Origin: Kutzneria chonburiensis
GTDB taxonomy: Bacteria > Actinomycetota > Actinomycetes > Mycobacteriales > Pseudonocardiaceae
Assembly: GCF_028622115.1 (NCBI RefSeq)
Contig: NZ_CP097263.1
Coordinates: forward strand, 7,254,001 to 7,318,000
Length of the DNA: 64,000 nucleotides
Reading direction: 5' to 3'
Shown: piece by piece, positions 1 through 64,000 of the stretch
Numbering within the stretch: the first letter of the stretch is position 1
Layout: each line of letters starts with the position of its first letter
Made by a program: the position numbers and the translations under genes
Notes under the pieces: model-generated
Told to the model about the DNA's origin: nothing
The model's input: only the letters and a program-made list of their open reading frames with translations
Databases searched by the model: none

Positions 1-56
1 TTAGGAGCGCGTCAAAACCGCTGTACGGCAGGCAAAATCGGTCGCACAGTGCGCTC

Positions 57-1856
57 GTGACGACAACTGCGACCCGACCGGTCCGCCTGTCCCGGGACGA
101 CCAGCGGCATCGGCTGACCGCCGTGACCGGCATGGCCGGGCTCGGTCTGGACGCCATCGCGTCGGTGGCCTACGGGCCGGAGGCGATCGTGCTGGTGCTG
201 GCCGCGGCCGGTTCCGCCGGTCTCGGCTGGACGCTGCCGGTGACGCTGGCGATCGTGGTGTTGCTGGGCGTGCTGATCGCCTGCTACCGCCAGGTCATCC
301 AGGCGTTCCCGGACGGCGGCGGCGCCTACACCGTGGCCACCCGCTACCTGGGTCGCCGGGCCGGCTTGGTCGCCGGGGCTTCGCTGGTGGTCGACTACGT
401 GCTCAACGTCGCCGTGTCGGTCGCGGCCGGCGTGGCCGCGCTGACCTCGGCCTTCCCGGCGCTGTTGCCGTGGACGACCGAGCTGTGCGTGCTGGTGCTG
501 GTGATCGTCACCGGCGTGAACCTGCGCGGCATCGTGGTCGGCGCGAAGGCGTTCGCCTTGCCGGCGGCCGTTTTTGTCGCCTCGGTGTTGGTGGTGATCG
601 TGGTCGGGCTGTTCCGGCCGGAGGCCACCACGCCGGCGTCGCCGTCGACGACGGTCGGCGGGGTGGGCGCGTTGCTGGTGCTGGCCGCGTTCGGCAACGG
701 GTGTTCGGCGCTGACCGGCGTGGAAGCCATCGCCAACGCCACACCGTCGTTCCGGACCCCGCGACGCCTGCGGGCCCGGCGCGCAGAGGCCGGGCTGGGC
801 CTGGTGCTCGGCGTGCTGCTGATCGGGCTGGCCGTGCTGATCCAGCGGTTCGACGTGCGTCCGGTGGCCGGCCGCACGATCCTGTCGCTGGTCAGCGAGG
901 GCTCGGTCGGTGAGGGCTGGCTGTACGTGGTGATCCAGTTGTCCACGGTGCTGCTGCTGGCGTTGGCCGCGAACACCTCGTTCGGCGGGCTGCCGGTGCT
1001 GGCCGCGAAGCTCGCGCGCGACGACTACCTGCCGCACGTGTTCGGGCTGCGGGCCGACCGGCTCGTGCACCGGCACGGCGTGCTGGTGCTGGCCGTGCTG
1101 GCCGGCGCGTTGCTGATCGGCACCGAAGGCCGGGTCGACGTGCTGGTGCCGTTGTTCGCCATCGGTGTCTTCGTCGGCTTCGCGTTGGCGCAGATCGGCA
1201 TGGTCCGGCACTGGCGGGCCGAGCGTGGCCGGGGCTGGGTGCCCAAGGCCGTGCTGAACGGGTTCGGCGCGGTGCTGACCATTGCCGCGCTGATCGACGT
1301 CACCGCGTCCAAGTTCCTCGAGGGCGCCTGGCTGGTCGTGCTGGTGATCCCGATCTTCGTGGTGCTGTTCGGCATCGTGCGTCGGGCCTACGCCCGGATC
1401 GGCCGCGACATCGGCGTCGGCACCCTGCCGGCGCGGCCGCGGCGGACGTCCTCGGTCGTGGTGGTGCCGGTGGTCGCGATCACCAAGCTGACCGCGGAGT
1501 GCCTGTCGACCGCGCTGTCGATGGGCGACCGGGTGGTGGCCGTGCACGTGTCGTTCGACGACGAGCAGGAGAAAGCCCGGCGGTTCCAGGCCGACTGGCA
1601 GGAGTGGCGGCCCGAGGTGCCGCTGGTGCTGCTCGACTCGAAGCACCGGGTGCTCGGGCCGCCGGTCGCCCGCTACGTGAAGTCGCTGTCCGATGAGCAC
1701 GTGGTGGTGCTGATCGGGGAGATCGAGCCGGCCGCGCTGTGGGAGCGCATGCTGCGCAACCGTCGTGGCGCGGTGGTGGCGCGCTGCGTCGGGCGCAACA
1801 CCTCGGCTGTCGTGTGCCGGCTGCGCTTCCGTCTGAGCTTCTCTAACGGTGTCTAG
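57..1856 (+). CDS. kimA: KimA-type potassium importer (KUP/APC superfamily)
   Basis: Predicted high-affinity K+ uptake transporter of the cytoplasmic membrane, 599 aa. About 12 membrane segments fill residues 20-435 and a soluble USP-like cytosolic domain follows (about 450-599). The N-terminal block DAIASVAYGPEA (D32, Y39), the G87GGAY motif, the VVDYVLNVAVS helix (Y113) and the CSALTGVEAIANA stretch line up with Bacillus subtilis KimA as I remember it, including the acidic/tyrosine residues that bind K+ there. The length matches that family (about 607 aa). The GTG start has no Shine-Dalgarno; CACAGT lies 6 bases before it, so the mRNA may be leaderless. The gene converges on a TMEM175-like gene and shares its stop bases. 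A generic amino-acid permease is the alternative. Confidence 0.8.
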   Translation: MTTTATRPVRLSRDDQRHRLTAVTGMAGLGLDAIASVAYGPEAIVLVLAAAGSAGLGWTLPVTLAIVVLLGVLIACYRQVIQAFPDGGGAYTVATRYLGRRAGLVAGASLVVDYVLNVAVSVAAGVAALTSAFPALLPWTTELCVLVLVIVTGVNLRGIVVGAKAFALPAAVFVASVLVVIVVGLFRPEATTPASPSTTVGGVGALLVLAAFGNGCSALTGVEAIANATPSFRTPRRLRARRAEAGLGLVLGVLLIGLAVLIQRFDVRPVAGRTILSLVSEGSVGEGWLYVVIQLSTVLLLALAANTSFGGLPVLAAKLARDDYLPHVFGLRADRLVHRHGVLVLAVLAGALLIGTEGRVDVLVPLFAIGVFVGFALAQIGMVRHWRAERGRGWVPKAVLNGFGAVLTIAALIDVTASKFLEGAWLVVLVIPIFVVLFGIVRRAYARIGRDIGVGTLPARPRRTSSVVVVPVVAITKLTAECLSTALSMGDRVVAVHVSFDDEQEKARRFQADWQEWRPEVPLVLLDSKHRVLGPPVARYVKSLSDEHVVVLIGEIEPAALWERMLRNRRGAVVARCVGRNTSAVVCRLRFRLSFSNGV

Positions 1857-2500
1857 CGCTTGGGCAATACTTGCTTAGATTGATTTAGCCGACGCGTGAC
1901 GAGGACCAGCGGGACCAGTAGCCACCAGGCGTAGTTGGCCTGCCCCGGGTGTCCGGTGATCGCGACGACGGCCCACACGGCGAAGACCGCGCTGGCCGAG
2001 ATCGGCTGGAGGTACCAGCCGAGGCGCGGGAAGCGGCCGGGTTTCGGCGTGATGTCGCCGTTGCGCTGGGAGACCGCGATGATCAGCGACTGGATCAGGA
2101 ACACCGCGATCACGTTGCCGGCGTAGATCGCGTAGGACAGCGCTTCGTCGCCGTGCTTGGCCAGTAGGGAGGACGGGAACGGCAGCAGCGCGACCAGGGC
2201 CAGCAGCACCATGTTCAGCGACATGATCCGCGCGCGCCGTACGCGCAGCTCGCGGAACAGCCGGTGGTGGGCCAGCCACAGCACGCCGATCACGAGGTAG
2301 CTGATCAGGTAGCCGGCGATGGCCGGCTCAAGGCCGGCCATCGCCCGCAGGAAGTCCTCGCCATGCGCCTCGTCGGGGATCCTGATGTCCAGGACCAGCA
2401 GGGTCAGCGCGATGGCGAACACGCCGTCCGAGAGCGCGAGCACGCGCCCAAGGTCGACCTCGCCGCCGGTGTCCTTCTCGTCCTCGTCGCCCTCGGTCAC
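1853..2500 (-). CDS. TMEM175/DUF1211-family membrane protein
   Basis: Small integral membrane protein (215 aa, about six hydrophobic segments) of the TMEM175 family, whose bacterial members are K+-selective channels. The first helix carries LSDGVFAIALTLLVLDIRIP, the family signature. The start is the GTG at 2500 (VTEGDEDEKDTGG...); the much longer open frame upstream lies inside the thiolase gene and is a shadow. It begins 11 bases after the thiolase stop on the same strand, so it may be co-transcribed with it. Its stop overlaps that of the KimA-like gene (CTAG, 1853-1856). Ion selectivity is inferred from the family only. Confidence 0.75.
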   Translation of the reverse strand: MTEGDEDEKDTGGEVDLGRVLALSDGVFAIALTLLVLDIRIPDEAHGEDFLRAMAGLEPAIAGYLISYLVIGVLWLAHHRLFRELRVRRARIMSLNMVLLALVALLPFPSSLLAKHGDEALSYAIYAGNVIAVFLIQSLIIAVSQRNGDITPKPGRFPRLGWYLQPISASAVFAVWAVVAITGHPGQANYAWWLLVPLVLVTRRLNQSKQVLPKR

Positions 2501-2511
2501 GGGGCAAGAAG

Positions 2512-3750
2512 CTAGGGCTTCTCCAGGATGGCGGCGACGCCTTGGCCGCCCGCGGCACAGATCGAGACCAGACCGCGACCGGAGCCGCGCTCGTTCAGCA
2601 GTTTCGACAGCGTGGCCACGATTCGCCCGCCGGTCGCGGCGAACGGGTGGCCCGCGGCCAGCGAGGAGCCGTTGACGTTGAGCTTGGCCCGGTCGATGTC
2701 GCCGACGCCGTTCTTGTGCCAGGCCGCCAGCGTGGCCAGGACCTGGGAGGCGAACGCCTCGTGGATCTCGTAGAAGTCGAAGTCGGCCAGCGTGAGGCCG
2801 GCGCGCTCCAGCATCCGCGGCACCGCGTAGACCGGGGCGGTGAGCAGGCCGTCCTCGCCGTGCACGTAGTCGACGGCACCGGTCTCGGTCGAGGTCAGGT
2901 AGGCCAGCACCGGGATCCGGTGCTGCTTGGCCCAGTCCTCGCTGGCCAGCAGCACCACCGAGGCGCCGTCGGTCAGGGGCGTGGAGTTGCCGGCCGTCAT
3001 CGTGTCGCCGAAGGCCGGCTTGAGCTTGGCCAGCTTCTCCACGCTGGTGTCGGCCCGCAGGTTCTGGTCGCGGGTCAGGCCGAGATACGGCGTGACCAGG
3101 TCGTCGAAGAAGCCACGCTCGTAGGCCGCGGCCAGGTTGCGATGACTGGCCGCGGCCAGCTCGTCCTGGTCCTCGCGGGCGATGCCCCATTCCTTGGCGG
3201 TGATCGCCGCGTGCTCACCCATCGACATGCCGGTGCGCGGCTCGGCGTTGCGCGGGATGTTGGGCACCACGTGGGTGGGGCGCAGCTTGGTCGCCGCGCG
3301 CAGCCGGGCGCCGAACGACCGGGCCCGGTTGAACTCCAGCAGCACCTGGCGCAGGCCCTCGTTCACGCCGATCGGGGCGTCGCTGGTGGTGTCGACGCCG
3401 CCGGCGATGGCCGAGTCGATCTGCCCGAGGGCGATCTTGTTGGCCGCGGCGATGATCGCCTGCAGGCCGGTGCCGCAGGCCTGCTGGAGGTCGTAGGCGG
3501 GTGTTTGCGGCGACAGTCGGCTGCCGAGAACCGCTTCCCTGGCTAGGTTGAAATCGCGGCTGTGCTTGAGCACCGCACCCGCGACCACTTCACCGACCCG
3601 TTCGCCCTGCAGCCCGAACCGGCTGACCAGGCCGTCCAGCGCGGCGGTCAGCATGTCCTGGTTGGACGCCGTGGCGTACGGACCGTTGGACCTGGCGAAC
3701 GGGATGCGGTTGCCGCCGAGCACGGCCACGCGCTGAACGGTCGGGGTCAT
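2512..3750 (-). CDS. fadA2: Acetyl-CoA C-acyltransferase (FadA2/FadI-type thiolase)
   Basis: Thiolase of 412 aa that cleaves 3-ketoacyl-CoA with CoA in beta-oxidation (or condenses in reverse). The nucleophile Cys92 sits in QQACGTGLQ. HEAFA, GHPFAATGGR (catalytic His) and CAAGGQG (second Cys) follow near the C-terminus in the order expected for the family. ATG start with GTCGAGGT upstream. It is divergent from the FabG4-like reductase, and the 57 bp between them holds a double palindromic operator. The arrangement resembles mycobacterial fadA2-fabG4-htdX (Rv0243-Rv0242c-Rv0241c), which supports a long-chain or FadI-like role rather than acetoacetyl-CoA synthesis. Confidence 0.88.
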   Translation of the reverse strand: MTPTVQRVAVLGGNRIPFARSNGPYATASNQDMLTAALDGLVSRFGLQGERVGEVVAGAVLKHSRDFNLAREAVLGSRLSPQTPAYDLQQACGTGLQAIIAAANKIALGQIDSAIAGGVDTTSDAPIGVNEGLRQVLLEFNRARSFGARLRAATKLRPTHVVPNIPRNAEPRTGMSMGEHAAITAKEWGIAREDQDELAAASHRNLAAAYERGFFDDLVTPYLGLTRDQNLRADTSVEKLAKLKPAFGDTMTAGNSTPLTDGASVVLLASEDWAKQHRIPVLAYLTSTETGAVDYVHGEDGLLTAPVYAVPRMLERAGLTLADFDFYEIHEAFASQVLATLAAWHKNGVGDIDRAKLNVNGSSLAAGHPFAATGGRIVATLSKLLNERGSGRGLVSICAAGGQGVAAILEKP

Positions 3751-3763
3751 ACCTCGACAATAA

Positions 3764-3795
3764 CCTACTTATGAGTAGACTTACCAGCGAGTAGG
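3764..3795. promoter_or_regulatory. Double 16-bp palindromic operator (TetR-type), thiolase/fabG4 promoter
   Basis: Two abutting 16-bp dyads: CCTACT-tatg-AGTAGa and CTTACC-agcg-AGTAGG. The same two-dyad layout recurs at 6715-6746 beside the TetR gene. The second dyad touches the GGAGG ribosome site of the fabG4-like gene, so a bound repressor would block transcription in both directions. Assignment to the TetR protein at 6041-6688 is inferred from the shared motif. Confidence 0.7.
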
Positions 3796-3807
3796 GAGGC
3801 GTCTCGT

Positions 3808-5109
3808 ATGTCAGATCCGTACCTCCGGTTCGCCCAGTCCGGCTTCGGGCGGTTCGTCACCAGCCGGCTCGGCCTGCCTCGACCGGCGCGGCTGCGGCGG
3901 CACCGGCCGGGGCAGCCGGCGCTGGCGGGTCCGGTGCTGACCGGTGGCTCCGGCCGGCTCGACGCCGTGCTCAAGGCGCACGCCACCGGCGGGGACGCGC
4001 CGTACGGGGGACTGGTGTTCGACGCCACCGGCATCGACAACCCCGAGCAGCTGCGCGGCCTGCACGCCTTCTTCAGCCCGGTCATCCGCAAGCTCGGTCC
4101 GTGCGGACGGGTCGTCGTGCTCGGCACGCCGCCCGAGGAGCTGACCAGCGTGCCGGCCGTTGTCGCGCAGCGGTCGCTCGAGGGTTTCGTCCGCTCCGTG
4201 GCCAAGGAGCTCCGCGCCGGCAGCACCGCCCAGCTCGTGTACGTCTCCGAGGGCGCCGAGCCCAATGTGGAGTCGACGCTGCGTTTTCTGCTCAGCGCCA
4301 AGTCGGCCTACGTGTCCGGGCAGGTCATCCGGGTCGGCGCCGCCGAGGTCGTCGAGCCGCTGGACTGGGAGCACCCGTTGGCCGACCGGGTCGCCCTGGT
4401 CACCGGGGCGTCGCGGGGCATCGGCGCCGCCATCGCCGAGGTGCTCGCCCGGGACGGCGCGCACGTCGTGTGCCTCGACATCGCCGCGCAGGGCAGCGAG
4501 CTGTCCGAGGTCGCCAACCGGGTCGGCGGCTCCGCCGTGCAGATGGACATCACCTCGCCCGACGCGCCGGCCAAGCTGGTCGAGTACTTCCAGCTGCGGC
4601 ACGAGGGCGTGGACATCGTCGTGCACAACGCCGGCATCACGCGGGACAAGACGCTGGCCAAGATGACCGAGGCCCAGTGGGACGCCGTGCTCTCGGTCAA
4701 CCTCGCCAGCCAACTCCGCGTCAACGACGGGCTTTTGAAAGCCGGCGCGTTGCGGCGTAACGGGCGGATCGTCGGTGTGTCGTCCATCGCCGGTATCGCC
4801 GGCAATGTCGGGCAGACCAATTACGCCACCAGCAAGGCCGGGGTGATCGGCATGGTCCGGTCGCTCGCGCCGGAGCTGGCCAGCCGGGGCAGCACCATCA
4901 ACGCCGTCGCGCCCGGTTTCATCGAGACCAAGATGACCGCCGCCGTGCCACTGTTCATCCGCCAGGCTGGGCGGCTGATGAACAGCATGTCCCAGGGCGG
5001 ATTGCCGGTCGACGTCGCCGAAACCATCGCCTGGTACGCCAATCCCGCGTCCGCCGGCGTGAACGGCAACGTCGTCCGGGTGTGCGGACAGAGCCTGCTG
5101 GGGGCCTGA
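3808..5109 (+). CDS. fabG4: High-molecular-weight 3-oxoacyl-(ACP/CoA) reductase, FabG4-like
   Basis: Two-domain short-chain dehydrogenase/reductase, 433 aa. Residues 1-190 form the flavodoxin-like N-terminal domain typical of mycobacterial FabG4 (opening FAQSGFGRFVTSRLGLPRP); residues 195-433 are the SDR domain with TGASRGIG for NAD(P), the HNAG motif, catalytic Ser in GVSSIAG and Tyr-x3-Lys in YATSK. Expected reaction: interconversion of 3-oxoacyl and 3-hydroxyacyl thioesters, with NADH favoured in the mycobacterial relative. ATG start with GGAGG 8 bases upstream. It overlaps the next gene by one base (TGATG), so translation is probably coupled to the hydratase that acts on the same intermediate. 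Confidence 0.88.
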   Translation: MSDPYLRFAQSGFGRFVTSRLGLPRPARLRRHRPGQPALAGPVLTGGSGRLDAVLKAHATGGDAPYGGLVFDATGIDNPEQLRGLHAFFSPVIRKLGPCGRVVVLGTPPEELTSVPAVVAQRSLEGFVRSVAKELRAGSTAQLVYVSEGAEPNVESTLRFLLSAKSAYVSGQVIRVGAAEVVEPLDWEHPLADRVALVTGASRGIGAAIAEVLARDGAHVVCLDIAAQGSELSEVANRVGGSAVQMDITSPDAPAKLVEYFQLRHEGVDIVVHNAGITRDKTLAKMTEAQWDAVLSVNLASQLRVNDGLLKAGALRRNGRIVGVSSIAGIAGNVGQTNYATSKAGVIGMVRSLAPELASRGSTINAVAPGFIETKMTAAVPLFIRQAGRLMNSMSQGGLPVDVAETIAWYANPASAGVNGNVVRVCGQSLLGA

Positions 5110-5918
5110 TGTACCTGCGCGCCGCGCTCACCGCGTTCCGCCGCGGCGGTTCCACGCTGCCTTCCGACGTCCTGTCGCGCTCCGACGTCTCCGTCTCGTT
5201 GGAGCATTTGGCCGCGTACAACCGGGTTTGCGGCTTCGGCCTGCGTGACGAGCTGCCCGCCACCTATCCGCACGTGTTGGCTTTCCCGTTGCAGATGCGG
5301 CTCATGACCTCGTCCGGTTTTCCCTTCCCGCTGCCCGGTCTGGTGCATGTGGGAAATCGGATCTCCTTGTCCCGCCCCGTTCTTGCCTCGGAACCGTTCG
5401 ACCTTCGGGTGCGGGCCGTCGACCTTCGGCCGCATGAGCGGGGGCAGCAGTTCGACGTCGTCAGCGAGCTGCTCGTCGATTCCGCCGTCGTGTGGACCGA
5501 TGTCAGCACCTACCTGCGGCGTTCCGGCTCCGGCTCCGCCGGCTCTTCGGGTTCGTCCGAGGTCCCCGAGCCGTCCGCCGTGTGGTCCGTGCCCTCCGAC
5601 ATCGGCCGTCAGTACGCCGCCGTGTCCGGGGACCGGAACCCCATCCACCTCAACCCTTTGGCGGCCCGCCTTTTCGGCTTCCAGCGGGCCATCGCCCACG
5701 GCATGTGGACCAAGGCCCGCAGCCTCGCCGCCATCGCCGAGCGCCTGCCGTCCGCCTACACCGTCGACGTCCGCTTCAAGCTGCCCGTCTTGTTGCCGGC
5801 CCGCGTCGGCTTCAGCGTCTCCGCCGCCGGCGACGGCTGGGAGTTCGCCGTGCACGACATCCGCAGCCGCCGCCCCCACCTCGCCGGCACGGTCGCCGCC
5901 TTCGTTCCGACCACGTAA
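5109..5918 (+). CDS. htdX: MaoC-like (R)-3-hydroxyacyl thioester dehydratase/hydratase, HtdX-like
   Basis: Double-hotdog dehydratase, 269 aa. The C-terminal half carries the hydratase-2 motif SGDRNPIHLNPLAARLFGF with the Asp/His catalytic pair, followed by AIAHGMW. The N-terminal half is a degenerate hotdog, as in the HtdX/HtdZ family. It should hydrate trans-2-enoyl-CoA/ACP or dehydrate the (R)-3-hydroxy form, next to the reductase and thiolase of the same pathway. The ATG is chosen because it overlaps the reductase stop by one base; an in-frame GTG at 5082 inside the reductase is unlikely. A Ser/Gly-rich linker at about residues 138-150 joins the two folds. Confidence 0.85.
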   Translation: MYLRAALTAFRRGGSTLPSDVLSRSDVSVSLEHLAAYNRVCGFGLRDELPATYPHVLAFPLQMRLMTSSGFPFPLPGLVHVGNRISLSRPVLASEPFDLRVRAVDLRPHERGQQFDVVSELLVDSAVVWTDVSTYLRRSGSGSAGSSGSSEVPEPSAVWSVPSDIGRQYAAVSGDRNPIHLNPLAARLFGFQRAIAHGMWTKARSLAAIAERLPSAYTVDVRFKLPVLLPARVGFSVSAAGDGWEFAVHDIRSRRPHLAGTVAAFVPTT

Positions 5919-5921
5919 GAC

Positions 5922-6040
5922 AATCCCCCGCCCTCCCTGGGGGCAGCCCCAGATCCATTCTACCAGCGGAAACGGGTGGTGGATCTTGGCGAGGGTGGGG
6001 CTGTGGACAAGTCGGATTCGAGGGTGGGGGCTGTGGACAA
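5922..6040. repeat. Dispersed intergenic repeat, copy 1, with two TGTGGACAA boxes
   Basis: Between convergent htdX and tetR. In order it holds a CCCCC/GGGGG mini-hairpin, GCCCC-agat-CCATTCTACC, GGATCTTG, GTGGGGCTG and two TGTGGACAA boxes (6002-6010, 6032-6040). The same blocks recur in the same order at 10630-10740, so this is a repeat family rather than chance. TGTGGACAA is the complement of TTGTCCACA, the actinobacterial DnaA-box consensus. The AGATCCA/TGGATCT arms could also fold and act as a terminator for the convergent genes. Confidence 0.6.
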
Positions 6041-6688
6041 CTAGCGGGGCGGCTGCCACATCTGGCCGTCGACGAGGTTGCCGAAGCCCATCCAGACGAG
6101 GTTCATCAGACGTGCGGCGACGGCGCCGGCGGATTCCTCGGGATGGTCGAGCCACCAGTCGGCCAGGGACTCGCCGGCGCCGACGAGGGCGGCGGCCATG
6201 GCGTCGGTGTGCAGGGATGCGGCCTCGCTGTCGGAGGTGTTCATCAGCAGGGCGGCGACGAGGCTGATGGCGCGGCGGCGCATGTCGAGCAGCTCCTGGG
6301 CGAAGGGGCCGCCCTGGGCGCTGGCCTGGCGGTGCAGCACCTGCCAGCTGTCGCGGTACTCGCCGACAAAGCCAAAGAATGCCCGCAGGCCGTGCCAAAG
6401 TTGCACGTCAGGACGGTCGCCGGCCTCGCTGACGCCGGCGGCGATGGCCTCCATGAGACGGGTGGCCTCCCGCCGGATGCACGCGGCGAACAAGTCCTCC
6501 TTGGAGCCCAGGTAGGCGTACACCATGGGCTTGGAGATGTCCGCGACCTCGGAGATCTCGTCCATCGACGCGGCGTGGTAGCCGCGCTGGGAGAAGACCT
6601 CGACGGCGGCGTCGAGGATCTGCCGCTCACGCACTTCGCGTGGCAGCCGCTTGGCCCGGACCCGGCCGGCCGCGTCATTCGTCCGCAT
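6041..6688 (-). CDS. TetR-family regulator of the beta-oxidation genes
   Basis: TetR repressor of 215 aa. The N-terminal helix-turn-helix (residues 15-65) reads RERQILDAAVEVFSQRGYH...ISKPMVYAYLGSKEDLFAAC; the C-terminal helical domain probably binds an acyl-CoA or related ligand. Divergent from the SCP2 gene, with a double palindrome between them that also occurs at the thiolase/fabG4 promoter; autoregulation and control of both operons are therefore likely. It resembles mycobacterial Rv0238, which lies near the same fadA2-fabG4-htdX locus; that comparison is from memory. ATG start. Confidence 0.85.
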   Translation of the reverse strand: MRTNDAAGRVRAKRLPREVRERQILDAAVEVFSQRGYHAASMDEISEVADISKPMVYAYLGSKEDLFAACIRREATRLMEAIAAGVSEAGDRPDVQLWHGLRAFFGFVGEYRDSWQVLHRQASAQGGPFAQELLDMRRRAISLVAALLMNTSDSEAASLHTDAMAAALVGAGESLADWWLDHPEESAGAVAARLMNLVWMGFGNLVDGQMWQPPR

Positions 6689-6714
6689 CCGAAGCAGGCT
6701 AGCTTGCCGGCATA

Positions 6715-6746
6715 CCTACTACACAGTAGGCTTACTGGCGAGTAGG
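6715..6746. promoter_or_regulatory. Double 16-bp palindromic operator (TetR-type), tetR/SCP2 promoter
   Basis: The first dyad is perfect, CCTACT-acac-AGTAGG; it is followed directly by CTTACT-ggcg-AGTAGG. Consensus with the 3764-3795 site is CYTACYnnnnAGTAGR, two copies in tandem. It lies 27-58 bases before the TetR start and 18-49 bases before the SCP2 gene, where it would cover both promoters. Confidence 0.72.
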
Positions 6747-6763
6747 TAAGCGGAGGTGGGGTT

Positions 6764-7303
6764 ATGGCCGACATCGAGCAGTTGACATCCCTCGATCCCA
6801 AGAAGATCAGCAAAGACGAGTTCGTGACGCTGCTGTCCGCCTTCACCGAGGCGGCGAACGACGGCACGCAGCTGGACCTGAGCGCGATGCCCCCGCAGGA
6901 CTTCGCCCGGATCATCTCGCGGGCGTCCAAGGAGCAGATCGACGCCGTGATGGCCGTGCCGACGCTGCGCGGGCCGATCCTGGACGAGGTGTTCCGCCGC
7001 ATGGAGGTGCACTTCCGCACCGAGCGGGCCGGCGCCACCCGGGCCGTCGTGCACTTCCGCCTGATCAACGGCGACGACTTCGACCGGTACCAGGTGCGCA
7101 TCGAGGACAGCACCTGCGCGATCACCAAGAACGGCGAGAACGAGCCGAGGGCCACCGTCACGCTGGCGCCGCTGGAGTTCCTCAAGCTGGCCACCGGCAA
7201 CGCGTCCGCCCCCGTGCTGTTCATGACCGGCAAGCTCAAGGTCAAGGGCGATCTCGGTTTCGCGGCCGGCTTCATGAGCCTGTTCGACATCCCCAAGGCG
7301 TGA
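6764..7303 (+). CDS. SCP2 sterol-binding-domain protein
   Basis: Cytoplasmic protein of 179 aa. Residues 1-70 are a helical, acidic N-terminal extension; residues 75-175 fit an SCP2/sterol-carrier domain (FRLINGDDFDRYQVRIED, then the C-terminal LFMTGKLKVKGDLGFAAGF, which is the family's conserved end). SCP2 domains bind fatty acyl-CoA or sterols and hand them to beta-oxidation enzymes. The gene sits 13 bases before an acyl-CoA dehydrogenase and downstream of the shared operator, consistent with that role. ATG start, GGAGGTGG upstream. Confidence 0.8.
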   Translation: MADIEQLTSLDPKKISKDEFVTLLSAFTEAANDGTQLDLSAMPPQDFARIISRASKEQIDAVMAVPTLRGPILDEVFRRMEVHFRTERAGATRAVVHFRLINGDDFDRYQVRIEDSTCAITKNGENEPRATVTLAPLEFLKLATGNASAPVLFMTGKLKVKGDLGFAAGFMSLFDIPKA

Positions 7304-7316
7304 GAGGAAACTCCCG

Positions 7317-8531
7317 ATGGCCGGCTTCTCCCTCGAACTCAACGAGGACCAGCGCGACCTGCGTGACTGGGTGCACGGCTTCGCCAAGGACGTGATCCGC
7401 CCGGCCGCCCCCGAGTGGGACGAGCGCGAGGAGACACCGTGGCCGATCATCCAGGAGGCGGCCAAGATCGGCCTGTACGGCTTCGAGTCGCTGGCCACCT
7501 GGTTCGCCGACCCGATCGGGCTGTCCCTGCCCATCGCCACCGAGGAGCTGTTCTGGGGTGACGCCGGCATCGCGCTGGCGATCATGGGCACCGGCCTCGC
7601 GGTGGCCGGCATCTTCGCCTCCGGCGAGCCCGAGCAGCTGGCCGAGTGGGTGCCGGAGTGCTTCGGCGACGAGAACGACCCGAAGGTGGCGGCGTTCTGC
7701 GCGTCCGAGCCGCAGGCCGGCTCGGACGTCAGCGGCTACCGCACCCGGGCCCGCTACGACGAGGCCACCGACGAGTGGGTGATCAACGGCCAGAAGGCGT
7801 GGGCCACCAACGGCGGCATCGCCAACGTGCACGTAGTGACCGCGGTCGTCGACCCCACTCTGGGTGCACGCGGCCAGGCCGGCTTCATCGTGCCGCCCGG
7901 AACGCCCGGTGTGGCCAGCACTCGCAAGATCAAGAAGCACGGCCTGCGCGCCTCGCACACAGCCGACGTCTTCTTCGATGACGTGCGGGTGCCCGGACGC
8001 TGCGTGCTTGGCGGCAAGGAGCGCGTCGAGGCCCGGCTGGCCCGGGCCCGCGAGGGCAAGAAGGCCGGCGGCCAGGCCGCGATGGCGACCTTCGAGACCA
8101 CCCGCCCCACCGTCGGCGCGATGGCCGTCGGCGTCGCCCGCGCCGCGTACGACTACGCGCTGGAGTACGCCAAGGACCGCGAGGCCTTCGGCCGCAAGAT
8201 CATCCAGAACCAGTCGATCGCCTTCGACCTGGCCAACATGCGCATGGAGATCGACGCCGCGCGCATGCTGGTGTGGCGCGCCGCCTGGATGGGCCGCAAC
8301 AACGTGCCCTTCGAGGCCGGCGAGGGCTCCATGTCCAAGCTCAAGGCCAGCGAGGTCGCCGTCTGGTCCACCGAGCGGGCCATCCAGATCCTCGGCGGCG
8401 CCGGCTACACCCGTGAGCACCCGGTGGAGCGCATGCACCGGGACGCCAAGATCTTCACGATTTTCGAGGGCACCAGTGAGATCCAACGACTGGTGATCTC
8501 CCGTGCCATCTCGGGGATCCACATCCCCTGA
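7317..8531 (+). CDS. Acyl-CoA dehydrogenase
   Basis: FAD-dependent acyl-CoA dehydrogenase, 404 aa, the usual length. It introduces the trans-2 double bond in beta-oxidation. Visible landmarks: an N-terminal helical domain, CASEPQAGSDVSG with the flavin-side motif, WVINGQKAWATNGG in the beta domain, and the C-terminal QILGGAGYTREHPVERMHRDAK...EGTSEIQRLVISR, which includes the family signature and the region of the catalytic Glu. Operonic with the SCP2 gene; SD GAGAGGAAA. A strong hairpin ends the operon. Chain-length preference cannot be read from the sequence. Confidence 0.9.
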   Translation: MAGFSLELNEDQRDLRDWVHGFAKDVIRPAAPEWDEREETPWPIIQEAAKIGLYGFESLATWFADPIGLSLPIATEELFWGDAGIALAIMGTGLAVAGIFASGEPEQLAEWVPECFGDENDPKVAAFCASEPQAGSDVSGYRTRARYDEATDEWVINGQKAWATNGGIANVHVVTAVVDPTLGARGQAGFIVPPGTPGVASTRKIKKHGLRASHTADVFFDDVRVPGRCVLGGKERVEARLARAREGKKAGGQAAMATFETTRPTVGAMAVGVARAAYDYALEYAKDREAFGRKIIQNQSIAFDLANMRMEIDAARMLVWRAAWMGRNNVPFEAGEGSMSKLKASEVAVWSTERAIQILGGAGYTREHPVERMHRDAKIFTIFEGTSEIQRLVISRAISGIHIP

Positions 8532-8542
8532 GCGGACGTCCG

Positions 8543-8582
8543 CAACGGAAAGGGGCACCCGGACGGGTGCCCCTTTCCGTTG
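8543..8582 (+). terminator. Rho-independent-like terminator after the acyl-CoA dehydrogenase
   Basis: Perfect 18-bp inverted repeat with a GGAC loop, 11 bases after the stop codon. The inner arms read AAAGGGGCACCC / GGGTGCCCCTTT. There is no long T-run, as is common in high-GC actinobacteria. Confidence 0.85.
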
Positions 8583-8621
8583 TGTGAGACGGGAAAGACA
8601 TGGCGGCGGGGCGGCGGGCGG

Positions 8622-8969
8622 GTGGACACTCGGCTGGTGAACGCGCTGGTGTGGGTCATCGGGGTGCCGATCGTCCTCGCATTGCTGGGAGCGGCGTACA
8701 TCCGACGCAATCGCGACAAACCGTCGGGCGAGCCGGCGGTGCCGGTGCGGCGGCCGGCGGGCGGACGGACCGGGAGCTGTGGCCAGCAGACGGAGGTCTG
8801 GCACGTGGCCAGTTCGGACGTCGAGCCGTACTACATCGCCTACTGCGCCTGCGAATGGATGGGACCGGCCCGGGACGGCGCCGACCCGAAGGCGCAGGAG
8901 AAGGCGACGGCCGACGCGTACGGACACAGCGGCAACGTGGCCCCGAACGTGGTTCGGCCGCTGGGCTGA
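8622..8969 (+). CDS. Small membrane-anchored protein, function unknown
   Basis: About 115 aa. One N-terminal transmembrane segment (LVNALVWVIGVPIVLALLGA) is followed by a basic linker and a soluble domain with Cys residues (SCGQQ, YCACEWMG) and conserved-looking aromatic residues. GTG at 8622 is preferred because GGCGGGCGG precedes it; GTG at 8637 is possible. The longer frame starting at 8580 would begin inside the terminator hairpin. No family recognised; a metal- or nucleotide-binding fold is possible but unproven. Confidence 0.6.
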   Translation: MDTRLVNALVWVIGVPIVLALLGAAYIRRNRDKPSGEPAVPVRRPAGGRTGSCGQQTEVWHVASSDVEPYYIAYCACEWMGPARDGADPKAQEKATADAYGHSGNVAPNVVRPLG

Positions 8970-8994
8970 CGGCGTCACCAGCAACAATGGCGGC

Positions 8995-9906
8995 GTGAAC
9001 TACCAGGAGCTGATCGACGACGCGGTCGAGGCCGCCCGGACGCATCTCGGCCACGGCCGCGTCGCCGACTACATCCCGGCGTTGGCGTGTGCCGACCCGA
9101 ACGCGGTGGGTATGGCGTTGGCGACGGTCGACGGCGAGGTGTTCCAGTCTGGCGACGCCTCGGCGACGTTCTCGATCCAGAGCATCTCGAAGCTGTTCAC
9201 GTTGGCCTTGGTGCTGGCCGAGGGCGGCGAGTCGCTGTGGCGGCGGGTGGGCCGCGAGCCGTCCGGCAATCCGTTCAACTCGTTGGTGCAGCTGGAAACC
9301 GAGCACGGCATCCCGCGCAATCCGTTCATCAACGCGGGCGCGATCGTGGTGACCGACCGGCTGCTCACGTTGACCGGTGACGCGGCCGAGCAGGTGCGGC
9401 AGTTTCTTCGTGCCGAGTCTGAAAACCCTGCGCTGGCAACGAATGCGGAAATCGCCGCGTCGGAAGCCGAGCACGGGCACCGGAATGCGGCGCTGGCCCA
9501 CTTCATCGCCAGTCACGGCAACCTCGACAACGACGTGGATGCCGTGTTGGCCCAGTACTACGGGCACTGCGCGATCGAGGCCAGCTGCCGTGATCTCGCG
9601 CTGGCCGGGCGTTTCCTTGCGCGGCACGGGGTTCGGGCCGACGGCGTGCGGCTGCTGTCCCGCAGCGAGGCCAAGCAGATCAACGCCGTGATGCTGACCT
9701 GCGGCACCTACGACGCCGCCGGTGAGTTCGCGTACCGGGTGGGGCTGCCGGGTAAGAGCGGAGTCGGCGGTGGGGTGCTGGCGATCATCCCCGGCCGTGG
9801 CGCGGTCTGCGCGTGGAGCCCCGGGTTGGATCCGGCCGGCAACTCGGTGGCGGCCGTCGCCGCGCTGGACGCGTTCACCACGGGCAGCGGCCTTTCGGTG
9901 TTCTAG
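8995..9906 (+). CDS. glsA: Glutaminase A
   Basis: Hydrolyses L-glutamine to glutamate and ammonia; 303 aa with a serine-beta-lactamase-like fold. The catalytic Ser-x-x-Lys is in FSIQSISKLF. PSGNPFNS, NPFINAGAIVV, MLTCGTYDAAGEFAYRVGLPGKSGVGGG and IPGR are family signatures in the right order. The GTG start has AACAAT 6 bases before it and no ribosome site, so it may be leaderless. It is convergent with, and shares its stop CTAG with, the membrane protein at 9903-10586. Confidence 0.92.
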   Translation: MNYQELIDDAVEAARTHLGHGRVADYIPALACADPNAVGMALATVDGEVFQSGDASATFSIQSISKLFTLALVLAEGGESLWRRVGREPSGNPFNSLVQLETEHGIPRNPFINAGAIVVTDRLLTLTGDAAEQVRQFLRAESENPALATNAEIAASEAEHGHRNAALAHFIASHGNLDNDVDAVLAQYYGHCAIEASCRDLALAGRFLARHGVRADGVRLLSRSEAKQINAVMLTCGTYDAAGEFAYRVGLPGKSGVGGGVLAIIPGRGAVCAWSPGLDPAGNSVAAVAALDAFTTGSGLSVF

Positions 9907-10586
9907 TGCTGTTCGGGCTTGGCCGGCGGCTGGTAGGTGTCGGTCGGCGGCAGGTCGACCGGGACCTCGAAGCCCATCGGCGGCGTGTCCACGTCGACCT
10001 GGTAGACGATCGCCTCGTCCGCCGCCGGCTGTTGCGTGACGGCCAGCGGGGCCTCCGGCATCAGGCCCAGCAGCAGAACCGAGCCGAGCGCGCCGGTCAG
10101 CGCGGCCGCGACGAGCAGCCACATGCCCGTGCCCGCGGCGAAGGTGAACGTGGAGCCGGCGTTGGTGCCCATCGAGTCGATCAGATTGGTGACCGCGAAC
10201 CAGACGTAGCCGGCGATCATCGCCGTCGCCGCCGCGGCGGCCAGCCGGATCGTCGTCAGCCGTTGCAGCGGATTCCGACCGCGCAGCAGCAGGTTCGCCG
10301 TGTACAGCGCCAGCGCGCCGGCGATGATCACCGGCACGCCGAAGTAGTTGGTCCGGCTGCCCTCGCCGAAGGGCAGTCCGGTGGTGGGGTAGTTCGTGAC
10401 CCACGACGTCACCGTGAAGCTGTGCTCGAACGACGTCAGCCCGAGGTTCACCGACACGTTCAGCTCGTACAGGTCGGCGAATGTGCCACCGATCCCCAGC
10501 AGGCCGGCCAGCAGCAGCACGACACCGGCGACCAGCCGGCGGGACGGCAGCCGGACCACCGGCACGGACGGCGTCGGTTCACTCAT
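9903..10586 (-). CDS. Four-helix membrane protein, function unknown
   Basis: 227 aa. Hydrophobic segments lie at about residues 18-38, 80-100, 115-135 and 150-175, separated by an extracellular-looking loop (NVSVNLGLTSFEHSFTVTSWVTNY). The tail of about 50 residues is Pro-rich and acidic (DTPPMGFEVPVDLPPTDTYQPP). ATG at 10586 (MSEPTPSVPVV) is preferred; the frame extends upstream without ribosome-site support. I do not recognise a family. The stop overlaps that of glutaminase by four bases. Confidence 0.6.
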   Translation of the reverse strand: MSEPTPSVPVVRLPSRRLVAGVVLLLAGLLGIGGTFADLYELNVSVNLGLTSFEHSFTVTSWVTNYPTTGLPFGEGSRTNYFGVPVIIAGALALYTANLLLRGRNPLQRLTTIRLAAAAATAMIAGYVWFAVTNLIDSMGTNAGSTFTFAAGTGMWLLVAAALTGALGSVLLLGLMPEAPLAVTQQPAADEAIVYQVDVDTPPMGFEVPVDLPPTDTYQPPAKPEQH

Positions 10587-10629
10587 GGGCCGATTCTGCC
10601 CGAACTCGCCGCGTTCAGTAGCGCTGGAA

Positions 10630-10740
10630 ACATCCCCCACCACTCCCGGGGTGGCCGCCCCGAAGCCATCCTACCGCCGCGAGCCCGTTGTCGATCTTGC
10701 AATGGGGCTGCCTGTGGATAAGTAGTGGGGTGTGGACAGG
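10630..10740. repeat. Dispersed intergenic repeat, copy 2, with TGTGGATAA and TGTGGACAG boxes
   Basis: Shares with copy 1 (5922-6040) the ordered blocks TCCCCC-x-CC, GGGGTGG-x-GCCCC, CCATCCTACC, GATCTTG, GGGGCTG and TGTGGAYAA. Here the two boxes lie at 10713-10721 and 10731-10739, start to start 18 bp, the same spacing as the pair at 43662-43688. It lies between two minus-strand genes. Confidence 0.6.
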
Positions 10741-10772
10741 TGGGAATGGACTGGTCGGGAGGGGTGAGCGGG

Positions 10773-10804
10773 GCCGCCGACCCGGCGAATGCGGAGTCGG
10801 CGGC
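10773..10804 (-). terminator. Hairpin downstream of the MerR gene
   Basis: Perfect 9-bp arms GCCGCCGAC / GTCGGCGGC with a 14-base loop, 6 bases beyond the stop of the minus-strand MerR gene. Confidence 0.55.
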
Positions 10805-10810
10805 ACCGGG

Positions 10811-11755
10811 CTATCGGGCGGCGCGGGTGGCCTCGGTGAGCCAGTCGCGGGCCGGTTTGGGGCTGGGGTACTCGGCCCAGCCGTTGATGGTGCCGAGCAG
10901 ATTCCAGTAGCGCTCGGCCCGGTCGTCGCCGAAGGTGTCGTTCAGTCGGACGAGCCACGCGTCGAAGTCGGGGTCGGCGGGGCGGCCGAGGGCGGCGGCG
11001 ACGGAGGCGTTCATCTCGAGGACGATGCGGCGACCGGTGTCGGAGTCGGGGGTGAAGCCGGCGGCCATGGCTTCGGTGACCTTGGTAAGGGCCTGCTCCA
11101 TGGCGACGTGGTAGGCGTCGGACAGCGGGTTGGCGGTGCCGTCGGCGACCATCCGCGCGTTCTCCACGGCCATGGTGCGGATCTTGGCCCGGAAGCCGGG
11201 GTCCCGCACCAGCTCGACGAACTCGATCCACGCCTCTACCTGCGCGGGAGTGGGATCGTCGGGCAGCTCGGCCCGGACCCGCCGCATCCACGCGGCGTTC
11301 TCGGTGGCGGGCAGCCCCTCGTCCACCTCCCGCCAGAAGTCGTCGAGGATCGCCTGCCGCTCCTCCTCGGTCATCCTGGCCAACTCGTGCACCATCTCCA
11401 GCTCCCTAGGGCTCGACCCCCGCTTGGCCACGGCACGCAGCACGGACCGTCGCAGCCGCAACGTCCGGATCTGGACGTCGAGTGCCTCGGCGTGCTCCGC
11501 GGCCAACTCCGGAATGCTCACCTCACGGGAGAGCACCCGGTTCACGGTCGGCAGGTCGACACCGAGCTCACGCAGCGTGCGAACGAACTTGAGCCGTGTC
11601 AGCGCGTGGATGTCGTACATCCGGTAGCCGGCGTGGGTGCGTTCGGTCGGGGGCAGCAGCCCGGAGTCGGAGTAGAAGCGGATGGTCCGCACGGACAGGC
11701 CGGTCAGCCTGGCCAATTCCCCGATCCCGTACAACTCGTCCCCGTTCACGCCCAC
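10811..11755 (-). CDS. MerR-family transcriptional regulator
   Basis: 314 aa if started at GTG 11755, with GGTGGAG 11 bases upstream (GTG 11749 is also possible). The N-terminal winged helix-turn-helix is clear: GIGELARLTGLSVRTIRFYSDSGLLPPTERTHAGYR, then the MerR coiled-coil (about 75-120). The remaining 190 residues are helical and probably sense a ligand, in the manner of TipA-like multidrug regulators; I cannot name the ligand. No adjacent target gene is obvious, so it most likely controls its own promoter and perhaps genes elsewhere. Confidence 0.85.
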   Translation of the reverse strand: MGVNGDELYGIGELARLTGLSVRTIRFYSDSGLLPPTERTHAGYRMYDIHALTRLKFVRTLRELGVDLPTVNRVLSREVSIPELAAEHAEALDVQIRTLRLRRSVLRAVAKRGSSPRELEMVHELARMTEEERQAILDDFWREVDEGLPATENAAWMRRVRAELPDDPTPAQVEAWIEFVELVRDPGFRAKIRTMAVENARMVADGTANPLSDAYHVAMEQALTKVTEAMAAGFTPDSDTGRRIVLEMNASVAAALGRPADPDFDAWLVRLNDTFGDDRAERYWNLLGTINGWAEYPSPKPARDWLTEATRAAR

Positions 11756-11766
11756 AACGGTGAAGT

Positions 11767-11787
11767 CTCCACCTACTGGAGGGTCAA
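11767..11787 (-). promoter_or_regulatory. MerR-type promoter/operator of the MerR gene
   Basis: Reading on the minus strand, TTGACC is followed directly by the dyad CTCCA-gtagg-TGGAG. A -35 hexamer followed by a dyad inside the spacer is the classic architecture of MerR-activated promoters. It lies immediately upstream of the MerR start, implying autoregulation. Confidence 0.6.
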
Positions 11788-11876
11788 CGCATTTACGGCT
11801 AGGCTCGCCTCCGTGACTGCCGGGTCGGCCTTGAGCCATCAGCGGATCGGTTTCCCGGCCACGGTTTGACCGCCTC

Positions 11877-11941
11877 GCGGGCCCGTGGCCCGCCTCCACG
11901 CGCACTGATGTCCACAGAGGACAAGCGCGGTGGAGAGGAGG
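11877..11941 (+). promoter_or_regulatory. Structured 5' leader of the S1-domain gene
   Basis: Two foldable elements: a tight hairpin GCGGGCC-cgt-GGCCCGC (11877-11893), and arms CTCCACGCGC (11894-11903) and GCGCGGTGGAG (11925-11935) that pair with one bulge. The second arm runs into the Shine-Dalgarno stretch GGAGAGGAGG (11932-11941), so folding could limit ribosome access. Confidence 0.4.
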
Positions 11942-11951
11942 TGAGTAGCGA

Positions 11952-12164
11952 ATGTCCTGGAACGAATTCCTTGGCGCGCACGCGGTCGGTGACGTCGTCG
12001 ACGGCACGGTGAGCAAGGTGCTGCCGTTCGGCGCGTTCATCCGCGTCAGCGGCTTCGACGGCCTGCTGCCGCAGGTCAAGACCCTCAGCGACGGGCAGCC
12101 GGTGCGCGTGCGCATCCTGGCCATCGATGACGCGGGCCAGCGGTTCAGCCTGGAGATGGAGTAA
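11952..12164 (+). CDS. Single S1-domain RNA-binding protein
   Basis: 70-aa cytoplasmic protein consisting almost entirely of one S1 (OB-fold) domain: VGDVVDGTVSKVLPFGAFIRV, GFDGLLPQV, then GQPVRVRILAIDDAGQRFSLE, the typical strand pattern. It should bind single-stranded RNA. It has one of the strongest ribosome sites in the window and ends just before a terminator. Such stand-alone S1 proteins occur in actinobacteria; the target RNA is unknown. Confidence 0.8.
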   Translation: MSWNEFLGAHAVGDVVDGTVSKVLPFGAFIRVSGFDGLLPQVKTLSDGQPVRVRILAIDDAGQRFSLEME

Positions 12165-12171
12165 GGCAGGG

Positions 12172-12204
12172 CCGGCAGGGGCGGATTACGGCCGCCCCTG
12201 CCGG
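12172..12204. terminator. Bidirectional terminator between the S1 gene and bkdC
   Basis: Perfect 13-bp arms CCGGCAGGGGCGG / CCGCCCCTGCCGG with a 7-base loop. It begins 8 bases after the S1 stop and ends 6 bases before the bkdC stop on the other strand, so it can serve both. Confidence 0.85.
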
Positions 12205-12209
12205 TGTCC

Positions 12210-13526
12210 TCAGTAGGTGATCGCCACGGCCGGGTCGGCCAGCAGCGCGCCCACGTCGGCCAGGTACTGCGAGCCCTGCTGGCCGTCGACCACCCGGTGG
12301 TCGAAGCTCAACGCCAGCTGGCACACCTTGCGCGGCACGACCTGGCCGTCGACCACCCACGGCATGTCGCGGATGGCTCCGAAGGCCAGGATCGCCGACT
12401 CACCGGGGTTGATGATCGGCGTGCCGGTGTCCACGCCGAACACGCCGACGTTGGTGATGGTGATGGTGCCGTTCAGCATGTCCGCAGGCGTGGTCTTGCC
12501 GTCCCGCGCGGTCACGGTGAGCTGCTCCAACGCCTCGGCCAGACCACGCAACGACAGCTGATCGGCGTCACGGACCTTGGGAACGACCAGGCCCCGCGGC
12601 GTGGCGGCGGCGACGCCGAGGTGCACGTAGTCCTTGTAGACGATCTCGTTGGCGGCCTCGTCCCAGGTCGCGTTCACGTCCGGCGTGCGGCGCACGGCGA
12701 GGCACATGGCCTTGGCCGCGAACACGAGCGGGGTGAGCTTGACGCCGCGGAATTCGGCGCTGTCCTTGAGCTTGGCCCGCAGCTCCATCATCGGCGTCAC
12801 GTCGACGGTCAGGAACTCCGTGACATGCGGGGCCTTGAAGGCGCTCTCGACCATGGCCTGCGCGGTTGCCTTGCGCACGCCCTTGATCGGCACCCGGCGC
12901 TCGCCCCGCGAGGCGACGGCAACCGGGGCCGCCGCCGGCGCGACGGCCTGCTCCACGTCCTCACGGGTGATCACGCCACCGGGACCGCTCCCGGCCAAAC
13001 CGGCGAGGTCGATGCCGAGGTCCTTGGCCAGCTTGCGCACCGGCGGCTTGGCCAGCGGCACATAACCGCCGGCCGCAACGGGTTCGGGCTCGAGGACCGG
13101 CGGCGTCGGCACCACCGTCACCGGGGCAACGGCCGCCGAAACAGCGGCCGACGCGGGCACGGCCGCCGGGGCGCCGACCCGGGCCCGGCGCTTGGCGGTG
13201 ACCGCCTTGACGCCGTAGCCGACCAGGTTGGGCACCCGCTCCGGCTCGACCGAGCCGTTGACCGGCGCGGCCTCCCCGTTCGGATCCACGTCGATGACGA
13301 TGATCGGCGTGCCGACGTCGACCGTCTTGCCCGGCTCGGCCAGCAGCTCGGTCACCACGCCCGCGAACGGGCACGGCAGCTCGACCGCGGCCTTGGCCGT
13401 CTCGATCTCCACGATGATCTGGTTGACGGTGACCGTGTCGCCCGGCTTGACGTGCCAGGTGAGGATCTCCGCCTCGACCAGCCCCTCGCCCACGTCGGGC
13501 AGGGGGAAGTGCTTGAACTGCGGCAT
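12210..13526 (-). CDS. bkdC: Dihydrolipoamide acyltransferase E2 of branched-chain 2-oxo acid dehydrogenase
   Basis: E2 core of the oxo-acid dehydrogenase complex, 438 aa. Domains: one lipoyl domain (1-80; lipoyl Lys45 in EIETAKAAVEL, with Ala replacing the usual Asp of ETDKA), an Ala/Pro linker, the peripheral E1/E3-binding domain (VRKLAKDLGIDLAGLAG...ITREDVEQA) and the catalytic acyltransferase domain ending with DHRVVDG (409-415). It moves the acyl group from lipoyl-Lys to CoA. Third gene of the operon, 16 bases after bkdB; ATG at 13526 has GGGGGA upstream. No E3 gene is in the window. Confidence 0.9.
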   Translation of the reverse strand: MPQFKHFPLPDVGEGLVEAEILTWHVKPGDTVTVNQIIVEIETAKAAVELPCPFAGVVTELLAEPGKTVDVGTPIIVIDVDPNGEAAPVNGSVEPERVPNLVGYGVKAVTAKRRARVGAPAAVPASAAVSAAVAPVTVVPTPPVLEPEPVAAGGYVPLAKPPVRKLAKDLGIDLAGLAGSGPGGVITREDVEQAVAPAAAPVAVASRGERRVPIKGVRKATAQAMVESAFKAPHVTEFLTVDVTPMMELRAKLKDSAEFRGVKLTPLVFAAKAMCLAVRRTPDVNATWDEAANEIVYKDYVHLGVAAATPRGLVVPKVRDADQLSLRGLAEALEQLTVTARDGKTTPADMLNGTITITNVGVFGVDTGTPIINPGESAILAFGAIRDMPWVVDGQVVPRKVCQLALSFDHRVVDGQQGSQYLADVGALLADPAVAITY

Positions 13527-13542
13527 GGCTGCGAGATCCCCC

Positions 13543-14565
13543 TTACCAGGCGAGCGAGCGGTCGACGGCGGCCAGCACCCGGTCAAGGTCGGGCAGGAAG
13601 TTCTCCTCCAACTTGGCCGGCGGGTACGGGGTGTCGAAGCCGGTCACCCGGAGCACGGGCGCCTCCAGCGAGTAGAAGCACTCCTGCTGGACCTTGGCGG
13701 CGATCTCGCCGGCGATCGACGACTCGCTCGGCGCCTCGCTGACCACGATCAGCCGGCCGGTGCGCCGCACCGACTCGTAGACCGGGCCGAGGTCGAGCGG
13801 GGACAGCGAGCGCAGGTCGATGACCTCGAGGTCGAGACCGTCCTCGGCGCCGGCGGTCGCCGCGTCCATGCTGGTACGGACCATCGGCCCGTACGTCGCG
13901 ATGGTCGCGGTGGACCCCTTGCGCAGCACCCGCGAGCTGAACAGCGGCTGCGGGGCGACGGACAGGTCGAGCTCGGCCTTCTCGTGGTAGCGGCGCTTGG
14001 GCTCGAAGAACAGCACCGGGTCGTCGCACTCGATGGCCTGGCGCAGCATCCAGTACGCGTCGACCGGGTTGGAGCAGGCCACCACCTTCAGGCCGGCGGT
14101 GTGCGCGAAGTACGACTCCGGCGACTCGGAGTGGTGCTCGACCGCGCCGATACCGCCGCCGAAGGGCACCCGCACCACGATCGGCAGCTTGATCCGGCCC
14201 TGGGTCCGGTAGTGCAGCTTGGCCAGCTGGCTGACGATCTGGTCGAAGCCGGGGAAGATGAAGCCGTCGAACTGGATCTCGCAGATCGGCCGGTAGCCGC
14301 GGATGGCCAGGCCGATCGCGGTGCCGATGATGCCGGACTCGGACAGCGGCGTGTCCAGCACGCGCTGCTCGCCGAAGTCCTTCTGGAGGCCGTCGGTGAC
14401 GCGGAAGACGCCGCCGAGCTTGCCGACGTCCTCACCCATCACGATGACCTTGGGGTCGCGCTCCATCTCGGTGCGCAGGGCCTGGTTGAGGCCCTTGATC
14501 ATGGTGATCGTCTGCGGCTTGGCCGACGGCGTGTCGGTCGAGCGGTCCATGGTCGGCGCGGCCAT
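13543..14565 (-). CDS. bkdB: Branched-chain 2-oxo acid dehydrogenase E1 beta subunit
   Basis: 340 aa, the normal size for an E1 beta subunit. Recognisable blocks: VMGEDVGKLGGVFRVTDGL, LSESGIIGTAIGLAIRGYRP, EIQFDGFIFP, PFGGGIGAVEHHSESPE and VVSEAPSE. With BkdA it forms the alpha2beta2 thiamine-diphosphate decarboxylase that oxidises leucine-, isoleucine- and valine-derived oxo acids and supplies starters for branched fatty acids. Its ATG overlaps the bkdA stop by one base (TGATG). Confidence 0.9.
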   Translation of the reverse strand: MAAPTMDRSTDTPSAKPQTITMIKGLNQALRTEMERDPKVIVMGEDVGKLGGVFRVTDGLQKDFGEQRVLDTPLSESGIIGTAIGLAIRGYRPICEIQFDGFIFPGFDQIVSQLAKLHYRTQGRIKLPIVVRVPFGGGIGAVEHHSESPESYFAHTAGLKVVACSNPVDAYWMLRQAIECDDPVLFFEPKRRYHEKAELDLSVAPQPLFSSRVLRKGSTATIATYGPMVRTSMDAATAGAEDGLDLEVIDLRSLSPLDLGPVYESVRRTGRLIVVSEAPSESSIAGEIAAKVQQECFYSLEAPVLRVTGFDTPYPPAKLEENFLPDLDRVLAAVDRSLAW

Positions 14566-15761
14566 CAGTGCTCACCTCCGGCGAACCCGGCGAGGTAGGT
14601 CTCGTACTCGTTGCGCTGCGCCTCCAGCGTGGCGCTGGGCTCGGCGTAGACGTTGTCGAACATCCGGCCCGGCGGGGGCTCCGGCAAGTTGACGCAGTGC
14701 TCGCGCAGCACCGCCGCCAGCTCGTCGGCCTCGGCCTGCACGCCGTCGAAGAAGTCGTGGTCGGCGAAGCCGTTGCGGCTCAGGTGGGCCTTGACCCGTT
14801 CGATCGGGTCCTTCAGCTTCCACTCCTCGACCTCTTGGGACAGCCGGTAGCGGGTGGCGTCGTCGGAGGTGGTGTGCGAGTCCATCCGGTACGTGAAGGC
14901 CTCGATCAACACCGGGCCGTTGCCGTGCCGGCACTCGTCCAGCGCCCAGCGGGCGACCGCCAGCGTGGCCAGCACGTCGTTGCCGTCGACCCGGATGCCG
15001 GGGAAGCCGTAGCCGCGGGCCCGCTGGTACAGCGGGAGCCGGCTCTGCCGCTCGGTCGGCTCGGAGATGGCCCACTGGTTGTTCTGGCAGAAGAACACCA
15101 GCGGCGCGTCGTAGACCGAGGCCCACACGAAGGCCTCGTGCACGTCGCCCTGGCTGGTCGCGCCGTCACCGAAGAAGACCATGGTGGCTTCCCCGTTGTC
15201 GTCGCCGACCTTGCCGTCGAAACGCTGGCCCATGGCGTAGCCGGCCGCGTTCAGGCACTGGTTGCCGATGACGATCGTGTACGGGTGGAAACGCCGGTCC
15301 ACCGGGTCCCACGCGCCGTGGTCGACGCCGCGGAACATGCCGACGATCTCTTTCGGGTGCACGCCGCGGCACCAGGCCACGCCGTGCTCTCGGTAGCTGG
15401 GGAAGGCCATGTCGGTGGGCCGCAGCGCCCGGCCGGCGCCGATCTGCGCGGCCTCCTGGCCCAGCAGCGGCACCCACAGGCCCAGCTGGCCCTGGCGTTG
15501 CAGGGCGTTCGCCTCGCGGTCGGCGCGGCGGACCAGGACCATGTCCCGGTACAGGTCGCGCAGCTCGTCGGGCGTGATGTCGATGTGGAAGTCCGGGTGG
15601 TCGACGCGCTCACCCTCGGGGGTGAGCAGCTGGACCAGCTCCGGCCCGCCTTCGCTGGTGGCCCGCAAGCCGGCGATCACCTGCTCCGCCGTAGGGCTGG
15701 CCGCGGTGGCGGCTGGGGCTCCCGACGGCTGCGGTCGCGACCATCGTTCTGGGGACGACAT
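14565..15761 (-). CDS. bkdA: Branched-chain 2-oxo acid dehydrogenase E1 alpha subunit
   Basis: 398 aa. The thiamine-diphosphate motif GDGATSQGDVHEAF...FFCQNNQWAIS is complete, and YRMDSHTTSDDATRYR matches the phosphorylation-loop region of branched-chain rather than pyruvate E1 alpha. The start is ATG 15761 (MSSPERWSRP) preceded by GAGGAGAAGG; the longer frame to 15890 lacks support. First gene of bkdABC. The substrate is inferred from motif similarity; pyruvate dehydrogenase is the alternative. Confidence 0.9.
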   Translation of the reverse strand: MSSPERWSRPQPSGAPAATAASPTAEQVIAGLRATSEGGPELVQLLTPEGERVDHPDFHIDITPDELRDLYRDMVLVRRADREANALQRQGQLGLWVPLLGQEAAQIGAGRALRPTDMAFPSYREHGVAWCRGVHPKEIVGMFRGVDHGAWDPVDRRFHPYTIVIGNQCLNAAGYAMGQRFDGKVGDDNGEATMVFFGDGATSQGDVHEAFVWASVYDAPLVFFCQNNQWAISEPTERQSRLPLYQRARGYGFPGIRVDGNDVLATLAVARWALDECRHGNGPVLIEAFTYRMDSHTTSDDATRYRLSQEVEEWKLKDPIERVKAHLSRNGFADHDFFDGVQAEADELAAVLREHCVNLPEPPPGRMFDNVYAEPSATLEAQRNEYETYLAGFAGGEH

Positions 15762-16165
15762 TGCGCCTTCTCCTCGTCTACGACGCCGACCGGCCGCTTG
15801 TGGCGGACCGGATCCGGCTTCGTCGCCGGCCACCGCCGACCCGGTGGGGTGAGACGGTGGTCCGTCGACACTGACGGAACTCTCTCCCATCCTGACATGC
15901 GCTCACTCGAACCGGTGAGCGTCACCACACCAACGTCAACCAAGCGTGACCACCTACACCACTGTGAACTGCGGAAACACTGGACGCGACCAGGCTAACC
16001 GGCCCGGGTGCCGCAGTACCCGGCGACACCGGCCCAGTACTCGTCGCACACCGTGTCGGGCGGGCTCGCTATAGTGATCTTGGGGGAATCGTCGGGACCT
16101 GGGGAGGCAGCCGGCGAGTGCGAGGGGTGCAACCCGCGCAGCCAGACCTGCCGAAGGGCCCGCCA
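15762..16165. other. 404-base gene-free region between bkdA and the Cys-rich gene
   Basis: No convincing coding frame. It contains a palindrome upstream of bkdA (15901-15920) and a possible -10 hexamer TATAGT at 16070-16075 reading toward the plus-strand gene. Nothing resembling a tRNA or riboswitch was found. Confidence 0.5.
15901..15920 (-). promoter_or_regulatory. Candidate operator upstream of bkdA
   Basis: Perfect palindrome GCTCAC-tcgaaccg-GTGAGC, 140 bases before the bkdA start and in the only regulatory space of the operon. A binding site for a bkd regulator (Lrp/AsnC or TetR type) is plausible, but no regulator gene is adjacent. Confidence 0.35.
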
Positions 16166-16456
16166 ATGCCGATCATCACCAAGCTCACCCGTCTCATCGA
16201 CGGGAACGAGTACCCGTTCCAGAAGCGCGACTTCCCGACCACGCTGATCTCCGCCGTCACCGAGTGCGGCTGCCAGGTCGGCGAGCACAGCTACACCACG
16301 ATCGCGGTGACGCAGACCGACTCGGCCACGCTGGAGCGCCGCAAGTGCGTGTGCTCGGGCTGCCACGAGTGCGAGACCTACGAGGTGCGGGTCATGCCGC
16401 ACGGGCCGAGCACCGGCCGCCGCCACTCCGAGCCGATCGGCCGCTCCGCCTCCTAG
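16166..16456 (+). CDS. Cys-rich small protein, function unknown
   Basis: 96 aa. Six cysteines lie in the middle and C-terminal part (ECGCQVGEH, RRKCVCSGCHECETYEV), a spacing suited to binding one or two zinc ions; no signal peptide or membrane segment. The ATG at 16166 (MPIITKLTRLIDGNEYPFQKR) with GAAGGG upstream is preferred over GTG 16118. The stop TAG forms part of the -10-like TAGGAT in front of the next gene. I do not recognise the family. Confidence 0.6.
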   Translation: MPIITKLTRLIDGNEYPFQKRDFPTTLISAVTECGCQVGEHSYTTIAVTQTDSATLERRKCVCSGCHECETYEVRVMPHGPSTGRRHSEPIGRSAS

Positions 16457-16466
16457 GATCGGCCGG

Positions 16467-17885
16467 GTGGAGCCAACAGCACTGTTCAACACCGTCAGTG
16501 GGCTGTGGGACGACGCCGTCCTGCCCAGCCTGTCCGAGTTCGTCGCGATCCCGGCCGTTTCGCCGGCTTTCGACCCGGCGTGGGCCGCCAACGGCCACCT
16601 CGCCGCCGGTGTCGCGCACGTCAGGGACTGGATCGCCGACCGCGACCTGCCCGGCGTCGAGCTCGAGATCGTCCAGCTGCCCGAGCGCACCCCGCTGCTG
16701 CTGGTCGACATTCCCGCCATGCCCGGTCATGAGGATGCCGGCACCGCGCTGCTCTACGGCCACCTGGACAAGCAGCCGCCGGTCGGCGGCTGGGCCGACG
16801 GCCTCGACGCGTGGACGCCCGTCATCCGTGACGGCCGGCTGTTCGGTCGCGGCGCGGCCGACGACGGTTATGCCGGCTATGCCGCTATCGCTGCTATCGA
16901 GGCGTTGCGGGGCAACGGCGGCGCGCACGGCCGCTGCGTGATCATGCTCGAGGCCTGTGAGGAGTCCGGCAGCCCCGATCTGGAGGCGTACGTCCGGCAC
17001 CTGGCCGACCGGCTCGGCCGGATCACCCTCGTGGTGTGCCTCGACTCCGGGGCCGCCGACTACGAGCGGATGTGGCTGACCACCACGCTGCGCGGCATGG
17101 TGCAGGTGACCGCCACCGTCAAGGTGCTGGAGTTCGGGCAGCACTCCGGCATGGTCAGCGGCATCGTGCCCAGCTCGTTCCGGGTGCTGCGGCAGCTGCT
17201 CGACCGTATCGAGGACTCCGCCACCGGGCGAATCAAGATCGCCGAGATGCACGTGGACGTGCCGGCCGGGCGGCAGGGCGAGATCCGCGAGAGCGTCGAC
17301 ACCGCGCCCGGTTTCGCCAGCGCCGGCATTCCCTTCGCCGACGGCGTCGCGGCCGTCACCGCGGACGAGGTCGAGCAGGTCCTGAACAACACCTGGGGCC
17401 CGACGCTGTCGATCATCGGCGCCGACGGGCTGCCGCTGCCGGCCGACGCCGGCAACGTGCTGCGGCCGTTCACCACGCTCGTGCTGAGCTTCCGGCTGCC
17501 GCCCACCGCCGACTCCGCCGCCGCCATGGACGCCGTCACCAAGGTCCTCACCACCGACGTCCCCTACGGCGCCCACGTCGAGCTCACCCGTCTCGAGCAC
17601 GCCGACGGCTGGAACGCCCCCGAGCTCGCCCCGTGGCTGCGTGCCGCGTTGGACGACGCCGGCCAGGAGGTCTTCGGCGGCCCGTGGCGCACCCTCGGCG
17701 TCGGCGGCTCCATCCCGTTCATGGGGCTGCTCAACGGCATCTACCCCGAGGCGCAGTTCCTCGCCACCGGCGCGCTCGGCCCGGGCAGCAACGCCCACGT
17801 GCCGGACGAGTCCCTGCACATCGACTACGCCAAGAAGATCACCGCGGCCATCGCCAAGGTGCTCGACGCGCACGCCCGGCACTGA
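16467..17885 (+). CDS. M20-family metallopeptidase (dipeptidase-like)
   Basis: 472-aa zinc peptidase. Metal-ligand motifs are in order: LYGHLDKQPPV (His, catalytic Asp), GRGAADDGYAGY (bridging Asp), EACEESGSPDL (catalytic Glu-Glu), CLDSGA, and a C-terminal His in GPGSNAHVPDE. The insert between is the dimerisation domain. No signal peptide, so probably cytosolic hydrolysis of di- or tripeptides. GTG start; TAGGAT ends 7 bases upstream and there is no ribosome site, suggesting a leaderless transcript. Confidence 0.87.
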   Translation: MEPTALFNTVSGLWDDAVLPSLSEFVAIPAVSPAFDPAWAANGHLAAGVAHVRDWIADRDLPGVELEIVQLPERTPLLLVDIPAMPGHEDAGTALLYGHLDKQPPVGGWADGLDAWTPVIRDGRLFGRGAADDGYAGYAAIAAIEALRGNGGAHGRCVIMLEACEESGSPDLEAYVRHLADRLGRITLVVCLDSGAADYERMWLTTTLRGMVQVTATVKVLEFGQHSGMVSGIVPSSFRVLRQLLDRIEDSATGRIKIAEMHVDVPAGRQGEIRESVDTAPGFASAGIPFADGVAAVTADEVEQVLNNTWGPTLSIIGADGLPLPADAGNVLRPFTTLVLSFRLPPTADSAAAMDAVTKVLTTDVPYGAHVELTRLEHADGWNAPELAPWLRAALDDAGQEVFGGPWRTLGVGGSIPFMGLLNGIYPEAQFLATGALGPGSNAHVPDESLHIDYAKKITAAIAKVLDAHARH

Positions 17886-17938
17886 CGACCTGACTCGCGG
17901 GTGCCGGGCCGCCGGCACCCGCGATTCGTCCCGGGTCG

Positions 17939-18325
17939 TCAGCCAGCGCTGCGCTGCGGCTCGCGGGCGCCGACTTCGTGCTGGGGCTCTGCGTGCGTCA
18001 CGTGCTCGGCCAGCCTCTCCACGAGCACGGTCAGATGGTCCAACCGCGCCTCGATATGGAAAACATCGACCACAGGCCGCGGAGCTGCCAGGTGGGACTC
18101 CAGCACCTCCCGCACCAGCGCGGTGTAGCGGATGCCCCGACGTCGGGCCTCCTCCTTCAGCGCCGCGACCATGGCATCCGGCAGCCGTAGCGACGTCGTC
18201 ACCATCGGCCGGGGATCGACCCACTCGCCCGCGTCCATCTCGCCAGACGTGTCGTTGTTGTCGTAGTAATCAGCCAGCTCCGCGAGCTCCTCGGCTGAAC
18301 GGGGAAGCTCCTCCCGCTTCGTCAT
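17939..18325 (-). CDS. brnA: Ribbon-helix-helix antitoxin of a BrnTA-type pair
   Basis: 128 aa. Residues 42-80 form a ribbon-helix-helix DNA-binding domain (VTTSLRLPDAMVAALKEEARRRGIRYTALVREVLESHL). An acidic N-terminal tail (about 1-40) precedes it and a coiled-coil-like tail (90-110) follows. It lies directly after the toxin gene; the toxin stop is 5 bases before this ATG, within the GAGGTGAGG ribosome site. It should neutralise the toxin and repress the shared promoter. It is longer than typical BrnA, so the exact subfamily is uncertain. Confidence 0.72.
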   Translation of the reverse strand: MTKREELPRSAEELAELADYYDNNDTSGEMDAGEWVDPRPMVTTSLRLPDAMVAALKEEARRRGIRYTALVREVLESHLAAPRPVVDVFHIEARLDHLTVLVERLAEHVTHAEPQHEVGAREPQRSAG

Positions 18326-18330
18326 GGCCC

Positions 18331-18600
18331 TCACCTCGCCCTGCTCCGATACACCATCTTCTCGCGGTCTGTCATGTTCCTGGCCGTCACCACGAAGGCG
18401 CGCCCATCAGGTTCGGCCACCGCCACCACGAGGAGGTGGCGTCCCGCGTAGGTCTGACCGTAGATCAATACCGAGCCGTTCTTACCCGGTGTGCTCCAGT
18501 AAGGCCGCTCCAGGATCGCTTCCCGCACTTCGTCCAGCGTCACGCCGTGCCGTGCGATGTGTTCGACCGACCATTCGCTCTCCTTGACCTCCCAGAACAC
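18331..18600 (-). CDS. brnT: BrnT-like ribonuclease toxin
   Basis: 89 aa from GTG 18600. The pattern EWSVEHIARHGVTLDEVREAI...LLVVAVAEPDGRAFVVTARNMTDREKMVY matches BrnT (RelE-like fold): the N-terminal WxxxxxxxxxxKHG-type block, the central strands and the C-terminal S/T-A-R-x-x-T-x-x-E-x-x-x-Y signature. Expected to be a translation-blocking RNase held in check by the downstream antitoxin. A TACACT hexamer ends 6 bases before the GTG, so the mRNA may be leaderless; a TTG at 18624 would place the start inside the operator and is less likely. Confidence 0.72.
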   Translation of the reverse strand: MFWEVKESEWSVEHIARHGVTLDEVREAILERPYWSTPGKNGSVLIYGQTYAGRHLLVVAVAEPDGRAFVVTARNMTDREKMVYRSRAR

Positions 18601-18606
18601 CGCACC

Positions 18607-18634
18607 AGTGTAATGCAAACGCAATGCGCTTGCA
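18607..18634 (-). promoter_or_regulatory. Promoter and palindromic operator of the toxin-antitoxin pair
   Basis: The palindrome TGCAAACGCA-a-TGCGCTTGCA (18614-18634, 9 of 10 positions symmetric) overlaps a minus-strand promoter with TACACT at 18612-18607 and a TGCAAG -35-like hexamer 16 bases before it. This is the expected target of the ribbon-helix-helix antitoxin. Confidence 0.55.
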
Positions 18635-18841
18635 CTCGGGACGTGCGCACGAGCGCCGCAGAGCCCACCCCGGACCTATCGCCGAACCGGCCGCCCACAC
18701 CGGACTTGACGTAGCCCGCGGCCGGTGGATGCACAGGTAGAACGGGATTTTCGGGCACGGGCGGGGCATCTTGACGTGACCGGCGGCAGACCGGCGAGGA
18801 CGTCCTGCCGGATGCCGGTCGATGTGCTCCACACTGGAGGG

Positions 18842-21517
18842 GTGAGCGAGCAGAACGAGTGGGCGCGGCTGGCCGAGTCGGGCGAGATGGACAGCCCCTG
18901 GCGGCACTGGGGTCCCTATCTGTCCGGTCGGCAGTGGGGCACGGTTCGCGAGGACTACTCGGCGAGCGGGGACGCCTGGTCGTTCTTTCCGTTCGATCAC
19001 GCGCGGTCGAGGGCCTACCGGTGGGGCGAAGACGGCATCTCGGGCATCTGCGACCGGCACGGCTTCCTCAATCTGGCGCTGGCGCTGTGGAACGGCAAGG
19101 ACCCGATCCTCAAGGAACGGTGGTTCGGCCTGGCCAACCAGGAAGGCAACCACGGTGAGGACGTCAAAGAGCACTGGTGGATCCAGGACGGCACGCCGAC
19201 GCACTCCTGGATGAGCGTGCTCTACCGCTACCCGCAGGCGGAGTACCCGTACCAACAACTGCGTGAGATGGCGAAGGCCGCGGGCCGGCAGGGCAGGGAG
19301 CCGGAGCTGGCGGACACGGGGGTGCTGGCGGAGGACCGCTTCTTCGACGTGGTGACGACGTACGCCAAGGCGGGCCCGCACGACATCTGCGTTGAAATCG
19401 CGGCGACAAACCACGGACCGGATGCGGCGCCGCTGCATCTGTTGCCGCAGTTGTGGTTTCGCAACACTTGGGCCTGGGGCCGCGACGCCCGCCAACCGGC
19501 GCTGGAGGCGACCAGGGTGCATGGCCGGTGCGCGGTGGTGACAGAGCACTCCTCCCTGGGCCGCTACACGCTGCACCTGGACGGCGCGCCGACGCTGCTG
19601 GTCACGGACAACGAGACCAACGAGGTGGAGCTGTTCGGCAGCCCGGCCAACGAGACCCGGTACACGAAGTGCGGCATCGACGCGCACGTGGTCCGCGGCG
19701 CGACCGGCAGCTGCCAGGTGATCCAGGACGGCAGCGCGTCCCGGCCGGGCACGAAAGCGGCGGCCTGGTACCGCTTCGACGCGGTGGCCCCGGGCGAGAC
19801 GGTGACCATCCGACTGCGGCTGATCGCCGGTGACGGCCACGTCGACCCGTTCGGCACGACCTTCCACTCCGCGATGCTGGACCGCAAACGCGAGGCCGAC
19901 GAGTACCACGAGAGCCTCGCGCCGGAGCTGGACGACGACCGCAAGCAGGTGCTGCGGCGCTCGCTGGCCGGTCTCATGTGGACGAAGCAGCACTACCGGT
20001 TCAAGGTGCGGGACTGGCTGGCCGGTGACCCGGCCCAGCCACCGGCACCGGACCTGCGCCGCGGCGTCGGCGGCCGCAACGTGCACTGGCGGCACTTCGA
20101 CGTGGCCGACGTGATCTCCATGCCGGACGAGTGGGAGTACCCCTGGTTCGCGGCCTGGGACCTGGCCTTCCAGGCGGTGCCGTTCGCGCTGGTCGACCCG
20201 GCCTTCGCCAAGGAGCAGCTGCTCCTGCTGTGTCGCGAGTGGATGATGCATCCCAACGGCCAGCTGCCGGCCTACGAGTGGGACTTCGGTGACGCCAACC
20301 CGCCGGTCCACGCCTGGGCGGCGCTCCAGGTCTACCGGGCCGAGGCGGTGCCGGACCGCAAGTTCCTGTCCAAGGTGTTCCACAAGCTGCTGCTGAACTT
20401 CTCCTGGTGGGTCAACCGCAAGGACGCCGACGGCAGCGACCTGTTCGAGGGCGGCTTCCTCGGCATGGACAACATCGGCCCGGTCAACCGGTCGGCGCCG
20501 ATGCTGGGCGAATGGCGGCTGGAGCAGTCCGACGCCACGTCCTGGATGGCCGCGTTCAGCCTGCACCTGTTGCAGATCGCGCTGGAGCTGGCCCGCGAGG
20601 ACGAGTCCTACGAGGACGTGGCGACCAAGTTCGTCGAGCACTTCCTCTACATCGCCAGGGCCTTCAACAACTTCGGCTCCACCACCCGCGGGCTGTGGGA
20701 CGAGGAGGACGGCTTCTGCTACGACCTGGTGTCGCGGCAGCGGGAGGACGGAACCCTGGAGTCGGAGCCGGTCCGGGTGCGGTCCATGGTCGGCCTGATG
20801 CCGGTGCTGGCCCAGGCGGTGCTGGAGCCGTGGGTGTTCGCCGAGCTGCCCGGCTTCACCAGCCGGCTGGACTACCTGCTGCGCAAGCAGCCCGAGTTCG
20901 CCCAGTTCATCACCTGGCAGCAGGTCGGCGGCGAGCGCCGGGCCAACCTGGCCCTGCTGGACGCCGAGAAGCTGAGCCGGGTGCTCAGCCGCATGTTCGA
21001 CGAGCAGGAGTTCCTGTCCCCGCACGGCATCCGCTCGCTGTCCGCGGCACACCGGGACGGACTGGACGTGGAGTTCGCCGGCCAGGCGCACATGATCGGC
21101 TACGAGCCGGGCGAGTCGATGACGCCGATGTTCGGCGGCAACTCCAACTGGCGCGGGCCGATCTGGTTCCCGACCAACGCGCTGCTGGTCGAGGCGCTGC
21201 GCCAGGTGGACGACTTCCACGACGGCCAGTTCCACGTCGACCTGCCGACCGGCTCCGGGCAGGCGGTCACCGCCGGCCAGGCCGCCGACGAGCTGGCCCG
21301 CCGGCTGGTCAGCATCTTCCTGCCTTCGGCCGACGGCACCCGCCCGTGCGACGGCAAGCGGGTCGAGGCCACACATTCACCCCTGTGGCGACCGCACATC
21401 ACGTTCAGCGAGTACTTCGACGGCGACACCGGGGAGGGCCTGGGCGCGACCCATCAAACGGGCTGGACGGCGCTGGTGGCGCGACTGTTGGCGACGCCGA
21501 ACCATGACGCTGGGTGA
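18842..21517 (+). CDS. GH63/MGH1-type glucosidase
   Basis: Large cytosolic glycoside hydrolase, 891 aa. The N-terminal block [23 protein letters not shown] and the long (alpha/alpha)6-barrel half (from about residue 420), with [37 protein letters not shown] and [15 protein letters not shown], are typical of bacterial GH63 (mannosyl-oligosaccharide glucosidase-like) proteins. The acidic residues in DFGD and the C-terminal [17 protein letters not shown] probably form the catalytic pair. It likely removes glucose from a glucoside; the natural substrate is unknown. GTG 18842 is chosen from homology of the N-terminus; GGAGG is only 2 bases away, so an upstream start is possible. Confidence 0.8.
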
Positions 21518-21521
21518 CTTT

Positions 21522-21537
21522 TCCGCCACTTGGCGGA
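21522..21537 (+). terminator. Short hairpin after the GH63 gene
   Basis: TCCGCC-actt-GGCGGA, beginning 5 bases after the stop codon. Confidence 0.5.
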
Positions 21538-21630
21538 CACGGCCGTGACAAAACGTAACCATTGGGCCCCTATGAACTGAAACGTTCGGGTGACAGGATG
21601 CGGCAAAACCGACAGTGAGCGGAGGCCGCG

Positions 21631-22545
21631 TTGTCCAGATCCGCAAGAGCCGTGCTGGCCCTGCCCGTCGTCCTGCTGCTCGCCGCCGGATGCGGCGCGG
21701 CCGGCAACGGCAGTGGTGACACCGGCAGTGCCGGCACCACGACCACGGCCGTGTCCGGTCCGGGCAAGAACGCCACACTGGCCGCGATGGTGCCGGCGGA
21801 CGTGGCCAAGGACGGCAAGTTGACCATCGGCACCGACACCACGTACGCGCCCAGCGAGTTCGTCGACGACAACAACAAGACCGTCGGCATGGACATCGAC
21901 CTCGGCGACGCGGTCGCCAAGGAGCTGGGCCTGACCGCCGACTTCCAGGCGGCCAGCTTCGACGGCATCCTGGCCGGTCTTTCCGCCGGCAAGTTCGAGC
22001 TGGCGATGTCCTCGTTCAGCATCAACACCGAGCGGCTGCAGACCGTGGACATGGTCAGCTACTTCACCGCCGGCACCTCGATGGCCGTGCTCAAGGGCAA
22101 CCCGGCCGGCCTGACCCTGGACACCCTGTGCGGGCACACCGTGTCGGCGCAGAAGGGCACCACGCAGGCCGACGACCTGGCGGCCCGCTCGGCCAAGTGC
22201 ACCTCGGACGGCAAGCTGGCCATCACCATCTCCGAGTTCCAGGCCCAGACCGACGTGACGCTGGCGCTGACCTCCAAGCGGGCCGAGGCCATGCTGGCCG
22301 ACTCGCCGGTGGTGGACTACGCGATCAAGCAGACCAACGGGCAGCTGGAGAAGGTCGGCAAGTCCTACGCCAACGCCCCGTACGGCGTCGGTGTGGCCAA
22401 GAACAAGGGCGAGCTGGCCAAGGCGGTGCAGGGCGCGATCCAGGCGCTGATCGACGACGGCACGTACAAGAAGATCCTCGACAAGTGGGGCGTCGGCGCC
22501 GGCGCGGTGACCAAGTCCGAGCTGAACCCGCAGACCTCCAGCTGA
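21631..22545 (+). CDS. Polar amino-acid ABC transporter, solute-binding lipoprotein (system 1)
   Basis: 304 aa. Signal peptide with lipobox LLAAGC, then an Ala/Gly/Thr linker and a family-3 solute-binding domain (DGKLTIGTDTTYAPSEFVDDNNKTVGMDIDLGDAVAKELG, then FDGILAGLSAGKFEL). It would sit on the outer face of the membrane and deliver a polar amino acid to the permease encoded next. TTG start with GCGGAGG upstream. First of a three-gene operon. Confidence 0.87.
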   Translation: MSRSARAVLALPVVLLLAAGCGAAGNGSGDTGSAGTTTTAVSGPGKNATLAAMVPADVAKDGKLTIGTDTTYAPSEFVDDNNKTVGMDIDLGDAVAKELGLTADFQAASFDGILAGLSAGKFELAMSSFSINTERLQTVDMVSYFTAGTSMAVLKGNPAGLTLDTLCGHTVSAQKGTTQADDLAARSAKCTSDGKLAITISEFQAQTDVTLALTSKRAEAMLADSPVVDYAIKQTNGQLEKVGKSYANAPYGVGVAKNKGELAKAVQGAIQALIDDGTYKKILDKWGVGAGAVTKSELNPQTSS

Positions 22546-22555
22546 GGCCACCGCA

Positions 22556-23389
22556 GTGTCGAACCCGATCAAGGCCGTGCCGGTCCGCCACCCCGGTCGG
22601 TGGCTGGCCGGCGCGGTCATCCTGGTGCTGGCCGCGATGCTGGCGCACAGCCTGGTCACCAACGAGAACTTCCACTGGGACGTCGTCGGCAAGTACCTGA
22701 CCACGTCCAGCGTGCTCAACGGCCTGAAGAACACGCTGATCCTCACCGCGCTGGCGATGCTCATCGGCATCGTCGGCGGCATCCTGCTGGCGGTGATGCG
22801 GCTGTCGGCCAATCCCCTGCTGTCGTGGACGGCCGCGGCCTACATCTGGCTGTTCCGCGGCACGCCGGTGATCACCCAGCTGCTGTTCTGGTTCTTCCTC
22901 GCGGCGCTGTATCCCCGGCTGGGGCTGGGCATCCCGTTCGGGCCGACGTTCCTGAGCGTGGACACCAACTCGCTGATCGCCCCGTTCACCGCGGCCCTGC
23001 TCGGGCTGGGCCTGAACGAGGCGGCCTACATGGCCGAGATCGTGCGCGGCGGCATCCTGTCGGTCGACCACGGCCAGACCGAGGCGGCCGAGGCGCTGGG
23101 CATGAGCCGGGCCAAGATCCTCCGGCGGATCGTGTTGCCGCAGGCCATGCGGGTGATCATCCCGCCGACCGGCAACGAGACGATCTCCATGCTGAAGACG
23201 ACCTCGCTGGTGATCGTGATCGCCTACTTCGAGCTGATGACGGCGGTGCAGCAGATCTACAGCCGCAACTTCCAGACCATCCCGCTGCTCATCGTGGCGG
23301 CGATCTGGTACCTGCTGCTGACCTCGATCCTGACCTTCATCCAGGGCTTCATCGAGCGTCACTTCGCCCGGGGGACGGTGAACCGGTGA
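22556..23389 (+). CDS. Polar amino-acid ABC transporter, permease (system 1)
   Basis: 277 aa, about five or six membrane helices, HisM/GlnP type. The EAA loop reads [33 protein letters not shown] and contacts the ATPase. A single permease gene implies a homodimer. GTG start 10 bases after the binding-protein gene. Its stop overlaps the ATPase start (GTGA). Confidence 0.88.
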
Positions 23390-24150
23390 CCGATCTGATG
23401 GTCAAGGCCGAGGGCGTGCACAAGAGCTTCGGGCGGACCGAGGTGCTCAAGGGCATCGACCTCGAGGTCCGGCCGGGCGAGGTGATGTGCGTGATCGGGC
23501 CGTCCGGCTCGGGCAAGTCCACGCTGCTGCGCTGCATGAACCACCTCGAGAAGATCAACGCGGGCCGGCTGTGGGTGGACGGCGAGCTGGTCGGCTACCG
23601 GCAGAAGGGCGACAAGCTCTACGAGCTGCACGACAAGGAGGTCGCCCGCAAGCGCCGTGAGATCGGCATGGTGTTCCAGCGCTTCAACCTGTTCCCGCAC
23701 ATGACCGCGGTGGAGAACGTGATGGAGGCGCCGGTCCAGGTCAAGGGCGAGCCGCGGGCGCAGGCCAGGGAGAACGCCGTCCGGCTGCTGACCGAGGTCG
23801 GGCTGGCCGACAAGACGGCGTCCTATCCGGGCCAGCTCTCCGGCGGCCAGCAGCAGCGGGTGGCGATCGCGCGGGCGCTGGCCATGCGGCCCAAGCTGAT
23901 GCTGTTCGACGAGCCGACCTCGGCGCTGGACCCGGAGCTCGTCGGCGACGTGCTGGCGGTGATGCGCCAGCTCGCCGCCGACGGCATGACCATGGTCGTG
24001 GTCACGCACGAGATGGGTTTCGCGCGCGAGGTCGGCGACTCGCTCGTGTTCATGGACGGCGGTGTCGTGGTCGAGCAGGGCTCGCCCCGCGAGGTGATCG
24101 CCAACCCGCAGCACGAGCGGACCAGGTCATTTCTGGCGAAGGTGCTCTGA
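23386..24150 (+). CDS. Polar amino-acid ABC transporter, ATPase (system 1)
   Basis: 254 aa, GlnQ/HisP type. Walker A is GPSGSGKST, the Q-loop follows in [16 protein letters not shown], the signature is LSGGQQQR, Walker B is [14 protein letters not shown] and the switch His is in VTHEM. It carries an insert after Walker A ([25 protein letters not shown]) that is absent from the second system. Start overlaps the permease stop by four bases. Its last 24 bases overlap the end of the convergent hydrolase gene. Confidence 0.92.
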
Positions 24151-25230
24151 AAGCCAGCAGGCCAGGTCGGTCAGCGGGCGCTGGTCGATGGGCTGGAAGT
24201 CGTCGGCGAACAGCGACGGGGTCCGGCCGAGCGAGTGGCCGAGGGCCGGGTAGAAGCGCAACGAGCCGTGCAGGGCGGCGTTCAGCTTGAACGCCCCCGC
24301 CGGCGGCACGTTGGCGTCCCGCCCGCCCTGCAGGATCAGCGTCGGGAACCTGCGCAGGGCCTTGGCCTGGTCCAGCACCGACGGCAGGGCCCGGTCCGGA
24401 CCGTAGATGTTGAACGGGTTGCCCGGCTGGAAGGCGGTGTCGAACGTCTTCTCGAGCCCGGGCAGGAACTCCGTGTCCACGTCCAGCTTGCCGTCGCCGT
24501 TGGCGTCGAACGTCGGGCTGACGGTGTAGTCGGTCCCGTTGTACGAGCCCGGCGCCACGAAGCCGATGTACTCGGTGGCGACGAGGCCACCGCCGCCCTT
24601 GACCGCCCGCTTCAGGTCGTCCGGCCCCAGGACCTGGCCGAAGGTCTTCAGGTACGGCTGGGCGACGCGGGTGGCCTGGTCGGTGAACAGGCTCCGCCAG
24701 TCCTGGGCCACCGGACCCTGGAACGCGACGCCGGCCAGCTCCGGGTGCTTGGTGGCCAGTGCGGCGGCGACGGTGCTGCCCTCGCTCCAGCCGTACAGGA
24801 ACACCTGGTGCGGATCGACGTGCGGCGAAGCCTCGGCCGCGGCCAGCACCTGACCGGCGTCGTCGAGCATCTTCGGCAGGTCGAGCTTGGAGTAGAAGCT
24901 CTGGTAGTCGGCGGTGCCGTCCGGGTGGACGTACCGCTTGTCGTAGCGCATGACGGCGAAGCCGCGGGCGGTCAGGGCGTCGGAGATGTCGGCGAAGATG
25001 TGCGACTTGCCCAGGACGTTGGCGTCCCGGTTCTCCGGCCCGGAACCCGGGATCAACACCACCACCGGCGCGTGCTGGACATTGGTCGGATAGTCCAGCT
25101 GGCCGCCCCCGGTGAAGTCGCCGAACTGGAACGTGAACTGCTCGTGCGCCACGGCGGCCGGGGCCGCCTGGGCCGTGGCCGCGCCGCCCAGTAGCAGGCC
25201 GACCGCGGCGAGTATCGCTGTTCCCCTCAT
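24127..25230 (-). CDS. Secreted alpha/beta hydrolase (dienelactone hydrolase/esterase-like)
   Basis: 367 aa with a signal peptide ([22 protein letters not shown]). Nucleophile in GWSEGSTVA (G-x-S-x-G), oxyanion region [14 protein letters not shown], catalytic His in LGHSLGR, acid probably in [12 protein letters not shown] mid-protein stretch [14 protein letters not shown] resembles a calcium-binding loop. Likely an exported esterase or peptidase of the BAAT/S9 type. It lies antisense between two amino-acid transporter operons, so it may feed them, but no functional link is visible. Confidence 0.75.
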
Positions 25231-25338
25231 ACCCGGAACCGTATTCCGAATGATGGTCGTCCGTCCGGTCAAGTGGGCAGCGGGCCCGTCCGGTGGCAGG
25301 ATGCCGATCACCTAGTACTCCGGACGAGGGAGAGCCCA

Positions 25339-26196
25339 GTGACCCGCCTGAAAGTGTGGACCGTGATCCCGGCGGTCGCCGTCGCGCTGGTCGCCGGCGG
25401 GTGCGTCGAGTCGACGACCAGCTCCGCCCCCGGCACGGACGGCGTTTCGCTCGTCCAGTCGGGCAAGCTGCTGACCTGCGCGCACCTGCCCTACGTGCCG
25501 TTCCAGTACAAGGACGGAAACGACGTGGTCGGCTTCGACGTGGACGTGGTCGACTTCGCGGCCAAGAAGCTCAACGTGCCGCAGCAGATCGTGGACACGC
25601 CGTTCGACGGCATCAAGTCCGGCGCCGACCTGAACTCGAAGCAGTGCGACGTGGTGGCCGGCGCGATCACCATCAACGACACGCGGGCGCAGAACTTCGA
25701 CTTCACCATCCCGTACTTCCAGGCCACGCAGGCGCTGCTGACCAAGACCGGCAACGACTACAAGACGCTGGAGTCGCTGGCCGGCAAGAAGGTCGGCGTG
25801 CAGTCGGACACCACCGGCGAGGCCTACATCAAGGGCTGGAACGCCAAGAACGGCGGCGTGATCACCGCGGTGGCCTTCGAGGACTCGGCGCTGCTGGAGA
25901 CCGCGGTCAAGACCGGCCAGGTGGACGCGTCCATCAACGACAACGGCATTCTCTACGACTACGCCAAGAAGAACCCGGACACGCAGGTCAGCGCCGAGTT
26001 CAACACCAACGAGCAGTACGGCTTCGGCGTGAAGAAGGGCAATGCGGCCCTGCTCAAGGTGCTCAACGACGCGATCAAGGCGTCGGCCACCGACGGCAGC
26101 TACGCCAAGGCGTACCAGAAGTGGTTCGGCAAGCGCCCGTCCTGGCAGCCCGGCGACGCGACCTCGTCCGCCCCGACCACCACGAGCAAGGGCTGA
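25339..26196 (+). CDS. Polar amino-acid ABC transporter, solute-binding lipoprotein (system 2)
   Basis: 285 aa, lipobox LVAGGC, family-3 solute-binding fold: SGKLLTCAHLPYVPFQYKDG, GFDVDVVDFAAKKL, DTPFDGI, CDVVAGAITINDTR. The C-terminus has a Thr/Ser tail. GTG start with CGAGGGAGAG upstream. Diverged from the system-1 protein, so a different amino acid is likely. Confidence 0.87.
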   Translation: MTRLKVWTVIPAVAVALVAGGCVESTTSSAPGTDGVSLVQSGKLLTCAHLPYVPFQYKDGNDVVGFDVDVVDFAAKKLNVPQQIVDTPFDGIKSGADLNSKQCDVVAGAITINDTRAQNFDFTIPYFQATQALLTKTGNDYKTLESLAGKKVGVQSDTTGEAYIKGWNAKNGGVITAVAFEDSALLETAVKTGQVDASINDNGILYDYAKKNPDTQVSAEFNTNEQYGFGVKKGNAALLKVLNDAIKASATDGSYAKAYQKWFGKRPSWQPGDATSSAPTTTSKG

Positions 26197-26199
26197 CCG

Positions 26200-27009
26200 G
26201 TGGCTTTGACCCGTCGGCAGCGCCGGACGGCGATCCGCGGCACGCAGTACGGCGTGCTGGTGGTCGTCGTCCTGCTGCTGGCCTTCACCGCCAACTGGCG
26301 CGACATCCAGCACGGCTTCTTCGACCTGGACGCGGCCCGTCAGCTGTTCCCGGACGTGTTGTCGGTAGCGCTGGTCAACACCGTCCTCTACACGGTGAAG
26401 GGCTTCGCGTTCGGGTTGGTGCTCGGCCTGATCCTGGCGTTGATGCGGCTGTCCTCGGTGCCGCCCTACCGCTGGATCGCCACCGGCTACATCGAGTTCT
26501 TCCGTGGTGTGCCGGCGCTGCTGGTGTTCCTGGCCTTCGGCTTCGGCGTGCCGATCGCGTTCAACATCCGGTTCACCACCGGCAGCACGGTCGTGGTGGC
26601 GCTGGGCCTGGTCGGCGCGGCGTACATGGCCGAGACGATCCGCGCCGGCATCCAGGCCGTGCCCAAGGGGCAGATGGAGGCCGCCCGGTCGCTGGGCATG
26701 TCCCAGTTCCGGGCGATGGTGTGGATCATCATCCCGCAGGCCTTCCGTATCGTGCTGCCGCCACTGACCAACGAGTTGATCCTGCTGGCCAAGGACTCCT
26801 CGCTGATCTACCTGCTCGGCCTTACCGGGTCGGAGTACGAGCTGACCAAGTTCGGCCGGGACGCGATGAACACCGTGCAGTCGATGACGCCGCTGATCGT
26901 GGCCGGCCTGTGCTATCTGATCATCACCATTCCGCTGTCCTACCTGTCGCGCTATCTGGAGCGGCGGACCAGCGGCGAGTCGAAGCAGGGCCTTGAGGTG
27001 ATGGCGTGA
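26200..27009 (+). CDS. Polar amino-acid ABC transporter, permease (system 2)
   Basis: 269 aa HisM-type permease. EAA loop: [33 protein letters not shown]. It starts with GTG three bases after the binding-protein stop and overlaps the ATPase start (GTGA). Confidence 0.88.
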
Positions 27010-27755
27010 GCGTGGTGGAGATTTCCGGGCTGCACAAGTCTTTCGGCTCGCTCCAGGTGCTGCGCGGCATCGACCTGACGGTCGAGCGGGGCGATGTCGT
27101 CTGCATCATCGGGCCGTCCGGCTCGGGCAAGTCGACGCTGCTGCGCTGCGTGAACCTGTTGGAGCAGCCCGATTCCGGCAAGGTCGTGGTCGACGGCACC
27201 GAGCTGACCGACCCGGACGTGAACATCGACAAGGCCCGCCGTCGGCTGGGCATGGTGTTCCAGGGCTTCAACCTGTTCAACCACCTCAATGTGCTGGACA
27301 ACCTGACCATCGCGCAGCGCAAGGTGTTGGGCCGCAACCGGGACGAGGCCGAGCGCATCGCCAGGCAGAACCTGGAGAAGGTCGGGCTGGCCGGCCGTGA
27401 GCGGTCGCTGCCGTCGCAGCTGTCCGGCGGCCAGCAGCAACGGGCGGCCATCGCCCGCGCGCTGTCCATGGACCCGCAGGTGATGCTGTTCGACGAACCG
27501 ACTTCGGCGCTGGACCCGGAGCTGGTCGGCGATGTGCTGGGCGTGATGCGCACGCTGGCCGGCGAGGGCATGACAATGCTCGTGGTGACGCACGAGATGC
27601 AGTTCGCCCGGGAAGTCGCCGACACCGTCCTGTTCATGGACGGCGGCGTTGTGGTCGAGCAGGGCCCGCCGGCGCAGGTCATCGGCGCGCCGACCCAGGA
27701 GCGAACCCGGACCTTCCTGGCCCGGGTGCTCAACCCGACCGGTGACAACCCGTGA
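27006..27755 (+). CDS. Polar amino-acid ABC transporter, ATPase (system 2)
   Basis: 249 aa. Walker [25 protein letters not shown], signature LSGGQQQR, Walker [15 protein letters not shown], switch His in VTHEM. Shorter than the system-1 ATPase because it lacks the insert after Walker A. Last gene of its operon. Confidence 0.92.
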
Positions 27756-27831
27756 CGTTGTCCGTTCTTGTCACGAACAGCGCCTAACTGGCGACAGTGC
27801 GTTGACTTTGTTCGATCACCGGATTTACGGT
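27744..27831 (+). promoter_or_regulatory. Promoter region of the sugar ABC operon
   Basis: TTGACT (27802-27807) and TACGGT (27826-27831), 18 bases apart, form a good sigma-A-like promoter. Upstream are two dyads that could bind a sugar-responsive repressor: GACAAC-n7-GTTGTC (27744-27762) and GTTC-n7-GAAC (27764-27778). The regulator is not identified. Confidence 0.5.
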
Positions 27832-27878
27832 CGCCCCCTGTTGTGGTCCACGTCGCAGTCGACCAAGGGGAGGCGCCC

Positions 27879-29234
27879 ATGCGGGCACGCACCATCGCCG
27901 CGGGACTGGCCGTCGCCGCGCTGACCCTGCCGCTGGCCGCCTGCGGCGGCGGGGACTCGGCCGGCGACGCCAGGACGATCAAGATCGTCTATCGCAACTA
28001 CAGCGACTTCCCGCAGATGGACACGTTCATGAAGGACGTGAAGAAGCAGTTCGAGTCGGCCAATCCCGGCATCACCGCCCAGCTCACCCCGGTGTCCAGT
28101 CTGGACAGCGACTACCTGGCCAAGGTGCAGCTGATGCAGCGGTCCCCGTCGACCGCGCCGGACGTGCTGTTCGAGGACAGCTTCAACGTGAACGCGGACG
28201 CGGCGGCCGGCTACCTGCTGCCCATCGACGACTACCTGACCAAGTGGTCGGACTGGAACAGCCAGTTCATCCCGGCCACCAAGCAGGCCGGCAAGGCCAC
28301 CGACGGCAAGACCTACGCGGTGCCGATGGGCACCGACACCCGCGGCCTGTGGTTCAACAAGGACATCTTCCAGAAGGCCGGGCTGCCGACCGACTGGCAG
28401 CCCAAGACCTGGAACGACGTGCTCGACGCGGCCCGCAAGATCAAGGCCACACAGCCCGGCGTGCAGCCGATGTACCTGCCGCTGGGCAAGCCGGCGGCCG
28501 AGGCGATGTCCATGCAGACGCTGGAGATGCTGCTCTACGGCACGCCGACCAAGGACCTGTACGACGAGAAGGCCGGCAAGTGGGTCGCGCCGAGCAAGGG
28601 CTTCGAGGATGCGCTCGGCTACGTGCAGACCGTGATGAAGGAGAACCTGGCCCAGACGCCGGCGCAGGCCGAGGACACGCAGTGGGCACAGACCCAGATG
28701 CCGCTGCTGATGTCCCAGGGCAAGATCGGCTTCATGATGGACGGCGGCTGGTACGCCCGGTACTGGAACGCCGGCGGCGTCGCGCCGTGGCCGGACTGGA
28801 CCAAGACCCTGGGCACGGCCAAGTTCCCGACCCAGAACGGGCAGGCCCCCGGCAATGTCACGCTGTCCGGCGGTTGGACGCTGGCCGTCGGGGCATCGAG
28901 CGGCAACCCCGACGCGTCCATGAAGTTCATCCAGACCGCGCTGAACAAGGAGAACTCGGCGGCGATCGACGTGGCCTGCTCGTGGCTGCCGGTGCGCGAC
29001 GACGTGAAGGCCGATCCGCGGCTGGCCGAGAAGGACCCGACGGTGCCGTTCTGGAGCAGCCTGGTGTCGTTCACCCGGTACCGGCCGACGCTGCAGGAGT
29101 ACCCGCAGGTGTCGAACGCGATGGACGTGGCCGGTGATTCCGTGGTCAACGGCGGCGATCCGGCCAAGGCGGCCGCGCAGTTCGCCCAGGACGTGTCCAA
29201 GGCGGTCGGCGCGGACAAGGTGAAGACCGGTTGA
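27879..29234 (+). CDS. Sugar ABC transporter, extracellular-binding lipoprotein
   Basis: 451 aa, family-1 solute-binding protein. Lipobox LPLAACGGG. Mature sequence begins with DARTIKIVYRNYSDFPQMDTF; typical blocks KLTAQ-like PGITAQLTPVSS, PDVLFEDSFNVNADAAAGYLLPIDDYL, TYAVPMGTDTRGLWFNKDIFQKAGLP. It binds an oligosaccharide or similar carbohydrate outside the membrane. ATG with AAGGGGAGG upstream. No ATPase is encoded in this operon, so a shared MsiK-type ATPase elsewhere is likely, as is common in actinobacteria. Confidence 0.87.
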   Translation: MRARTIAAGLAVAALTLPLAACGGGDSAGDARTIKIVYRNYSDFPQMDTFMKDVKKQFESANPGITAQLTPVSSLDSDYLAKVQLMQRSPSTAPDVLFEDSFNVNADAAAGYLLPIDDYLTKWSDWNSQFIPATKQAGKATDGKTYAVPMGTDTRGLWFNKDIFQKAGLPTDWQPKTWNDVLDAARKIKATQPGVQPMYLPLGKPAAEAMSMQTLEMLLYGTPTKDLYDEKAGKWVAPSKGFEDALGYVQTVMKENLAQTPAQAEDTQWAQTQMPLLMSQGKIGFMMDGGWYARYWNAGGVAPWPDWTKTLGTAKFPTQNGQAPGNVTLSGGWTLAVGASSGNPDASMKFIQTALNKENSAAIDVACSWLPVRDDVKADPRLAEKDPTVPFWSSLVSFTRYRPTLQEYPQVSNAMDVAGDSVVNGGDPAKAAAQFAQDVSKAVGADKVKTG

Positions 29235-30100
29235 GGCGCTCCCCTCGGGTCGGGGTGTGGCTGCCGCCGCTCGCCCCGTCGATCTTCCTGTTGGGACTGT
29301 TCGTCGCCGGCCCGATCCTGTGGTGTTTCTACGCGTCGTTCACCAACTCGGCGCTGAGCGGGATCGCGGCCCGGCGGCCGAAGTTCGTCGGCCTCGACAA
29401 CTTCACCACCGCGTTCACCAGTCCCGACGTGGCCGCATCGCTGTGGCTGACGGTAGTTTTCGTGGTGCTGTCGGCCGTGGTCGGGCAGAACAGCCTCGGC
29501 ATGCTGCTCGCGGTCTTCCTGCAGCACCGAGGAAAGCTATTGCGGGGCATCGTCGGCACGGTCGTGGTCGCGGCCTGGGTGCTGCCGGAAGTCGTTGCGG
29601 CGTTTGCCATCTACGCGTTTCTCAATGCCCAGGGCACGTTGAACGAGGTGCTCGGCTGGTTCGGGTTGAGCCAGAACTGGCTCTACACCGCGCCGATGAT
29701 GGCCGTGGTGCTGGCCAACATCTGGCGGGGCACGGCGTTTTCCATGCTGGTCTACCAGGCGGCGCTGAGCGAGGTGCCGAGCGATCTCGTCGAGGCGGCG
29801 CAGGTTGACGGGGCCGGTCCGGTGCGGCGGTTCTGGCATGTGGTGCTGCCGGTGATCCGCCGTACCGTGGTCACCAACCTGATGCTGATCACGTTGCAGA
29901 CGCTCGGGGTCTTCGGTCTGATCTACGTGCTGACCGCGGGCGGCCCGGACAACAAGACCCGCACCCTGCCACTGCTGATGTACGAGCAGGCCTTCAAGTT
30001 CGGGCAGATCGGCTACGGCACCGCGATCGCGTTGGTGCTGCTGGTGCTCGGCGCGGTGTTCTCCCTCGTCTACATCCGCAGCCTGAAGGCGGAGGTCTGA
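29231..30100 (+). CDS. Sugar ABC transporter permease 1 (MalF-like)
   Basis: 289 aa, six predicted membrane helices. EAA loop: LVEAAQVDGAGPVRRFWHVVLPVIRR. It starts with TTG overlapping the binding-protein stop (TTGA), so translation is coupled. Forms a heterodimer with the next gene product. Confidence 0.86.
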   Translation: MRRSPRVGVWLPPLAPSIFLLGLFVAGPILWCFYASFTNSALSGIAARRPKFVGLDNFTTAFTSPDVAASLWLTVVFVVLSAVVGQNSLGMLLAVFLQHRGKLLRGIVGTVVVAAWVLPEVVAAFAIYAFLNAQGTLNEVLGWFGLSQNWLYTAPMMAVVLANIWRGTAFSMLVYQAALSEVPSDLVEAAQVDGAGPVRRFWHVVLPVIRRTVVTNLMLITLQTLGVFGLIYVLTAGGPDNKTRTLPLLMYEQAFKFGQIGYGTAIALVLLVLGAVFSLVYIRSLKAEV

Positions 30101-30916
30101 ATGCGCGGCCCCCGCTTGGTGGTCAACCTGGTGCTGCTGGCCGTCGCCGTGCTGTTCGTGGCCCCGCTGCTGTGGCTGCTCACGGCATCGTTCGACACGC
30201 ACGGCAGCCTGGCCGCGAAGGTGCCCGGCGACTTCACCCTGGCCAACTTCGGCCAGATCCTGAACTGGGAGGTCGGCGGCCGGCCACTGGTCAACGGCCT
30301 GTTGATCAGTGGCGGCACCGCGATCATCGCCGTGATCGTGGCCGTGCTGGCGGCCTATCCGCTGTCCCGGTTCCAGCTGCGGTTCCGGCGGCCGTTCCTG
30401 TACACGATCCTGTTCACCACCGGCCTGCCGGTGACGGCGATCATGGTGCCGGTGTACGGCCTGTTCGTCCGGCTGTCCCTTGTGGACTCGCTCTTGGGCA
30501 CCACGGTTTTCCTTGCCGCCACGGCACTTCCGATGGCCATCTGGATGTGCAAGAACTTCATGGACGGCATCCCGGTCAGCCTGGAGGAGGCGGCCTGGGT
30601 GGACGGCGCGTCGTCGTTGCAGGCGTTGCGGTCGATCGTGCTGCCGCTGATGGCGCCGGGCGTGGCCGTGGTCGGCATCTTCACGTTCATCACGGCCTGG
30701 GGCAACTTCTTCGTGCCGTTCGTGCTGCTGCTCGACCCGGACAAGATGCCGGCCTCGGTGGGCATCTTCTCGTTCTTCGGCCAGAACGGGCTTGTCGCGT
30801 ACGGGCAGCTGGCGGCGTATTCCATTCTGTACACGACGCCCGTGCTGGCGCTGTATCTGGTGGTGTCCCGGTGGCTCGGCGGCGGCTTTAGCATGGCGGG
30901 AGCAGTCAAAGCCTGA
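30101..30916 (+). CDS. Sugar ABC transporter permease 2 (MalG-like)
   Basis: 271 aa, six membrane helices. EAA loop: LEEAAWVDGASSLQALRSIVLPLMAPG. ATG immediately after the preceding stop. Confidence 0.86.
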   Translation: MRGPRLVVNLVLLAVAVLFVAPLLWLLTASFDTHGSLAAKVPGDFTLANFGQILNWEVGGRPLVNGLLISGGTAIIAVIVAVLAAYPLSRFQLRFRRPFLYTILFTTGLPVTAIMVPVYGLFVRLSLVDSLLGTTVFLAATALPMAIWMCKNFMDGIPVSLEEAAWVDGASSLQALRSIVLPLMAPGVAVVGIFTFITAWGNFFVPFVLLLDPDKMPASVGIFSFFGQNGLVAYGQLAAYSILYTTPVLALYLVVSRWLGGGFSMAGAVKA

Positions 30917-30928
30917 GGAGGTTTGCCG

Positions 30929-31819
30929 GTGACCGACCACGTGTTGGCGCTCGACGTGGGCGGCACCAAGATCGCCGCCGGGCTCGTCGACGCGCAGGGC
31001 TCCGTGTTGCGGCGGTCCGTGCGCCCCACGCCCGCCCATGACGCCGAGCTGGCGTGGCAGGCCGTCGCCGACCTCGTCGCCGAGGTGTTGGACGGCACCG
31101 TGCCCAGCGCCGTCGGCATCGGCTCCGCCGGTCCGGTCGACGCCGAGGCCGGCACCGTCAGCCCGATCAACATCAACGGCTGGCAGGCCTTCCCGCTGCG
31201 CGACCGGGTGCGGGCGTTGCTGCCCGGCGTGCCCGTCTCGCTGGCCGGCGACGGCTTGTGCATCGCGCTCGGCGAGCACTGGCTCGGCGCCGGCCGCGGC
31301 AGCCGGTTCATGGTCGGCATGGTCGTCTCCACCGGCGTCGGCGGCGGACTCGTGCTCGACGGCAAGCCGTTCGGCGGGCGGACCGGCAACGCCGGGCACA
31401 TCGGCCATGTCGTCGCCGAGCCCGACGGTTGGCCCTGCACCTGCGGCGGCCGGGGCTGCGTGGAGACCGTCGCCGGCGGGCCGAACATGGTGCGGTGGGC
31501 CCGTGAGCAGGGCTGGACCGGCTCCGACGCCATCGCGCTGGCCGCCTCCGCCCGAGCCGGCGACTCGGTCGCCGCCGCCGCCTTCGAACGCTGCGGCCGG
31601 GCCGTCGGTCTGTCCATCGCCGCCGCGGCGGCCATCTGCGACCTGGACCTGGCCGTGATCGGCGGCGGCATCTCGAAGACCGACGACCTGCTGTTCGACC
31701 CGGTCCGGCGCACGTTGAAGATCCACGCCGGGCTGTCGTTCATCAAGGACCTGAAGGTGGTCAAAGCCGAGCGCGACGACTCCGGACTGATCGGAGCCGC
31801 CGCGCTCGCGTTGCTCTAG
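30929..31819 (+). CDS. ROK-family sugar kinase
   Basis: 296 aa. N-terminal ATP motif LALDVGGTKIAAG; GDG and VVSTGVGGGLVLDG for the sugar/phosphate loops; the ROK zinc motif CTCGGRGCVETVAGG with three Cys. No DNA-binding N-terminus, so it is a kinase (glucokinase or N-acetyl-sugar/other hexose kinase), not a repressor. GTG 30929 is chosen because GAGGAGG lies 7 bases before it. Being last in the sugar ABC operon, it probably phosphorylates the imported sugar. Stop shared as CTAG with the convergent TetR gene. Confidence 0.88.
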   Translation: MTDHVLALDVGGTKIAAGLVDAQGSVLRRSVRPTPAHDAELAWQAVADLVAEVLDGTVPSAVGIGSAGPVDAEAGTVSPININGWQAFPLRDRVRALLPGVPVSLAGDGLCIALGEHWLGAGRGSRFMVGMVVSTGVGGGLVLDGKPFGGRTGNAGHIGHVVAEPDGWPCTCGGRGCVETVAGGPNMVRWAREQGWTGSDAIALAASARAGDSVAAAAFERCGRAVGLSIAAAAAICDLDLAVIGGGISKTDDLLFDPVRRTLKIHAGLSFIKDLKVVKAERDDSGLIGAAALALL

Positions 31820-32343
31820 GCGTCGAGGGCCCGCAGCGCCGCGGCAAGGATCTCCTTGCGGTCGTCGGACTCCAGGCTCCGGTTCACCAGTACCGCGGCC
31901 GTCGCCTCCTTGGCCACGGCGACCGCGGCGCTGGCCCGGATCAACGCTGCCCGGTCCGGATCCGGGCCGGCCAGCGCCGTGATCACCGACGCCATCATCT
32001 CCGGCGGGGTGCGCGGGAACCGCTCGTCGAGCAGTTGGCGAACGGCCGGGTCGGCGGTGACGACCGGGATCACTGTGTGCGCGTCGGCGGTGAAGTCGAC
32101 GAACGCGGCCAGCAGCTCCGCCGGGGCCAGCTCCGCGGCATGTTCGGCCAGCTCGGCGTAAGCGGCCAGCGGCTCGGCCAGCAACGCGTCGAGCACATCG
32201 GCCTTGGACCGGTAGTGGTAGTAGAGCGCGGCCGGGGTGATCGACAGCCGACCGGCGATATCGGCCATGGACGTGCCGGTGTAGCCCTGGCGGGCGAACA
32301 GCTCGCGAGCCACGTCCTTGATGCGCTGCTTGGTGTCGGCCAC
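31816..32343 (-). CDS. TetR-family regulator
   Basis: 175 aa. Helix-turn-helix within residues 5-50 (RIKDVARELFARQGYTGTSMADIAGRLSITPAALYYHYRSKADVLDALL). Divergent from an SDR gene with two similar 20-bp dyads between them; it probably represses itself and the SDR. GTG start. Confidence 0.85.
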   Translation of the reverse strand: MADTKQRIKDVARELFARQGYTGTSMADIAGRLSITPAALYYHYRSKADVLDALLAEPLAAYAELAEHAAELAPAELLAAFVDFTADAHTVIPVVTADPAVRQLLDERFPRTPPEMMASVITALAGPDPDRAALIRASAAVAVAKEATAAVLVNRSLESDDRKEILAAALRALDA

Positions 32344-32356
32344 GGCGTCCAGTCTA

Positions 32357-32410
32357 CTTGCTGAACGTTCAGTAAGCGCCTACCGTGGCACTTACTGAGC
32401 ATTTAGTAAG
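32357..32410. promoter_or_regulatory. Twin 20-bp operators between TetR and SDR genes
   Basis: Site 1 (32357-32376) is CTTGCTGAAC/GTTCAGTAAG, 9 of 10 positions symmetric. Site 2 (32391-32410) is CTTACTGAGC/ATTTAGTAAG, weaker but matching site 1 at 16 of 20 bases. They flank the divergent start regions; site 2 ends at the SDR ribosome site. Confidence 0.65.
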
Positions 32411-32418
32411 GGGGGATC

Positions 32419-33225
32419 ATGGCCATTCTCATCACCGGCTGCTCGACCGGCGTCGGCCGGGCCGCGGCCATCGCGCTGGCCCGCGCCGGCCTGCCGGTCT
32501 GGGCCTCGGCCCGCGCCATCGACACCATCACCGACCTGGCCGCCGAGGGCTGCCGGCTGGTCGAGTTGGACGTCTCCGACGAGCGGTCCCGGCTGACGGC
32601 GATCGACACCGTCGGCCCGCTCGACGCGCTGGTCAACAACGCCGGCTACGCCCAGGCCGGCCCGGTCGAGGAGGTGTCGCTGGACCGGCTGCGGGCCCAG
32701 TTCGAGACCAATGTGTTCGGCGCGATCCGGCTGTGCCAGCTGGCGCTGCCGGCGATGCGGGAGCGCGGCCGGGGCGTGATCGTCAACGTCGGGTCGGCCG
32801 GCGGCCTGATCGGGGTGCCGGCCTCGGCCGCGTACGACATGACGAAGTGGTCGCTGGAAGCCCTGTCCGACGCGCTACGGATGGAGGTGCGCCGGTTCGG
32901 CGTGCGGGTGTCGCTGCTCGAGCCGGGTGGCGTCGTCTCCGCGTTCGCCGCGACGCAGGCCGCCACCTGGCCGGAAACCGTTGGCCCGTATGAGAAGTTC
33001 CGCGCCAACCACCACGAGCGGATGCGACGCTACACCCGGCCGGGGGCACCGGGCATGACCACTCCCGAGCGCGTGGCCAAGGTCGTGCTCCGGGCCGTCA
33101 CGGCGCGCAATCCCAAGGCGCGCTACAAGATCGGCCCGGCGGCCCGGGTCATGCCGCTCCTCTACCGAACCCTGCCCACCCCACTCTGGGACGCCTTCAT
33201 GACCCGCCTGTTCCCCATGACCTGA
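32419..33225 (+). CDS. Short-chain dehydrogenase/reductase
   Basis: 268 aa classical SDR. Cofactor motif TGCSTGVG, NNAG, catalytic Ser in VNVGSAGG and Tyr-x3-Lys in YDMTK; an oxidoreductase for an alcohol/ketone pair of unknown identity. ATG with AAGGGGGGA upstream. Divergently transcribed from a TetR repressor that likely controls it. The stop codon is the first base pair of a long terminator hairpin. Confidence 0.87.
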   Translation: MAILITGCSTGVGRAAAIALARAGLPVWASARAIDTITDLAAEGCRLVELDVSDERSRLTAIDTVGPLDALVNNAGYAQAGPVEEVSLDRLRAQFETNVFGAIRLCQLALPAMRERGRGVIVNVGSAGGLIGVPASAAYDMTKWSLEALSDALRMEVRRFGVRVSLLEPGGVVSAFAATQAATWPETVGPYEKFRANHHERMRRYTRPGAPGMTTPERVAKVVLRAVTARNPKARYKIGPAARVMPLLYRTLPTPLWDAFMTRLFPMT

Positions 33226-33281
33226 AGTTGGGAAGGGGGCCTTCCTACACTCGGAGTGCAGGAAGGCCCCCTTCCCAACTT
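33225..33281. terminator. Long perfect hairpin between convergent genes
   Basis: Perfect 22-bp arms (33225-33246 and 33260-33281) with a core of GGGAAGGGGGCCTTCC / GGAAGGCCCCCTTCCC; the 13-base loop contains a further CACT/AGTG pairing. It starts on the last base of the SDR stop and ends 17 bases before the symporter stop, so it can terminate both strands. Confidence 0.85.
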
Positions 33282-33298
33282 TGGGGTGTGACGCCGGG

Positions 33299-34954
33299 TC
33301 AGTGGACGGCGATCTCCTTGAGCTTGGGGTCGCCCTCGTCCCGGTCGTAGTCGCCGGTGTTGGTGGCGTCGACGCCGTTGAACCACTTGGCCTGCCGGGC
33401 GATCAGCGTGACGATCACGGCGACCACCACGTTGGCGATCAGGGCCACCGCGCCGACGTAGATCTGCACGGCCGAGCCGGCGAAGGGGTGCCAGCCGAAC
33501 AGGGAGAGGTTGCCGGTGGCCAGGGCCGAGCCACCGAAGTGGGCCTTGCCGTTGGCCGGGTTGGGAATCGTGTACAGCAGGTACAGGCCCCAGCCCATGC
33601 CGACGATCCAGCCGGCGACCAGGCCCCAGCGGTGCAGCCAGCGCGTGTAGAGCGCGATGGCCACCGACGGCAGCGTCTGCAGGATGATCACGCCGCCGAT
33701 CAGCTGGAGGTCGATGGAGAACTGCGGGTCGACGAACAGCACGAAGGCGACCGCGCCGAACTTCACCACCAGCGAGGCCAGCTTGGCCTGGGTGGCCTCC
33801 TGCTTGGGGGTGGCGTCCCGCTTGAAGTACTCCTTGTAGATGTTGCGGGTCCACAGGTTGGCCGCGGCGATGGACATGATCGCCGCCGGCACCAGTGCCC
33901 CGATGCCGATGGCGGCGAAGGCGATGCCGGCGAACCAGGCCGGGAACTGCTGGCCGAACAGCACCGGCACGATGGTGTTGGAGTCCGGCTTGCCGGTGGC
34001 CTGGTTGACGATCGGCTTGGCCCCGGACACCAGCGCCACGTAGCCCAGCAGCGCAAGCAGGCCCAGCACCAGCGAGTAGGCCGGCAGCGCGACCATGTTC
34101 TTCTTGATCACGGTCCGGCTCTTGGAGGCCAGGATGCCGGTGATCGAGTGCGGGTACAGGAACAGCGCCAGCGCCGAGCCAAGCGCCAGGGTGGCGTACT
34201 GGAGCTGGTTGGTCGGACCCAGCAGCGTGGAGCCGAACGGCTTGTTGGTGGTCGGGTTGGTCTTGGCCAGCGCGGTCGACGCCTGGTCGAAGATGTGGCC
34301 CCAGCCGCCCAGCTTCGACGGCAGGTAGATGATGGCCACGATGATCACCAGGTAGATCAGCGCGTCCTTGACGAACGCGATCAGCGCCGGCGCGCGCAGA
34401 CCCGACTGGTAGGTGTAGACGGCCAGGATCACGAAGGCGACGAACAGCGGCAGGTGGCCGAGCAGGCCGCTGCCGTTGACGCCCATGGTCCGCAGCACCG
34501 ACTCCAGGCCGACCAGCTGCAACGCGATGTACGGCATGGTGGCGACGATGCCGGTGATGGCGATCAGCAGGGCCAGCAGCGACGAGCCGTAGCGGCCGCG
34601 CACGAAGTCGGCCGGCGTCACGTAGCCGTGCATCCGGGACACCGACCACATCCGCTGCAACGGCAGGAAGATGATCGGGTACAGCACGACGGTGTAGGGC
34701 AGCGCGTAGAAGCCGAGCGCGCCGGCCCCGAAGATCAGGGCGGGCACGGCGACGAAGGTGTACGCCGTGTACAGGTCGCCGCCGACCAGGAACCAGGTGA
34801 TCCAGGAGCCGAACTTGCGGCCGCCGAGGCCCCACTCGTCGAGGTGGTCGAGCGTGTTGCCGGCCTGCCAGCGCGACGCCATGAAGCCCATCACCGCGAC
34901 CAGCACGAAGAGCACCAGGAACACGGCGAGCTGCACGATCTGATCGGTGCTCAT
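33299..34954 (-). CDS. Sodium:solute symporter (MctP-like monocarboxylate uptake)
   Basis: 551 aa, about 13 membrane helices, SSS family. Recognisable segments: GGRKFGSWITWFLVGGDLYTAYTFVAVPALIFGAG near the N-terminus, RMHGYVTPADFVRGRYGS, and PAAIMSIAAANLWTRNIYKEYF. Its pairing with a DUF3311 protein (4-base ATGA overlap) is the arrangement seen with monocarboxylate (pyruvate, lactate, acetate) permeases in actinobacteria, so that substrate class is inferred. The terminal 35 residues are charged and cytosolic. Confidence 0.82.
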   Translation of the reverse strand: MSTDQIVQLAVFLVLFVLVAVMGFMASRWQAGNTLDHLDEWGLGGRKFGSWITWFLVGGDLYTAYTFVAVPALIFGAGALGFYALPYTVVLYPIIFLPLQRMWSVSRMHGYVTPADFVRGRYGSSLLALLIAITGIVATMPYIALQLVGLESVLRTMGVNGSGLLGHLPLFVAFVILAVYTYQSGLRAPALIAFVKDALIYLVIIVAIIYLPSKLGGWGHIFDQASTALAKTNPTTNKPFGSTLLGPTNQLQYATLALGSALALFLYPHSITGILASKSRTVIKKNMVALPAYSLVLGLLALLGYVALVSGAKPIVNQATGKPDSNTIVPVLFGQQFPAWFAGIAFAAIGIGALVPAAIMSIAAANLWTRNIYKEYFKRDATPKQEATQAKLASLVVKFGAVAFVLFVDPQFSIDLQLIGGVIILQTLPSVAIALYTRWLHRWGLVAGWIVGMGWGLYLLYTIPNPANGKAHFGGSALATGNLSLFGWHPFAGSAVQIYVGAVALIANVVVAVIVTLIARQAKWFNGVDATNTGDYDRDEGDPKLKEIAVH

Positions 34955-35160
34955 CGGCGATCACCCCGGCTCTTGGCGTAGACGACGCCGACGCAGACGA
35001 CGCCAACCGGCACGAACAGGAACTGGTACCAGTAGAAGAACGGCAGGCCGAACACCCGGGGCCCGTCGAAGTTGTACCACGGCGTGATCAACATCAGCAG
35101 CGGGACCAGCAGCAACAGGTTCCACGGGTTCCACCGCCGCGGTGGCGGTTCACTCGGCAT
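34951..35160 (-). CDS. DUF3311 small membrane protein
   Basis: 69 aa with two membrane segments (NLLLLVPLLMLITPWYNF and FYWYQFLFVPVGVVCVGVVY). The central PRVFGLPFFYWYQF motif is the DUF3311 signature. Probable accessory subunit of the symporter, whose start it overlaps. ATG with GGGAGGAAG upstream. Confidence 0.82.
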   Translation of the reverse strand: MPSEPPPRRWNPWNLLLLVPLLMLITPWYNFDGPRVFGLPFFYWYQFLFVPVGVVCVGVVYAKSRGDRR

Positions 35161-35278
35161 GGCTTCCTCCCGGCGTCGCGGATGAAGCGGATGTTAAGCC
35201 GGGATGATCGCGGACGCCCCGATCAGGTGATCAGGTGTCTGAATTGTGACCGTTCAGGTGCTCAAACCACGTATCTCG

Positions 35279-36976
35279 TCAGTTGGGGGCCTGATTCAGC
35301 TGGGTCGCGCTCACGGCGTTGGCGACCTGGGCGCAGTCGTCCTGGGTGATGCCGACGACGCCGGCGTTGAGGTTGGCCCGGCACGAGATGGTCAGCGCGT
35401 TGCCCAGGTCCTGGAAGGTGGACCGCGGCGTCAGCAGGTTCTCCACGCCGAACCACACCTGCACGGCCTTGGCCACGCCCAGCCCACGCACCGTCCGTCC
35501 GTTGAAGGTGGCCCCGTCGGTGATCAGGAACGCCGTCTTGTTGACCACGCCGTCGTTGGCGTGCGGATCGGGGTTGTCGGTCACCCAGAACGGGCCGTTG
35601 ACCCGGTCCGGCTGCTGGAACCGCTGCGGGTTGCGCATGTCCCGGATGACGCCGATGGCCGAGCCGGCGCCGATGGACCAGCGGTTGACCCCGGCGTCGT
35701 TGGCGTCGCCCGCGGTGATGCCGATGAACTTGCCGAACACGTCGGACATGCCCTCGTTGATCGCGTCGGCCTGGCCGCCCTGGAGGCCGGAGGTGTGCTG
35801 GGTGACGCCGTGGGTCAGCTCGTGGCCGGTGATGTCCTCGGTGGTCACGCCCTCGCCGAAGGCCATCTGTTCGCCGTCCCAGAACGCGTTGAGGAACGGG
35901 CACCGGTCGCCGGTGACGCAGACCCGGACCGTGCCGCGGATCGCCTTGCCGGTGCCGTCGCCGTAGTCGGCGCCGATCAGCGCGGTCAGGTCGAGGCCGG
36001 TGAACCGGGCGTAGAAGTTCTGCGCGTCGCCGAAGAACCGGAACACGTTGCCGACGTCGCCGGCGGTGGAGCCGCTGGTCTCGGTCCGGACGACCGGGAA
36101 CGCCGTGCCGCAGCGGATCGAGGCCAGGCTGCCGCTGACCACCCGCCGCCGGGCGTCGCAGACGTCCCGGTTGGACGCCTCACGGGTTTCCGACCACGAC
36201 TGGACGACGTCGGTACGGGTGGCCCCGACGACCATGGACCACTGCTGGTCGGCCTGCGAGCCACGGATGTGCACCACATAGACCGGTTTGGCCACCGCCG
36301 GCCCGGCCTTGCCGCCCAGCGTCGGGTCCCACCAGTACTGCTCGGTCGACTGCACGCTCAGGTCCTTGGCCTGGAGCTTCTTGGCCTCGGCCGTGGCGGC
36401 GACGGCCTTCTGGTTGGCGGCCTTGATCGTCTGCGAGGTGTCGGGCGGGAAGTCGCCCGATCGGGCCCGTGCGGTCTTGCCGACCGCGCTGACCAGGGCG
36501 CCGTCCTTGCCCAGCGCCTCGACGATCTGGCCGCCGAGCACCGGCTTGCCGTTGATCGTCTGTTGGTAGCGGACGACCGTGCCGAACGGCACCGGTCGCA
36601 CGTCGGCCACCTGCAATGTGTCCGGGTCGACCTGCCAGACCTGGGCGATGTCGGGCAGGTGGGACTGGGCGGCGGCCAGCGGTGAGCTGCCGCCGGTCGA
36701 GGGCAGCGGGGTCTGCGGCAGCAGGCCGACGACCCGACCGGTGGCGTCGGTCTGCACGGTGAGCTGGGCCTGCACCGCGGTGGTCGGGGTGGCCGGCGCG
36801 GACCGGGGCGCCGGACCGGGCAGCGACACCGCGGGCGGGTCGGCACTGCCGGTCAGCTGGTTGGCAAACGCTTGCACCTTGGGGTTCGGGGCGGCCACCA
36901 CCACCAGCACTCCCGCCGCGACCAGCACCGCCGCCCCGACGATCCCCACGTCGACGGCCAAGCCCCTGCGTGCCAT
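35279..36976 (-). CDS. Secreted M4 (thermolysin-like) metalloprotease, preproenzyme
   Basis: 565 aa. An N-terminal hydrophobic signal/anchor (residues 8-28), a Pro/Ala-rich linker, an FTP-type propeptide (about 75-230) and the M4 catalytic domain. Zinc site: ITGHELTHGVTQHTS (HExxH) and the third ligand Glu in DAINEGMSDVFG; the substrate-side region VNKTAFLITDGATF and a catalytic His region at the end are also present. ATG 36976 with GGAGG 8 bases upstream is chosen over a frame that starts at 37072. Exported general peptidase, activated by self-cleavage of the propeptide. Confidence 0.87.
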   Translation of the reverse strand: MARRGLAVDVGIVGAAVLVAAGVLVVVAAPNPKVQAFANQLTGSADPPAVSLPGPAPRSAPATPTTAVQAQLTVQTDATGRVVGLLPQTPLPSTGGSSPLAAAQSHLPDIAQVWQVDPDTLQVADVRPVPFGTVVRYQQTINGKPVLGGQIVEALGKDGALVSAVGKTARARSGDFPPDTSQTIKAANQKAVAATAEAKKLQAKDLSVQSTEQYWWDPTLGGKAGPAVAKPVYVVHIRGSQADQQWSMVVGATRTDVVQSWSETREASNRDVCDARRRVVSGSLASIRCGTAFPVVRTETSGSTAGDVGNVFRFFGDAQNFYARFTGLDLTALIGADYGDGTGKAIRGTVRVCVTGDRCPFLNAFWDGEQMAFGEGVTTEDITGHELTHGVTQHTSGLQGGQADAINEGMSDVFGKFIGITAGDANDAGVNRWSIGAGSAIGVIRDMRNPQRFQQPDRVNGPFWVTDNPDPHANDGVVNKTAFLITDGATFNGRTVRGLGVAKAVQVWFGVENLLTPRSTFQDLGNALTISCRANLNAGVVGITQDDCAQVANAVSATQLNQAPN

Positions 36977-37048
36977 TCGCGTGACCTCCGCACGAAACCC
37001 GACTACTTGCCGTGTTGCTCTACGCACGGATGCACAACACTCGTTCAG

Positions 37049-38350
37049 GTGGCGATTACGAAGAAACTTCACGTCTTAGCCCCGGCGGTGCTCGCGTTGA
37101 CCCTGCTCTCTCCCGGCATCGCCCTGGCCGACCCGACCGCCCAGTGCTTCAACCCCAACGCCAAGCTCACGGTGGAAGAGCAGCGGCTGACCGCGACCAT
37201 GCCGGCCGGCGGCCCCGCTGTCGGCCCGACGCTGGTCAGCCAGGCCGGCTTCGATCCGCTGGTCGGCGACTTCACCACCAAGCTGTGCGCGGCCAAGTCC
37301 ACGGCGGCCGCGCGCCAGCTGGTGGCCACCGCCGGCGACAACCTCTGGCAGACCGCCGTCGACCGCGCCCAGGGCCGCCGCCCCGGCATGGGCACGCTCG
37401 ACCCCCACGACGACCGCCCGCTGTACTGGGCCCGACTGCAACTCACCAAGGCGCTGCGGCAGTGGCAGCCGAAGTTCACCCTGCCCGCTGCCGACCGCAC
37501 CGCCCTGCTGACCAGCCTCGACCACGGCTCCCGCGGCCTGAACTCGGACAAGCTGCCGGCCGGCGCCGGCGTCAAGAAGATCATGGTCAGCGGCTTCGAC
37601 CCGTTCCAGCTGGACGGCACCGGGGTGCGCATCTCCAACCCGGCCGGCGCGTCCGCCCTCCAGCTGGACGGACTGACCATCAGCACGCCGACCGGGCCGG
37701 CCTTGGTGCAGGCCGTCACGTTCCCGGTGGTCTGGGGCTACTTCGACCAGGGCATCGTCGAGGCGGCCTACGGCACGGCCCTCAAGGACGCCGACCACCG
37801 GCCGGACATGATCATGACGCTCAGCCAGGGCCGGCCCAACCAGTTCGACATCGAGCGCTGGGCCGGCGACTGGCGCGGCGGCTTCCCGGACAACAACAAC
37901 CTGAGCTCGACCGGCCCGGTCCCGGCGGCCGCCGGCTGGCCGCAGCCGTCCGTCCAGTTCATCGAGACCACGCTGCCGTACCAGCAGATGCAGGCCGTGC
38001 CGACGGGCAGCTACAAGGTCAACTTCGACCTGCTGTTCTGCGTCTGGTCGGACAGCTCGCACCCGGGCACCGGCCAGCAGGTCTGCCGCACCGACGCGCC
38101 GAAGCCGGGCGAGATCGCCGCGCAGGGCGGCGGCGGTGACTACCTGTCCAACGAGAGCATGTACCGGTCCAACCGGGTGCGCCTCGGCCTGGGGGCCACC
38201 ACCGTGCGTGGCGGCCATCTGCACACGCCGGTGCTGGGCGAGCCGGCCGGCGCCACCGCGCTGACCGACGCCGCCTTCGAGGCCCGCCGAACGGCCATCG
38301 CCAACCAGGCGATTGCGCTGGTCACGGCGGCCGCGAGTGGTTTGAGCTGA
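37049..38350 (+). CDS. Secreted pyroglutamyl-peptidase-like protein with Ser for the catalytic Cys
   Basis: 433 aa. Signal peptide to about residue 27, then about 145 residues of extra N-terminal domain, then a peptidase C15 fold: IMVSGFDPFQLDG (175-190), PDMIMTLSQGRPNQFDIERWA (catalytic Glu269), GGDYLSNESMY (363-372) and GGHLHTPVL (catalytic-type His392). The C15 family has Cys-Asn in the AGTYVCN motif; here it is Leu-Ser-Asn, so the nucleophile is Ser367. It may be a serine variant or a binding protein without peptidase activity. GTG start, weak ribosome site; divergent from the M4 protease. Confidence 0.7.
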   Translation: MAITKKLHVLAPAVLALTLLSPGIALADPTAQCFNPNAKLTVEEQRLTATMPAGGPAVGPTLVSQAGFDPLVGDFTTKLCAAKSTAAARQLVATAGDNLWQTAVDRAQGRRPGMGTLDPHDDRPLYWARLQLTKALRQWQPKFTLPAADRTALLTSLDHGSRGLNSDKLPAGAGVKKIMVSGFDPFQLDGTGVRISNPAGASALQLDGLTISTPTGPALVQAVTFPVVWGYFDQGIVEAAYGTALKDADHRPDMIMTLSQGRPNQFDIERWAGDWRGGFPDNNNLSSTGPVPAAAGWPQPSVQFIETTLPYQQMQAVPTGSYKVNFDLLFCVWSDSSHPGTGQQVCRTDAPKPGEIAAQGGGGDYLSNESMYRSNRVRLGLGATTVRGGHLHTPVLGEPAGATALTDAAFEARRTAIANQAIALVTAAASGLS

Positions 38351-38363
38351 TTCTGGGTAGTCG

Positions 38364-38412
38364 ACCTGGGGGTTGCTTGCCCGCCACGGCACCGTCGGAG
38401 CAACCCTCAGGT
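38364..38412 (+). terminator. Terminator hairpin after the pyroglutamyl-peptidase-like gene
   Basis: Arms ACCTGGGGGTTGCT and AGCAACCCTCAGGT pair at 13 of 14 positions around a 21-base loop. Confidence 0.7.
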
Positions 38413-38483
38413 CATTGCCAGGGTGTGACCCGGTTGACCCGGTACGGTCGAACGACCACTAGGCGGTTCGGACGAGGAGGGTG

Positions 38484-39383
38484 ATGGTGCGGGGCGGCTC
38501 GTTGGCGGTCATCGTGCTGGCAGTGGTTGGCCTGGTGGGCGCCTGCGGCAGACCGGCAACGGACCTGGCCGAACCGCTCACCGCGACACCGAGCTCACCG
38601 GACAATTCCGGCGGGGCGGCGCCGCTGCCCATGCCGCGGGTGGACAGCGGCGGCGTCAGCCGGGGCTCGCTGCCGGTCGTCGGCGCGTGCATCGACTCCG
38701 CCCACAAGACCGTCACGTGCACCGTGCCGCACCAGGGCGAGGTCACGCTGGTCGGCAACCTGCCCGAGGGCCTGCCCAGTTCGCTGCCCGACGACACGAC
38801 CATGACCAGGGCCGCCCTGCCCTCGTGCCGGGACGCGCTCGGCGACTACCTCGGCAGCCACGACGCCGACGCCACCGACCTACAGGCCTGGGCGTTCTGG
38901 CCGCAGGCCGACGCGTGGACCGAGGGTGAGCGCTGGCTGGTCTGCGCGGCCACCCAGATCGACTCCGCCGGCAACCCGATCACCATCACCGGCTCGCTCA
39001 AACACGTGCTGACCGGCGCCGGCTTCGCCCGCTACCAGACGTGCACGGTGTCATCGCCGTCGGAGAGCCAGACCCTCAAGTTCGGCGCCTGCGACGAGCC
39101 ACACCTCGGCGAGGCCATGCCCGGCGTGCAGACCCTGGGCCGCTCCACCGACCCGATGCCGGCCACCGACACCATCAACCAGATCGCCCGCAACCGGTGT
39201 TCGCAGGAACTGACCAGCTACCTGGGCACGGATTCGCGATCGGACGTGACCTACACCTGGCGCGCCCCGGACACCCGGCAGGCCTGGGCGCAGGGCTACA
39301 CCAATCTCATCTGCTACGCCGAAGCCGCCCGTCCGGTCGGCGAGCGACTCCAGAACATCGGAAACGGCCCCCTGCCGGCCTGA
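38484..39383 (+). CDS. Septum-formation-family lipoprotein
   Basis: About 299 aa. Lipoprotein signal with VGLVGACG, a Thr/Ser/Pro linker, then two related Cys-containing halves (GACIDSAHKTVTCTVPHQGEV and YQTCTVSSPSESQTLKFGACDEPHLGEA), each with the CxxPHxxE-type motif of the septum-formation (DUF4352-adjacent) family. Exported and membrane-anchored; the role in septation is inferred from the family name only. GAGGAGG precedes a GTG-ATG-GTG cluster; ATG 38484 is taken. Confidence 0.68.
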   Translation: MVRGGSLAVIVLAVVGLVGACGRPATDLAEPLTATPSSPDNSGGAAPLPMPRVDSGGVSRGSLPVVGACIDSAHKTVTCTVPHQGEVTLVGNLPEGLPSSLPDDTTMTRAALPSCRDALGDYLGSHDADATDLQAWAFWPQADAWTEGERWLVCAATQIDSAGNPITITGSLKHVLTGAGFARYQTCTVSSPSESQTLKFGACDEPHLGEAMPGVQTLGRSTDPMPATDTINQIARNRCSQELTSYLGTDSRSDVTYTWRAPDTRQAWAQGYTNLICYAEAARPVGERLQNIGNGPLPA

Positions 39384-39500
39384 CCGGTACCCCGCGAATC
39401 CGGTCGGCTGTCACCCGAAACCCGACGAACGGCCCTGCCGTGACCCGTCCGCGACGCGATGGGCTGAGTGCCTCCTGACCGTTTCGAAGGGGCTCTCGAA

Positions 39501-41096
39501 GTGCGTAGATCGTTCCTCGCCGTCACGCTGGCGGCGGCCACCGGCGCCGCGCTGTTAGCGGCGGCGCCGGCCGCGTCCGCCGCGCCGAGCATGCCGGCCA
39601 AGTACCTCAGCCAGCAGATCGCCTGGAAACCGTGCTTCAACCCGGTGCCGCCGGGCCTGCCGCCGGGCTCGGAGCGCATGCTGTGCGGCACCTTCTCGGC
39701 GCCGATGGACTGGAGCCATCCGACCGCCCACCAGGACATCTCCATCGCGGTGAGCAAGCTGCCGGCCACCGGTGCGTCCCAGGGGTCGGTGCTGCTCAAC
39801 CCGGGCGGGCCGGGCGGCCCCGGCCTGACCATGCCGCTGTCGTTCCTGAGCCGGACCAAGCTGACCGCCGGCCAGGACCTGATCGGCTTCGACGTGCGGG
39901 GCACCGGCAAGAGCAGCAACACCACCTGCAACGGCGGCCTGGACATCGGCTCGACGCTGGACTACCGCGACCGCAGCCAGGGCAACATCAACCTGCTGCT
40001 GAACTCGGCCAAGCTGACCGCCCAGTACTGCCAGCAGTTCGGCGGCGAGTTCGGGCCGTTCGTGAACACCGAGCAGACCGTCAAGGACCTGGACCTGCTG
40101 CGGGCCCTGCTGGGCCGGGACAAGATCAACTGGATCGGCTACTCCGGCGGCACCTGGCTCGGCGCCTACTACGCGACCTACTTCCCCAACCGGGTCGGCA
40201 AGTTCGTGCTGGACTCCAACACCGAGTTCACCACCGACTGGCAGGACTCGTTCAACTGGCAGCCGCTGGGCTTCCAGCGCCGGTTCCAGGAGGACTTCCA
40301 GCCCTGGGCGGCCAAGTACGACTCGCTCTTCCACCTCGGCGCCACCGCCGATGCCGTGAACCAGACCTATGAGCAGCTGCGGGCCAAGCTGGCGGCCAAC
40401 CCGCCGGTGCTCGGCGGCACCACGTACAACGGGGTCGCGCTGGACAACCTGATCGTCGGCGCCATGTACTCGTCACGCAATTTCTCGCCGCTGGCCCAGA
40501 ACATCGGCATCCTCGAGTCGGCCGTCGGGGGCGGCGGCGCGTTCGCCGCGCACACCGACCAGGCGCTGCTGCCGATCTCGGCCGACGCGTTCCTGTCCAC
40601 GTTCACGTCGATCCTGTGCAACGACACCGCGTGGCACGGCAGCGACAAGTCGCTGATCAAGGACTCCGGGCAGCAGGGCCGGAAGTACCCGCTGATCGGC
40701 TGGTCGACCATCAGCCAGCCGTGCCTGTCGTGGCACCGGCCGAATCTCACGATGCCCACGCCCAACGGCCGCGGCCTGCCGCCGATCCTGATGGTGCAGG
40801 ACACCCACGACCCGGCGACCCCGTACGAGGGCGCGGTGTTGGCGCACAAGGCGTTCGCCAATTCGCGTCTGCTGAGCGTGCAGGGCCAGGGCGATCACGG
40901 CGTCTACGCCTCGACCGGCAACTCGTGCGTCGACAACACCGTCGAGTCGTTCATCGTCGACGGCGTCGTGCCGCCGCGGGACAGCAACTGCGCCGGTGTG
41001 CCGCTGCCGGTCCCGAACCAGGTCGCGCCGACCTCGGCCGTGGACAAGGCCGCCGCCTACCGCGCGGCGGCCGGGTCGCTGCCGAGCTCGAACTGA
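39501..41096 (+). CDS. Secreted tripeptidyl aminopeptidase (S33 alpha/beta hydrolase)
   Basis: 531 aa, exported (signal SFLAVTLAAATGAALLAAAPAASA). Catalytic triad is visible: Ser in GYSGGTWLGAYY, Asp in VQDTHDPATPYEGA, His in GQGDHGVYASTGNSCV. LNPGGPGGPG is the oxyanion-hole segment. It matches Streptomyces TAP/SlpD-type peptidases that release tripeptides or amino acids from the N-terminus. GTG with AAGGGG upstream. The end overlaps a small antisense gene. Confidence 0.87.
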   Translation: MRRSFLAVTLAAATGAALLAAAPAASAAPSMPAKYLSQQIAWKPCFNPVPPGLPPGSERMLCGTFSAPMDWSHPTAHQDISIAVSKLPATGASQGSVLLNPGGPGGPGLTMPLSFLSRTKLTAGQDLIGFDVRGTGKSSNTTCNGGLDIGSTLDYRDRSQGNINLLLNSAKLTAQYCQQFGGEFGPFVNTEQTVKDLDLLRALLGRDKINWIGYSGGTWLGAYYATYFPNRVGKFVLDSNTEFTTDWQDSFNWQPLGFQRRFQEDFQPWAAKYDSLFHLGATADAVNQTYEQLRAKLAANPPVLGGTTYNGVALDNLIVGAMYSSRNFSPLAQNIGILESAVGGGGAFAAHTDQALLPISADAFLSTFTSILCNDTAWHGSDKSLIKDSGQQGRKYPLIGWSTISQPCLSWHRPNLTMPTPNGRGLPPILMVQDTHDPATPYEGAVLAHKAFANSRLLSVQGQGDHGVYASTGNSCVDNTVESFIVDGVVPPRDSNCAGVPLPVPNQVAPTSAVDKAAAYRAAAGSLPSSN

Positions 41097-41230
41097 TCTG
41101 TCGTCGCCGGCGGGGAGACCTGCTCCCCGTCGGTGACGGTGGTCTTCTGGGCGGATCTGGAGAGCGCGATGGTCGCCATCGGTAGGGCGATCGCCGCGAG
41201 CACCAGCATCGCCAGCGCCGCGAAAATCAC
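41057..41230 (-). CDS. Small single-pass membrane protein
   Basis: 57 aa from GTG 41230, which has an excellent ribosome site (GAGGAGGTG 4 bases upstream). One hydrophobic segment (ALAMLVLAAIALPMATIAL) and a short polar tail (KTTVTDGEQVSPPATTDQF). Its last 40 bases are antisense to the end of the tripeptidyl peptidase gene. Function unknown. Confidence 0.6.
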   Translation of the reverse strand: MIFAALAMLVLAAIALPMATIALSRSAQKTTVTDGEQVSPPATTDQFELGSDPAAAR

Positions 41231-41310
41231 GGGGCACCTCCTCATTCACAAGGAGGACGCCGAACCACCGGCTCCGGTTGCTCACTCGGATGGCGGACAC
41301 CACCCGCCTC

Positions 41311-41371
41311 TTTTTCTACCTGAGTGGCTCACTTGGCCGCTGAAGCCAAGTGAGCCACTCAGGTAGAGAAA
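41311..41371. terminator. Bidirectional intrinsic terminator
   Basis: Perfect 22-bp arms (41316-41337, 41345-41366) with the core GAGTGGCTCACTTGGC / GCCAAGTGAGCCACTC and a 7-base loop. TTTTT precedes and AGAAAA follows, so each strand ends in a U-tract: a true bidirectional rho-independent terminator. Confidence 0.9.
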
Positions 41372-41373
41372 AT

Positions 41374-41413
41374 CGGCCGCTCGGAGCCACGTCGTCGGGG
41401 CTCCGAGCGGCCG
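41374..41413 (-). terminator. Second terminator, downstream of pckG
   Basis: Perfect 15-bp arms CGGCCGCTCGGAGCC / GGCTCCGAGCGGCCG with a 10-base loop, 14 bases past the pckG stop. Confidence 0.8.
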
Positions 41414-41426
41414 AAGTGCTCCCGGC

Positions 41427-43238
41427 TCAGCCCAGGCGCTGCTTGAGCGCCTCGAACTCGTCACGCAGCGAGGTCGGCAGCTTGTCGCCGATCTTGGCGA
41501 ACCACTCCTCGATCAGCGGCAGCTCGGCCCGCCACTCCTCGGCGTCGAAGGCCAGCGCCGCGGTGATGTCCTGCTCCGAGGCCTCAAGGCCGGTCAGGTC
41601 GAGGTCGCCCGGCGTCGGCACGTGGCCGATCGGCGTCTCCTCGGCCGCGGCCCTGCCCTCGAGGCGCTCGATGGCCCACTTGAGCACGCGGCTGTTCTCG
41701 CCGAACCCCGGCCACAGGAAGTTGCGGTCCTCGCCGCGGCGGAACCAGTTCACATAGAAGATCTTGGGCAGCTTCTCCGCGTTGGCGTTCTTGCCCAGCT
41801 GGATCCAGTGGTTGAAGTAGTCGCCGGCGTTGTAGCCGATGAACGGCAGCATGGCCATCGGGTCGCGGCGCACCACGCCGACCTGGCCGACCGCGGCGGC
41901 CGTGGTCTCACTGGACAGGGTGGCGCCCATGAACACGCCGTGCTGCCAGTCGCGGGACTCGGTGATCAGCGGCACCGTGGTGGCGCGGCGGCCGCCGAAG
42001 AAGATGGCCGAGATCGGCACGCCCTTGGGGTCGTCCCACTCCGGGGCCAGGATCGGGCACTGCTGCATCGGCGTGCAGTAGCGGGAGTTCGGGTGCGAGG
42101 ACAGCTCGGTCGAGGCCGGCGTCCAGTCCTGCTTCTTCCAGGAGGTGAGGTGCGCGGGCTTCTCGCCCATGCCCTCCCACCAGATGTCGCCGTCATCGGT
42201 GAGCGCCACGTTGGTGAAGATCGAGTTGCCCTTCTCGATCGTGCGCATGGCGTTCGGGTTGGTGTGGTAGTCGGTGCCCGGCGCCACGCCGAAGAAGCCG
42301 TACTCCGGGTTGACCGCGTACAGCCGGCCGTCCTCACCGAAGCGCATCCAGGCGATGTCGTCACCCAGCGTCTCCACGCGCCAGCCCGGGATGGTCGGCT
42401 CGAGCATGGCCAGGTTGGTCTTGCCACAGGCCGACGGGAAGGCCGCCGCGATGTAGTGGACCTTGTCCTCCGGCGAGATCAGCTTGAGGATCAGCATGTG
42501 CTCGGCCAGCCAGCCCTCGTCACGGGCCATCACCGAGGCGATACGCAGCGAGTAGCACTTCTTGCCCAGCAGCGCGTTGCCGCCGTAACCCGAGCCGTAG
42601 GACCAGATCATCCGCTCTTCGGGGAACTGGGTGATGTACTTCGTGTCGTTGCACGGCCACGGCACGTCGGCCTGGCCCGGCTCCAGCGGCGCGCCCACGG
42701 AATGCAGGGCCTGCACGAAGTCCGCGCCCTCGGTGAAGCGGGCCAGCGCCTTGTCGCCCATGCGGGTCATGACCCGCATCGAGGCCACGACGTATTCGGA
42801 ATCCGTGATCTCCACGCCCAGCATGGGTTTGTCCGCGTCGAGCGGGCCCATGCAGAACGGAATGACGTACATCGTGCGACCAGTCATGCAGCCCCGGTAG
42901 AGCTCGGTCATGATGGCCTTCATCTCGGCCGGGTCCATCCAGTTGTTGGTCGGACCCGCGTCCTCCGGGTCGACCGAACAGATGAAGGTGCGTTCCTCGA
43001 CCCGCGCCACGTCGGTCGGGTCGGACGCCGCCCAGAACGAGTTCGGCTTCTTCTTCAGCGGCACGAAGGTGCCCGCTTCGACCAGCGCCGCGTTGATGCG
43101 CTCCGACTCCGCCGCTGAGCCGTCCACCCAGACCACGCGGTCCGGCGTGGTCAGCTCGGCCACCTCCTGCACCCAGGTCAGGAGCCGCTCGTTGGTGGTC
43201 GGTGCCTGGTCGAGACCGGGGATGGTCAGTGCGGTCAT
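41427..43238 (-). CDS. pckG: Phosphoenolpyruvate carboxykinase (GTP)
   Basis: 603 aa, the standard length of the GTP-dependent class. Converts oxaloacetate + GTP to PEP + CO2 + GDP, the first step of gluconeogenesis. Kinase-1 loop [12 protein letters not shown] with the reactive Cys, [23 protein letters not shown] for substrate binding, and the GTP-site segment [22 protein letters not shown] 43238 with CAGGAGACG upstream; the frame extends further but without support. Preceded by a long non-coding upstream region and followed by two terminators. Confidence 0.95.
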
Positions 43239-43489
43239 CTCGTCTCCTGCCCTGGGGTCTGCCGGACGAAAGCACAGGGACGCCGCTGTCCCTGTGGCAG
43301 ACGACGGCGTCCGTGAAATGCGCAACCACACCCGGCGGCGTCCGGGTGTGGGGTGTTTAGGGGATGCCCAACTGTATCGGGGTTACACGCCAGTGGCCGA
43401 CCGTTCACCTGTCAGCCACCTCACATAAGCGATCAAGGAATCGATTCAGCACTCTTTTCGCGCACTCCAGAGCCACAAAAACCGATCAA

Positions 43490-43503
43490 TGAGAGCGCTT
43501 CCA
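43490..43503. promoter_or_regulatory. LacI-type (cre-like) operator candidate upstream of pckG
   Basis: TGAGAGCGCTTCCA keeps the central AGCGCT of LacI-family operators and fits the cre consensus at most positions. It lies 250 bases upstream of pckG, far for direct repression. Confidence 0.3.
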
Positions 43504-43594
43504 CCCTGTAACCGCCGTCACTCCGGAATCGTTTCTGAATACCCATTGGTTCAGACCATCACGGACCACGTGGATCAACCCCACGAAATGCTCT

Positions 43595-43641
43595 CGCAAA
43601 AAGAGACATCCCCGACACCAGATGGTATTGGGGATGTGTCT
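43595..43641 (-). terminator. Minus-strand terminator of the repeat-protein gene
   Basis: Stem of GGGGATGT / ACATCCCC (with flanking TCT/AGA), and in the minus direction it is followed by TTTTT. It would end transcripts from the gene at 43978-44640. Confidence 0.6.
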
Positions 43642-43661
43642 TGGCTTACCCGCACGCCCAC

Positions 43662-43688
43662 TTGTCCACAGGCCCCGAGTTATCCACA
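43662..43688. repeat. Pair of DnaA-box-like motifs
   Basis: TTGTCCACA (43662-43670) and TTATCCACA (43680-43688), start to start 18 bp, followed by CCGATCTTCG. Both match DnaA-box consensus exactly and the 18-bp spacing equals that of the boxes in the repeat at 10630-10740. Confidence 0.5.
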
Positions 43689-43764
43689 TGCCGATCTTCG
43701 ACCGCCCCGCCACGGCCCCCACCTCGGTAGACTGGACCGGGGACGGCCCCCTAGGGATGGGCGG

Positions 43765-43895
43765 GCCGTTGGTCGCCGAGCCGGTGCAGATCGAGCCGTT
43801 GCTAGCCGAGCCGTTCGTGGGCCGAGCCGGTGCAGATCGAGCCGTTCGTGGGCCGAGCCGGTGGTGGCCGCGCCGTTGCTGGCCGGGCCGTTCGT
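43765..43895 (+). repeat. Degenerate tandem repeat (15-16 and 31-bp units)
   Basis: Units built on GCCGAGCCG plus GTGCAGATCGAGCCG or TTCGTGG are repeated about six times, with the last units decaying to GCGCCG and GGGCCG. Translated, stretches read AEPVQIEP and AEPFVG, but the frame shifts between copies. Probably the remnant of a Pro/Glu repeat protein or a simple-sequence expansion. Confidence 0.5.
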
Positions 43896-43977
43896 GGGCG
43901 GGGTCCCCGGCGTGGTCGGCGGCTGGGGCGCTACGCGGTCGGCAGCCCGGTCGAGCGGGTCATGCGATGCGGAAGCG

Positions 43978-44640
43978 TCAGGTCCACTCGCCGGTGGCGG
44001 GGTCGGTGCGGACGATGCCCTGGCCGGACTGCTCCTCGCCGCCCCATGACCGGTCGTCGGAGCCGAACTGGAGGAGCTGCTCGGCGGGGTCCTGCTGGTA
44101 GCGGCCGCCGCTGTCAATGTGGCCGTGCTCGATCTCGGTCCACTGGTGCTCGCCGGTGTGCTGCGAAATGGTGACCTGGCCCTTGGTGTCGATCTCCATG
44201 GCGTAGTCGGCCTTACCGTCGCCGTCGGTGTCGGTGTACAGGAAGGTGTTGCCGTCAGCATCGGTGACCACGGCGGTGTCGTTGTGCCCGCTGTTGGTGG
44301 TGTCGGCGGTCGCCGGACCGATGTTCTGCTCGCCGTGGGCGGTGTCGACGGTCATGGAGCCGGCGGGCGCGCCGCCGGAGGTCTGGGACCACTGGCCGCT
44401 GGCGGTGTCGAAGTGGGACTGGCTGACGAGCTGCCCGTGGTCGTCGTACCGCGTCGCCAGGTCGGCGGTGCCGTCGTGGTCGGTGTCGGTGTAGTCGACC
44501 CGACCGTCATCGGTGTCGACCTCGGCGGTGTCCATCACGCCGTCGCCGTGGTAGCTCTCGCTGGCGTCCTCGGTGTACTCGTGGCCGTCGATCTCGATCT
44601 TCAGCTCGTGGCCGTCGGCCCCGCTGTTGTCGATGTACAC
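43978..44640 (-). CDS. Acidic Asp/Gly-repeat protein (DUF6802-like)
   Basis: 220 aa, strongly acidic, no signal peptide. Several DxDxDG-like loops (DTDGDGKADYAMEID, DTDHDGTADLATRYD, DADGNTFLYTD) resemble calcium-binding or VCBS/dockerin-type repeats, alternating with hydrophilic strands. GTG 44640 follows GGAGACGGGGG. It lies just downstream of the dynamin pair on the same strand, but 68 bases away and perhaps independent. Role unknown. Confidence 0.65.
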   Translation of the reverse strand: MYIDNSGADGHELKIEIDGHEYTEDASESYHGDGVMDTAEVDTDDGRVDYTDTDHDGTADLATRYDDHGQLVSQSHFDTASGQWSQTSGGAPAGSMTVDTAHGEQNIGPATADTTNSGHNDTAVVTDADGNTFLYTDTDGDGKADYAMEIDTKGQVTISQHTGEHQWTEIEHGHIDSGGRYQQDPAEQLLQFGSDDRSWGGEEQSGQGIVRTDPATGEWT

Positions 44641-44708
44641 CGCACTACCCCCGTCTCCGCTGATTGCCGATTGGACTCACGTTAGGGCGGATCGGTTCCC
44701 GCAACCAG

Positions 44709-46520
44709 TCAACTGTGGTCACGCAGCTGACGCATGGTGCCGAGCAGGGCCTCGCCGCGGTCACGGGCGGAGGTGACGTCGGCGAGCTGGCGGCCGACGG
44801 CCTGCTGCTGGGCAGCGCGCTCGGCGGCGTCGAGCTTGAGGGCCTTGTCGACCTCGCGAAGCTCCTCGTCGATGGCCTCGATCCGGCTGGTCAAGGCCTC
44901 GTCGAGGGCCAACGCCAACTGACCCTCGGCATCGATGAGCTGCTCGGCGACGAGCTGGTCCAGAGTGGACCGAGCGTCGGCCAAGGCGTCGGAAAGCCAC
45001 TGGCGCATGTGCTGCTTGTCGGCCAAGTGTTTGCGGGTTCGAGCCATCCAGTAGCCGGCGCCGAGCCCGAGCACGATCGTCACGGGCAGCACGATCGGAT
45101 TCAGCGCGGCGACGCCGAGGCCGGCCAACGGCAAAGCGGCGATACGCCCGGCGCCCATGCCGCCGGAAATACCCATGAACACCAACAGTCGATCTTCGGC
45201 GGTGGCGGCTCGCTTCTCCGGCGCACGCAGAACGACCGGCGGATGATCGCCGCGGGCGAATTGGGCGCGAATGGTGGCCAATTCGTCGGTGGAGAACAAC
45301 GAAGCCAAGGCGGCGTCGGCGGCATGGCTCAAACGGTCGGCCAGCACGGCGTTGACCCGGGCCGAAATCACCTGCAACGCGGCATCGAGCTGCTGCGGCA
45401 ACGCGGCCAGGGCGTCCTTGTCGGCGGCGTCGATGGCCTGTCGGAACCACGACTGGGCGTCCCGAACCTGCCGGCTGACCTCGTGCGACGACTCCAGCCG
45501 GGCCCGCTGCACCTCGGTCCGCAGCTTGACCTGCCAACTGCGGGTGGACGACTTGCGCTCGGCGGCCAGCTTGTCGCGGCGGGACCGCAGCGCGTCGGCC
45601 TCGTCGTGGCCGGTGTCCAAGGCCCGCGCGGACGCCTGGAGCCGGACCACAACCTCGCCGATGGCAGTGGTGAACGTCCGCAGGGCATTGGCCTCGGCCA
45701 ACATCAGCGACCGGCCGACGACCAGCTCCTGCACGGCGATCTGGAGCTCGCCGACGCCGGAGGTCTCCCGCAGCATCGCGGCCGCGGCGGGATTCGGGGC
45801 CTTGGCGGCCATCTCGAACATCCGCGGCGACACGGCATGGAACTTCGCGCCGGCGAACCGGGGCGCGTGCTCGGCCAGCAGCCGCTGGTCGGCGTCGAGG
45901 ATCTCCCGCCAGCCACGGAACTGGTCCACCTTGGTCAGCGCGAACAGCACGGTCTCGACGCGTTCTCCAACCGTGGCAAGGAAATCCAGCTCGCCTCGGG
46001 TGAACGGGGACGAGGCGTCGACCACGAACAGCAGCGCGGTGGCCGTGGCGGCGGCCTCGGCGGCCAGCTCCCCGTGCATCGAGTTCAACCCGCCGACGCC
46101 AGGAGTGTCCACGATGGACAAGCGGTCCAGCAACGGAATCGGGGCCGTGACTTCGACGTGCCGCGGCGGCTGCTGCTCGATGCCGGTGACCCAGCGGCGA
46201 AGGTCCTCGACCGGAAACTCGATCGGCTCGGCATAGCAGGCCCGCGCCGACCACGACTCGCCGTGCCGCAGCACGAGATAGCTCGCAGTGGCCACCTCGG
46301 CGTCCACAGGGGACAGTCCTGGCGACGCGATCAGGGCGTTGACCAGCGAACTCTTGCCCCGGTTGGTCTCGCCCACCACCACGATCGACGGCGTGGCATC
46401 GCGGCGGGCCAGCAGCTTGTCGACCTGGTCGGCGGCCCGCTTGTCGTGCTCGCGCAGCAGCACGGCCAGCCGCTCCCGGGCCTGCTTGACCAGCTGCGGC
46501 AGCTGAGGTGTCGGCGTCAC
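44709..46520 (-). CDS. Bacterial dynamin-like GTPase, membrane-anchored
   Basis: 603 aa. GTPase motifs: G1 GETNRGKSSLVNAL, G3 DTPGVGG, G4 TKVD. The middle is a long helical stalk; hydrophobic segments at about 430-480 (GRIAALPLAGLGVAALNPIVLPVTIVLGLGAGYW) would anchor or insert in the membrane, and a coiled coil ends the protein. Bacterial dynamins remodel or repair membrane and support septation (Streptomyces DynA/DynB) or act in stress (mycobacterial IniA/IniC). Overlaps the end of the partner gene by four bases (ATGA), so the two are co-translated and probably form a hetero-oligomer. Confidence 0.82.
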   Translation of the reverse strand: MTPTPQLPQLVKQARERLAVLLREHDKRAADQVDKLLARRDATPSIVVVGETNRGKSSLVNALIASPGLSPVDAEVATASYLVLRHGESWSARACYAEPIEFPVEDLRRWVTGIEQQPPRHVEVTAPIPLLDRLSIVDTPGVGGLNSMHGELAAEAAATATALLFVVDASSPFTRGELDFLATVGERVETVLFALTKVDQFRGWREILDADQRLLAEHAPRFAGAKFHAVSPRMFEMAAKAPNPAAAAMLRETSGVGELQIAVQELVVGRSLMLAEANALRTFTTAIGEVVVRLQASARALDTGHDEADALRSRRDKLAAERKSSTRSWQVKLRTEVQRARLESSHEVSRQVRDAQSWFRQAIDAADKDALAALPQQLDAALQVISARVNAVLADRLSHAADAALASLFSTDELATIRAQFARGDHPPVVLRAPEKRAATAEDRLLVFMGISGGMGAGRIAALPLAGLGVAALNPIVLPVTIVLGLGAGYWMARTRKHLADKQHMRQWLSDALADARSTLDQLVAEQLIDAEGQLALALDEALTSRIEAIDEELREVDKALKLDAAERAAQQQAVGRQLADVTSARDRGEALLGTMRQLRDHS

Positions 46521-48346
46521 GACTCACGTCCGGTGTAGACGATGACGATCGGCGCACGCAGCGACTGACCGCGGTCGACGAAGCCGGGCACCTCGGTCTC
46601 GGCGATCAGCCCGACCAGCCCCGGATCGTCGGTCGTGGCGGTGCCGCCGGCCTCGTGCACGGCCGGGTCGAACCGCTCGCCGTCCGGTCGCACGGCCCGC
46701 ACCCCGACCTCGGCCAGCCCGGCCTCCAGCCGCTCGACGACGCCGGCACTGCGCGCGCGGTCCAGCGCGTACAGGCACAGCGAGATCAGCGCTCGCCGCT
46801 CGGCCGCCACGTCAGCCTCCACCGGCCCCCTCAATTGCTGCCAGATGAGGAAATATGCCCGATGGACGACGTGCGCGACCCGGCTTTGCGCCGGAGTGGC
46901 CCCGAACGACGCGAACGAGCGCCACCAGCCGGCCCGCTCCAGCGCGTACGCGACGAGCTCGTGCGGCGGCCGTCCGACCAGGCCCAACTGCTCAGGCACG
47001 CTGCCCGAGCTGCCGACCCGCAGCACCTCCTCGGCCAGGTCCTCGGGCATCGTCACGGCGTTGGCGGTGATCAGCGTCAGGGCCTCAAGCAGCCGCAGCT
47101 GATGCGCCTCGGGCCGGCCGAGTAGCTGCTCGATGGCGTCGTGCACCCGCCGCCGCTCGCCTGGGTCGCCGGCGGCGAGGGCCGTCACGGAGGCGAGCGC
47201 GGCAGCGGCCTTGATCCCATCGGCCCGGGCCCGGAACACACCGTCGAGCTTCGAACGAACATCTGCCAGGCCGGAGGCATCGAGCAGCACTCGGCGCAGC
47301 GCCCCGGCGGTGATGCCCGGCTCGGCGTGGATGGCTTCCACGGCGCGACCGATGCCGTACAGGTCGAGCTTGGCCAGCAGCCGGGACCGGGTCGCCTGGG
47401 GAACCGCGCACTCCCAGGTCGTGAACAGGTCGGCCGACATGAGCATGGTCTGCCAGCTGGCCTCGTCCAACGCGGCCAACGCGTGCAGGGCGTCGGCGTC
47501 GGCCGAGGTGAACGCCCCGGACTCGGCCGACTCGGCCAGCAGCCCGATCACCGGCAGCACGTCGGCCACCCGCGGCCGCAGCGTCGCCGCCTGCTTGCCG
47601 GCCAGGATCGCGGCCGCCCGCCAGACGTCGCCGTCCGAGCCGGCGACCGACTCCGGCGGGATGGTGTCGGCCTTGTTCAGCACGGCGATGGCGTTGACCG
47701 GGCCGGCGTCGCGGCCGGCGGTGGCCGCGGTGAAGGCCCGCAGCGTCTCCTGGTCGTCGGCCCGCACGGTCTGCGTGAAGACGTAGAGCACGGCTTCGGC
47801 CCCGGCCACCGCATCCTGCGACACCTGGTCCAGCAGCTTCTCGGTCCGGGCCACCGACGCCGAGTCCAGGGAGCCCAGCCCCGGCGTGTCGATCACGGTG
47901 AGTTCCCGCAGCACGTCGTTGGTGAGATACGCCTCAAGGTGGGACACCGTCTCGATGTCCACGTCCAGCTCGGCCGGGATCATGCCGTCGGCGTCGAACG
48001 GCAGCACCCGCCGCGAGCCGTCGACGCCGACCACCTCGATGCGGTCAACCGTGCCGTACTGGAACCGGGTCACCAGCCGGGTGCACTCGCCGACGCCGAC
48101 CGGCGCCACCCGCCGGCCGATCAGGGCGTTGACCAGCGTGGACTTGCCGGACTTGATCCGACCGGCGACGGCGACCTGCAACGGCGCGGACAGCCGGCGC
48201 AGCACCTCGTCGAAGCCGGCGGCGGTGCCCGGGCCGACCTGCGGCCGCAGCGTCTGGACCAGCCGCGCCACCGCCGCGGACAGCGGCCCGGGCAGGGAGG
48301 ACGTCACCCGGCTGATGGTGCCATGCCGGCCGAGTGGATCACTCAT
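46517..48346 (-). CDS. Bacterial dynamin-like GTPase, partner
   Basis: 609 aa. G1 AGRIKSGKSTLVNALIG, G3 DTPGLGS, G4 NKAD. Long helical regions follow, with no convincing membrane anchor, in contrast to the other member. First gene of the two-gene operon. ATG 48346 lacks a clear ribosome site; GTG 48307 (VTSSLPGPLSAAV) is an alternative. Divergent from the sensor kinase, with only 71 bases between them. Confidence 0.82.
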   Translation of the reverse strand: MSDPLGRHGTISRVTSSLPGPLSAAVARLVQTLRPQVGPGTAAGFDEVLRRLSAPLQVAVAGRIKSGKSTLVNALIGRRVAPVGVGECTRLVTRFQYGTVDRIEVVGVDGSRRVLPFDADGMIPAELDVDIETVSHLEAYLTNDVLRELTVIDTPGLGSLDSASVARTEKLLDQVSQDAVAGAEAVLYVFTQTVRADDQETLRAFTAATAGRDAGPVNAIAVLNKADTIPPESVAGSDGDVWRAAAILAGKQAATLRPRVADVLPVIGLLAESAESGAFTSADADALHALAALDEASWQTMLMSADLFTTWECAVPQATRSRLLAKLDLYGIGRAVEAIHAEPGITAGALRRVLLDASGLADVRSKLDGVFRARADGIKAAAALASVTALAAGDPGERRRVHDAIEQLLGRPEAHQLRLLEALTLITANAVTMPEDLAEEVLRVGSSGSVPEQLGLVGRPPHELVAYALERAGWWRSFASFGATPAQSRVAHVVHRAYFLIWQQLRGPVEADVAAERRALISLCLYALDRARSAGVVERLEAGLAEVGVRAVRPDGERFDPAVHEAGGTATTDDPGLVGLIAETEVPGFVDRGQSLRAPIVIVYTGRES

Positions 48347-48417
48347 TCTGGGGTAGTAGCTGTGCGTGATACCCCAGGGCGACGCTGACGGCGGGTAGGC
48401 GAACCTAGGCTGTGGGC

Positions 48418-49635
48418 GTGCGACGGCTGAGCCTGTGGATGCGAGCTCACCCGGTGTTCGGGGATGCCCTGATCGCCGGGCTGATCGGCCTGCCCGATCT
48501 GGCCACCACCGCGAACAACCTTGGCGGGACCCCCCGCGGCGTGTACCTGTTCGTCGGCCTGTTCCTGTGGGGCCCGCTGATCTTCCGCCGAGCCCGGCCC
48601 AAGCTGACCAGCAACATCATCCTGGTCGCCGGCTTCGTGCAGCTGGTCACCCACAACGTCACCCACAACGAGTACGGCATCGTCGACGGCGTGCCGGTGC
48701 GGCCGGCCGACTTCGCGCTGGGCATCGCGCTGTACACGGTGGTCGCCTACATCGGCCGCCGGCAGGGGTTGATCTACGCGGCCTGGCTGCTGCTGGGCAC
48801 GGTGCTGTGGGAAGTGTGGCGGATCCAGGACGCGGCCGAGGTCGCGATCACCTTCTTCATGGTGGTCTGCATCTTCGGCTTCTGCTGGGCGGTCGGCGAG
48901 TTCGTCGGCGCCCGCCGACAACTCAACGCCGAGCTGCTGGAACGGCTCAAGCTGCTCGAGGTGGAACGGGATCAGCAAGCGCGCATCGCGGTGGCCGACG
49001 AGCGCAGCCGGATCGCCCGCGAGCTGCACGACGTCGTCGCGCACGCGGTCAGCGTGATGGTCGTGCAGGCCGACGGGGCCAGCTACGCGCTGCAGAGCGA
49101 TCCGCAGATGGCGCAGATGGCGCTGACCACGATCTCCGACACCGGCCGGCAGGCGCTGGGCGAGCTGCGCCGGCTCCTCGGGCTGATGCGTGACGAGTCG
49201 CAGAACGACACCGAGCGGCTGCCGCAGCCGGACACCAGCTCGCTGCCGCAGCTGGCCGAGCAGGTCCGCGGCGCGGGGCTGCCGGTGAGCCTCACCCTGC
49301 GCGGCGACGTGCACAACCTGCCGGCAGGCGTCGGACTGTCGGTGTACCGGATCGTGCAGGAGGCGCTGACCAACTCGCTCAAGCACGCCGGCGGCAGCGC
49401 GTCCGCCGACGTGTTCGTGACCAGGGCCGACGACAAGATCGAGGTGGTCGTGGACGACGACGGCTTCGGCACGCCCCGCGAGCTGGCCGGCATGTCCGGC
49501 GGCAACGGCCTGATCGGCATGCGGGAGCGGGCCGGCGTGCTCGGCGGCAGCCTCGAGGCCGGGCCACGGCCGGGCGGCGGCTGGCGCGTCCATGCCGTGC
49601 TGCCGGTCGGCACCGCGCAGGGACCCCTAGTCTGA
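48418..49635 (+). CDS. NarL-type sensor histidine kinase
   Basis: 405 aa. Five or so membrane helices (residues 15-155), a coiled-coil linker, then the HisKA_3 domain with the phosphoacceptor in ERSRIARELHDVVAHAVSVM and a HATPase domain (EALTNSLKHAGG, VDDDGFG, GLIGMRERAGVLGG). Signal unknown; no large extracellular domain. GTG start; TAGGCT ends 6 bases upstream, suggesting a leaderless mRNA. Coupled by TGATG to its response regulator. Confidence 0.88.
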   Translation: MRRLSLWMRAHPVFGDALIAGLIGLPDLATTANNLGGTPRGVYLFVGLFLWGPLIFRRARPKLTSNIILVAGFVQLVTHNVTHNEYGIVDGVPVRPADFALGIALYTVVAYIGRRQGLIYAAWLLLGTVLWEVWRIQDAAEVAITFFMVVCIFGFCWAVGEFVGARRQLNAELLERLKLLEVERDQQARIAVADERSRIARELHDVVAHAVSVMVVQADGASYALQSDPQMAQMALTTISDTGRQALGELRRLLGLMRDESQNDTERLPQPDTSSLPQLAEQVRGAGLPVSLTLRGDVHNLPAGVGLSVYRIVQEALTNSLKHAGGSASADVFVTRADDKIEVVVDDDGFGTPRELAGMSGGNGLIGMRERAGVLGGSLEAGPRPGGGWRVHAVLPVGTAQGPLV

Positions 49636-50300
49636 TGTCCGTGATCCGAGTTCTGCTGGTGGACGACCAGGAACTGATGCGTATGGGCTTCCGCATGGTG
49701 CTCAACGCACAGGAGGACCTTGAGGTGATCGGCGAGGCCGCGGACGGCGTCGACGCGGTCAAGCTGGCCGAAGAGCTCCGGCCCGACGTGGTGCTGATGG
49801 ACGTGCGCATGCCGCGGCTGGACGGCGTCGAGGCGACCAAGCAGATCACCGAGGCCGGCACGGCCAAGGTGCTGGTGATGACCACCTTCGACATGGACGA
49901 ATACGCCCTGTCGGCGCTGCGCAACGGGGCCAGCGGCTTCCTGCTCAAGGACACGCCGCCGGCCGACCTGGTGTCGGCGCTGCGGTCGGTGGCCAGCGGC
50001 GACGCCGTGGTGTCGCCGAGCGTGACCAAGCGCCTGCTGGACCGCTTCCTGGGCCCGTCCGGCGGCGGCGAGCTGCGCGACGCGTCGGTGCTGGACGTGC
50101 TCACCGAACGTGAGCGCGAAGTGCTGGTGCTGATCGCCAAGGGCCTGTCCAACACCGAGCTGGCGCAGAAGCTGTTCCTGTCCGAGGCGACGGTGAAGAC
50201 GCACGTCGGCCGCATCCTGGCCAAGCTGGAGCTGCGGGACCGCGTGCAGGCCGTGGTGCTGGCCTACGAGACGGGGCTGGTCCGACCCGGCGACGTGTGA
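49635..50300 (+). CDS. LuxR/NarL-family response regulator
   Basis: 221 aa. Receiver domain (1-120; acidic pocket LLVDDQE, phospho-Asp in VVLMDVRMPRLDG, T/K residues in MTTFD and LLKDTP) and a C-terminal LuxR helix-turn-helix (LTEREREVLVLIAKGLSNTELAQKLFLSEATVKTHVGRILAKL). Its partner is the adjacent kinase. Targets unknown; the divergent dynamin operon is the nearest candidate. Confidence 0.92.
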   Translation: MSVIRVLLVDDQELMRMGFRMVLNAQEDLEVIGEAADGVDAVKLAEELRPDVVLMDVRMPRLDGVEATKQITEAGTAKVLVMTTFDMDEYALSALRNGASGFLLKDTPPADLVSALRSVASGDAVVSPSVTKRLLDRFLGPSGGGELRDASVLDVLTEREREVLVLIAKGLSNTELAQKLFLSEATVKTHVGRILAKLELRDRVQAVVLAYETGLVRPGDV

Positions 50301-50332
50301 GCCCGGGCCGGACCAGGGTAGGGATCCCCTTG

Positions 50333-51247
50333 TCAGGTAAGGCAGTTCGGCGTCCAGGCGTGCGCCGGGTCAAGGGCGTTGCGCACGAGCTGGATCGCGA
50401 TGTGGTCATAGGTGATGTTGATGTGCTCGGTGCCGTCGATCAGGCAGTAGTCCTGTAGGCGTTGGTTGGTCACCTTCGGGCCGGTCAGGTAGGCCGAGGT
50501 GTAGGGCGTGACGACCTCGTCGGTGCGGGTGGCGACGACGGTGTAGTTCACGCCGGGCAGCGTGTCGCCGCCGCTGTTCAGGCTGGTCAGCAGATCGGAG
50601 CCGACCTCCTGCTGCACGCAGGCCGGGCAGACGGCGCCGATCACGCCGTCGGCGAAGTCGCCGCCGCCGGGCAGTGAGCGCACGGCGTCGACCAGGCCGT
50701 CCAGGTTGGTGCCGTGATTGGACGGGGACAGGCCGACCAGGGTGCCGACCTTGTTCGCGCCGCCGTTGAACTTCATGTAGTAGCGGGGCAGCATGCCGCC
50801 CTGCGAGTGGCCGACGATGTCCACTTTGGACGCTCCGGTGGCCGCGAGCACCCGGTCGACGTACTGGCCGAACTGGGCCGATGTGGTCGGGATGTCGCCG
50901 GTGGCCTGGAACAGCCCGCCCTCAGGACCGCCGAGATTGGGCGCGAACACGCAGTAGCCGTCCCGCTTGAGCACGCCGGACAGGCCGGCCCAGTCGTCGT
51001 AGGCGTTGGCCCCGGTTCCGTTGGACAGCACGACCGGGCGCGGGTGCGCGGTGGTCGGCTTGCAGGAGAAGTCGTTCGCCCCGGGCGGTGAGGCGGTCGG
51101 ATGGCTCAGCGCGTACAGCGCGGCCGAGATGATGCTGGGCTGGGACGGGCCGGGAGCAGACTCGCTCGCCGACGCGGTGGAGGTGGTGACGAGCAGGGAC
51201 GCCGCGACCAGGGCTAGGCCGGTCATGGCGCGTGCGACAGTTCCCAC
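50333..51247 (-). CDS. Secreted triacylglycerol lipase (alpha/beta hydrolase)
   Basis: 304 aa. Signal peptide MTGLALVAASLLVTTSTASA-like region; PVVLSNGTGANAYDDWAGL and the nucleophile in GHSQGG; catalytic His in DHIAIQ; Cys pairs for disulfides (CVFAP, CPACVQQ, DYCLI, CLT). It belongs to the actinobacterial LipA/EstA group of extracellular lipases. GTG start with GGAGGGCG. Single gene. Confidence 0.85.
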   Translation of the reverse strand: MGTVARAMTGLALVAASLLVTTSTASASESAPGPSQPSIISAALYALSHPTASPPGANDFSCKPTTAHPRPVVLSNGTGANAYDDWAGLSGVLKRDGYCVFAPNLGGPEGGLFQATGDIPTTSAQFGQYVDRVLAATGASKVDIVGHSQGGMLPRYYMKFNGGANKVGTLVGLSPSNHGTNLDGLVDAVRSLPGGGDFADGVIGAVCPACVQQEVGSDLLTSLNSGGDTLPGVNYTVVATRTDEVVTPYTSAYLTGPKVTNQRLQDYCLIDGTEHINITYDHIAIQLVRNALDPAHAWTPNCLT

Positions 51248-51373
51248 GGACGCCCTCCGCTTCCGCAGGCGCCGGCCTCGTTGCCGGCGCGCACTATTCG
51301 AAACGACCCGTTTCCGTTTCGGTGATGGTGGTCACAGCGGATTCACCCCGGGGAGGTAGTTACGCTCCGTGTC

Positions 51374-52156
51374 GTGCGCCCTGCCCTGATCGCCCTTGAC
51401 GTCGACGGCACGATCTTGGACTCGACCGGGACCATCTCACCGGCCGTGCACACCGCCATCGCCAGAGCCAGAGCCGCCGGCGCCCACGTGGTGCTGTCCA
51501 CCGGCCGCACCGTGCTCGGTGTACGGGCGGTGATCACCCTGCTCGGCTTCACCGACGGCACCGCGCTGTGCTCGAACGGTGCGGTGCGGCTCAACCTGGC
51601 CACCGGCGAGGTGATCCCGCTGGCCACCTTCGAGCCGGCCCCGGTGATCGCCCGGCTGCGGGCCATGCTGCCCGGCGTGACCTTCTCGCTGGAGGAGCCC
51701 GGTGTCGGAAATCGGGTCAGCATCGACTATCCCGTCGACGGTTCCGGCACCCGGCGGCACGTGGACGACGTGGAGCTGGGCTCGACGCCGACCACCCGCA
51801 TGATCGCCTACTGGCAGGGTGTCACCCGGGCGCAACTCTCGGCGCTGATGGACGTCTCACCCATTGCGGGCGTCACGTGGACGTACGACCATCACAGTGA
51901 CGCGTGGCTGACCGTCGTCGCCGAGGGCATCTCCAAGGCGAGTGCGCTCGAGCAGCTCCGGCGGGAGCTGGGGGTGTCCCCGGACGCCACCGTGGCTTTC
52001 GGCGACGGACACAACGACATCGCGATGCTCCGCTGGGCCGCACACGGTGTGGCCATGGGCGGCGCCGCCGAGGACGTGCGGACGGCGGCCGACGAGGTGA
52101 CCGGCAGCGTCGCGGAGGACGGCGTGGCGACCGTGCTCGACCGACTTTTCCGATGA
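51374..52156 (+). CDS. HAD-superfamily phosphatase, Cof/IIB type
   Basis: 260 aa. Motif I ALDVDGTILDS (nucleophile Asp), motif II LSTGR, motif III/IV KASALEQL and FGDGHNDIAMLRWA. The large cap domain between is of the IIB class, acting on sugar phosphates or pyridoxal phosphate. TACGCT ends 7 bases before the GTG and there is no ribosome site, consistent with leaderless expression. Confidence 0.88.
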   Translation: MRPALIALDVDGTILDSTGTISPAVHTAIARARAAGAHVVLSTGRTVLGVRAVITLLGFTDGTALCSNGAVRLNLATGEVIPLATFEPAPVIARLRAMLPGVTFSLEEPGVGNRVSIDYPVDGSGTRRHVDDVELGSTPTTRMIAYWQGVTRAQLSALMDVSPIAGVTWTYDHHSDAWLTVVAEGISKASALEQLRRELGVSPDATVAFGDGHNDIAMLRWAAHGVAMGGAAEDVRTAADEVTGSVAEDGVATVLDRLFR

Positions 52157-52168
52157 GGAGATGAGCTA

Positions 52169-52951
52169 GTGCGCAAGTCCTTAGTTGGTGTTGGAGTCGC
52201 CGCGCTGGTCGTGCTCGCCGGCTGCGACGCGCAGCAGTCGGGCGCGCCGATGGCCAAGACCGGCGACACCGCGACCGACGCCGTTCAGCTGGTCGCGCTG
52301 GCCAAGAACAGCACCGCGAAGAGCCGCACCGTCAAGATCGACGCCACCGTCGACTCCAGCGGCATGCACGTGACCATGACCGGCCAGGGCCAGTTCGGCG
52401 GCGACGCGTCGCAGATGGCCATGCAGGTCGGCACCGCGGCCGGCGGCATGGAGATGCGCCTGGCCGACAAGAAGGTCTACATCAAGCCGCCGGCCTCGAT
52501 GCAGTCCCGCCTCGGCACCGACAAGACGTGGATCCAGCTCGGCGGGGGCGACGACTCGCTGTCCCAGCTCATCGACGGCGGCATGGACCAGCTGGCCACC
52601 CAGGGCGACCCGAGCACGTTCCTGAACCAGATCTCACAGGGCGGCAAGGTCACCAAGACCGAGAAGACCACGCTGGACGGCCAGCCCGTCACCCACTACA
52701 CGGTCGATGTGGACACCGCCAAGGCCAAGTCCGAGCTGCCGCCGCAGCTGGCCGGCTCGGTCAAGCCGATGACCGTCGACCTGTGGCTGAACAGCGAGAA
52801 CCTGCCGCTGCAGATGATCGCCGTCGCCGGCGACACGTACAACGCCAAGATCCACTACACCGACTGGGGCGGCAAGGTCGACGTACAGGCCCCGCCGGCC
52901 GACCAGGTGGTCAGCTTGGGCGACTTGAACGTCAACCTCGGCGGGCACTGA
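52169..52951 (+). CDS. LppX/LprG-like lipoprotein
   Basis: 260 aa. Lipobox VLAGC. The mature part resembles the LppX_LprAFG/DUF6612 fold: residues 45-90 TAKSRTVKIDATVDSSGMHVTMTG, a central GTDKTWIQLGG, and a C-terminal VDLWLNSENLPLQM followed by YTDWGGKVDVQAPPADQV. These proteins bind lipids or glycolipids at the outer face of the membrane. 12 bases after the HAD gene and probably co-transcribed. GTG start with GAGGAG upstream. Confidence 0.78.
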   Translation: MRKSLVGVGVAALVVLAGCDAQQSGAPMAKTGDTATDAVQLVALAKNSTAKSRTVKIDATVDSSGMHVTMTGQGQFGGDASQMAMQVGTAAGGMEMRLADKKVYIKPPASMQSRLGTDKTWIQLGGGDDSLSQLIDGGMDQLATQGDPSTFLNQISQGGKVTKTEKTTLDGQPVTHYTVDVDTAKAKSELPPQLAGSVKPMTVDLWLNSENLPLQMIAVAGDTYNAKIHYTDWGGKVDVQAPPADQVVSLGDLNVNLGGH

Positions 52952-52968
52952 AAATCTCAAAAATCGCT

Positions 52969-53012
52969 GTCCCCCTTGGTTACGCTCGATCCGAGTCGGA
53001 ACCAAGGGGGAC
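52969..53012 (+). promoter_or_regulatory. Hairpin that can hide a ribosome site (or terminator)
   Basis: Perfect 13-bp arms GTCCCCCTTGGTT (52969-52981) and AACCAAGGGGGAC (53000-53012), with an extra CTCG/CGAG pairing in the loop. The second arm contains AAGGGGGA, the ribosome site of the small gene starting at 53018. It could also be the terminator of the lipoprotein gene 18 bases upstream. Confidence 0.6.
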
Positions 53013-53017
53013 TCTTC

Positions 53018-53197
53018 GTGCGCAGAACCGTTGTGGCACTTGCCGTGCTCCTGACCATCGCCGCCGCCGGGGCAGCGGCCCTGAAGCAGCCGGGCATGGC
53101 GCCGACGTGGCGGCCGTGGCCGCGCCGGGCACCGTCCGGCTCGCAGCAGTCGGGATCGGCGCCGTGGGCAGTGGCCAACCGCGCCCACGCCAGGTGA
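53018..53197 (+). CDS. Small membrane or secreted protein
   Basis: 59 aa. Signal/anchor RRTVVALAVLLTIAAAGAAAL, then a short Pro/Arg/Trp-rich tail. GTG 53018 with AAGGGGGA 6 bases upstream. It ends one base before the end of the convergent oxidoreductase gene. Function unknown. Confidence 0.5.
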   Translation: MRRTVVALAVLLTIAAAGAAALKQPGMAPTWRPWPRRAPSGSQQSGSAPWAVANRAHAR

Positions 53198-53632
53198 TCA
53201 GTTGAAGCCGGCGATGTCCCGCTGAGCAATGATCTTGGCGTCGACCACGCGGACGAGCAGCTCGCCGGGCACGCCGTTGCGGGACCCGTAGCGCTCAGCC
53301 TGGTCCGCGCCCATGTAGCGGCCGCCGATCAGGGTGGCCCAGCGCAGCAGCTCGGCCGGGTCGTCGACGACCTCGGCCCGGCCGCGCACCAGCACGAAGC
53401 TGAACGGCGGCCGCTCGTCGTCGAAGCTGAGGGCGACTCGGCCGTCCCGCAGGATGGCCTTGCCCTTGAGCGAGTCTCGGTGGGTGGTGAAGACGATGGT
53501 GTCGTCGTCCAGCGCCACCCAGATCGGGGCCACGTGGGGCGAGCCGTCCTTGCGGACGACGGCCAGCTTCGCGGTCCTCGCCGGCAGCTCGGCGATGAAT
53601 TCCCGCCACCAGCCGTTGTCGGTGTCAGCCAT
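53198..53632 (-). CDS. PPOX-class F420- or FMN-dependent oxidoreductase
   Basis: 144 aa, split beta-barrel flavin/deazaflavin fold: KLAVVRKDGSPHVAPIWVALDDDTIVFTT, SLKGKAILRDGRVALSFDDERPP, then FVLVRGRAEVVDD. The family (TIGR03618-like) in actinobacteria uses F420 or FMN to reduce small molecules. ATG 53632; the longer frame has no support. Substrate unknown. Confidence 0.82.
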   Translation of the reverse strand: MADTDNGWWREFIAELPARTAKLAVVRKDGSPHVAPIWVALDDDTIVFTTHRDSLKGKAILRDGRVALSFDDERPPFSFVLVRGRAEVVDDPAELLRWATLIGGRYMGADQAERYGSRNGVPGELLVRVVDAKIIAQRDIAGFN

Positions 53633-53677
53633 AGGTCGACCGTAGCGGTCCTCCGATGGGACGACCCGATATCGAAC

Positions 53678-53710
53678 CCGGGGCCGATGTCCGCCGACCT
53701 TCGGCCCCGG
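53678..53710. promoter_or_regulatory. Hairpin upstream of the first ABC ATPase
   Basis: Arms CCGGGGCCGA and TCGGCCCCGG with a 13-base loop, in the 90 bases between the divergent oxidoreductase and ABC genes. Possible operator or cruciform. Confidence 0.4.
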
Positions 53711-53723
53711 CATGCTTGCATCC

Positions 53724-54641
53724 ATGATCGAGGCAATCGGCCTGACGAAACGCTACGGGCGGACCGTTGCGGTGCGGGACCTGTCGTTCACGGTCCAGCC
53801 GGGCCGGGTGACGGGCTTCCTCGGCCCCAACGGCGCCGGCAAGTCCACGACCATGCGCATGATCCTCGGTCTCGACCGGCCGACCGAGGGCCGAGTGCTC
53901 ATCGACGGCCGTCCCTACCACGAGCTCAGGAACCCGATGCGTACCGTCGGCGCGCTGCTGGACGCGAAGTGGGTGCACCCCAACCGATCCGCCCGCAACC
54001 ACCTGCGCTGGCTGGCCAAGGCGACCAAGCTGCCGGTGTCGCGGGTGGACGAGGTGCTGGCCCAGGTGGGGCTGACGGCGGTCGCGAACAAGCGGGCCGG
54101 CGGTTTCTCGCTGGGCATGTCGCAACGGCTGGGCATCGCCGCCGCGCTGCTGGGCGACCCGCAGGTGCTGCTGTTCGACGAGCCGGTCAACGGCCTCGAT
54201 CCGGAAGGTATCCGCTGGATCCGCCAGTTCATGCAGGGCCTGGCCGAGCAGGGCCGCACCGTGCTGGTGTCCAGCCACCTGCTGTCGGAGATGGCCCAGA
54301 CCGCGGAGGACCTGATCGTGATCGGCCGCGGGCAGTTGATCTCGCAGGGCAGCACGGCCGCGTTCATCGGCGGCGCCACCGAGCAGACCGTGGTGGTGCG
54401 CAGTCCGCAGGCCGAGCGGCTGGTGGAAGTGCTGACCCAGTGGGGCATGTCGGTGCGTATCACGGATGATGACGCGCTGGTGATCAGTGGCGGCAGCAGC
54501 GACCAGATCGGCGAGATGGCCGCGACGCACGGCGTCGTGCTGCACGAGCTGAGCCCCCAGCACGGTTCGCTCGAGGAGGCGTTCATGCGGTTGACCGGCC
54601 ACGCGGTCGAGTACCAGGCGGACGAGGTGAACGTGGCATGA
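53724..54641 (+). CDS. ABC transporter ATPase A (antibiotic/drug-export type)
   Basis: 305 aa. Walker A GPNGAGKST, signature FSLGMSQR (a variant LSGG-type loop of DRR-like exporters), Walker B LLFDEPVNGLDPEG, switch His in SSHLL. The C-terminal extension (DUF4162-like) follows. Paralogous to ATPase B at 55556. No ribosome site; CATGCT ends 7 bases before the ATG. The ATG overlaps nothing upstream, while the stop overlaps the permease start (ATGA). Confidence 0.87.
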   Translation: MIEAIGLTKRYGRTVAVRDLSFTVQPGRVTGFLGPNGAGKSTTMRMILGLDRPTEGRVLIDGRPYHELRNPMRTVGALLDAKWVHPNRSARNHLRWLAKATKLPVSRVDEVLAQVGLTAVANKRAGGFSLGMSQRLGIAAALLGDPQVLLFDEPVNGLDPEGIRWIRQFMQGLAEQGRTVLVSSHLLSEMAQTAEDLIVIGRGQLISQGSTAAFIGGATEQTVVVRSPQAERLVEVLTQWGMSVRITDDDALVISGGSSDQIGEMAATHGVVLHELSPQHGSLEEAFMRLTGHAVEYQADEVNVA

Positions 54642-55366
54642 CGCTGCTGGCCGTCGAACGGATCAAGCTCTTCTCCACCCGCGCCCCGGTGTGGTGCGTC
54701 GCCACTGCGCTGGCCCTGACCATCGGCGCCACCGCCGGCCTGGTCTGGCTGAACGGCCGGCACAGCGAGGGAGTGTCGCCGGAGAGCACGCAGACCCTGT
54801 ACATCCTCGGCCTGGTCGTCACGATGGTGATGGCCACGCTGTCGGTCACCACCGAGTACCGCTTCGGCACGATCAGGGCCACCTTCCAGGCCGTGCCCAG
54901 CCGGACCCGGGCGCTGCTGGCCAAGGCGAGCGTGCTGGCGCTGGTCGCCGGCCTGGTCGGCGAGGTGTCGTCGTTCGGGTCGTGGGGTGTGGCCCGGCTG
55001 ATCACCGGCAGCCCGCACACCGACATCGCCACCGCGGCGCAGTGGCGGGAGATCGCCGGTATGGGCCTGGTCTACGCCATCGCCGCCGTGCTGGCCGTCG
55101 CCGTCGGGGCGCTGCTGCGGCAGAGCGCCGCCGCCGTGGCGATTCTGCTGGTCTTCCCATTGCTGGTCGAGCAGCTGGTCGAGATCATTCCGGGCGTCGG
55201 CGAGCGGTTGCACGACTGGATGCCGTTCGTGGCCGCCGGCCAGTTCGCCAGCACCGTCGACCGTGGCCTGCCGTACGGCCCGTGGGGTGGACTTCTGTAC
55301 TTCGCTGCCGTCGCTGCGGCGCTGCTGGTGGCCGCACTCGTGGTGGTCGAGAAAAGAGACGCCTGA
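54638..55366 (+). CDS. ABC-2 type permease
   Basis: 242 aa, six membrane segments, a transmembrane partner of the ATPase (ABC-2 family, with STTEYRFGTIRATFQAVPSR in the first cytosolic loop). Exports an unknown lipid or drug. Overlaps ATPase A by four bases. Confidence 0.8.
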   Translation: MTLLAVERIKLFSTRAPVWCVATALALTIGATAGLVWLNGRHSEGVSPESTQTLYILGLVVTMVMATLSVTTEYRFGTIRATFQAVPSRTRALLAKASVLALVAGLVGEVSSFGSWGVARLITGSPHTDIATAAQWREIAGMGLVYAIAAVLAVAVGALLRQSAAAVAILLVFPLLVEQLVEIIPGVGERLHDWMPFVAAGQFASTVDRGLPYGPWGGLLYFAAVAAALLVAALVVVEKRDA

Positions 55367-55443
55367 ACCGCGTCATGACGGCGCACGTGTGTCGTCACAC
55401 GGGTACAGGGGCTGGGGAACGAGTGGGAATCGGGGCCCGCTCG

Positions 55444-55488
55444 GGCGATGGTCCGGACCGCCGATCGGGGGCGGCCCGGACCATCGCC
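55444..55488 (+). terminator. Hairpin between the permease and ATPase B
   Basis: Perfect 13-bp arms GGCGATGGTCCGG / CCGGACCATCGCC with a 19-base loop, 77 bases after the permease stop. Confidence 0.6.
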
Positions 55489-55555
55489 GACCAGCGGCCG
55501 CCCAGGTCCACGTCCGATTCCGGCCATGCCGGCGGTGCCTGGGATCATCGGCGGC

Positions 55556-56455
<900 letters not shown>

Positions 56456-56616
56456 CCACCCGTTTGGTCCAGACCAAGTCGCGTTCGGTGGTTCGGCCAT
56501 GCGAATGGCGTAAGAAGTGCATGAAGACCACGTGAACTCCCGCACAGGAACGTGCGAAAAGCCGTGATTGGTGATCGTATCGAGATATCCCGTCAGGCAG
56601 CCCATGGAGGTGAGCG

Positions 56617-57162
56617 GTGGCGGTGACCGAATCGCACCGACGTCGGAACGTCAAGAAGCAAGTGCGGGTGGAGCCGACGGCCACGCTGGAGTGGTCGCAG
56701 GCCGTCGAGTTGGCCGGTGAGCTCTCCGACGCCACCGGACCCGCGGACACCCGCCGCGCCTGGATCCATCGCGCCCCCGAACGGCAGGTTCTCGGCCTGT
56801 ACCGGGTGCTCACCAAGTTCGAGCCCGAACTGCCCGCGCCCTGGTGGCTGCGTGCGCTGTCGGCCGGCGGACTGCCTTCCCGCAAGGCCGCCTTCCGGCT
56901 GGAGGATGAGGTCGGCGCGCTACTGGCCGCCCGGCCGGGCTGGGTGTACGTGCCCTGGGAAGAGGGCTGCTGGGAGTACCTGCCGTCCGAGGTGTTCGCG
57001 GCCGGGGAGGCGCCGACCGTGCCCACCACCGTCATGTTCACCGCCCGCCATCGAGGCTGGCTGGACGTGCTGCCGGCGCACCGCGGCACCCCGCCGAAGT
57101 TGATCGCCGTTCGTGGCCTCGACGACCTGCGGAGCAGGCTGGACGACATCGAGGCGACCTGA
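56617..57162 (+). CDS. Hypothetical protein
   Basis: 181 aa, soluble, basic N-terminus (SHRRRNVKKQVRVEP). Contains RAPERQVLGLYRVLTKFEPELPAPWWLRALSAGGLPSRKAAF and a Trp-rich middle (WVYVPWEEGCWEYLPSEVF). GTG with GGAGG 6 bases upstream. I recognise no family. It lies 20 bases before trmB on the same strand. Confidence 0.55.
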   Translation: MAVTESHRRRNVKKQVRVEPTATLEWSQAVELAGELSDATGPADTRRAWIHRAPERQVLGLYRVLTKFEPELPAPWWLRALSAGGLPSRKAAFRLEDEVGALLAARPGWVYVPWEEGCWEYLPSEVFAAGEAPTVPTTVMFTARHRGWLDVLPAHRGTPPKLIAVRGLDDLRSRLDDIEAT

Positions 57163-57182
57163 TCTGGAAGAGTCTCACCACT

Positions 57183-57899
57183 GTGAGCCCGACAGACCAG
57201 CGTCCACCGCACCACCGTTCCATCGTTTCCTACGTCCAGCGCGGCGAGCGGATGACCGTCGGCCAGCAGCGCGCCTGGGACACCCGGTGGCCCGACCTGG
57301 GCCAGGACGTCAAGGCGCTGCCGCCCGGTCCACTCGCGCTGGACGAGTGGTTCGGGCGCACGGCCCCGGTGCTGCTGGAGATCGGCTCGGGCATGGGGGA
57401 GACCACCTCGCAGCTGGCCGCCGCGCAGCCGGAGCTCAACTACCTCGCCTGCGAGGTGTACAAGCCGGGTCTGGCCCAGCTCATCCTCCGGGCTGACGTG
57501 CTGGAGGTGGATTCGCTCCGGCTGCTGCGCGGGGATGCTGTCACCGTGCTCACCGAACATCTTTCCCCGGACTCGCTGCACGGCGTGCGGCTGTTCTTCC
57601 CGGACCCGTGGCCCAAGGCCCGCCACCACAAGCGGCGCATCGTGCAGCCCGACTTCGTCGCGCTGGTCGCGTCCCGCCTGGTGCCCGGCGGCGTGTTCCA
57701 CATGGCCACCGACTGGGAGGAGTACGCCGAGCAGATGATGACTGTCTGTAGCGGCGAGGCTCGGTTGCGCAACGTGTACGCCGATGAGCCGGGCGGGTGG
57801 GCGCCCCGACCCGACTGGCGGCCGGTCACCAAGTTCGAGAACCGGGCCGTCGACGAGGGCCGGATCAGCCACGACCTGATGTTCGCCAAGGTCGACTAG
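57183..57899 (+). CDS. trmB: tRNA (guanine-N7-)-methyltransferase
   Basis: 238 aa. SAM-binding LLEIGSGMGETTSQLAA and the TrmB signature RLFFPDPWPKARHHKRRIVQ; the C-terminal TKFENRAVDEGR is also typical. It makes m7G46 in the variable loop of tRNA. GTG start. Confidence 0.92.
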   Translation: MSPTDQRPPHHRSIVSYVQRGERMTVGQQRAWDTRWPDLGQDVKALPPGPLALDEWFGRTAPVLLEIGSGMGETTSQLAAAQPELNYLACEVYKPGLAQLILRADVLEVDSLRLLRGDAVTVLTEHLSPDSLHGVRLFFPDPWPKARHHKRRIVQPDFVALVASRLVPGGVFHMATDWEEYAEQMMTVCSGEARLRNVYADEPGGWAPRPDWRPVTKFENRAVDEGRISHDLMFAKVD

Positions 57900-58053
57900 G
57901 TCACCCGACCGAGTACTCAAGTCTCGGCGGCGTCCGGTCGAGTCGGCCACTCTGGGTCTAGCACTCACCCGTTCGGGCGGAGATCCACTAGTCCGAGGTG
58001 TGCCCCTTCTGGCAGTGACGAGTGAGCCCGGCCGCAGATTACGGTTGCCGACC

Positions 58054-59181
58054 GTGACGGCTCTGGCAACCCTCCCTGCCCTCGACTCCGTCGATCTCGA
58101 CGCCGCCGAGGAGTTTCTCCGCATGTTCCACGACGCGCACCCGGAAGCCGGTCCGGTGGGCGCGCGGCTGATCGAGGTGCGTACCGAGATCGCCAACACC
58201 GGGACGTACCGGCACACCCCGCAGGAGCTCGCCTACGGGGCACGCGTCGCACTGCGCGACAGTGGCTGGTGCACCAGCGGCGTGCCCTGGCGCCGGCTCA
58301 AGGTGCGCGACCTGCGCGGCCTGCGCAACGCGACCGCCGTCGCCGCCGAATGCGTGCAGCATCTGCGGCTGGCCACCAACGGCGGTGAGATCCGGCCGCT
58401 GGTCACGGTGTTCGCGCCGGACACGCCGTCAGCGCCGGGGCCGTGCATCTGGAACGAGCAGCTGGTGCGCTACGCCGGCTACCGGGACGCCACCGGCCGG
58501 ATCATGGGCGACCCGCGCTACGCCGACTTCACCGAGGCCGTCACGACGATGGGCTGGCGGCCGCCGACCCAGAAGGGCCGCTTCGACCACCTGCCGCTGG
58601 TCGTGGAGACCGCGCACGAGGGGCCGCAGCTGTTCACCATCGCGCGGGACGTGATCCAGGAGGTGCCGCTGGAGCATCCCGAGCTGTCGTGGTTCGTGGA
58701 GCTGGGGCTGCGCTGGCACGCCGTGCCCGTGATCAGCAACATGCGGCTGGTCATCGGCGGCGTGACCTATCCGGCGGCGCCGTTCAACAGCTGGTTCGTG
58801 GGCGCCGAGATCGGCACCAGGAGCCTGGCCGACGAGGGCGCGTACGCCGTGGCCCGGGAGGTCGCCACGCGGCTCGGGTTGGACACCCGCACCGAGCGGA
58901 CGCTGTGGCGCGATCGGGCGACCGTGGAGCTCAATCGGGCAGTGTTGCATTCGTTCGACGCCGCCCAGGTGACCATCACCGACCACCACGCCGAGGCTCT
59001 GCACCGGTTGGCCTGGCTGCGTTCGCGGCAGCGGGCCGGCGGCAACCGGCCCTCGTTCCGGGTCGACGCGGCGACGGCGCAGCGGGCCCGGCAGGGCACT
59101 CCGGCGCGGTTCGCCGACACCGTGAGCACCGAGCCGCACGGCGGGCGGCTGGCCGCCCTGCTGCGCAAACGCCTTGGCTGA
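58054..59181 (+). CDS. Nitric-oxide-synthase-like heme protein, divergent
   Basis: 375 aa, aligning along most of bacterial NOS oxygenases (EIANTGTYRHTPQELAYGA, ATNGGEIRPLVTVF, IWNEQLVRYAGY, PFNSWFVGAEIG, VELNRAVLHSF, DHHAEALHRL). The heme-ligand Cys73 and the substrate Glu252 are kept. The usual RCIGR-x2-W loop is WCTSG-x2-W; the heme-stacking Trp five residues before the Cys is Leu67... (sixth before); the residue matching the substrate-side Asp/Asn of EIGxRD/N is Ser257. The C-terminal WLIPPxSP pterin segment is absent, replaced by a basic Ala/Arg tail. It may therefore not make NO from arginine. GTG start; TACGGT ends 8 bases upstream, probably leaderless. Confidence 0.8.
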   Translation: MTALATLPALDSVDLDAAEEFLRMFHDAHPEAGPVGARLIEVRTEIANTGTYRHTPQELAYGARVALRDSGWCTSGVPWRRLKVRDLRGLRNATAVAAECVQHLRLATNGGEIRPLVTVFAPDTPSAPGPCIWNEQLVRYAGYRDATGRIMGDPRYADFTEAVTTMGWRPPTQKGRFDHLPLVVETAHEGPQLFTIARDVIQEVPLEHPELSWFVELGLRWHAVPVISNMRLVIGGVTYPAAPFNSWFVGAEIGTRSLADEGAYAVAREVATRLGLDTRTERTLWRDRATVELNRAVLHSFDAAQVTITDHHAEALHRLAWLRSRQRAGGNRPSFRVDAATAQRARQGTPARFADTVSTEPHGGRLAALLRKRLG

Positions 59182-59184
59182 GGG

Positions 59185-59289
59185 CTACTTCGTCTGCTCG
59201 CTGTCGACCAGGATGCCGGTCACCACCATGACCGCCAGCACCAGCATGCCGACCACCGCGCCACTCCAGGTCATCACCGTTGCGAGCAT
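59185..59289 (-). CDS. Very small single-pass membrane protein
   Basis: 34 aa, begins MLATVMTWSGAV and ends DSEQTK. A single hydrophobic segment (VVGMLVLAVMVVTGIL) spans most of it. GGAGAGAGGGG lies 5-7 bases before the ATG. Too short for usual gene calling, between the convergent NOS-like gene and the sensor kinase. Size and form resemble the 57-aa protein at 41057-41230. Function unknown. Confidence 0.5.
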   Translation of the reverse strand: MLATVMTWSGAVVGMLVLAVMVVTGILVDSEQTK

Positions 59290-59446
59290 TTCGAGCCCCT
59301 CTCTCCGACGTTGACCCAACTGTCGTCGGCGGGGTCGTCATCGGGCATCGGCCTGGCGCATCGACCTCGGCTACGCCCCAGGTCTGACCGGGTGCCCGCC
59401 CACAGGTTGACGGCGGCGGCCCCGGCTAAGCCCTACGGTTGCCGGC

Positions 59447-60610
59447 GTGGACAACGGGTACCTCGGCTGGCGGGTGCTGGCCCGCCGGCAGTGGCCGCTG
59501 GCCGCGGCGCTCGCCCTGCTGCTGCTGTTCCAGGCGGTGGCCTGGCGCGGCATGGATCCGCGGATGTGGTGGCTGCTGCCCGGGGATCTCATCGTGGCCG
59601 TGTTGGCCGTGCTCTCGCCCCGGCGGCCCTTCGACGCCGCGGTGGCCGCGTCGATCGCCATCGCCGGCAGCTCACTGGTGCTGCACGGACTCGGCCTCGT
59701 ACAGCTCAGCGGCGAGATCGTGCCGCTGGCCGCGGCCATGGCGATGAGCGCGATCGTGGTCCGACAGTCCTCACGTGGCCGCGCCGTGTTCGGCACGCTG
59801 GCGCTGGCCATGGCGTGGGCGATCACCGCGTACCTCGACCGGCAGGCGTTCGCCGAGGAATCCCTGGTCGGCGGCGTGGCCAACGTCCTCGCCATCCTGG
59901 TCTTCACGTTCGGCCTTGCCGTCGGCACCGGCCTGTACTTCCGGGCCCGTGACCGTGAACGACGGCAGGCCGAGTCCGCCTCGGTCGCCGCGGCTCAGCA
60001 GGCCGAGCGGCTGGCCCTGGCCCGTGAGCTGCATGACGTCGTCGCCCACTACGTCACCGGCATCGTCGTGCACTCCCAGGCCGCCGAGGCGATCGCCGAC
60101 CAGAATCCCGATGCCGCCCGGCAGGTGCTGCCGATCATCACCGCCAGCGGTCACGAGGCGCTGGCCGCCATGCGCCGGCTCGTCGGCACCCTGCGCGGCA
60201 CCGAGGGCACAGAAACCAGCCGCGACAACGACGAGCTGACCGCACAGATCAAGCGGACCGTCAACCAGGTCGGCGGTCCGGTACGGCTGGACGTGCAGCT
60301 TTCCGACACCGTGCCGCCCGAGCTGGCGCAGTCGGTGATCCGGCTCGTGCAGGAGTCGCTGACCAACGCCCGCAAGCACGCCGCCGGCGTCAGCCGGATC
60401 GATGTGGACGTGCGCACCGCCGACGGTGTCGTGCGGGTGCGGGTGGCCGACGACGGAACCGGTCAGCACAGCAGTCCGGTCGGCGGGTCCGGCGGCTTCG
60501 GGCTCGTCGGCATGCGTGAGCGGGTCGAGTTGCTCGGCGGCAGCTTCAACGCCGGTCCCACCGGGGGCAGCGGCTGGACGGTGGTGGCCGAGCTGCCGTT
60601 GGGCGGATGA
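59447..60610 (+). CDS. Orphan NarL-type sensor histidine kinase
   Basis: 387 aa. Five or six membrane helices (residues 18-165), then HisKA_3 with His in LALARELHDVVAHYVTGIV and a HATPase domain (ESLTNARKHAAG, VADDGTG, GLVGMRERVELLGG). No response regulator gene is adjacent. GTG start with TACGGT 7 bases upstream; the leader TACGGTTGCCG is identical to that of the NOS-like gene. Confidence 0.87.
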   Translation: MDNGYLGWRVLARRQWPLAAALALLLLFQAVAWRGMDPRMWWLLPGDLIVAVLAVLSPRRPFDAAVAASIAIAGSSLVLHGLGLVQLSGEIVPLAAAMAMSAIVVRQSSRGRAVFGTLALAMAWAITAYLDRQAFAEESLVGGVANVLAILVFTFGLAVGTGLYFRARDRERRQAESASVAAAQQAERLALARELHDVVAHYVTGIVVHSQAAEAIADQNPDAARQVLPIITASGHEALAAMRRLVGTLRGTEGTETSRDNDELTAQIKRTVNQVGGPVRLDVQLSDTVPPELAQSVIRLVQESLTNARKHAAGVSRIDVDVRTADGVVRVRVADDGTGQHSSPVGGSGGFGLVGMRERVELLGGSFNAGPTGGSGWTVVAELPLGG

Positions 60611-60622
60611 CAGAATCCGGTC

Positions 60623-61960
60623 ATGGTTTCGGCTTTCCGGCTACACGCCCCGGTCGTGCTGCCCTGTGACGCGTCCTGCTCGGTCGTTCGCGACGCCGTC
60701 GTCGACGTCGCCGCCGACGGCCGGCTCGGCTACGTCGGCCCCGCGTCGAACGCGCCGGCGCTGTCCGACGGCGTGCCGGTGCGGGAGCTGTCCGGCATCC
60801 TGCTGCCCGGCTTGATCAACACGCATGCGCACAGCCCGATGACCGTGCTCCGCGGCATGGGCGGCGACCTGCCGCTGATGTCGTGGCTGCAGGAGGTCAT
60901 CTGGCCGGCCGAGGGCCGCCTCGACGGCGACGACGTGCGGGCCGGCATGCGGCTCGGGGCCGTCGAGATGCTGCGGCACGGCGTCACCACCAGCGTCGAG
61001 ATGTACTTCTACGGCGAGCAGATGGTCGAGGCCGTGCTCGAGGCCGGGTCCCGCATGGTGCTCACCCCGGCCGTGATTGCCGCCCCCGGCTGGGACCGGC
61101 TCGGCAGCTGGCTGCACATGACCGACCAGATCAGCGCGTGGATCGACGCCGACGGCCTGCGTTTCGGTCCCGGCGAACGGATCGAGCTCGGCTACGGGCC
61201 GCATTCCGCCTATACCCTGCCGGCCGAGGCCCTGCCCGTCATCGCCGCCGAGGCCAAGCAGCGTGGGGCCCTGCTGCACATCCACGTCGCGGAGTCGCTG
61301 GCCGAGGACGCCCACCTGCGCGACGCCCACGGCTCCGTTCCCTTGCTGCTCAACTCCTTGGGCGTCTTCGGCGGTCGCGTGATCACCGCCCACTCGGTTC
61401 ATCTGTCCGATGTGGACATTCAGCTCTACGCCGCGAACGGCGTCGGCGTCGGGCACTGCCCCGGCTCCAACGCCAAGCTCGCCTCCGGCACCGCCCGGCT
61501 GCTCGACCTTCGCCGCCACGGCGTGAATGTCGGTCTCGGCACCGACGGTCCGGCTTCGAACGACGACCTCGACCTGTGGGAGGAGATCCGCCTCTCCGCC
61601 CTGCTCGCCCGTCTCAGCTCGGCCGACGCCGCTGCTGTCACCGCCGCCCAGGCCCTGCTCATGGCCACCCGTGGCGGTGCCGCCGCCATCGGCCGTGACG
61701 ACCTCGGCACCCTCGCCCCCGGCTGTTGGGCCGACCTCGTGCATGTCGACCTCGACGACCCCGCCTTCGCCGCCGGCCTCGACGTCCCCAACGCCCAGTT
61801 GCTGTCCAACCTCGTCTGGGCCGCCGGCTCCCGCCGCGTCCGTGACGTCTGGGTGGCCGGTGCCGAGGTCGTCGCCGCCGGCGAGTCCACCCAGGTCGAC
61901 CGGACCGCCGCGGCGGCCGAGGTCCGCAAGGTCACCCAGCGGCTGGTGGCCGACGCCTAA
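60623..61960 (+). CDS. Amidohydrolase (MTA/SAH or cytosine deaminase family)
   Basis: 445 aa metal-dependent deaminase. Ligands: NTHAHSPM (HxH), VEMYFYGEQ region, LHIHVAE (His), TAHSVHLS (His), GLGTDGPASND (Asp). Resembles 5-methylthioadenosine/S-adenosylhomocysteine deaminase and TRZ/ATZ hydrolases; the exact substrate is open. ATG 60623 with CAGAAT ending 6 bases upstream and no ribosome site. It ends in a 4-base overlap (CTAA) with the EamA gene. Confidence 0.82.
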   Translation: MVSAFRLHAPVVLPCDASCSVVRDAVVDVAADGRLGYVGPASNAPALSDGVPVRELSGILLPGLINTHAHSPMTVLRGMGGDLPLMSWLQEVIWPAEGRLDGDDVRAGMRLGAVEMLRHGVTTSVEMYFYGEQMVEAVLEAGSRMVLTPAVIAAPGWDRLGSWLHMTDQISAWIDADGLRFGPGERIELGYGPHSAYTLPAEALPVIAAEAKQRGALLHIHVAESLAEDAHLRDAHGSVPLLLNSLGVFGGRVITAHSVHLSDVDIQLYAANGVGVGHCPGSNAKLASGTARLLDLRRHGVNVGLGTDGPASNDDLDLWEEIRLSALLARLSSADAAAVTAAQALLMATRGGAAAIGRDDLGTLAPGCWADLVHVDLDDPAFAAGLDVPNAQLLSNLVWAAGSRRVRDVWVAGAEVVAAGESTQVDRTAAAAEVRKVTQRLVADA

Positions 61961-62874
61961 GCAGCCGTCTCGCAGGCTTCTTGCACAGCCGGTGTCTCGA
62001 CCACCTGAGGCTTGGGCTTGCGGCGGCTGATGGCCACGCCGGCCAGGCACAGCGCGCCGCCGAGCAGGCCGAGGGCGGTCGGCACCTCGCCGAGCGTCAC
62101 CCACGACACCAGCACGGCGATGCCCGGCACGCACAGCGTCGTGGCGGCCATGCGGCCGGCGTCGGTGCGGGCCAGGGCGTAGGCCCACGTGGTGAAGGCG
62201 ATCGCGGTGGGTCCGATGCCCAGGAACACGACGCCGGCGATCGCACCGCAGGGGGCGTGAGCGAGTTCGACCACCGCCTGCGGGGCGAACGGCAGCGTGG
62301 CGACCAGGCCTGCGGCGCAGCCGACCCAGGTCGCGGTGACCGCGTCCACCGAGCGCAGCGCGACCTTCTGCATCAGCACGCCCGCGGCATAGAGCACGGC
62401 GGTGATCAGGCCCAGCACGATGCCCAGCGTGTCGACCACGCCGCCGCCGTCACCGCCCAGGGCGATCACCAGGACGCCCGTGAAGGCGACCAGCATGCCG
62501 ATCATGACCGGTCGTGGGAAGCCCTCGCGGAACACGAAGCCGGCGACCACCGCGACCAGGATCGGCGCGACGTTGACCAGCAGCGCGGCCGTGCCGGCGT
62601 CGAGGTGCCGTTCCGCCCAGTTGAGGACGACCGTGTAGCCGGCGAACCACAGCACGCCGTAGCCGATCACGAAGGCCAGCGCCCGTCCGCGAGGCAGCGG
62701 GCGGCGGTAGCGCAGGGCCACGACCGCCAGCGCGACCGTGCCGACGGCCAACCGCGCGAAGGCCAGCGAGCCCGGTGACAGGTCCTCGCCGACGGCGCGG
62801 ATCACCACGAAGGCTGATGCCCAGAGCAGCACGGTCGTCAGCACGGCGGTCAGGGCGCGGTACTTGGTTGGCAT
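61957..62874 (-). CDS. EamA-family (DMT) transporter
   Basis: 305 aa, ten membrane helices in two EamA repeats (LLWASAFVVIRAVGEDLSPGSLAFARL near the start; PFGAIAG...TTWAYALARTDAGRMA near the second repeat). Exporter of amino acids or metabolites. ATG 62874 with GAGGTC upstream. Divergent from a LysR gene that probably controls it. Confidence 0.85.
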   Translation of the reverse strand: MPTKYRALTAVLTTVLLWASAFVVIRAVGEDLSPGSLAFARLAVGTVALAVVALRYRRPLPRGRALAFVIGYGVLWFAGYTVVLNWAERHLDAGTAALLVNVAPILVAVVAGFVFREGFPRPVMIGMLVAFTGVLVIALGGDGGGVVDTLGIVLGLITAVLYAAGVLMQKVALRSVDAVTATWVGCAAGLVATLPFAPQAVVELAHAPCGAIAGVVFLGIGPTAIAFTTWAYALARTDAGRMAATTLCVPGIAVLVSWVTLGEVPTALGLLGGALCLAGVAISRRKPKPQVVETPAVQEACETAA

Positions 62875-62911
62875 GCAATCGACGATGACCTCTGAGAAAC
62901 GTAAGCACAAG

Positions 62912-62950
62912 CAATAAAAACTGCCGCATTGTTCAGTCTGACTGTAGTGT
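62912..62950. promoter_or_regulatory. LysR/EamA divergent promoter region
   Basis: CAAT-n12-ATTG (62912-62931) is a LysR-type dyad. TAGTGT (62945-62950) lies 6 bases before the LysR GTG as a -10 of a leaderless transcript. The 82-bp gap is lower in GC than its neighbours. Confidence 0.5.
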
Positions 62951-62956
62951 CGACTC

Positions 62957-63850
62957 GTGGACATTCACCGGCTTCGCGTGCTCCGCGCGGTCGTCGCGGA
63001 CGGCTCGATCCGCGGCGCCGCGACCAGCCTCGGCTACACCCCGTCGGCGATCAGCCAGCACATCACCGCGCTGCAACGGGAAACCGGTCTCACGCTGGTC
63101 CAGCGCACCGGCCGCAGCATCGAGCCCACCGCCGCCGGCCGCACCGTCGCCGCCCAGGCCGCCCGCGTCTTCGAACGCCTGGCCGAGCTCGAGTCCGTCG
63201 TCTCCGACCTACGCGCCGGCCGCGTCGGCGCGCTGTCCGTCAGCTACTTCGCTTCCGCCGGCGCCGTCTGGATCCCACCCATCGTCGCCACGCTCGCCCG
63301 CGAGTTCCCCGGGCTCCGCCTCGACCTGCGCCTCATCGAGCTCGTCGGCGCCGATGCCGGTCCGCCCGACGTCGAGATCTTCGTCGACGGCACCGAACCC
63401 ACCGACCTGCGGGGTTATCGGGTGCGCTCCCTGCTCACCGAGCCCTACTTCGCCGTCGTGCCACGGGGTTCCGCTTTGGCTAGCCGGTCGTCGGTCGACC
63501 TGGCCGACCTTCGCGACGAGGCTTGGGTCGACAACGACGTCGCCCGTGGCGCTTGCCGCCAGGCCGTGCTCGACGCCTGTTCAACCGTCGGTTTCAGCCC
63601 CGTCTTCCACATCGAGACCCAGGACTACCCGACCGCGATCAAGTTCGTCGCCGAGGGCATGGGCATCACCGTCATCCCCCATCTCGGCCTCGGCGCCCTC
63701 CCGGCATCCACCGTCGCCGTGCCGATCGTCAACCCCACCCCGCAGCGCAGCATTTCGGTCCGCGTCCGCGACGCCGTCGTCGACCACCCCGCCGTGATCA
63801 GGCTGCTCGACCTGCTCAACACCCGAATCGCCCTGACAACGCCGGCGTGA
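62957..63850 (+). CDS. LysR-family transcriptional regulator
   Basis: 297 aa. Winged helix N-terminus (LRVLRAVVADGSIRGAATSLGYTPSAISQHITALQRETGLTLVQRTGR) and a periplasmic-binding-like effector domain (from about 90). Divergent from the EamA exporter; likely activates it in response to the exported metabolite. Confidence 0.9.
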   Translation: MDIHRLRVLRAVVADGSIRGAATSLGYTPSAISQHITALQRETGLTLVQRTGRSIEPTAAGRTVAAQAARVFERLAELESVVSDLRAGRVGALSVSYFASAGAVWIPPIVATLAREFPGLRLDLRLIELVGADAGPPDVEIFVDGTEPTDLRGYRVRSLLTEPYFAVVPRGSALASRSSVDLADLRDEAWVDNDVARGACRQAVLDACSTVGFSPVFHIETQDYPTAIKFVAEGMGITVIPHLGLGALPASTVAVPIVNPTPQRSISVRVRDAVVDHPAVIRLLDLLNTRIALTTPA

Positions 63851-64000
63851 TCAGAAGCCCCGCCAGCCGGTTACCCCACAGGTCCTCTGCACGGACCCCA
63901 GGCACCACGGGCCCTCTTCGCAGGCCACATCCGGCCACTCCCCAAGGGCCGCCCCAATAGCCCGCCGCCCCAACTGGCCCCCACCCCACGGCCCGCCGCT
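63851..64000. other. Gene-free window end
   Basis: No coding sequence with a start or ribosome site is visible; the edge may hold the downstream region of another gene. Confidence 0.3.

Follow-up and report, generated by a model that had tools for sequence, protein, structure and literature searches.

A branch of nitric oxide synthase-like proteins in Pseudonocardiaceae without the pterin-binding segment and with an altered proximal haem loop

In nitric oxide synthases (NOS) the thiolate of a conserved Cys is the axial haem ligand, a Glu binds the guanidinium group of arginine, an Asn/Asp together with the Arg of a DRY motif holds its amino-acid end, and a C-terminal WxWxxPP ... HRYY segment binds the pterin. 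Here we analysed a 64,000 nt stretch of Kutzneria chonburiensis DNA (contig NZ_CP097263.1, positions 7,254,001 to 7,318,000; hereafter the window), which encodes a NOS-like protein. The animal NOS haem domains (eNOS, nNOS, iNOS) are its best PDB matches by sequence and by fold, and it differs from them in having no reductase domain, no pterin segment and an altered proximal loop. Ordinary actinobacterial NOS, of which TxtD, RufN, PtnF and Laj3 are named examples (PMC10831120), belong to the same Pfam family and share the fold, the haem Cys, the substrate Glu (Glu or Asp among the closest relatives of the window protein, group A below) and the tail behind the pterin segment. The paralogue of its own genome (L001/L228) is another example of the class. 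To eight such sequences the window protein is 57–62% identical, but RCIGR is replaced by WCTSG, the stacking Trp by Leu, the Asn by Ser and the DRY Arg by Ala, and a segment of 29 residues is absent. NOS-guided mining has been described with homologues of more than 45% identity to PtnF (PMC10831120), and none of the terms Kutzneria, Saccharothrix, clade or phylogen- appears in the main text of that paper. Our literature search listed no work that we could identify, by its title or abstract, as a description of such a branch.

The gene, its predicted fold and its active site

The following features of the window are needed for the comparison, with group A denoting the 64 aligned sequences to which the window protein belongs:

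58054..59181, + strand: NOS-like protein lacking the pterin segment; 375 aa, from GTG to TGA (59179–59181), PF02898 at 372 bits
58252..58281, + strand: proximal haem loop L67-R-D-S-G-W-C73-T-S-G76, in place of W-R-N-x-x-R-C-I-G-R
58270..58272, + strand: Cys73, the expected axial haem thiolate, aligned with the NOS haem Cys (64/64 group A rows)
58807..58809, + strand: Glu252, at the guanidinium-binding Glu of NOS (group A: E 56, D 8, n = 64)
58822..58824, + strand: Ser257, for the substrate-side Asn/Asp (group A: S 47, G 10, A 7, n = 64)
59044..59049, + strand: junction N331/R332, where the protein lacks 29 residues present in ordinary NOS (the WSWIVPP...HRYY segment), compared with L001 and L023

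The open reading frame at 58054 is a strong NOS-oxygenase homologue. A scan from 58000 gave a PF02898 (NO_synthase) score of 372 bits against a cut-off of 22.7, with an E-value of 3e-111 and coverage of profile positions 7–320 of 362, and a sequence search from 58054 aligned human eNOS over about 320 residues of the 375-aa protein (E about 1e-86). The initial annotation, made from the letters alone, had reported an alignment over most of a NOS oxygenase and named a profile search as its check; the assignment stands on this match, and the extent of the alignment is borne out by both searches and by the predicted fold. NCBIfam models gave nothing above cut-off on the NOS-like protein, and likewise nothing for two ordinary Kutzneria NOS. 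The closest named relatives among the matches listed are Kutzneria species with 93, 91 and 91% identity, K. viridogrisea following at 83%. The start at 58054 was picked by comparative DNA. We rejected the longer frame from a GTG at 58000, which is probably wrong as a start since the K. viridogrisea relative carries an in-frame TGA between both candidate starts and promoter-like DNA of fixed spacing is conserved there.

AlphaFold2, supplied with 40 rows, returned a single-chain model with a mean pLDDT of 85.1 and a pTM of 0.83, in which residues 71–80, including the Cys, reach 65. The control, an ordinary Kutzneria NOS (37 rows), gave a mean of 81.0, 61 for the same block and about 35 for its pterin segment. 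The best fold match is human eNOS with a TM-score of 0.78, and the order of secondary-structure elements is much as in the control, so that structure prediction, which the initial annotation had also suggested, recovers a model whose fold is that of a NOS oxygenase. Low confidence in the Cys loop was considered as a sign of a disordered haem site and rejected, the dip being equal in the control; since the ordinary NOS is modelled with the same uncertainty there, the prediction is uninformative on this loop.

Alignments to eNOS and to the ordinary paralogue, which carries the loop WRNSARCIGR and the distal sequence GTEIGARN, both place C73 on the haem Cys. The residue positions of the initial annotation (Leu67, W72-C73-T74-S75-G76, Glu252 and Ser257) are all correct in the numbering of the 375-aa protein, and what it had read from one sequence, a heme Cys and substrate Glu retained while loop, stacking Trp and Asp/Asn are changed, extends over the whole of group A. 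In the alignment of unique ORFs Cys and a preceding Trp are found in 64/64 rows and Glu or Asp likewise in 64/64, whereas the RC[IVL]GR loop or the stacking Trp occurs in 0/64. The latter is replaced by Leu in 62 and Met in 2 rows, the Arg of CIGR by Gly in 63 and Val in 1, and the Arg of DRY by Ala in 58, including the window protein, and Gly in 6. SGWC is the new constant proximal motif of the branch. The distal floor is kept, with Phe in 63, Asn in 64, the Trp of FNxW in 63 and Glu/Asp in 64 of the 64 rows, and the Arg of EIGxR is present in every one. A Glu in the VVET stretch, where a Gln was expected, was dropped as a branch-specific change, many ordinary actinobacterial NOS rows carrying Glu too.

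From the start of DHH to RPEF we counted by hand 51 residues in the ordinary NOS L023 of a Crossiella-type genome (G108) versus 22 in the window protein. Beyond the gap the tail (PxFxxDxxxxRxxxGxPxxF) is retained, PEFVLDPDAAHRGQHGAPHRF aligning with PSFRVDAATAQRARQGTPARF, and since it still aligns, the deletion of these 29 residues, which include the pterin Trp pair and HRYY, was in frame. Hence the C-terminal pterin segment, given as WLIPP in the initial annotation, is indeed absent without any frameshift that would restore it, but the protein is not truncated: the loss is internal and the tail remains. A frameshifted C-terminus is rejected on the same grounds. The two WSW tryptophans and HRYY are missing from 64/64 group A rows, so altered loop and lost segment are shared by all homologues of this group. 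As these changes recur in every row and in many Pseudonocardiaceae genera, they are not a local mutation, and sequencing error is rejected for the same reason.

Extent and position of the branch

Our alignment comprised 171 unique NOS-family ORFs, ORFs below 200 bits being left out. By pattern these fall into 79 canonical rows (including two Cys-to-Gly rows sorted there), 64 of group A with the window protein, 3 of group B, 13 of C, 2 of D, 5 of E (a single broken gene supplying two of these rows), 2 degenerate rows, 1 odd row (L074) and 2 Cys-to-Gly rows. The Cys is kept in 82/82 rows of groups A to D, while the Glu is lost in 13/13 rows of group C and 2/2 of group D. In group C, where all 13 rows have the Cys, Glu is replaced by Ala (10), Thr (2) or Gly (1) and the Trp by Val (12) or Ile (1), DHH is altered (E 12/K 1, H 12/Q 1, S 11/T 1/A 1), and the row inspected at its C-terminus, L060, has lost the tail as well. 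Group B, from Streptoalloteichus and Longimycelium, has neither the Trp pair nor HRYY and retains the tail. It is the first to split off in the trees, and since this early-splitting group shows the same loss, the loss of the pterin segment is old.

A quick tree was built from 91 rows, to which 163 had been thinned by removal of near-copies; L073, L202 and L074 had been excluded beforehand. Here a split with an SH-aLRT of 100 separates the branch (46 rows) from the rest, its neighbour being the ordinary NOS of Pseudonocardiaceae. Because the loop itself defines the group, we rebuilt the tree without the columns of the loop, of the distal stretch and from DHH onward, using 49 rows of our choice (24 branch, 25 ordinary). 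The split was recovered with support of 95/90 and as one split in 96% of 200 bootstrap trees. The close homologues are therefore not ordinary NOS, and the suggestion of a possible unrecognised branch is backed by this split together with the missing NCBIfam model and the literature search.

PF02898 matches were obtained in 84 of the 150 family genomes searched, the own genome included. Ordinary matches score about 420–518 bits and mostly reach profile positions 347–361, while those of the short class mostly score 265–377 bits and end at about 298–324; fragments, a 204-bit degenerate copy and an odd 244-bit match lie outside both. By hand transcription, the 149 other genomes comprise 60 with the branch, 66 with ordinary NOS (one of these with a fragmented copy), 43 with both, 23 with ordinary NOS only and 17 with the branch only, some of the 17 being draft assemblies, so that the absence of ordinary NOS is not certain in every one of them. 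Among the best 80 named loci of the matches listed, reading of the ORFs gave 59 with the altered loop and 21 ordinary NOS. Genera with the altered loop are Kutzneria, Umezawaea, Saccharothrix, Lentzea, Crossiella, Saccharopolyspora, Solihabitans, Gandjariella, Kibdelosporangium, Actinocrispum, Streptoalloteichus, Longimycelium, Actinophytocola and Actinokineospora, together with Actinosynnema sp. ALI-1.44. Two more of the 59 loci, titled Nocardia sp. NRRL S-836 (L127) and Rhodococcus rhodnii NRRL B-16535 (L135), sit with Lentzea and Kibdelosporangium, which suggests that these titles are probably wrong.

Beyond the family, partly overlapping sweeps of the order (298 genomes, match in 61) and of the class (394 genomes, match in 55) yielded 81 loci with a match, of which 79 are readable: 74 have a C-x-G-R loop, four a Cys-to-Gly change (L197–L200), and in one (L304) the frame is interrupted close to the loop. 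These direct readings agree with the classification of the loci by score. L203 and L204 are weak C-terminal matches with no readable NOS ORF. The branch loop was found in 0/79 of these readable loci, which represent sampled genomes and not all bacteria. L197–L200, from genus g58 of another family (f13), have a divergent NOS fold with the haem Cys changed to Gly (WANADKGIGR/WANADRGIGR) and with Trp, GIGR and Glu kept; they score about 200 bits with model A1, and L197 234 bits with PF02898.

Upstream DNA, neighbourhood and selection

The surroundings of the gene contain the following elements:

56617..57162, + strand: 181-aa protein without family assignment, preceding trmB; relatives occur in the flanks of 41/46 branch loci
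57183..57899, + strand: trmB, tRNA (guanosine-46-N7)-methyltransferase, the upstream neighbour (TIGR00091, 150 bits; synteny)
58009..58053, + strand: promoter-like element; CTGGCAGTGACG at 58009–58020, -10-like TACGGT at 58040–58045, 8 nt to the GTG
59447..60610, + strand: histidine kinase (HisKA_3, Pfam), the downstream neighbour in some genera
60623..61960, + strand: ATZ/TRZ-type amidohydrolase (PF01979), syntenic with trmB in many family genomes, with or without a NOS-like gene

The CTGGCAGTGACG motif occurs in 50/64 group A rows. Its spacing to the GTG is 44 nt in 46 of these and 43 nt in 3, one row giving no value; Saccharopolyspora accounts for most of the 14 rows lacking the motif. With one mismatch, 65 of 76 matches in 2.79 Mb of partly redundant locus DNA fall at this place. 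Synonymous change is nearly absent upstream of GTG 58054, and this scarcity together with the in-frame TGA of K. viridogrisea leads us to conclude that the stretch functions as DNA; by its sequence it may be the promoter of a leaderless mRNA. The own genome (10.4 Mb, one contig) contains one exact match, and a regulon search in it with up to two mismatches gave 7 matches, as many as the reversed control (7). In group C another stretch is conserved upstream of the gene.

The usual place of the branch gene is between trmB and the amidohydrolase. Of the 46 branch loci, 34 have trmB, 34 the amidohydrolase and 31 a histidine kinase belonging to one cluster, counted at any position in the flanks and thus in part not adjacent. 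For 126 non-canonical ORFs, a redundant set including five unrelated odd rows, the more sensitive tblastn located a flanking trmB in 111 cases and a flanking amidohydrolase in 96. However, genomes that have no NOS-like gene also carry trmB and amidohydrolase side by side or close together, and a kinase of the same cluster fills the slot there too. The slot is consequently independent of the NOS-like gene, a functional link to trmB, amidohydrolase or kinase is weakened, and we found no neighbour specific to the branch gene. Relatives of the 181-aa protein, for which we obtained no Pfam or NCBIfam match, adjoin trmB in genomes without a NOS-like gene as well. The Kibdelosporangium/Actinocrispum set (L045, L054, L075 and named copies) lies at another location and keeps the GWC motif. 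The ordinary NOS of the own genome (510 bits, profile positions 4–359) also occupies a different slot, 1.85 Mb from the NOS-like gene.

In genus g5 an ordinary NOS lies directly behind trmB, in the trmB–amidohydrolase slot, in 4/6 genomes searched (L216–L219); the RCIGR loop is intact in L081 (same gene as L219), and all four are classed as canonical by pattern. These genes share their position with the branch, but they differ from it by the ordinary loop and are placed away from it in the tree. A clade joining them with the branch costs 42 log-likelihood units (p-AU 0.043) and is weakly rejected, the group having been named after its position was seen.

Two further sets of NOS-like genes occupy the trmB slot. 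In genus g27, which also has a Cys-bearing NOS-like copy at another place, the haem Cys is changed to Tyr and the Glu to Ala (L069–L071, L229), and in one genome (G114) this Tyr-type copy is split over two frames. L072 and L073 of genus g23 are strongly degenerate, one being in two pieces. The copy in this slot appears broken in two lineages. Apart from these sets, an unusual 739-aa frame in genome G109 (L074, 6821–9037, minus strand) carries in its last 340 residues a very divergent NOS domain of 242 bits with the loop WRADPRCIRR, its first part having no Pfam match.

Median pairwise dN/dS values (Nei–Gojobori) were 0.146 for the branch in Kutzneria (6 rows) versus 0.254 for ordinary NOS of the same genus (6 rows). 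In other branch sets they amounted to 0.079 in Lentzea (8), 0.344 in Saccharopolyspora (5), 0.451 in Crossiella-type genomes (4; highest pair 0.622), 0.290 (4) and 0.368 (5) in group C and 0.204 (3) in the Tyr group. With dN/dS below 1 in all seven sets, the branch is under purifying selection. The later losses of Glu and Cys in group C and the Tyr group may reflect either further functional change or decay.

Candidate functions of the branch

That these proteins form a neofunctionalised branch of NOS is almost certain in our view. Judged by the residues replaced, they would very probably not be pterin-dependent arginine NOS, and they are likely to be haem-thiolate proteins. A haem-thiolate enzyme with changed chemistry, as the initial annotation had it, is plausible, and the simplest reading would be that selection still maintains, at a haem-thiolate site, the binding of a cation close to the iron, though not of arginine with pterin. 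We propose a model in which a NOS-oxygenase paralogue would have arisen once in (or before) Pseudonocardiaceae and then lost the pterin-binding segment by in-frame internal deletion, its proximal haem loop being rewritten to a new fixed motif and the gene presumably kept by selection since. The group A protein would still bind haem b via Cys73 and would keep the cation-binding distal floor (Phe, Trp, Glu); with Asn and the DRY Arg lost, the amino-acid end of arginine would no longer be anchored, and tetrahydropterin would not be usable. External electrons, or peroxide, would drive such a pterin-independent enzyme. Taken as a whole, from paralogue and segment loss to new loop and pterin-free haem-thiolate enzyme, this is our best explanation, held at slightly less than even confidence. 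A shade more tentative is the reaction class, a pterin-independent haem-thiolate enzyme acting on a guanidine, an amidine or another cationic non-amino-acid compound. Catalysis may, moreover, not be a function shared by the whole branch, since the Glu is lost in groups C and D and the Cys, replaced by Tyr, in one group.

The persistence of the Cys even in the 15 Glu-less rows of groups C and D would also suit a non-catalytic haem-thiolate sensor or regulator that reports gas, peroxide or redox state and whose unneeded substrate and pterin sites have decayed, and both the conserved promoter-like element and the histidine kinase gene adjoining in several genera point the same way. We nevertheless regard this as rather unlikely, because group A retains the entire cation-binding distal floor, for which a gas sensor would have no use, the kinase (or a kinase–regulator pair) occupies the slot without the gene too, and no output domain was seen. 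The losses of Glu and Cys and the apparent frame breaks in two lineages could instead belong to a slowly decaying NOS copy with a structural role, as a haem-free scaffold, or with none; selection, which in Kutzneria gives a dN/dS even below that of ordinary NOS, conserved promoter-like DNA and a constant SGWC motif that does not resemble random loss make this quite improbable.

Readings closer to ordinary NOS fare no better. An arginine NO synthase working without bound pterin and still producing NO would agree with the Cys and Glu/Asp kept in group A, and in an assay given in PMC10831120 an ordinary NOS forms nitrite when supplied with N-hydroxyarginine and peroxide. Yet Asn/Asp, DRY Arg, stacking Trp and pterin Trp pair are gone from every group A row, and an ordinary NOS is also present in 43 of the 60 branch-bearing genomes, so we consider it very unlikely. 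This co-occurrence would in turn be expected of a regulatory partner in mixed dimers with ordinary NOS, which appears highly improbable in view of the 17 genomes with the branch and no detected ordinary NOS and of the distance between both genes in the own genome. We therefore return to the pterin-free haem-thiolate enzyme, whose most specific form we advance still more cautiously than the reaction class: a family that may have originated by a single in-frame excision from NOS, that would oxidise a non-arginine guanidine-like compound and whose daughter lineages would have swapped the Glu and even the Cys (to Tyr).

For annotation within Pseudonocardiaceae it follows that a PF02898 match is insufficient to call NO production, since 17 of the 149 other genomes yielded this branch and no ordinary NOS. 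How tuning by pterin and thiolate makes a NOS haem site act as an NO synthase and not as another oxygenase is a long-standing question, to which this lineage contributes a natural series without pterin segment, stacking Trp and substrate anchors, in some members also without Glu or Cys, that is still under selection. The branch thus offers testable proteins for the pterin-free abilities of the NOS fold.
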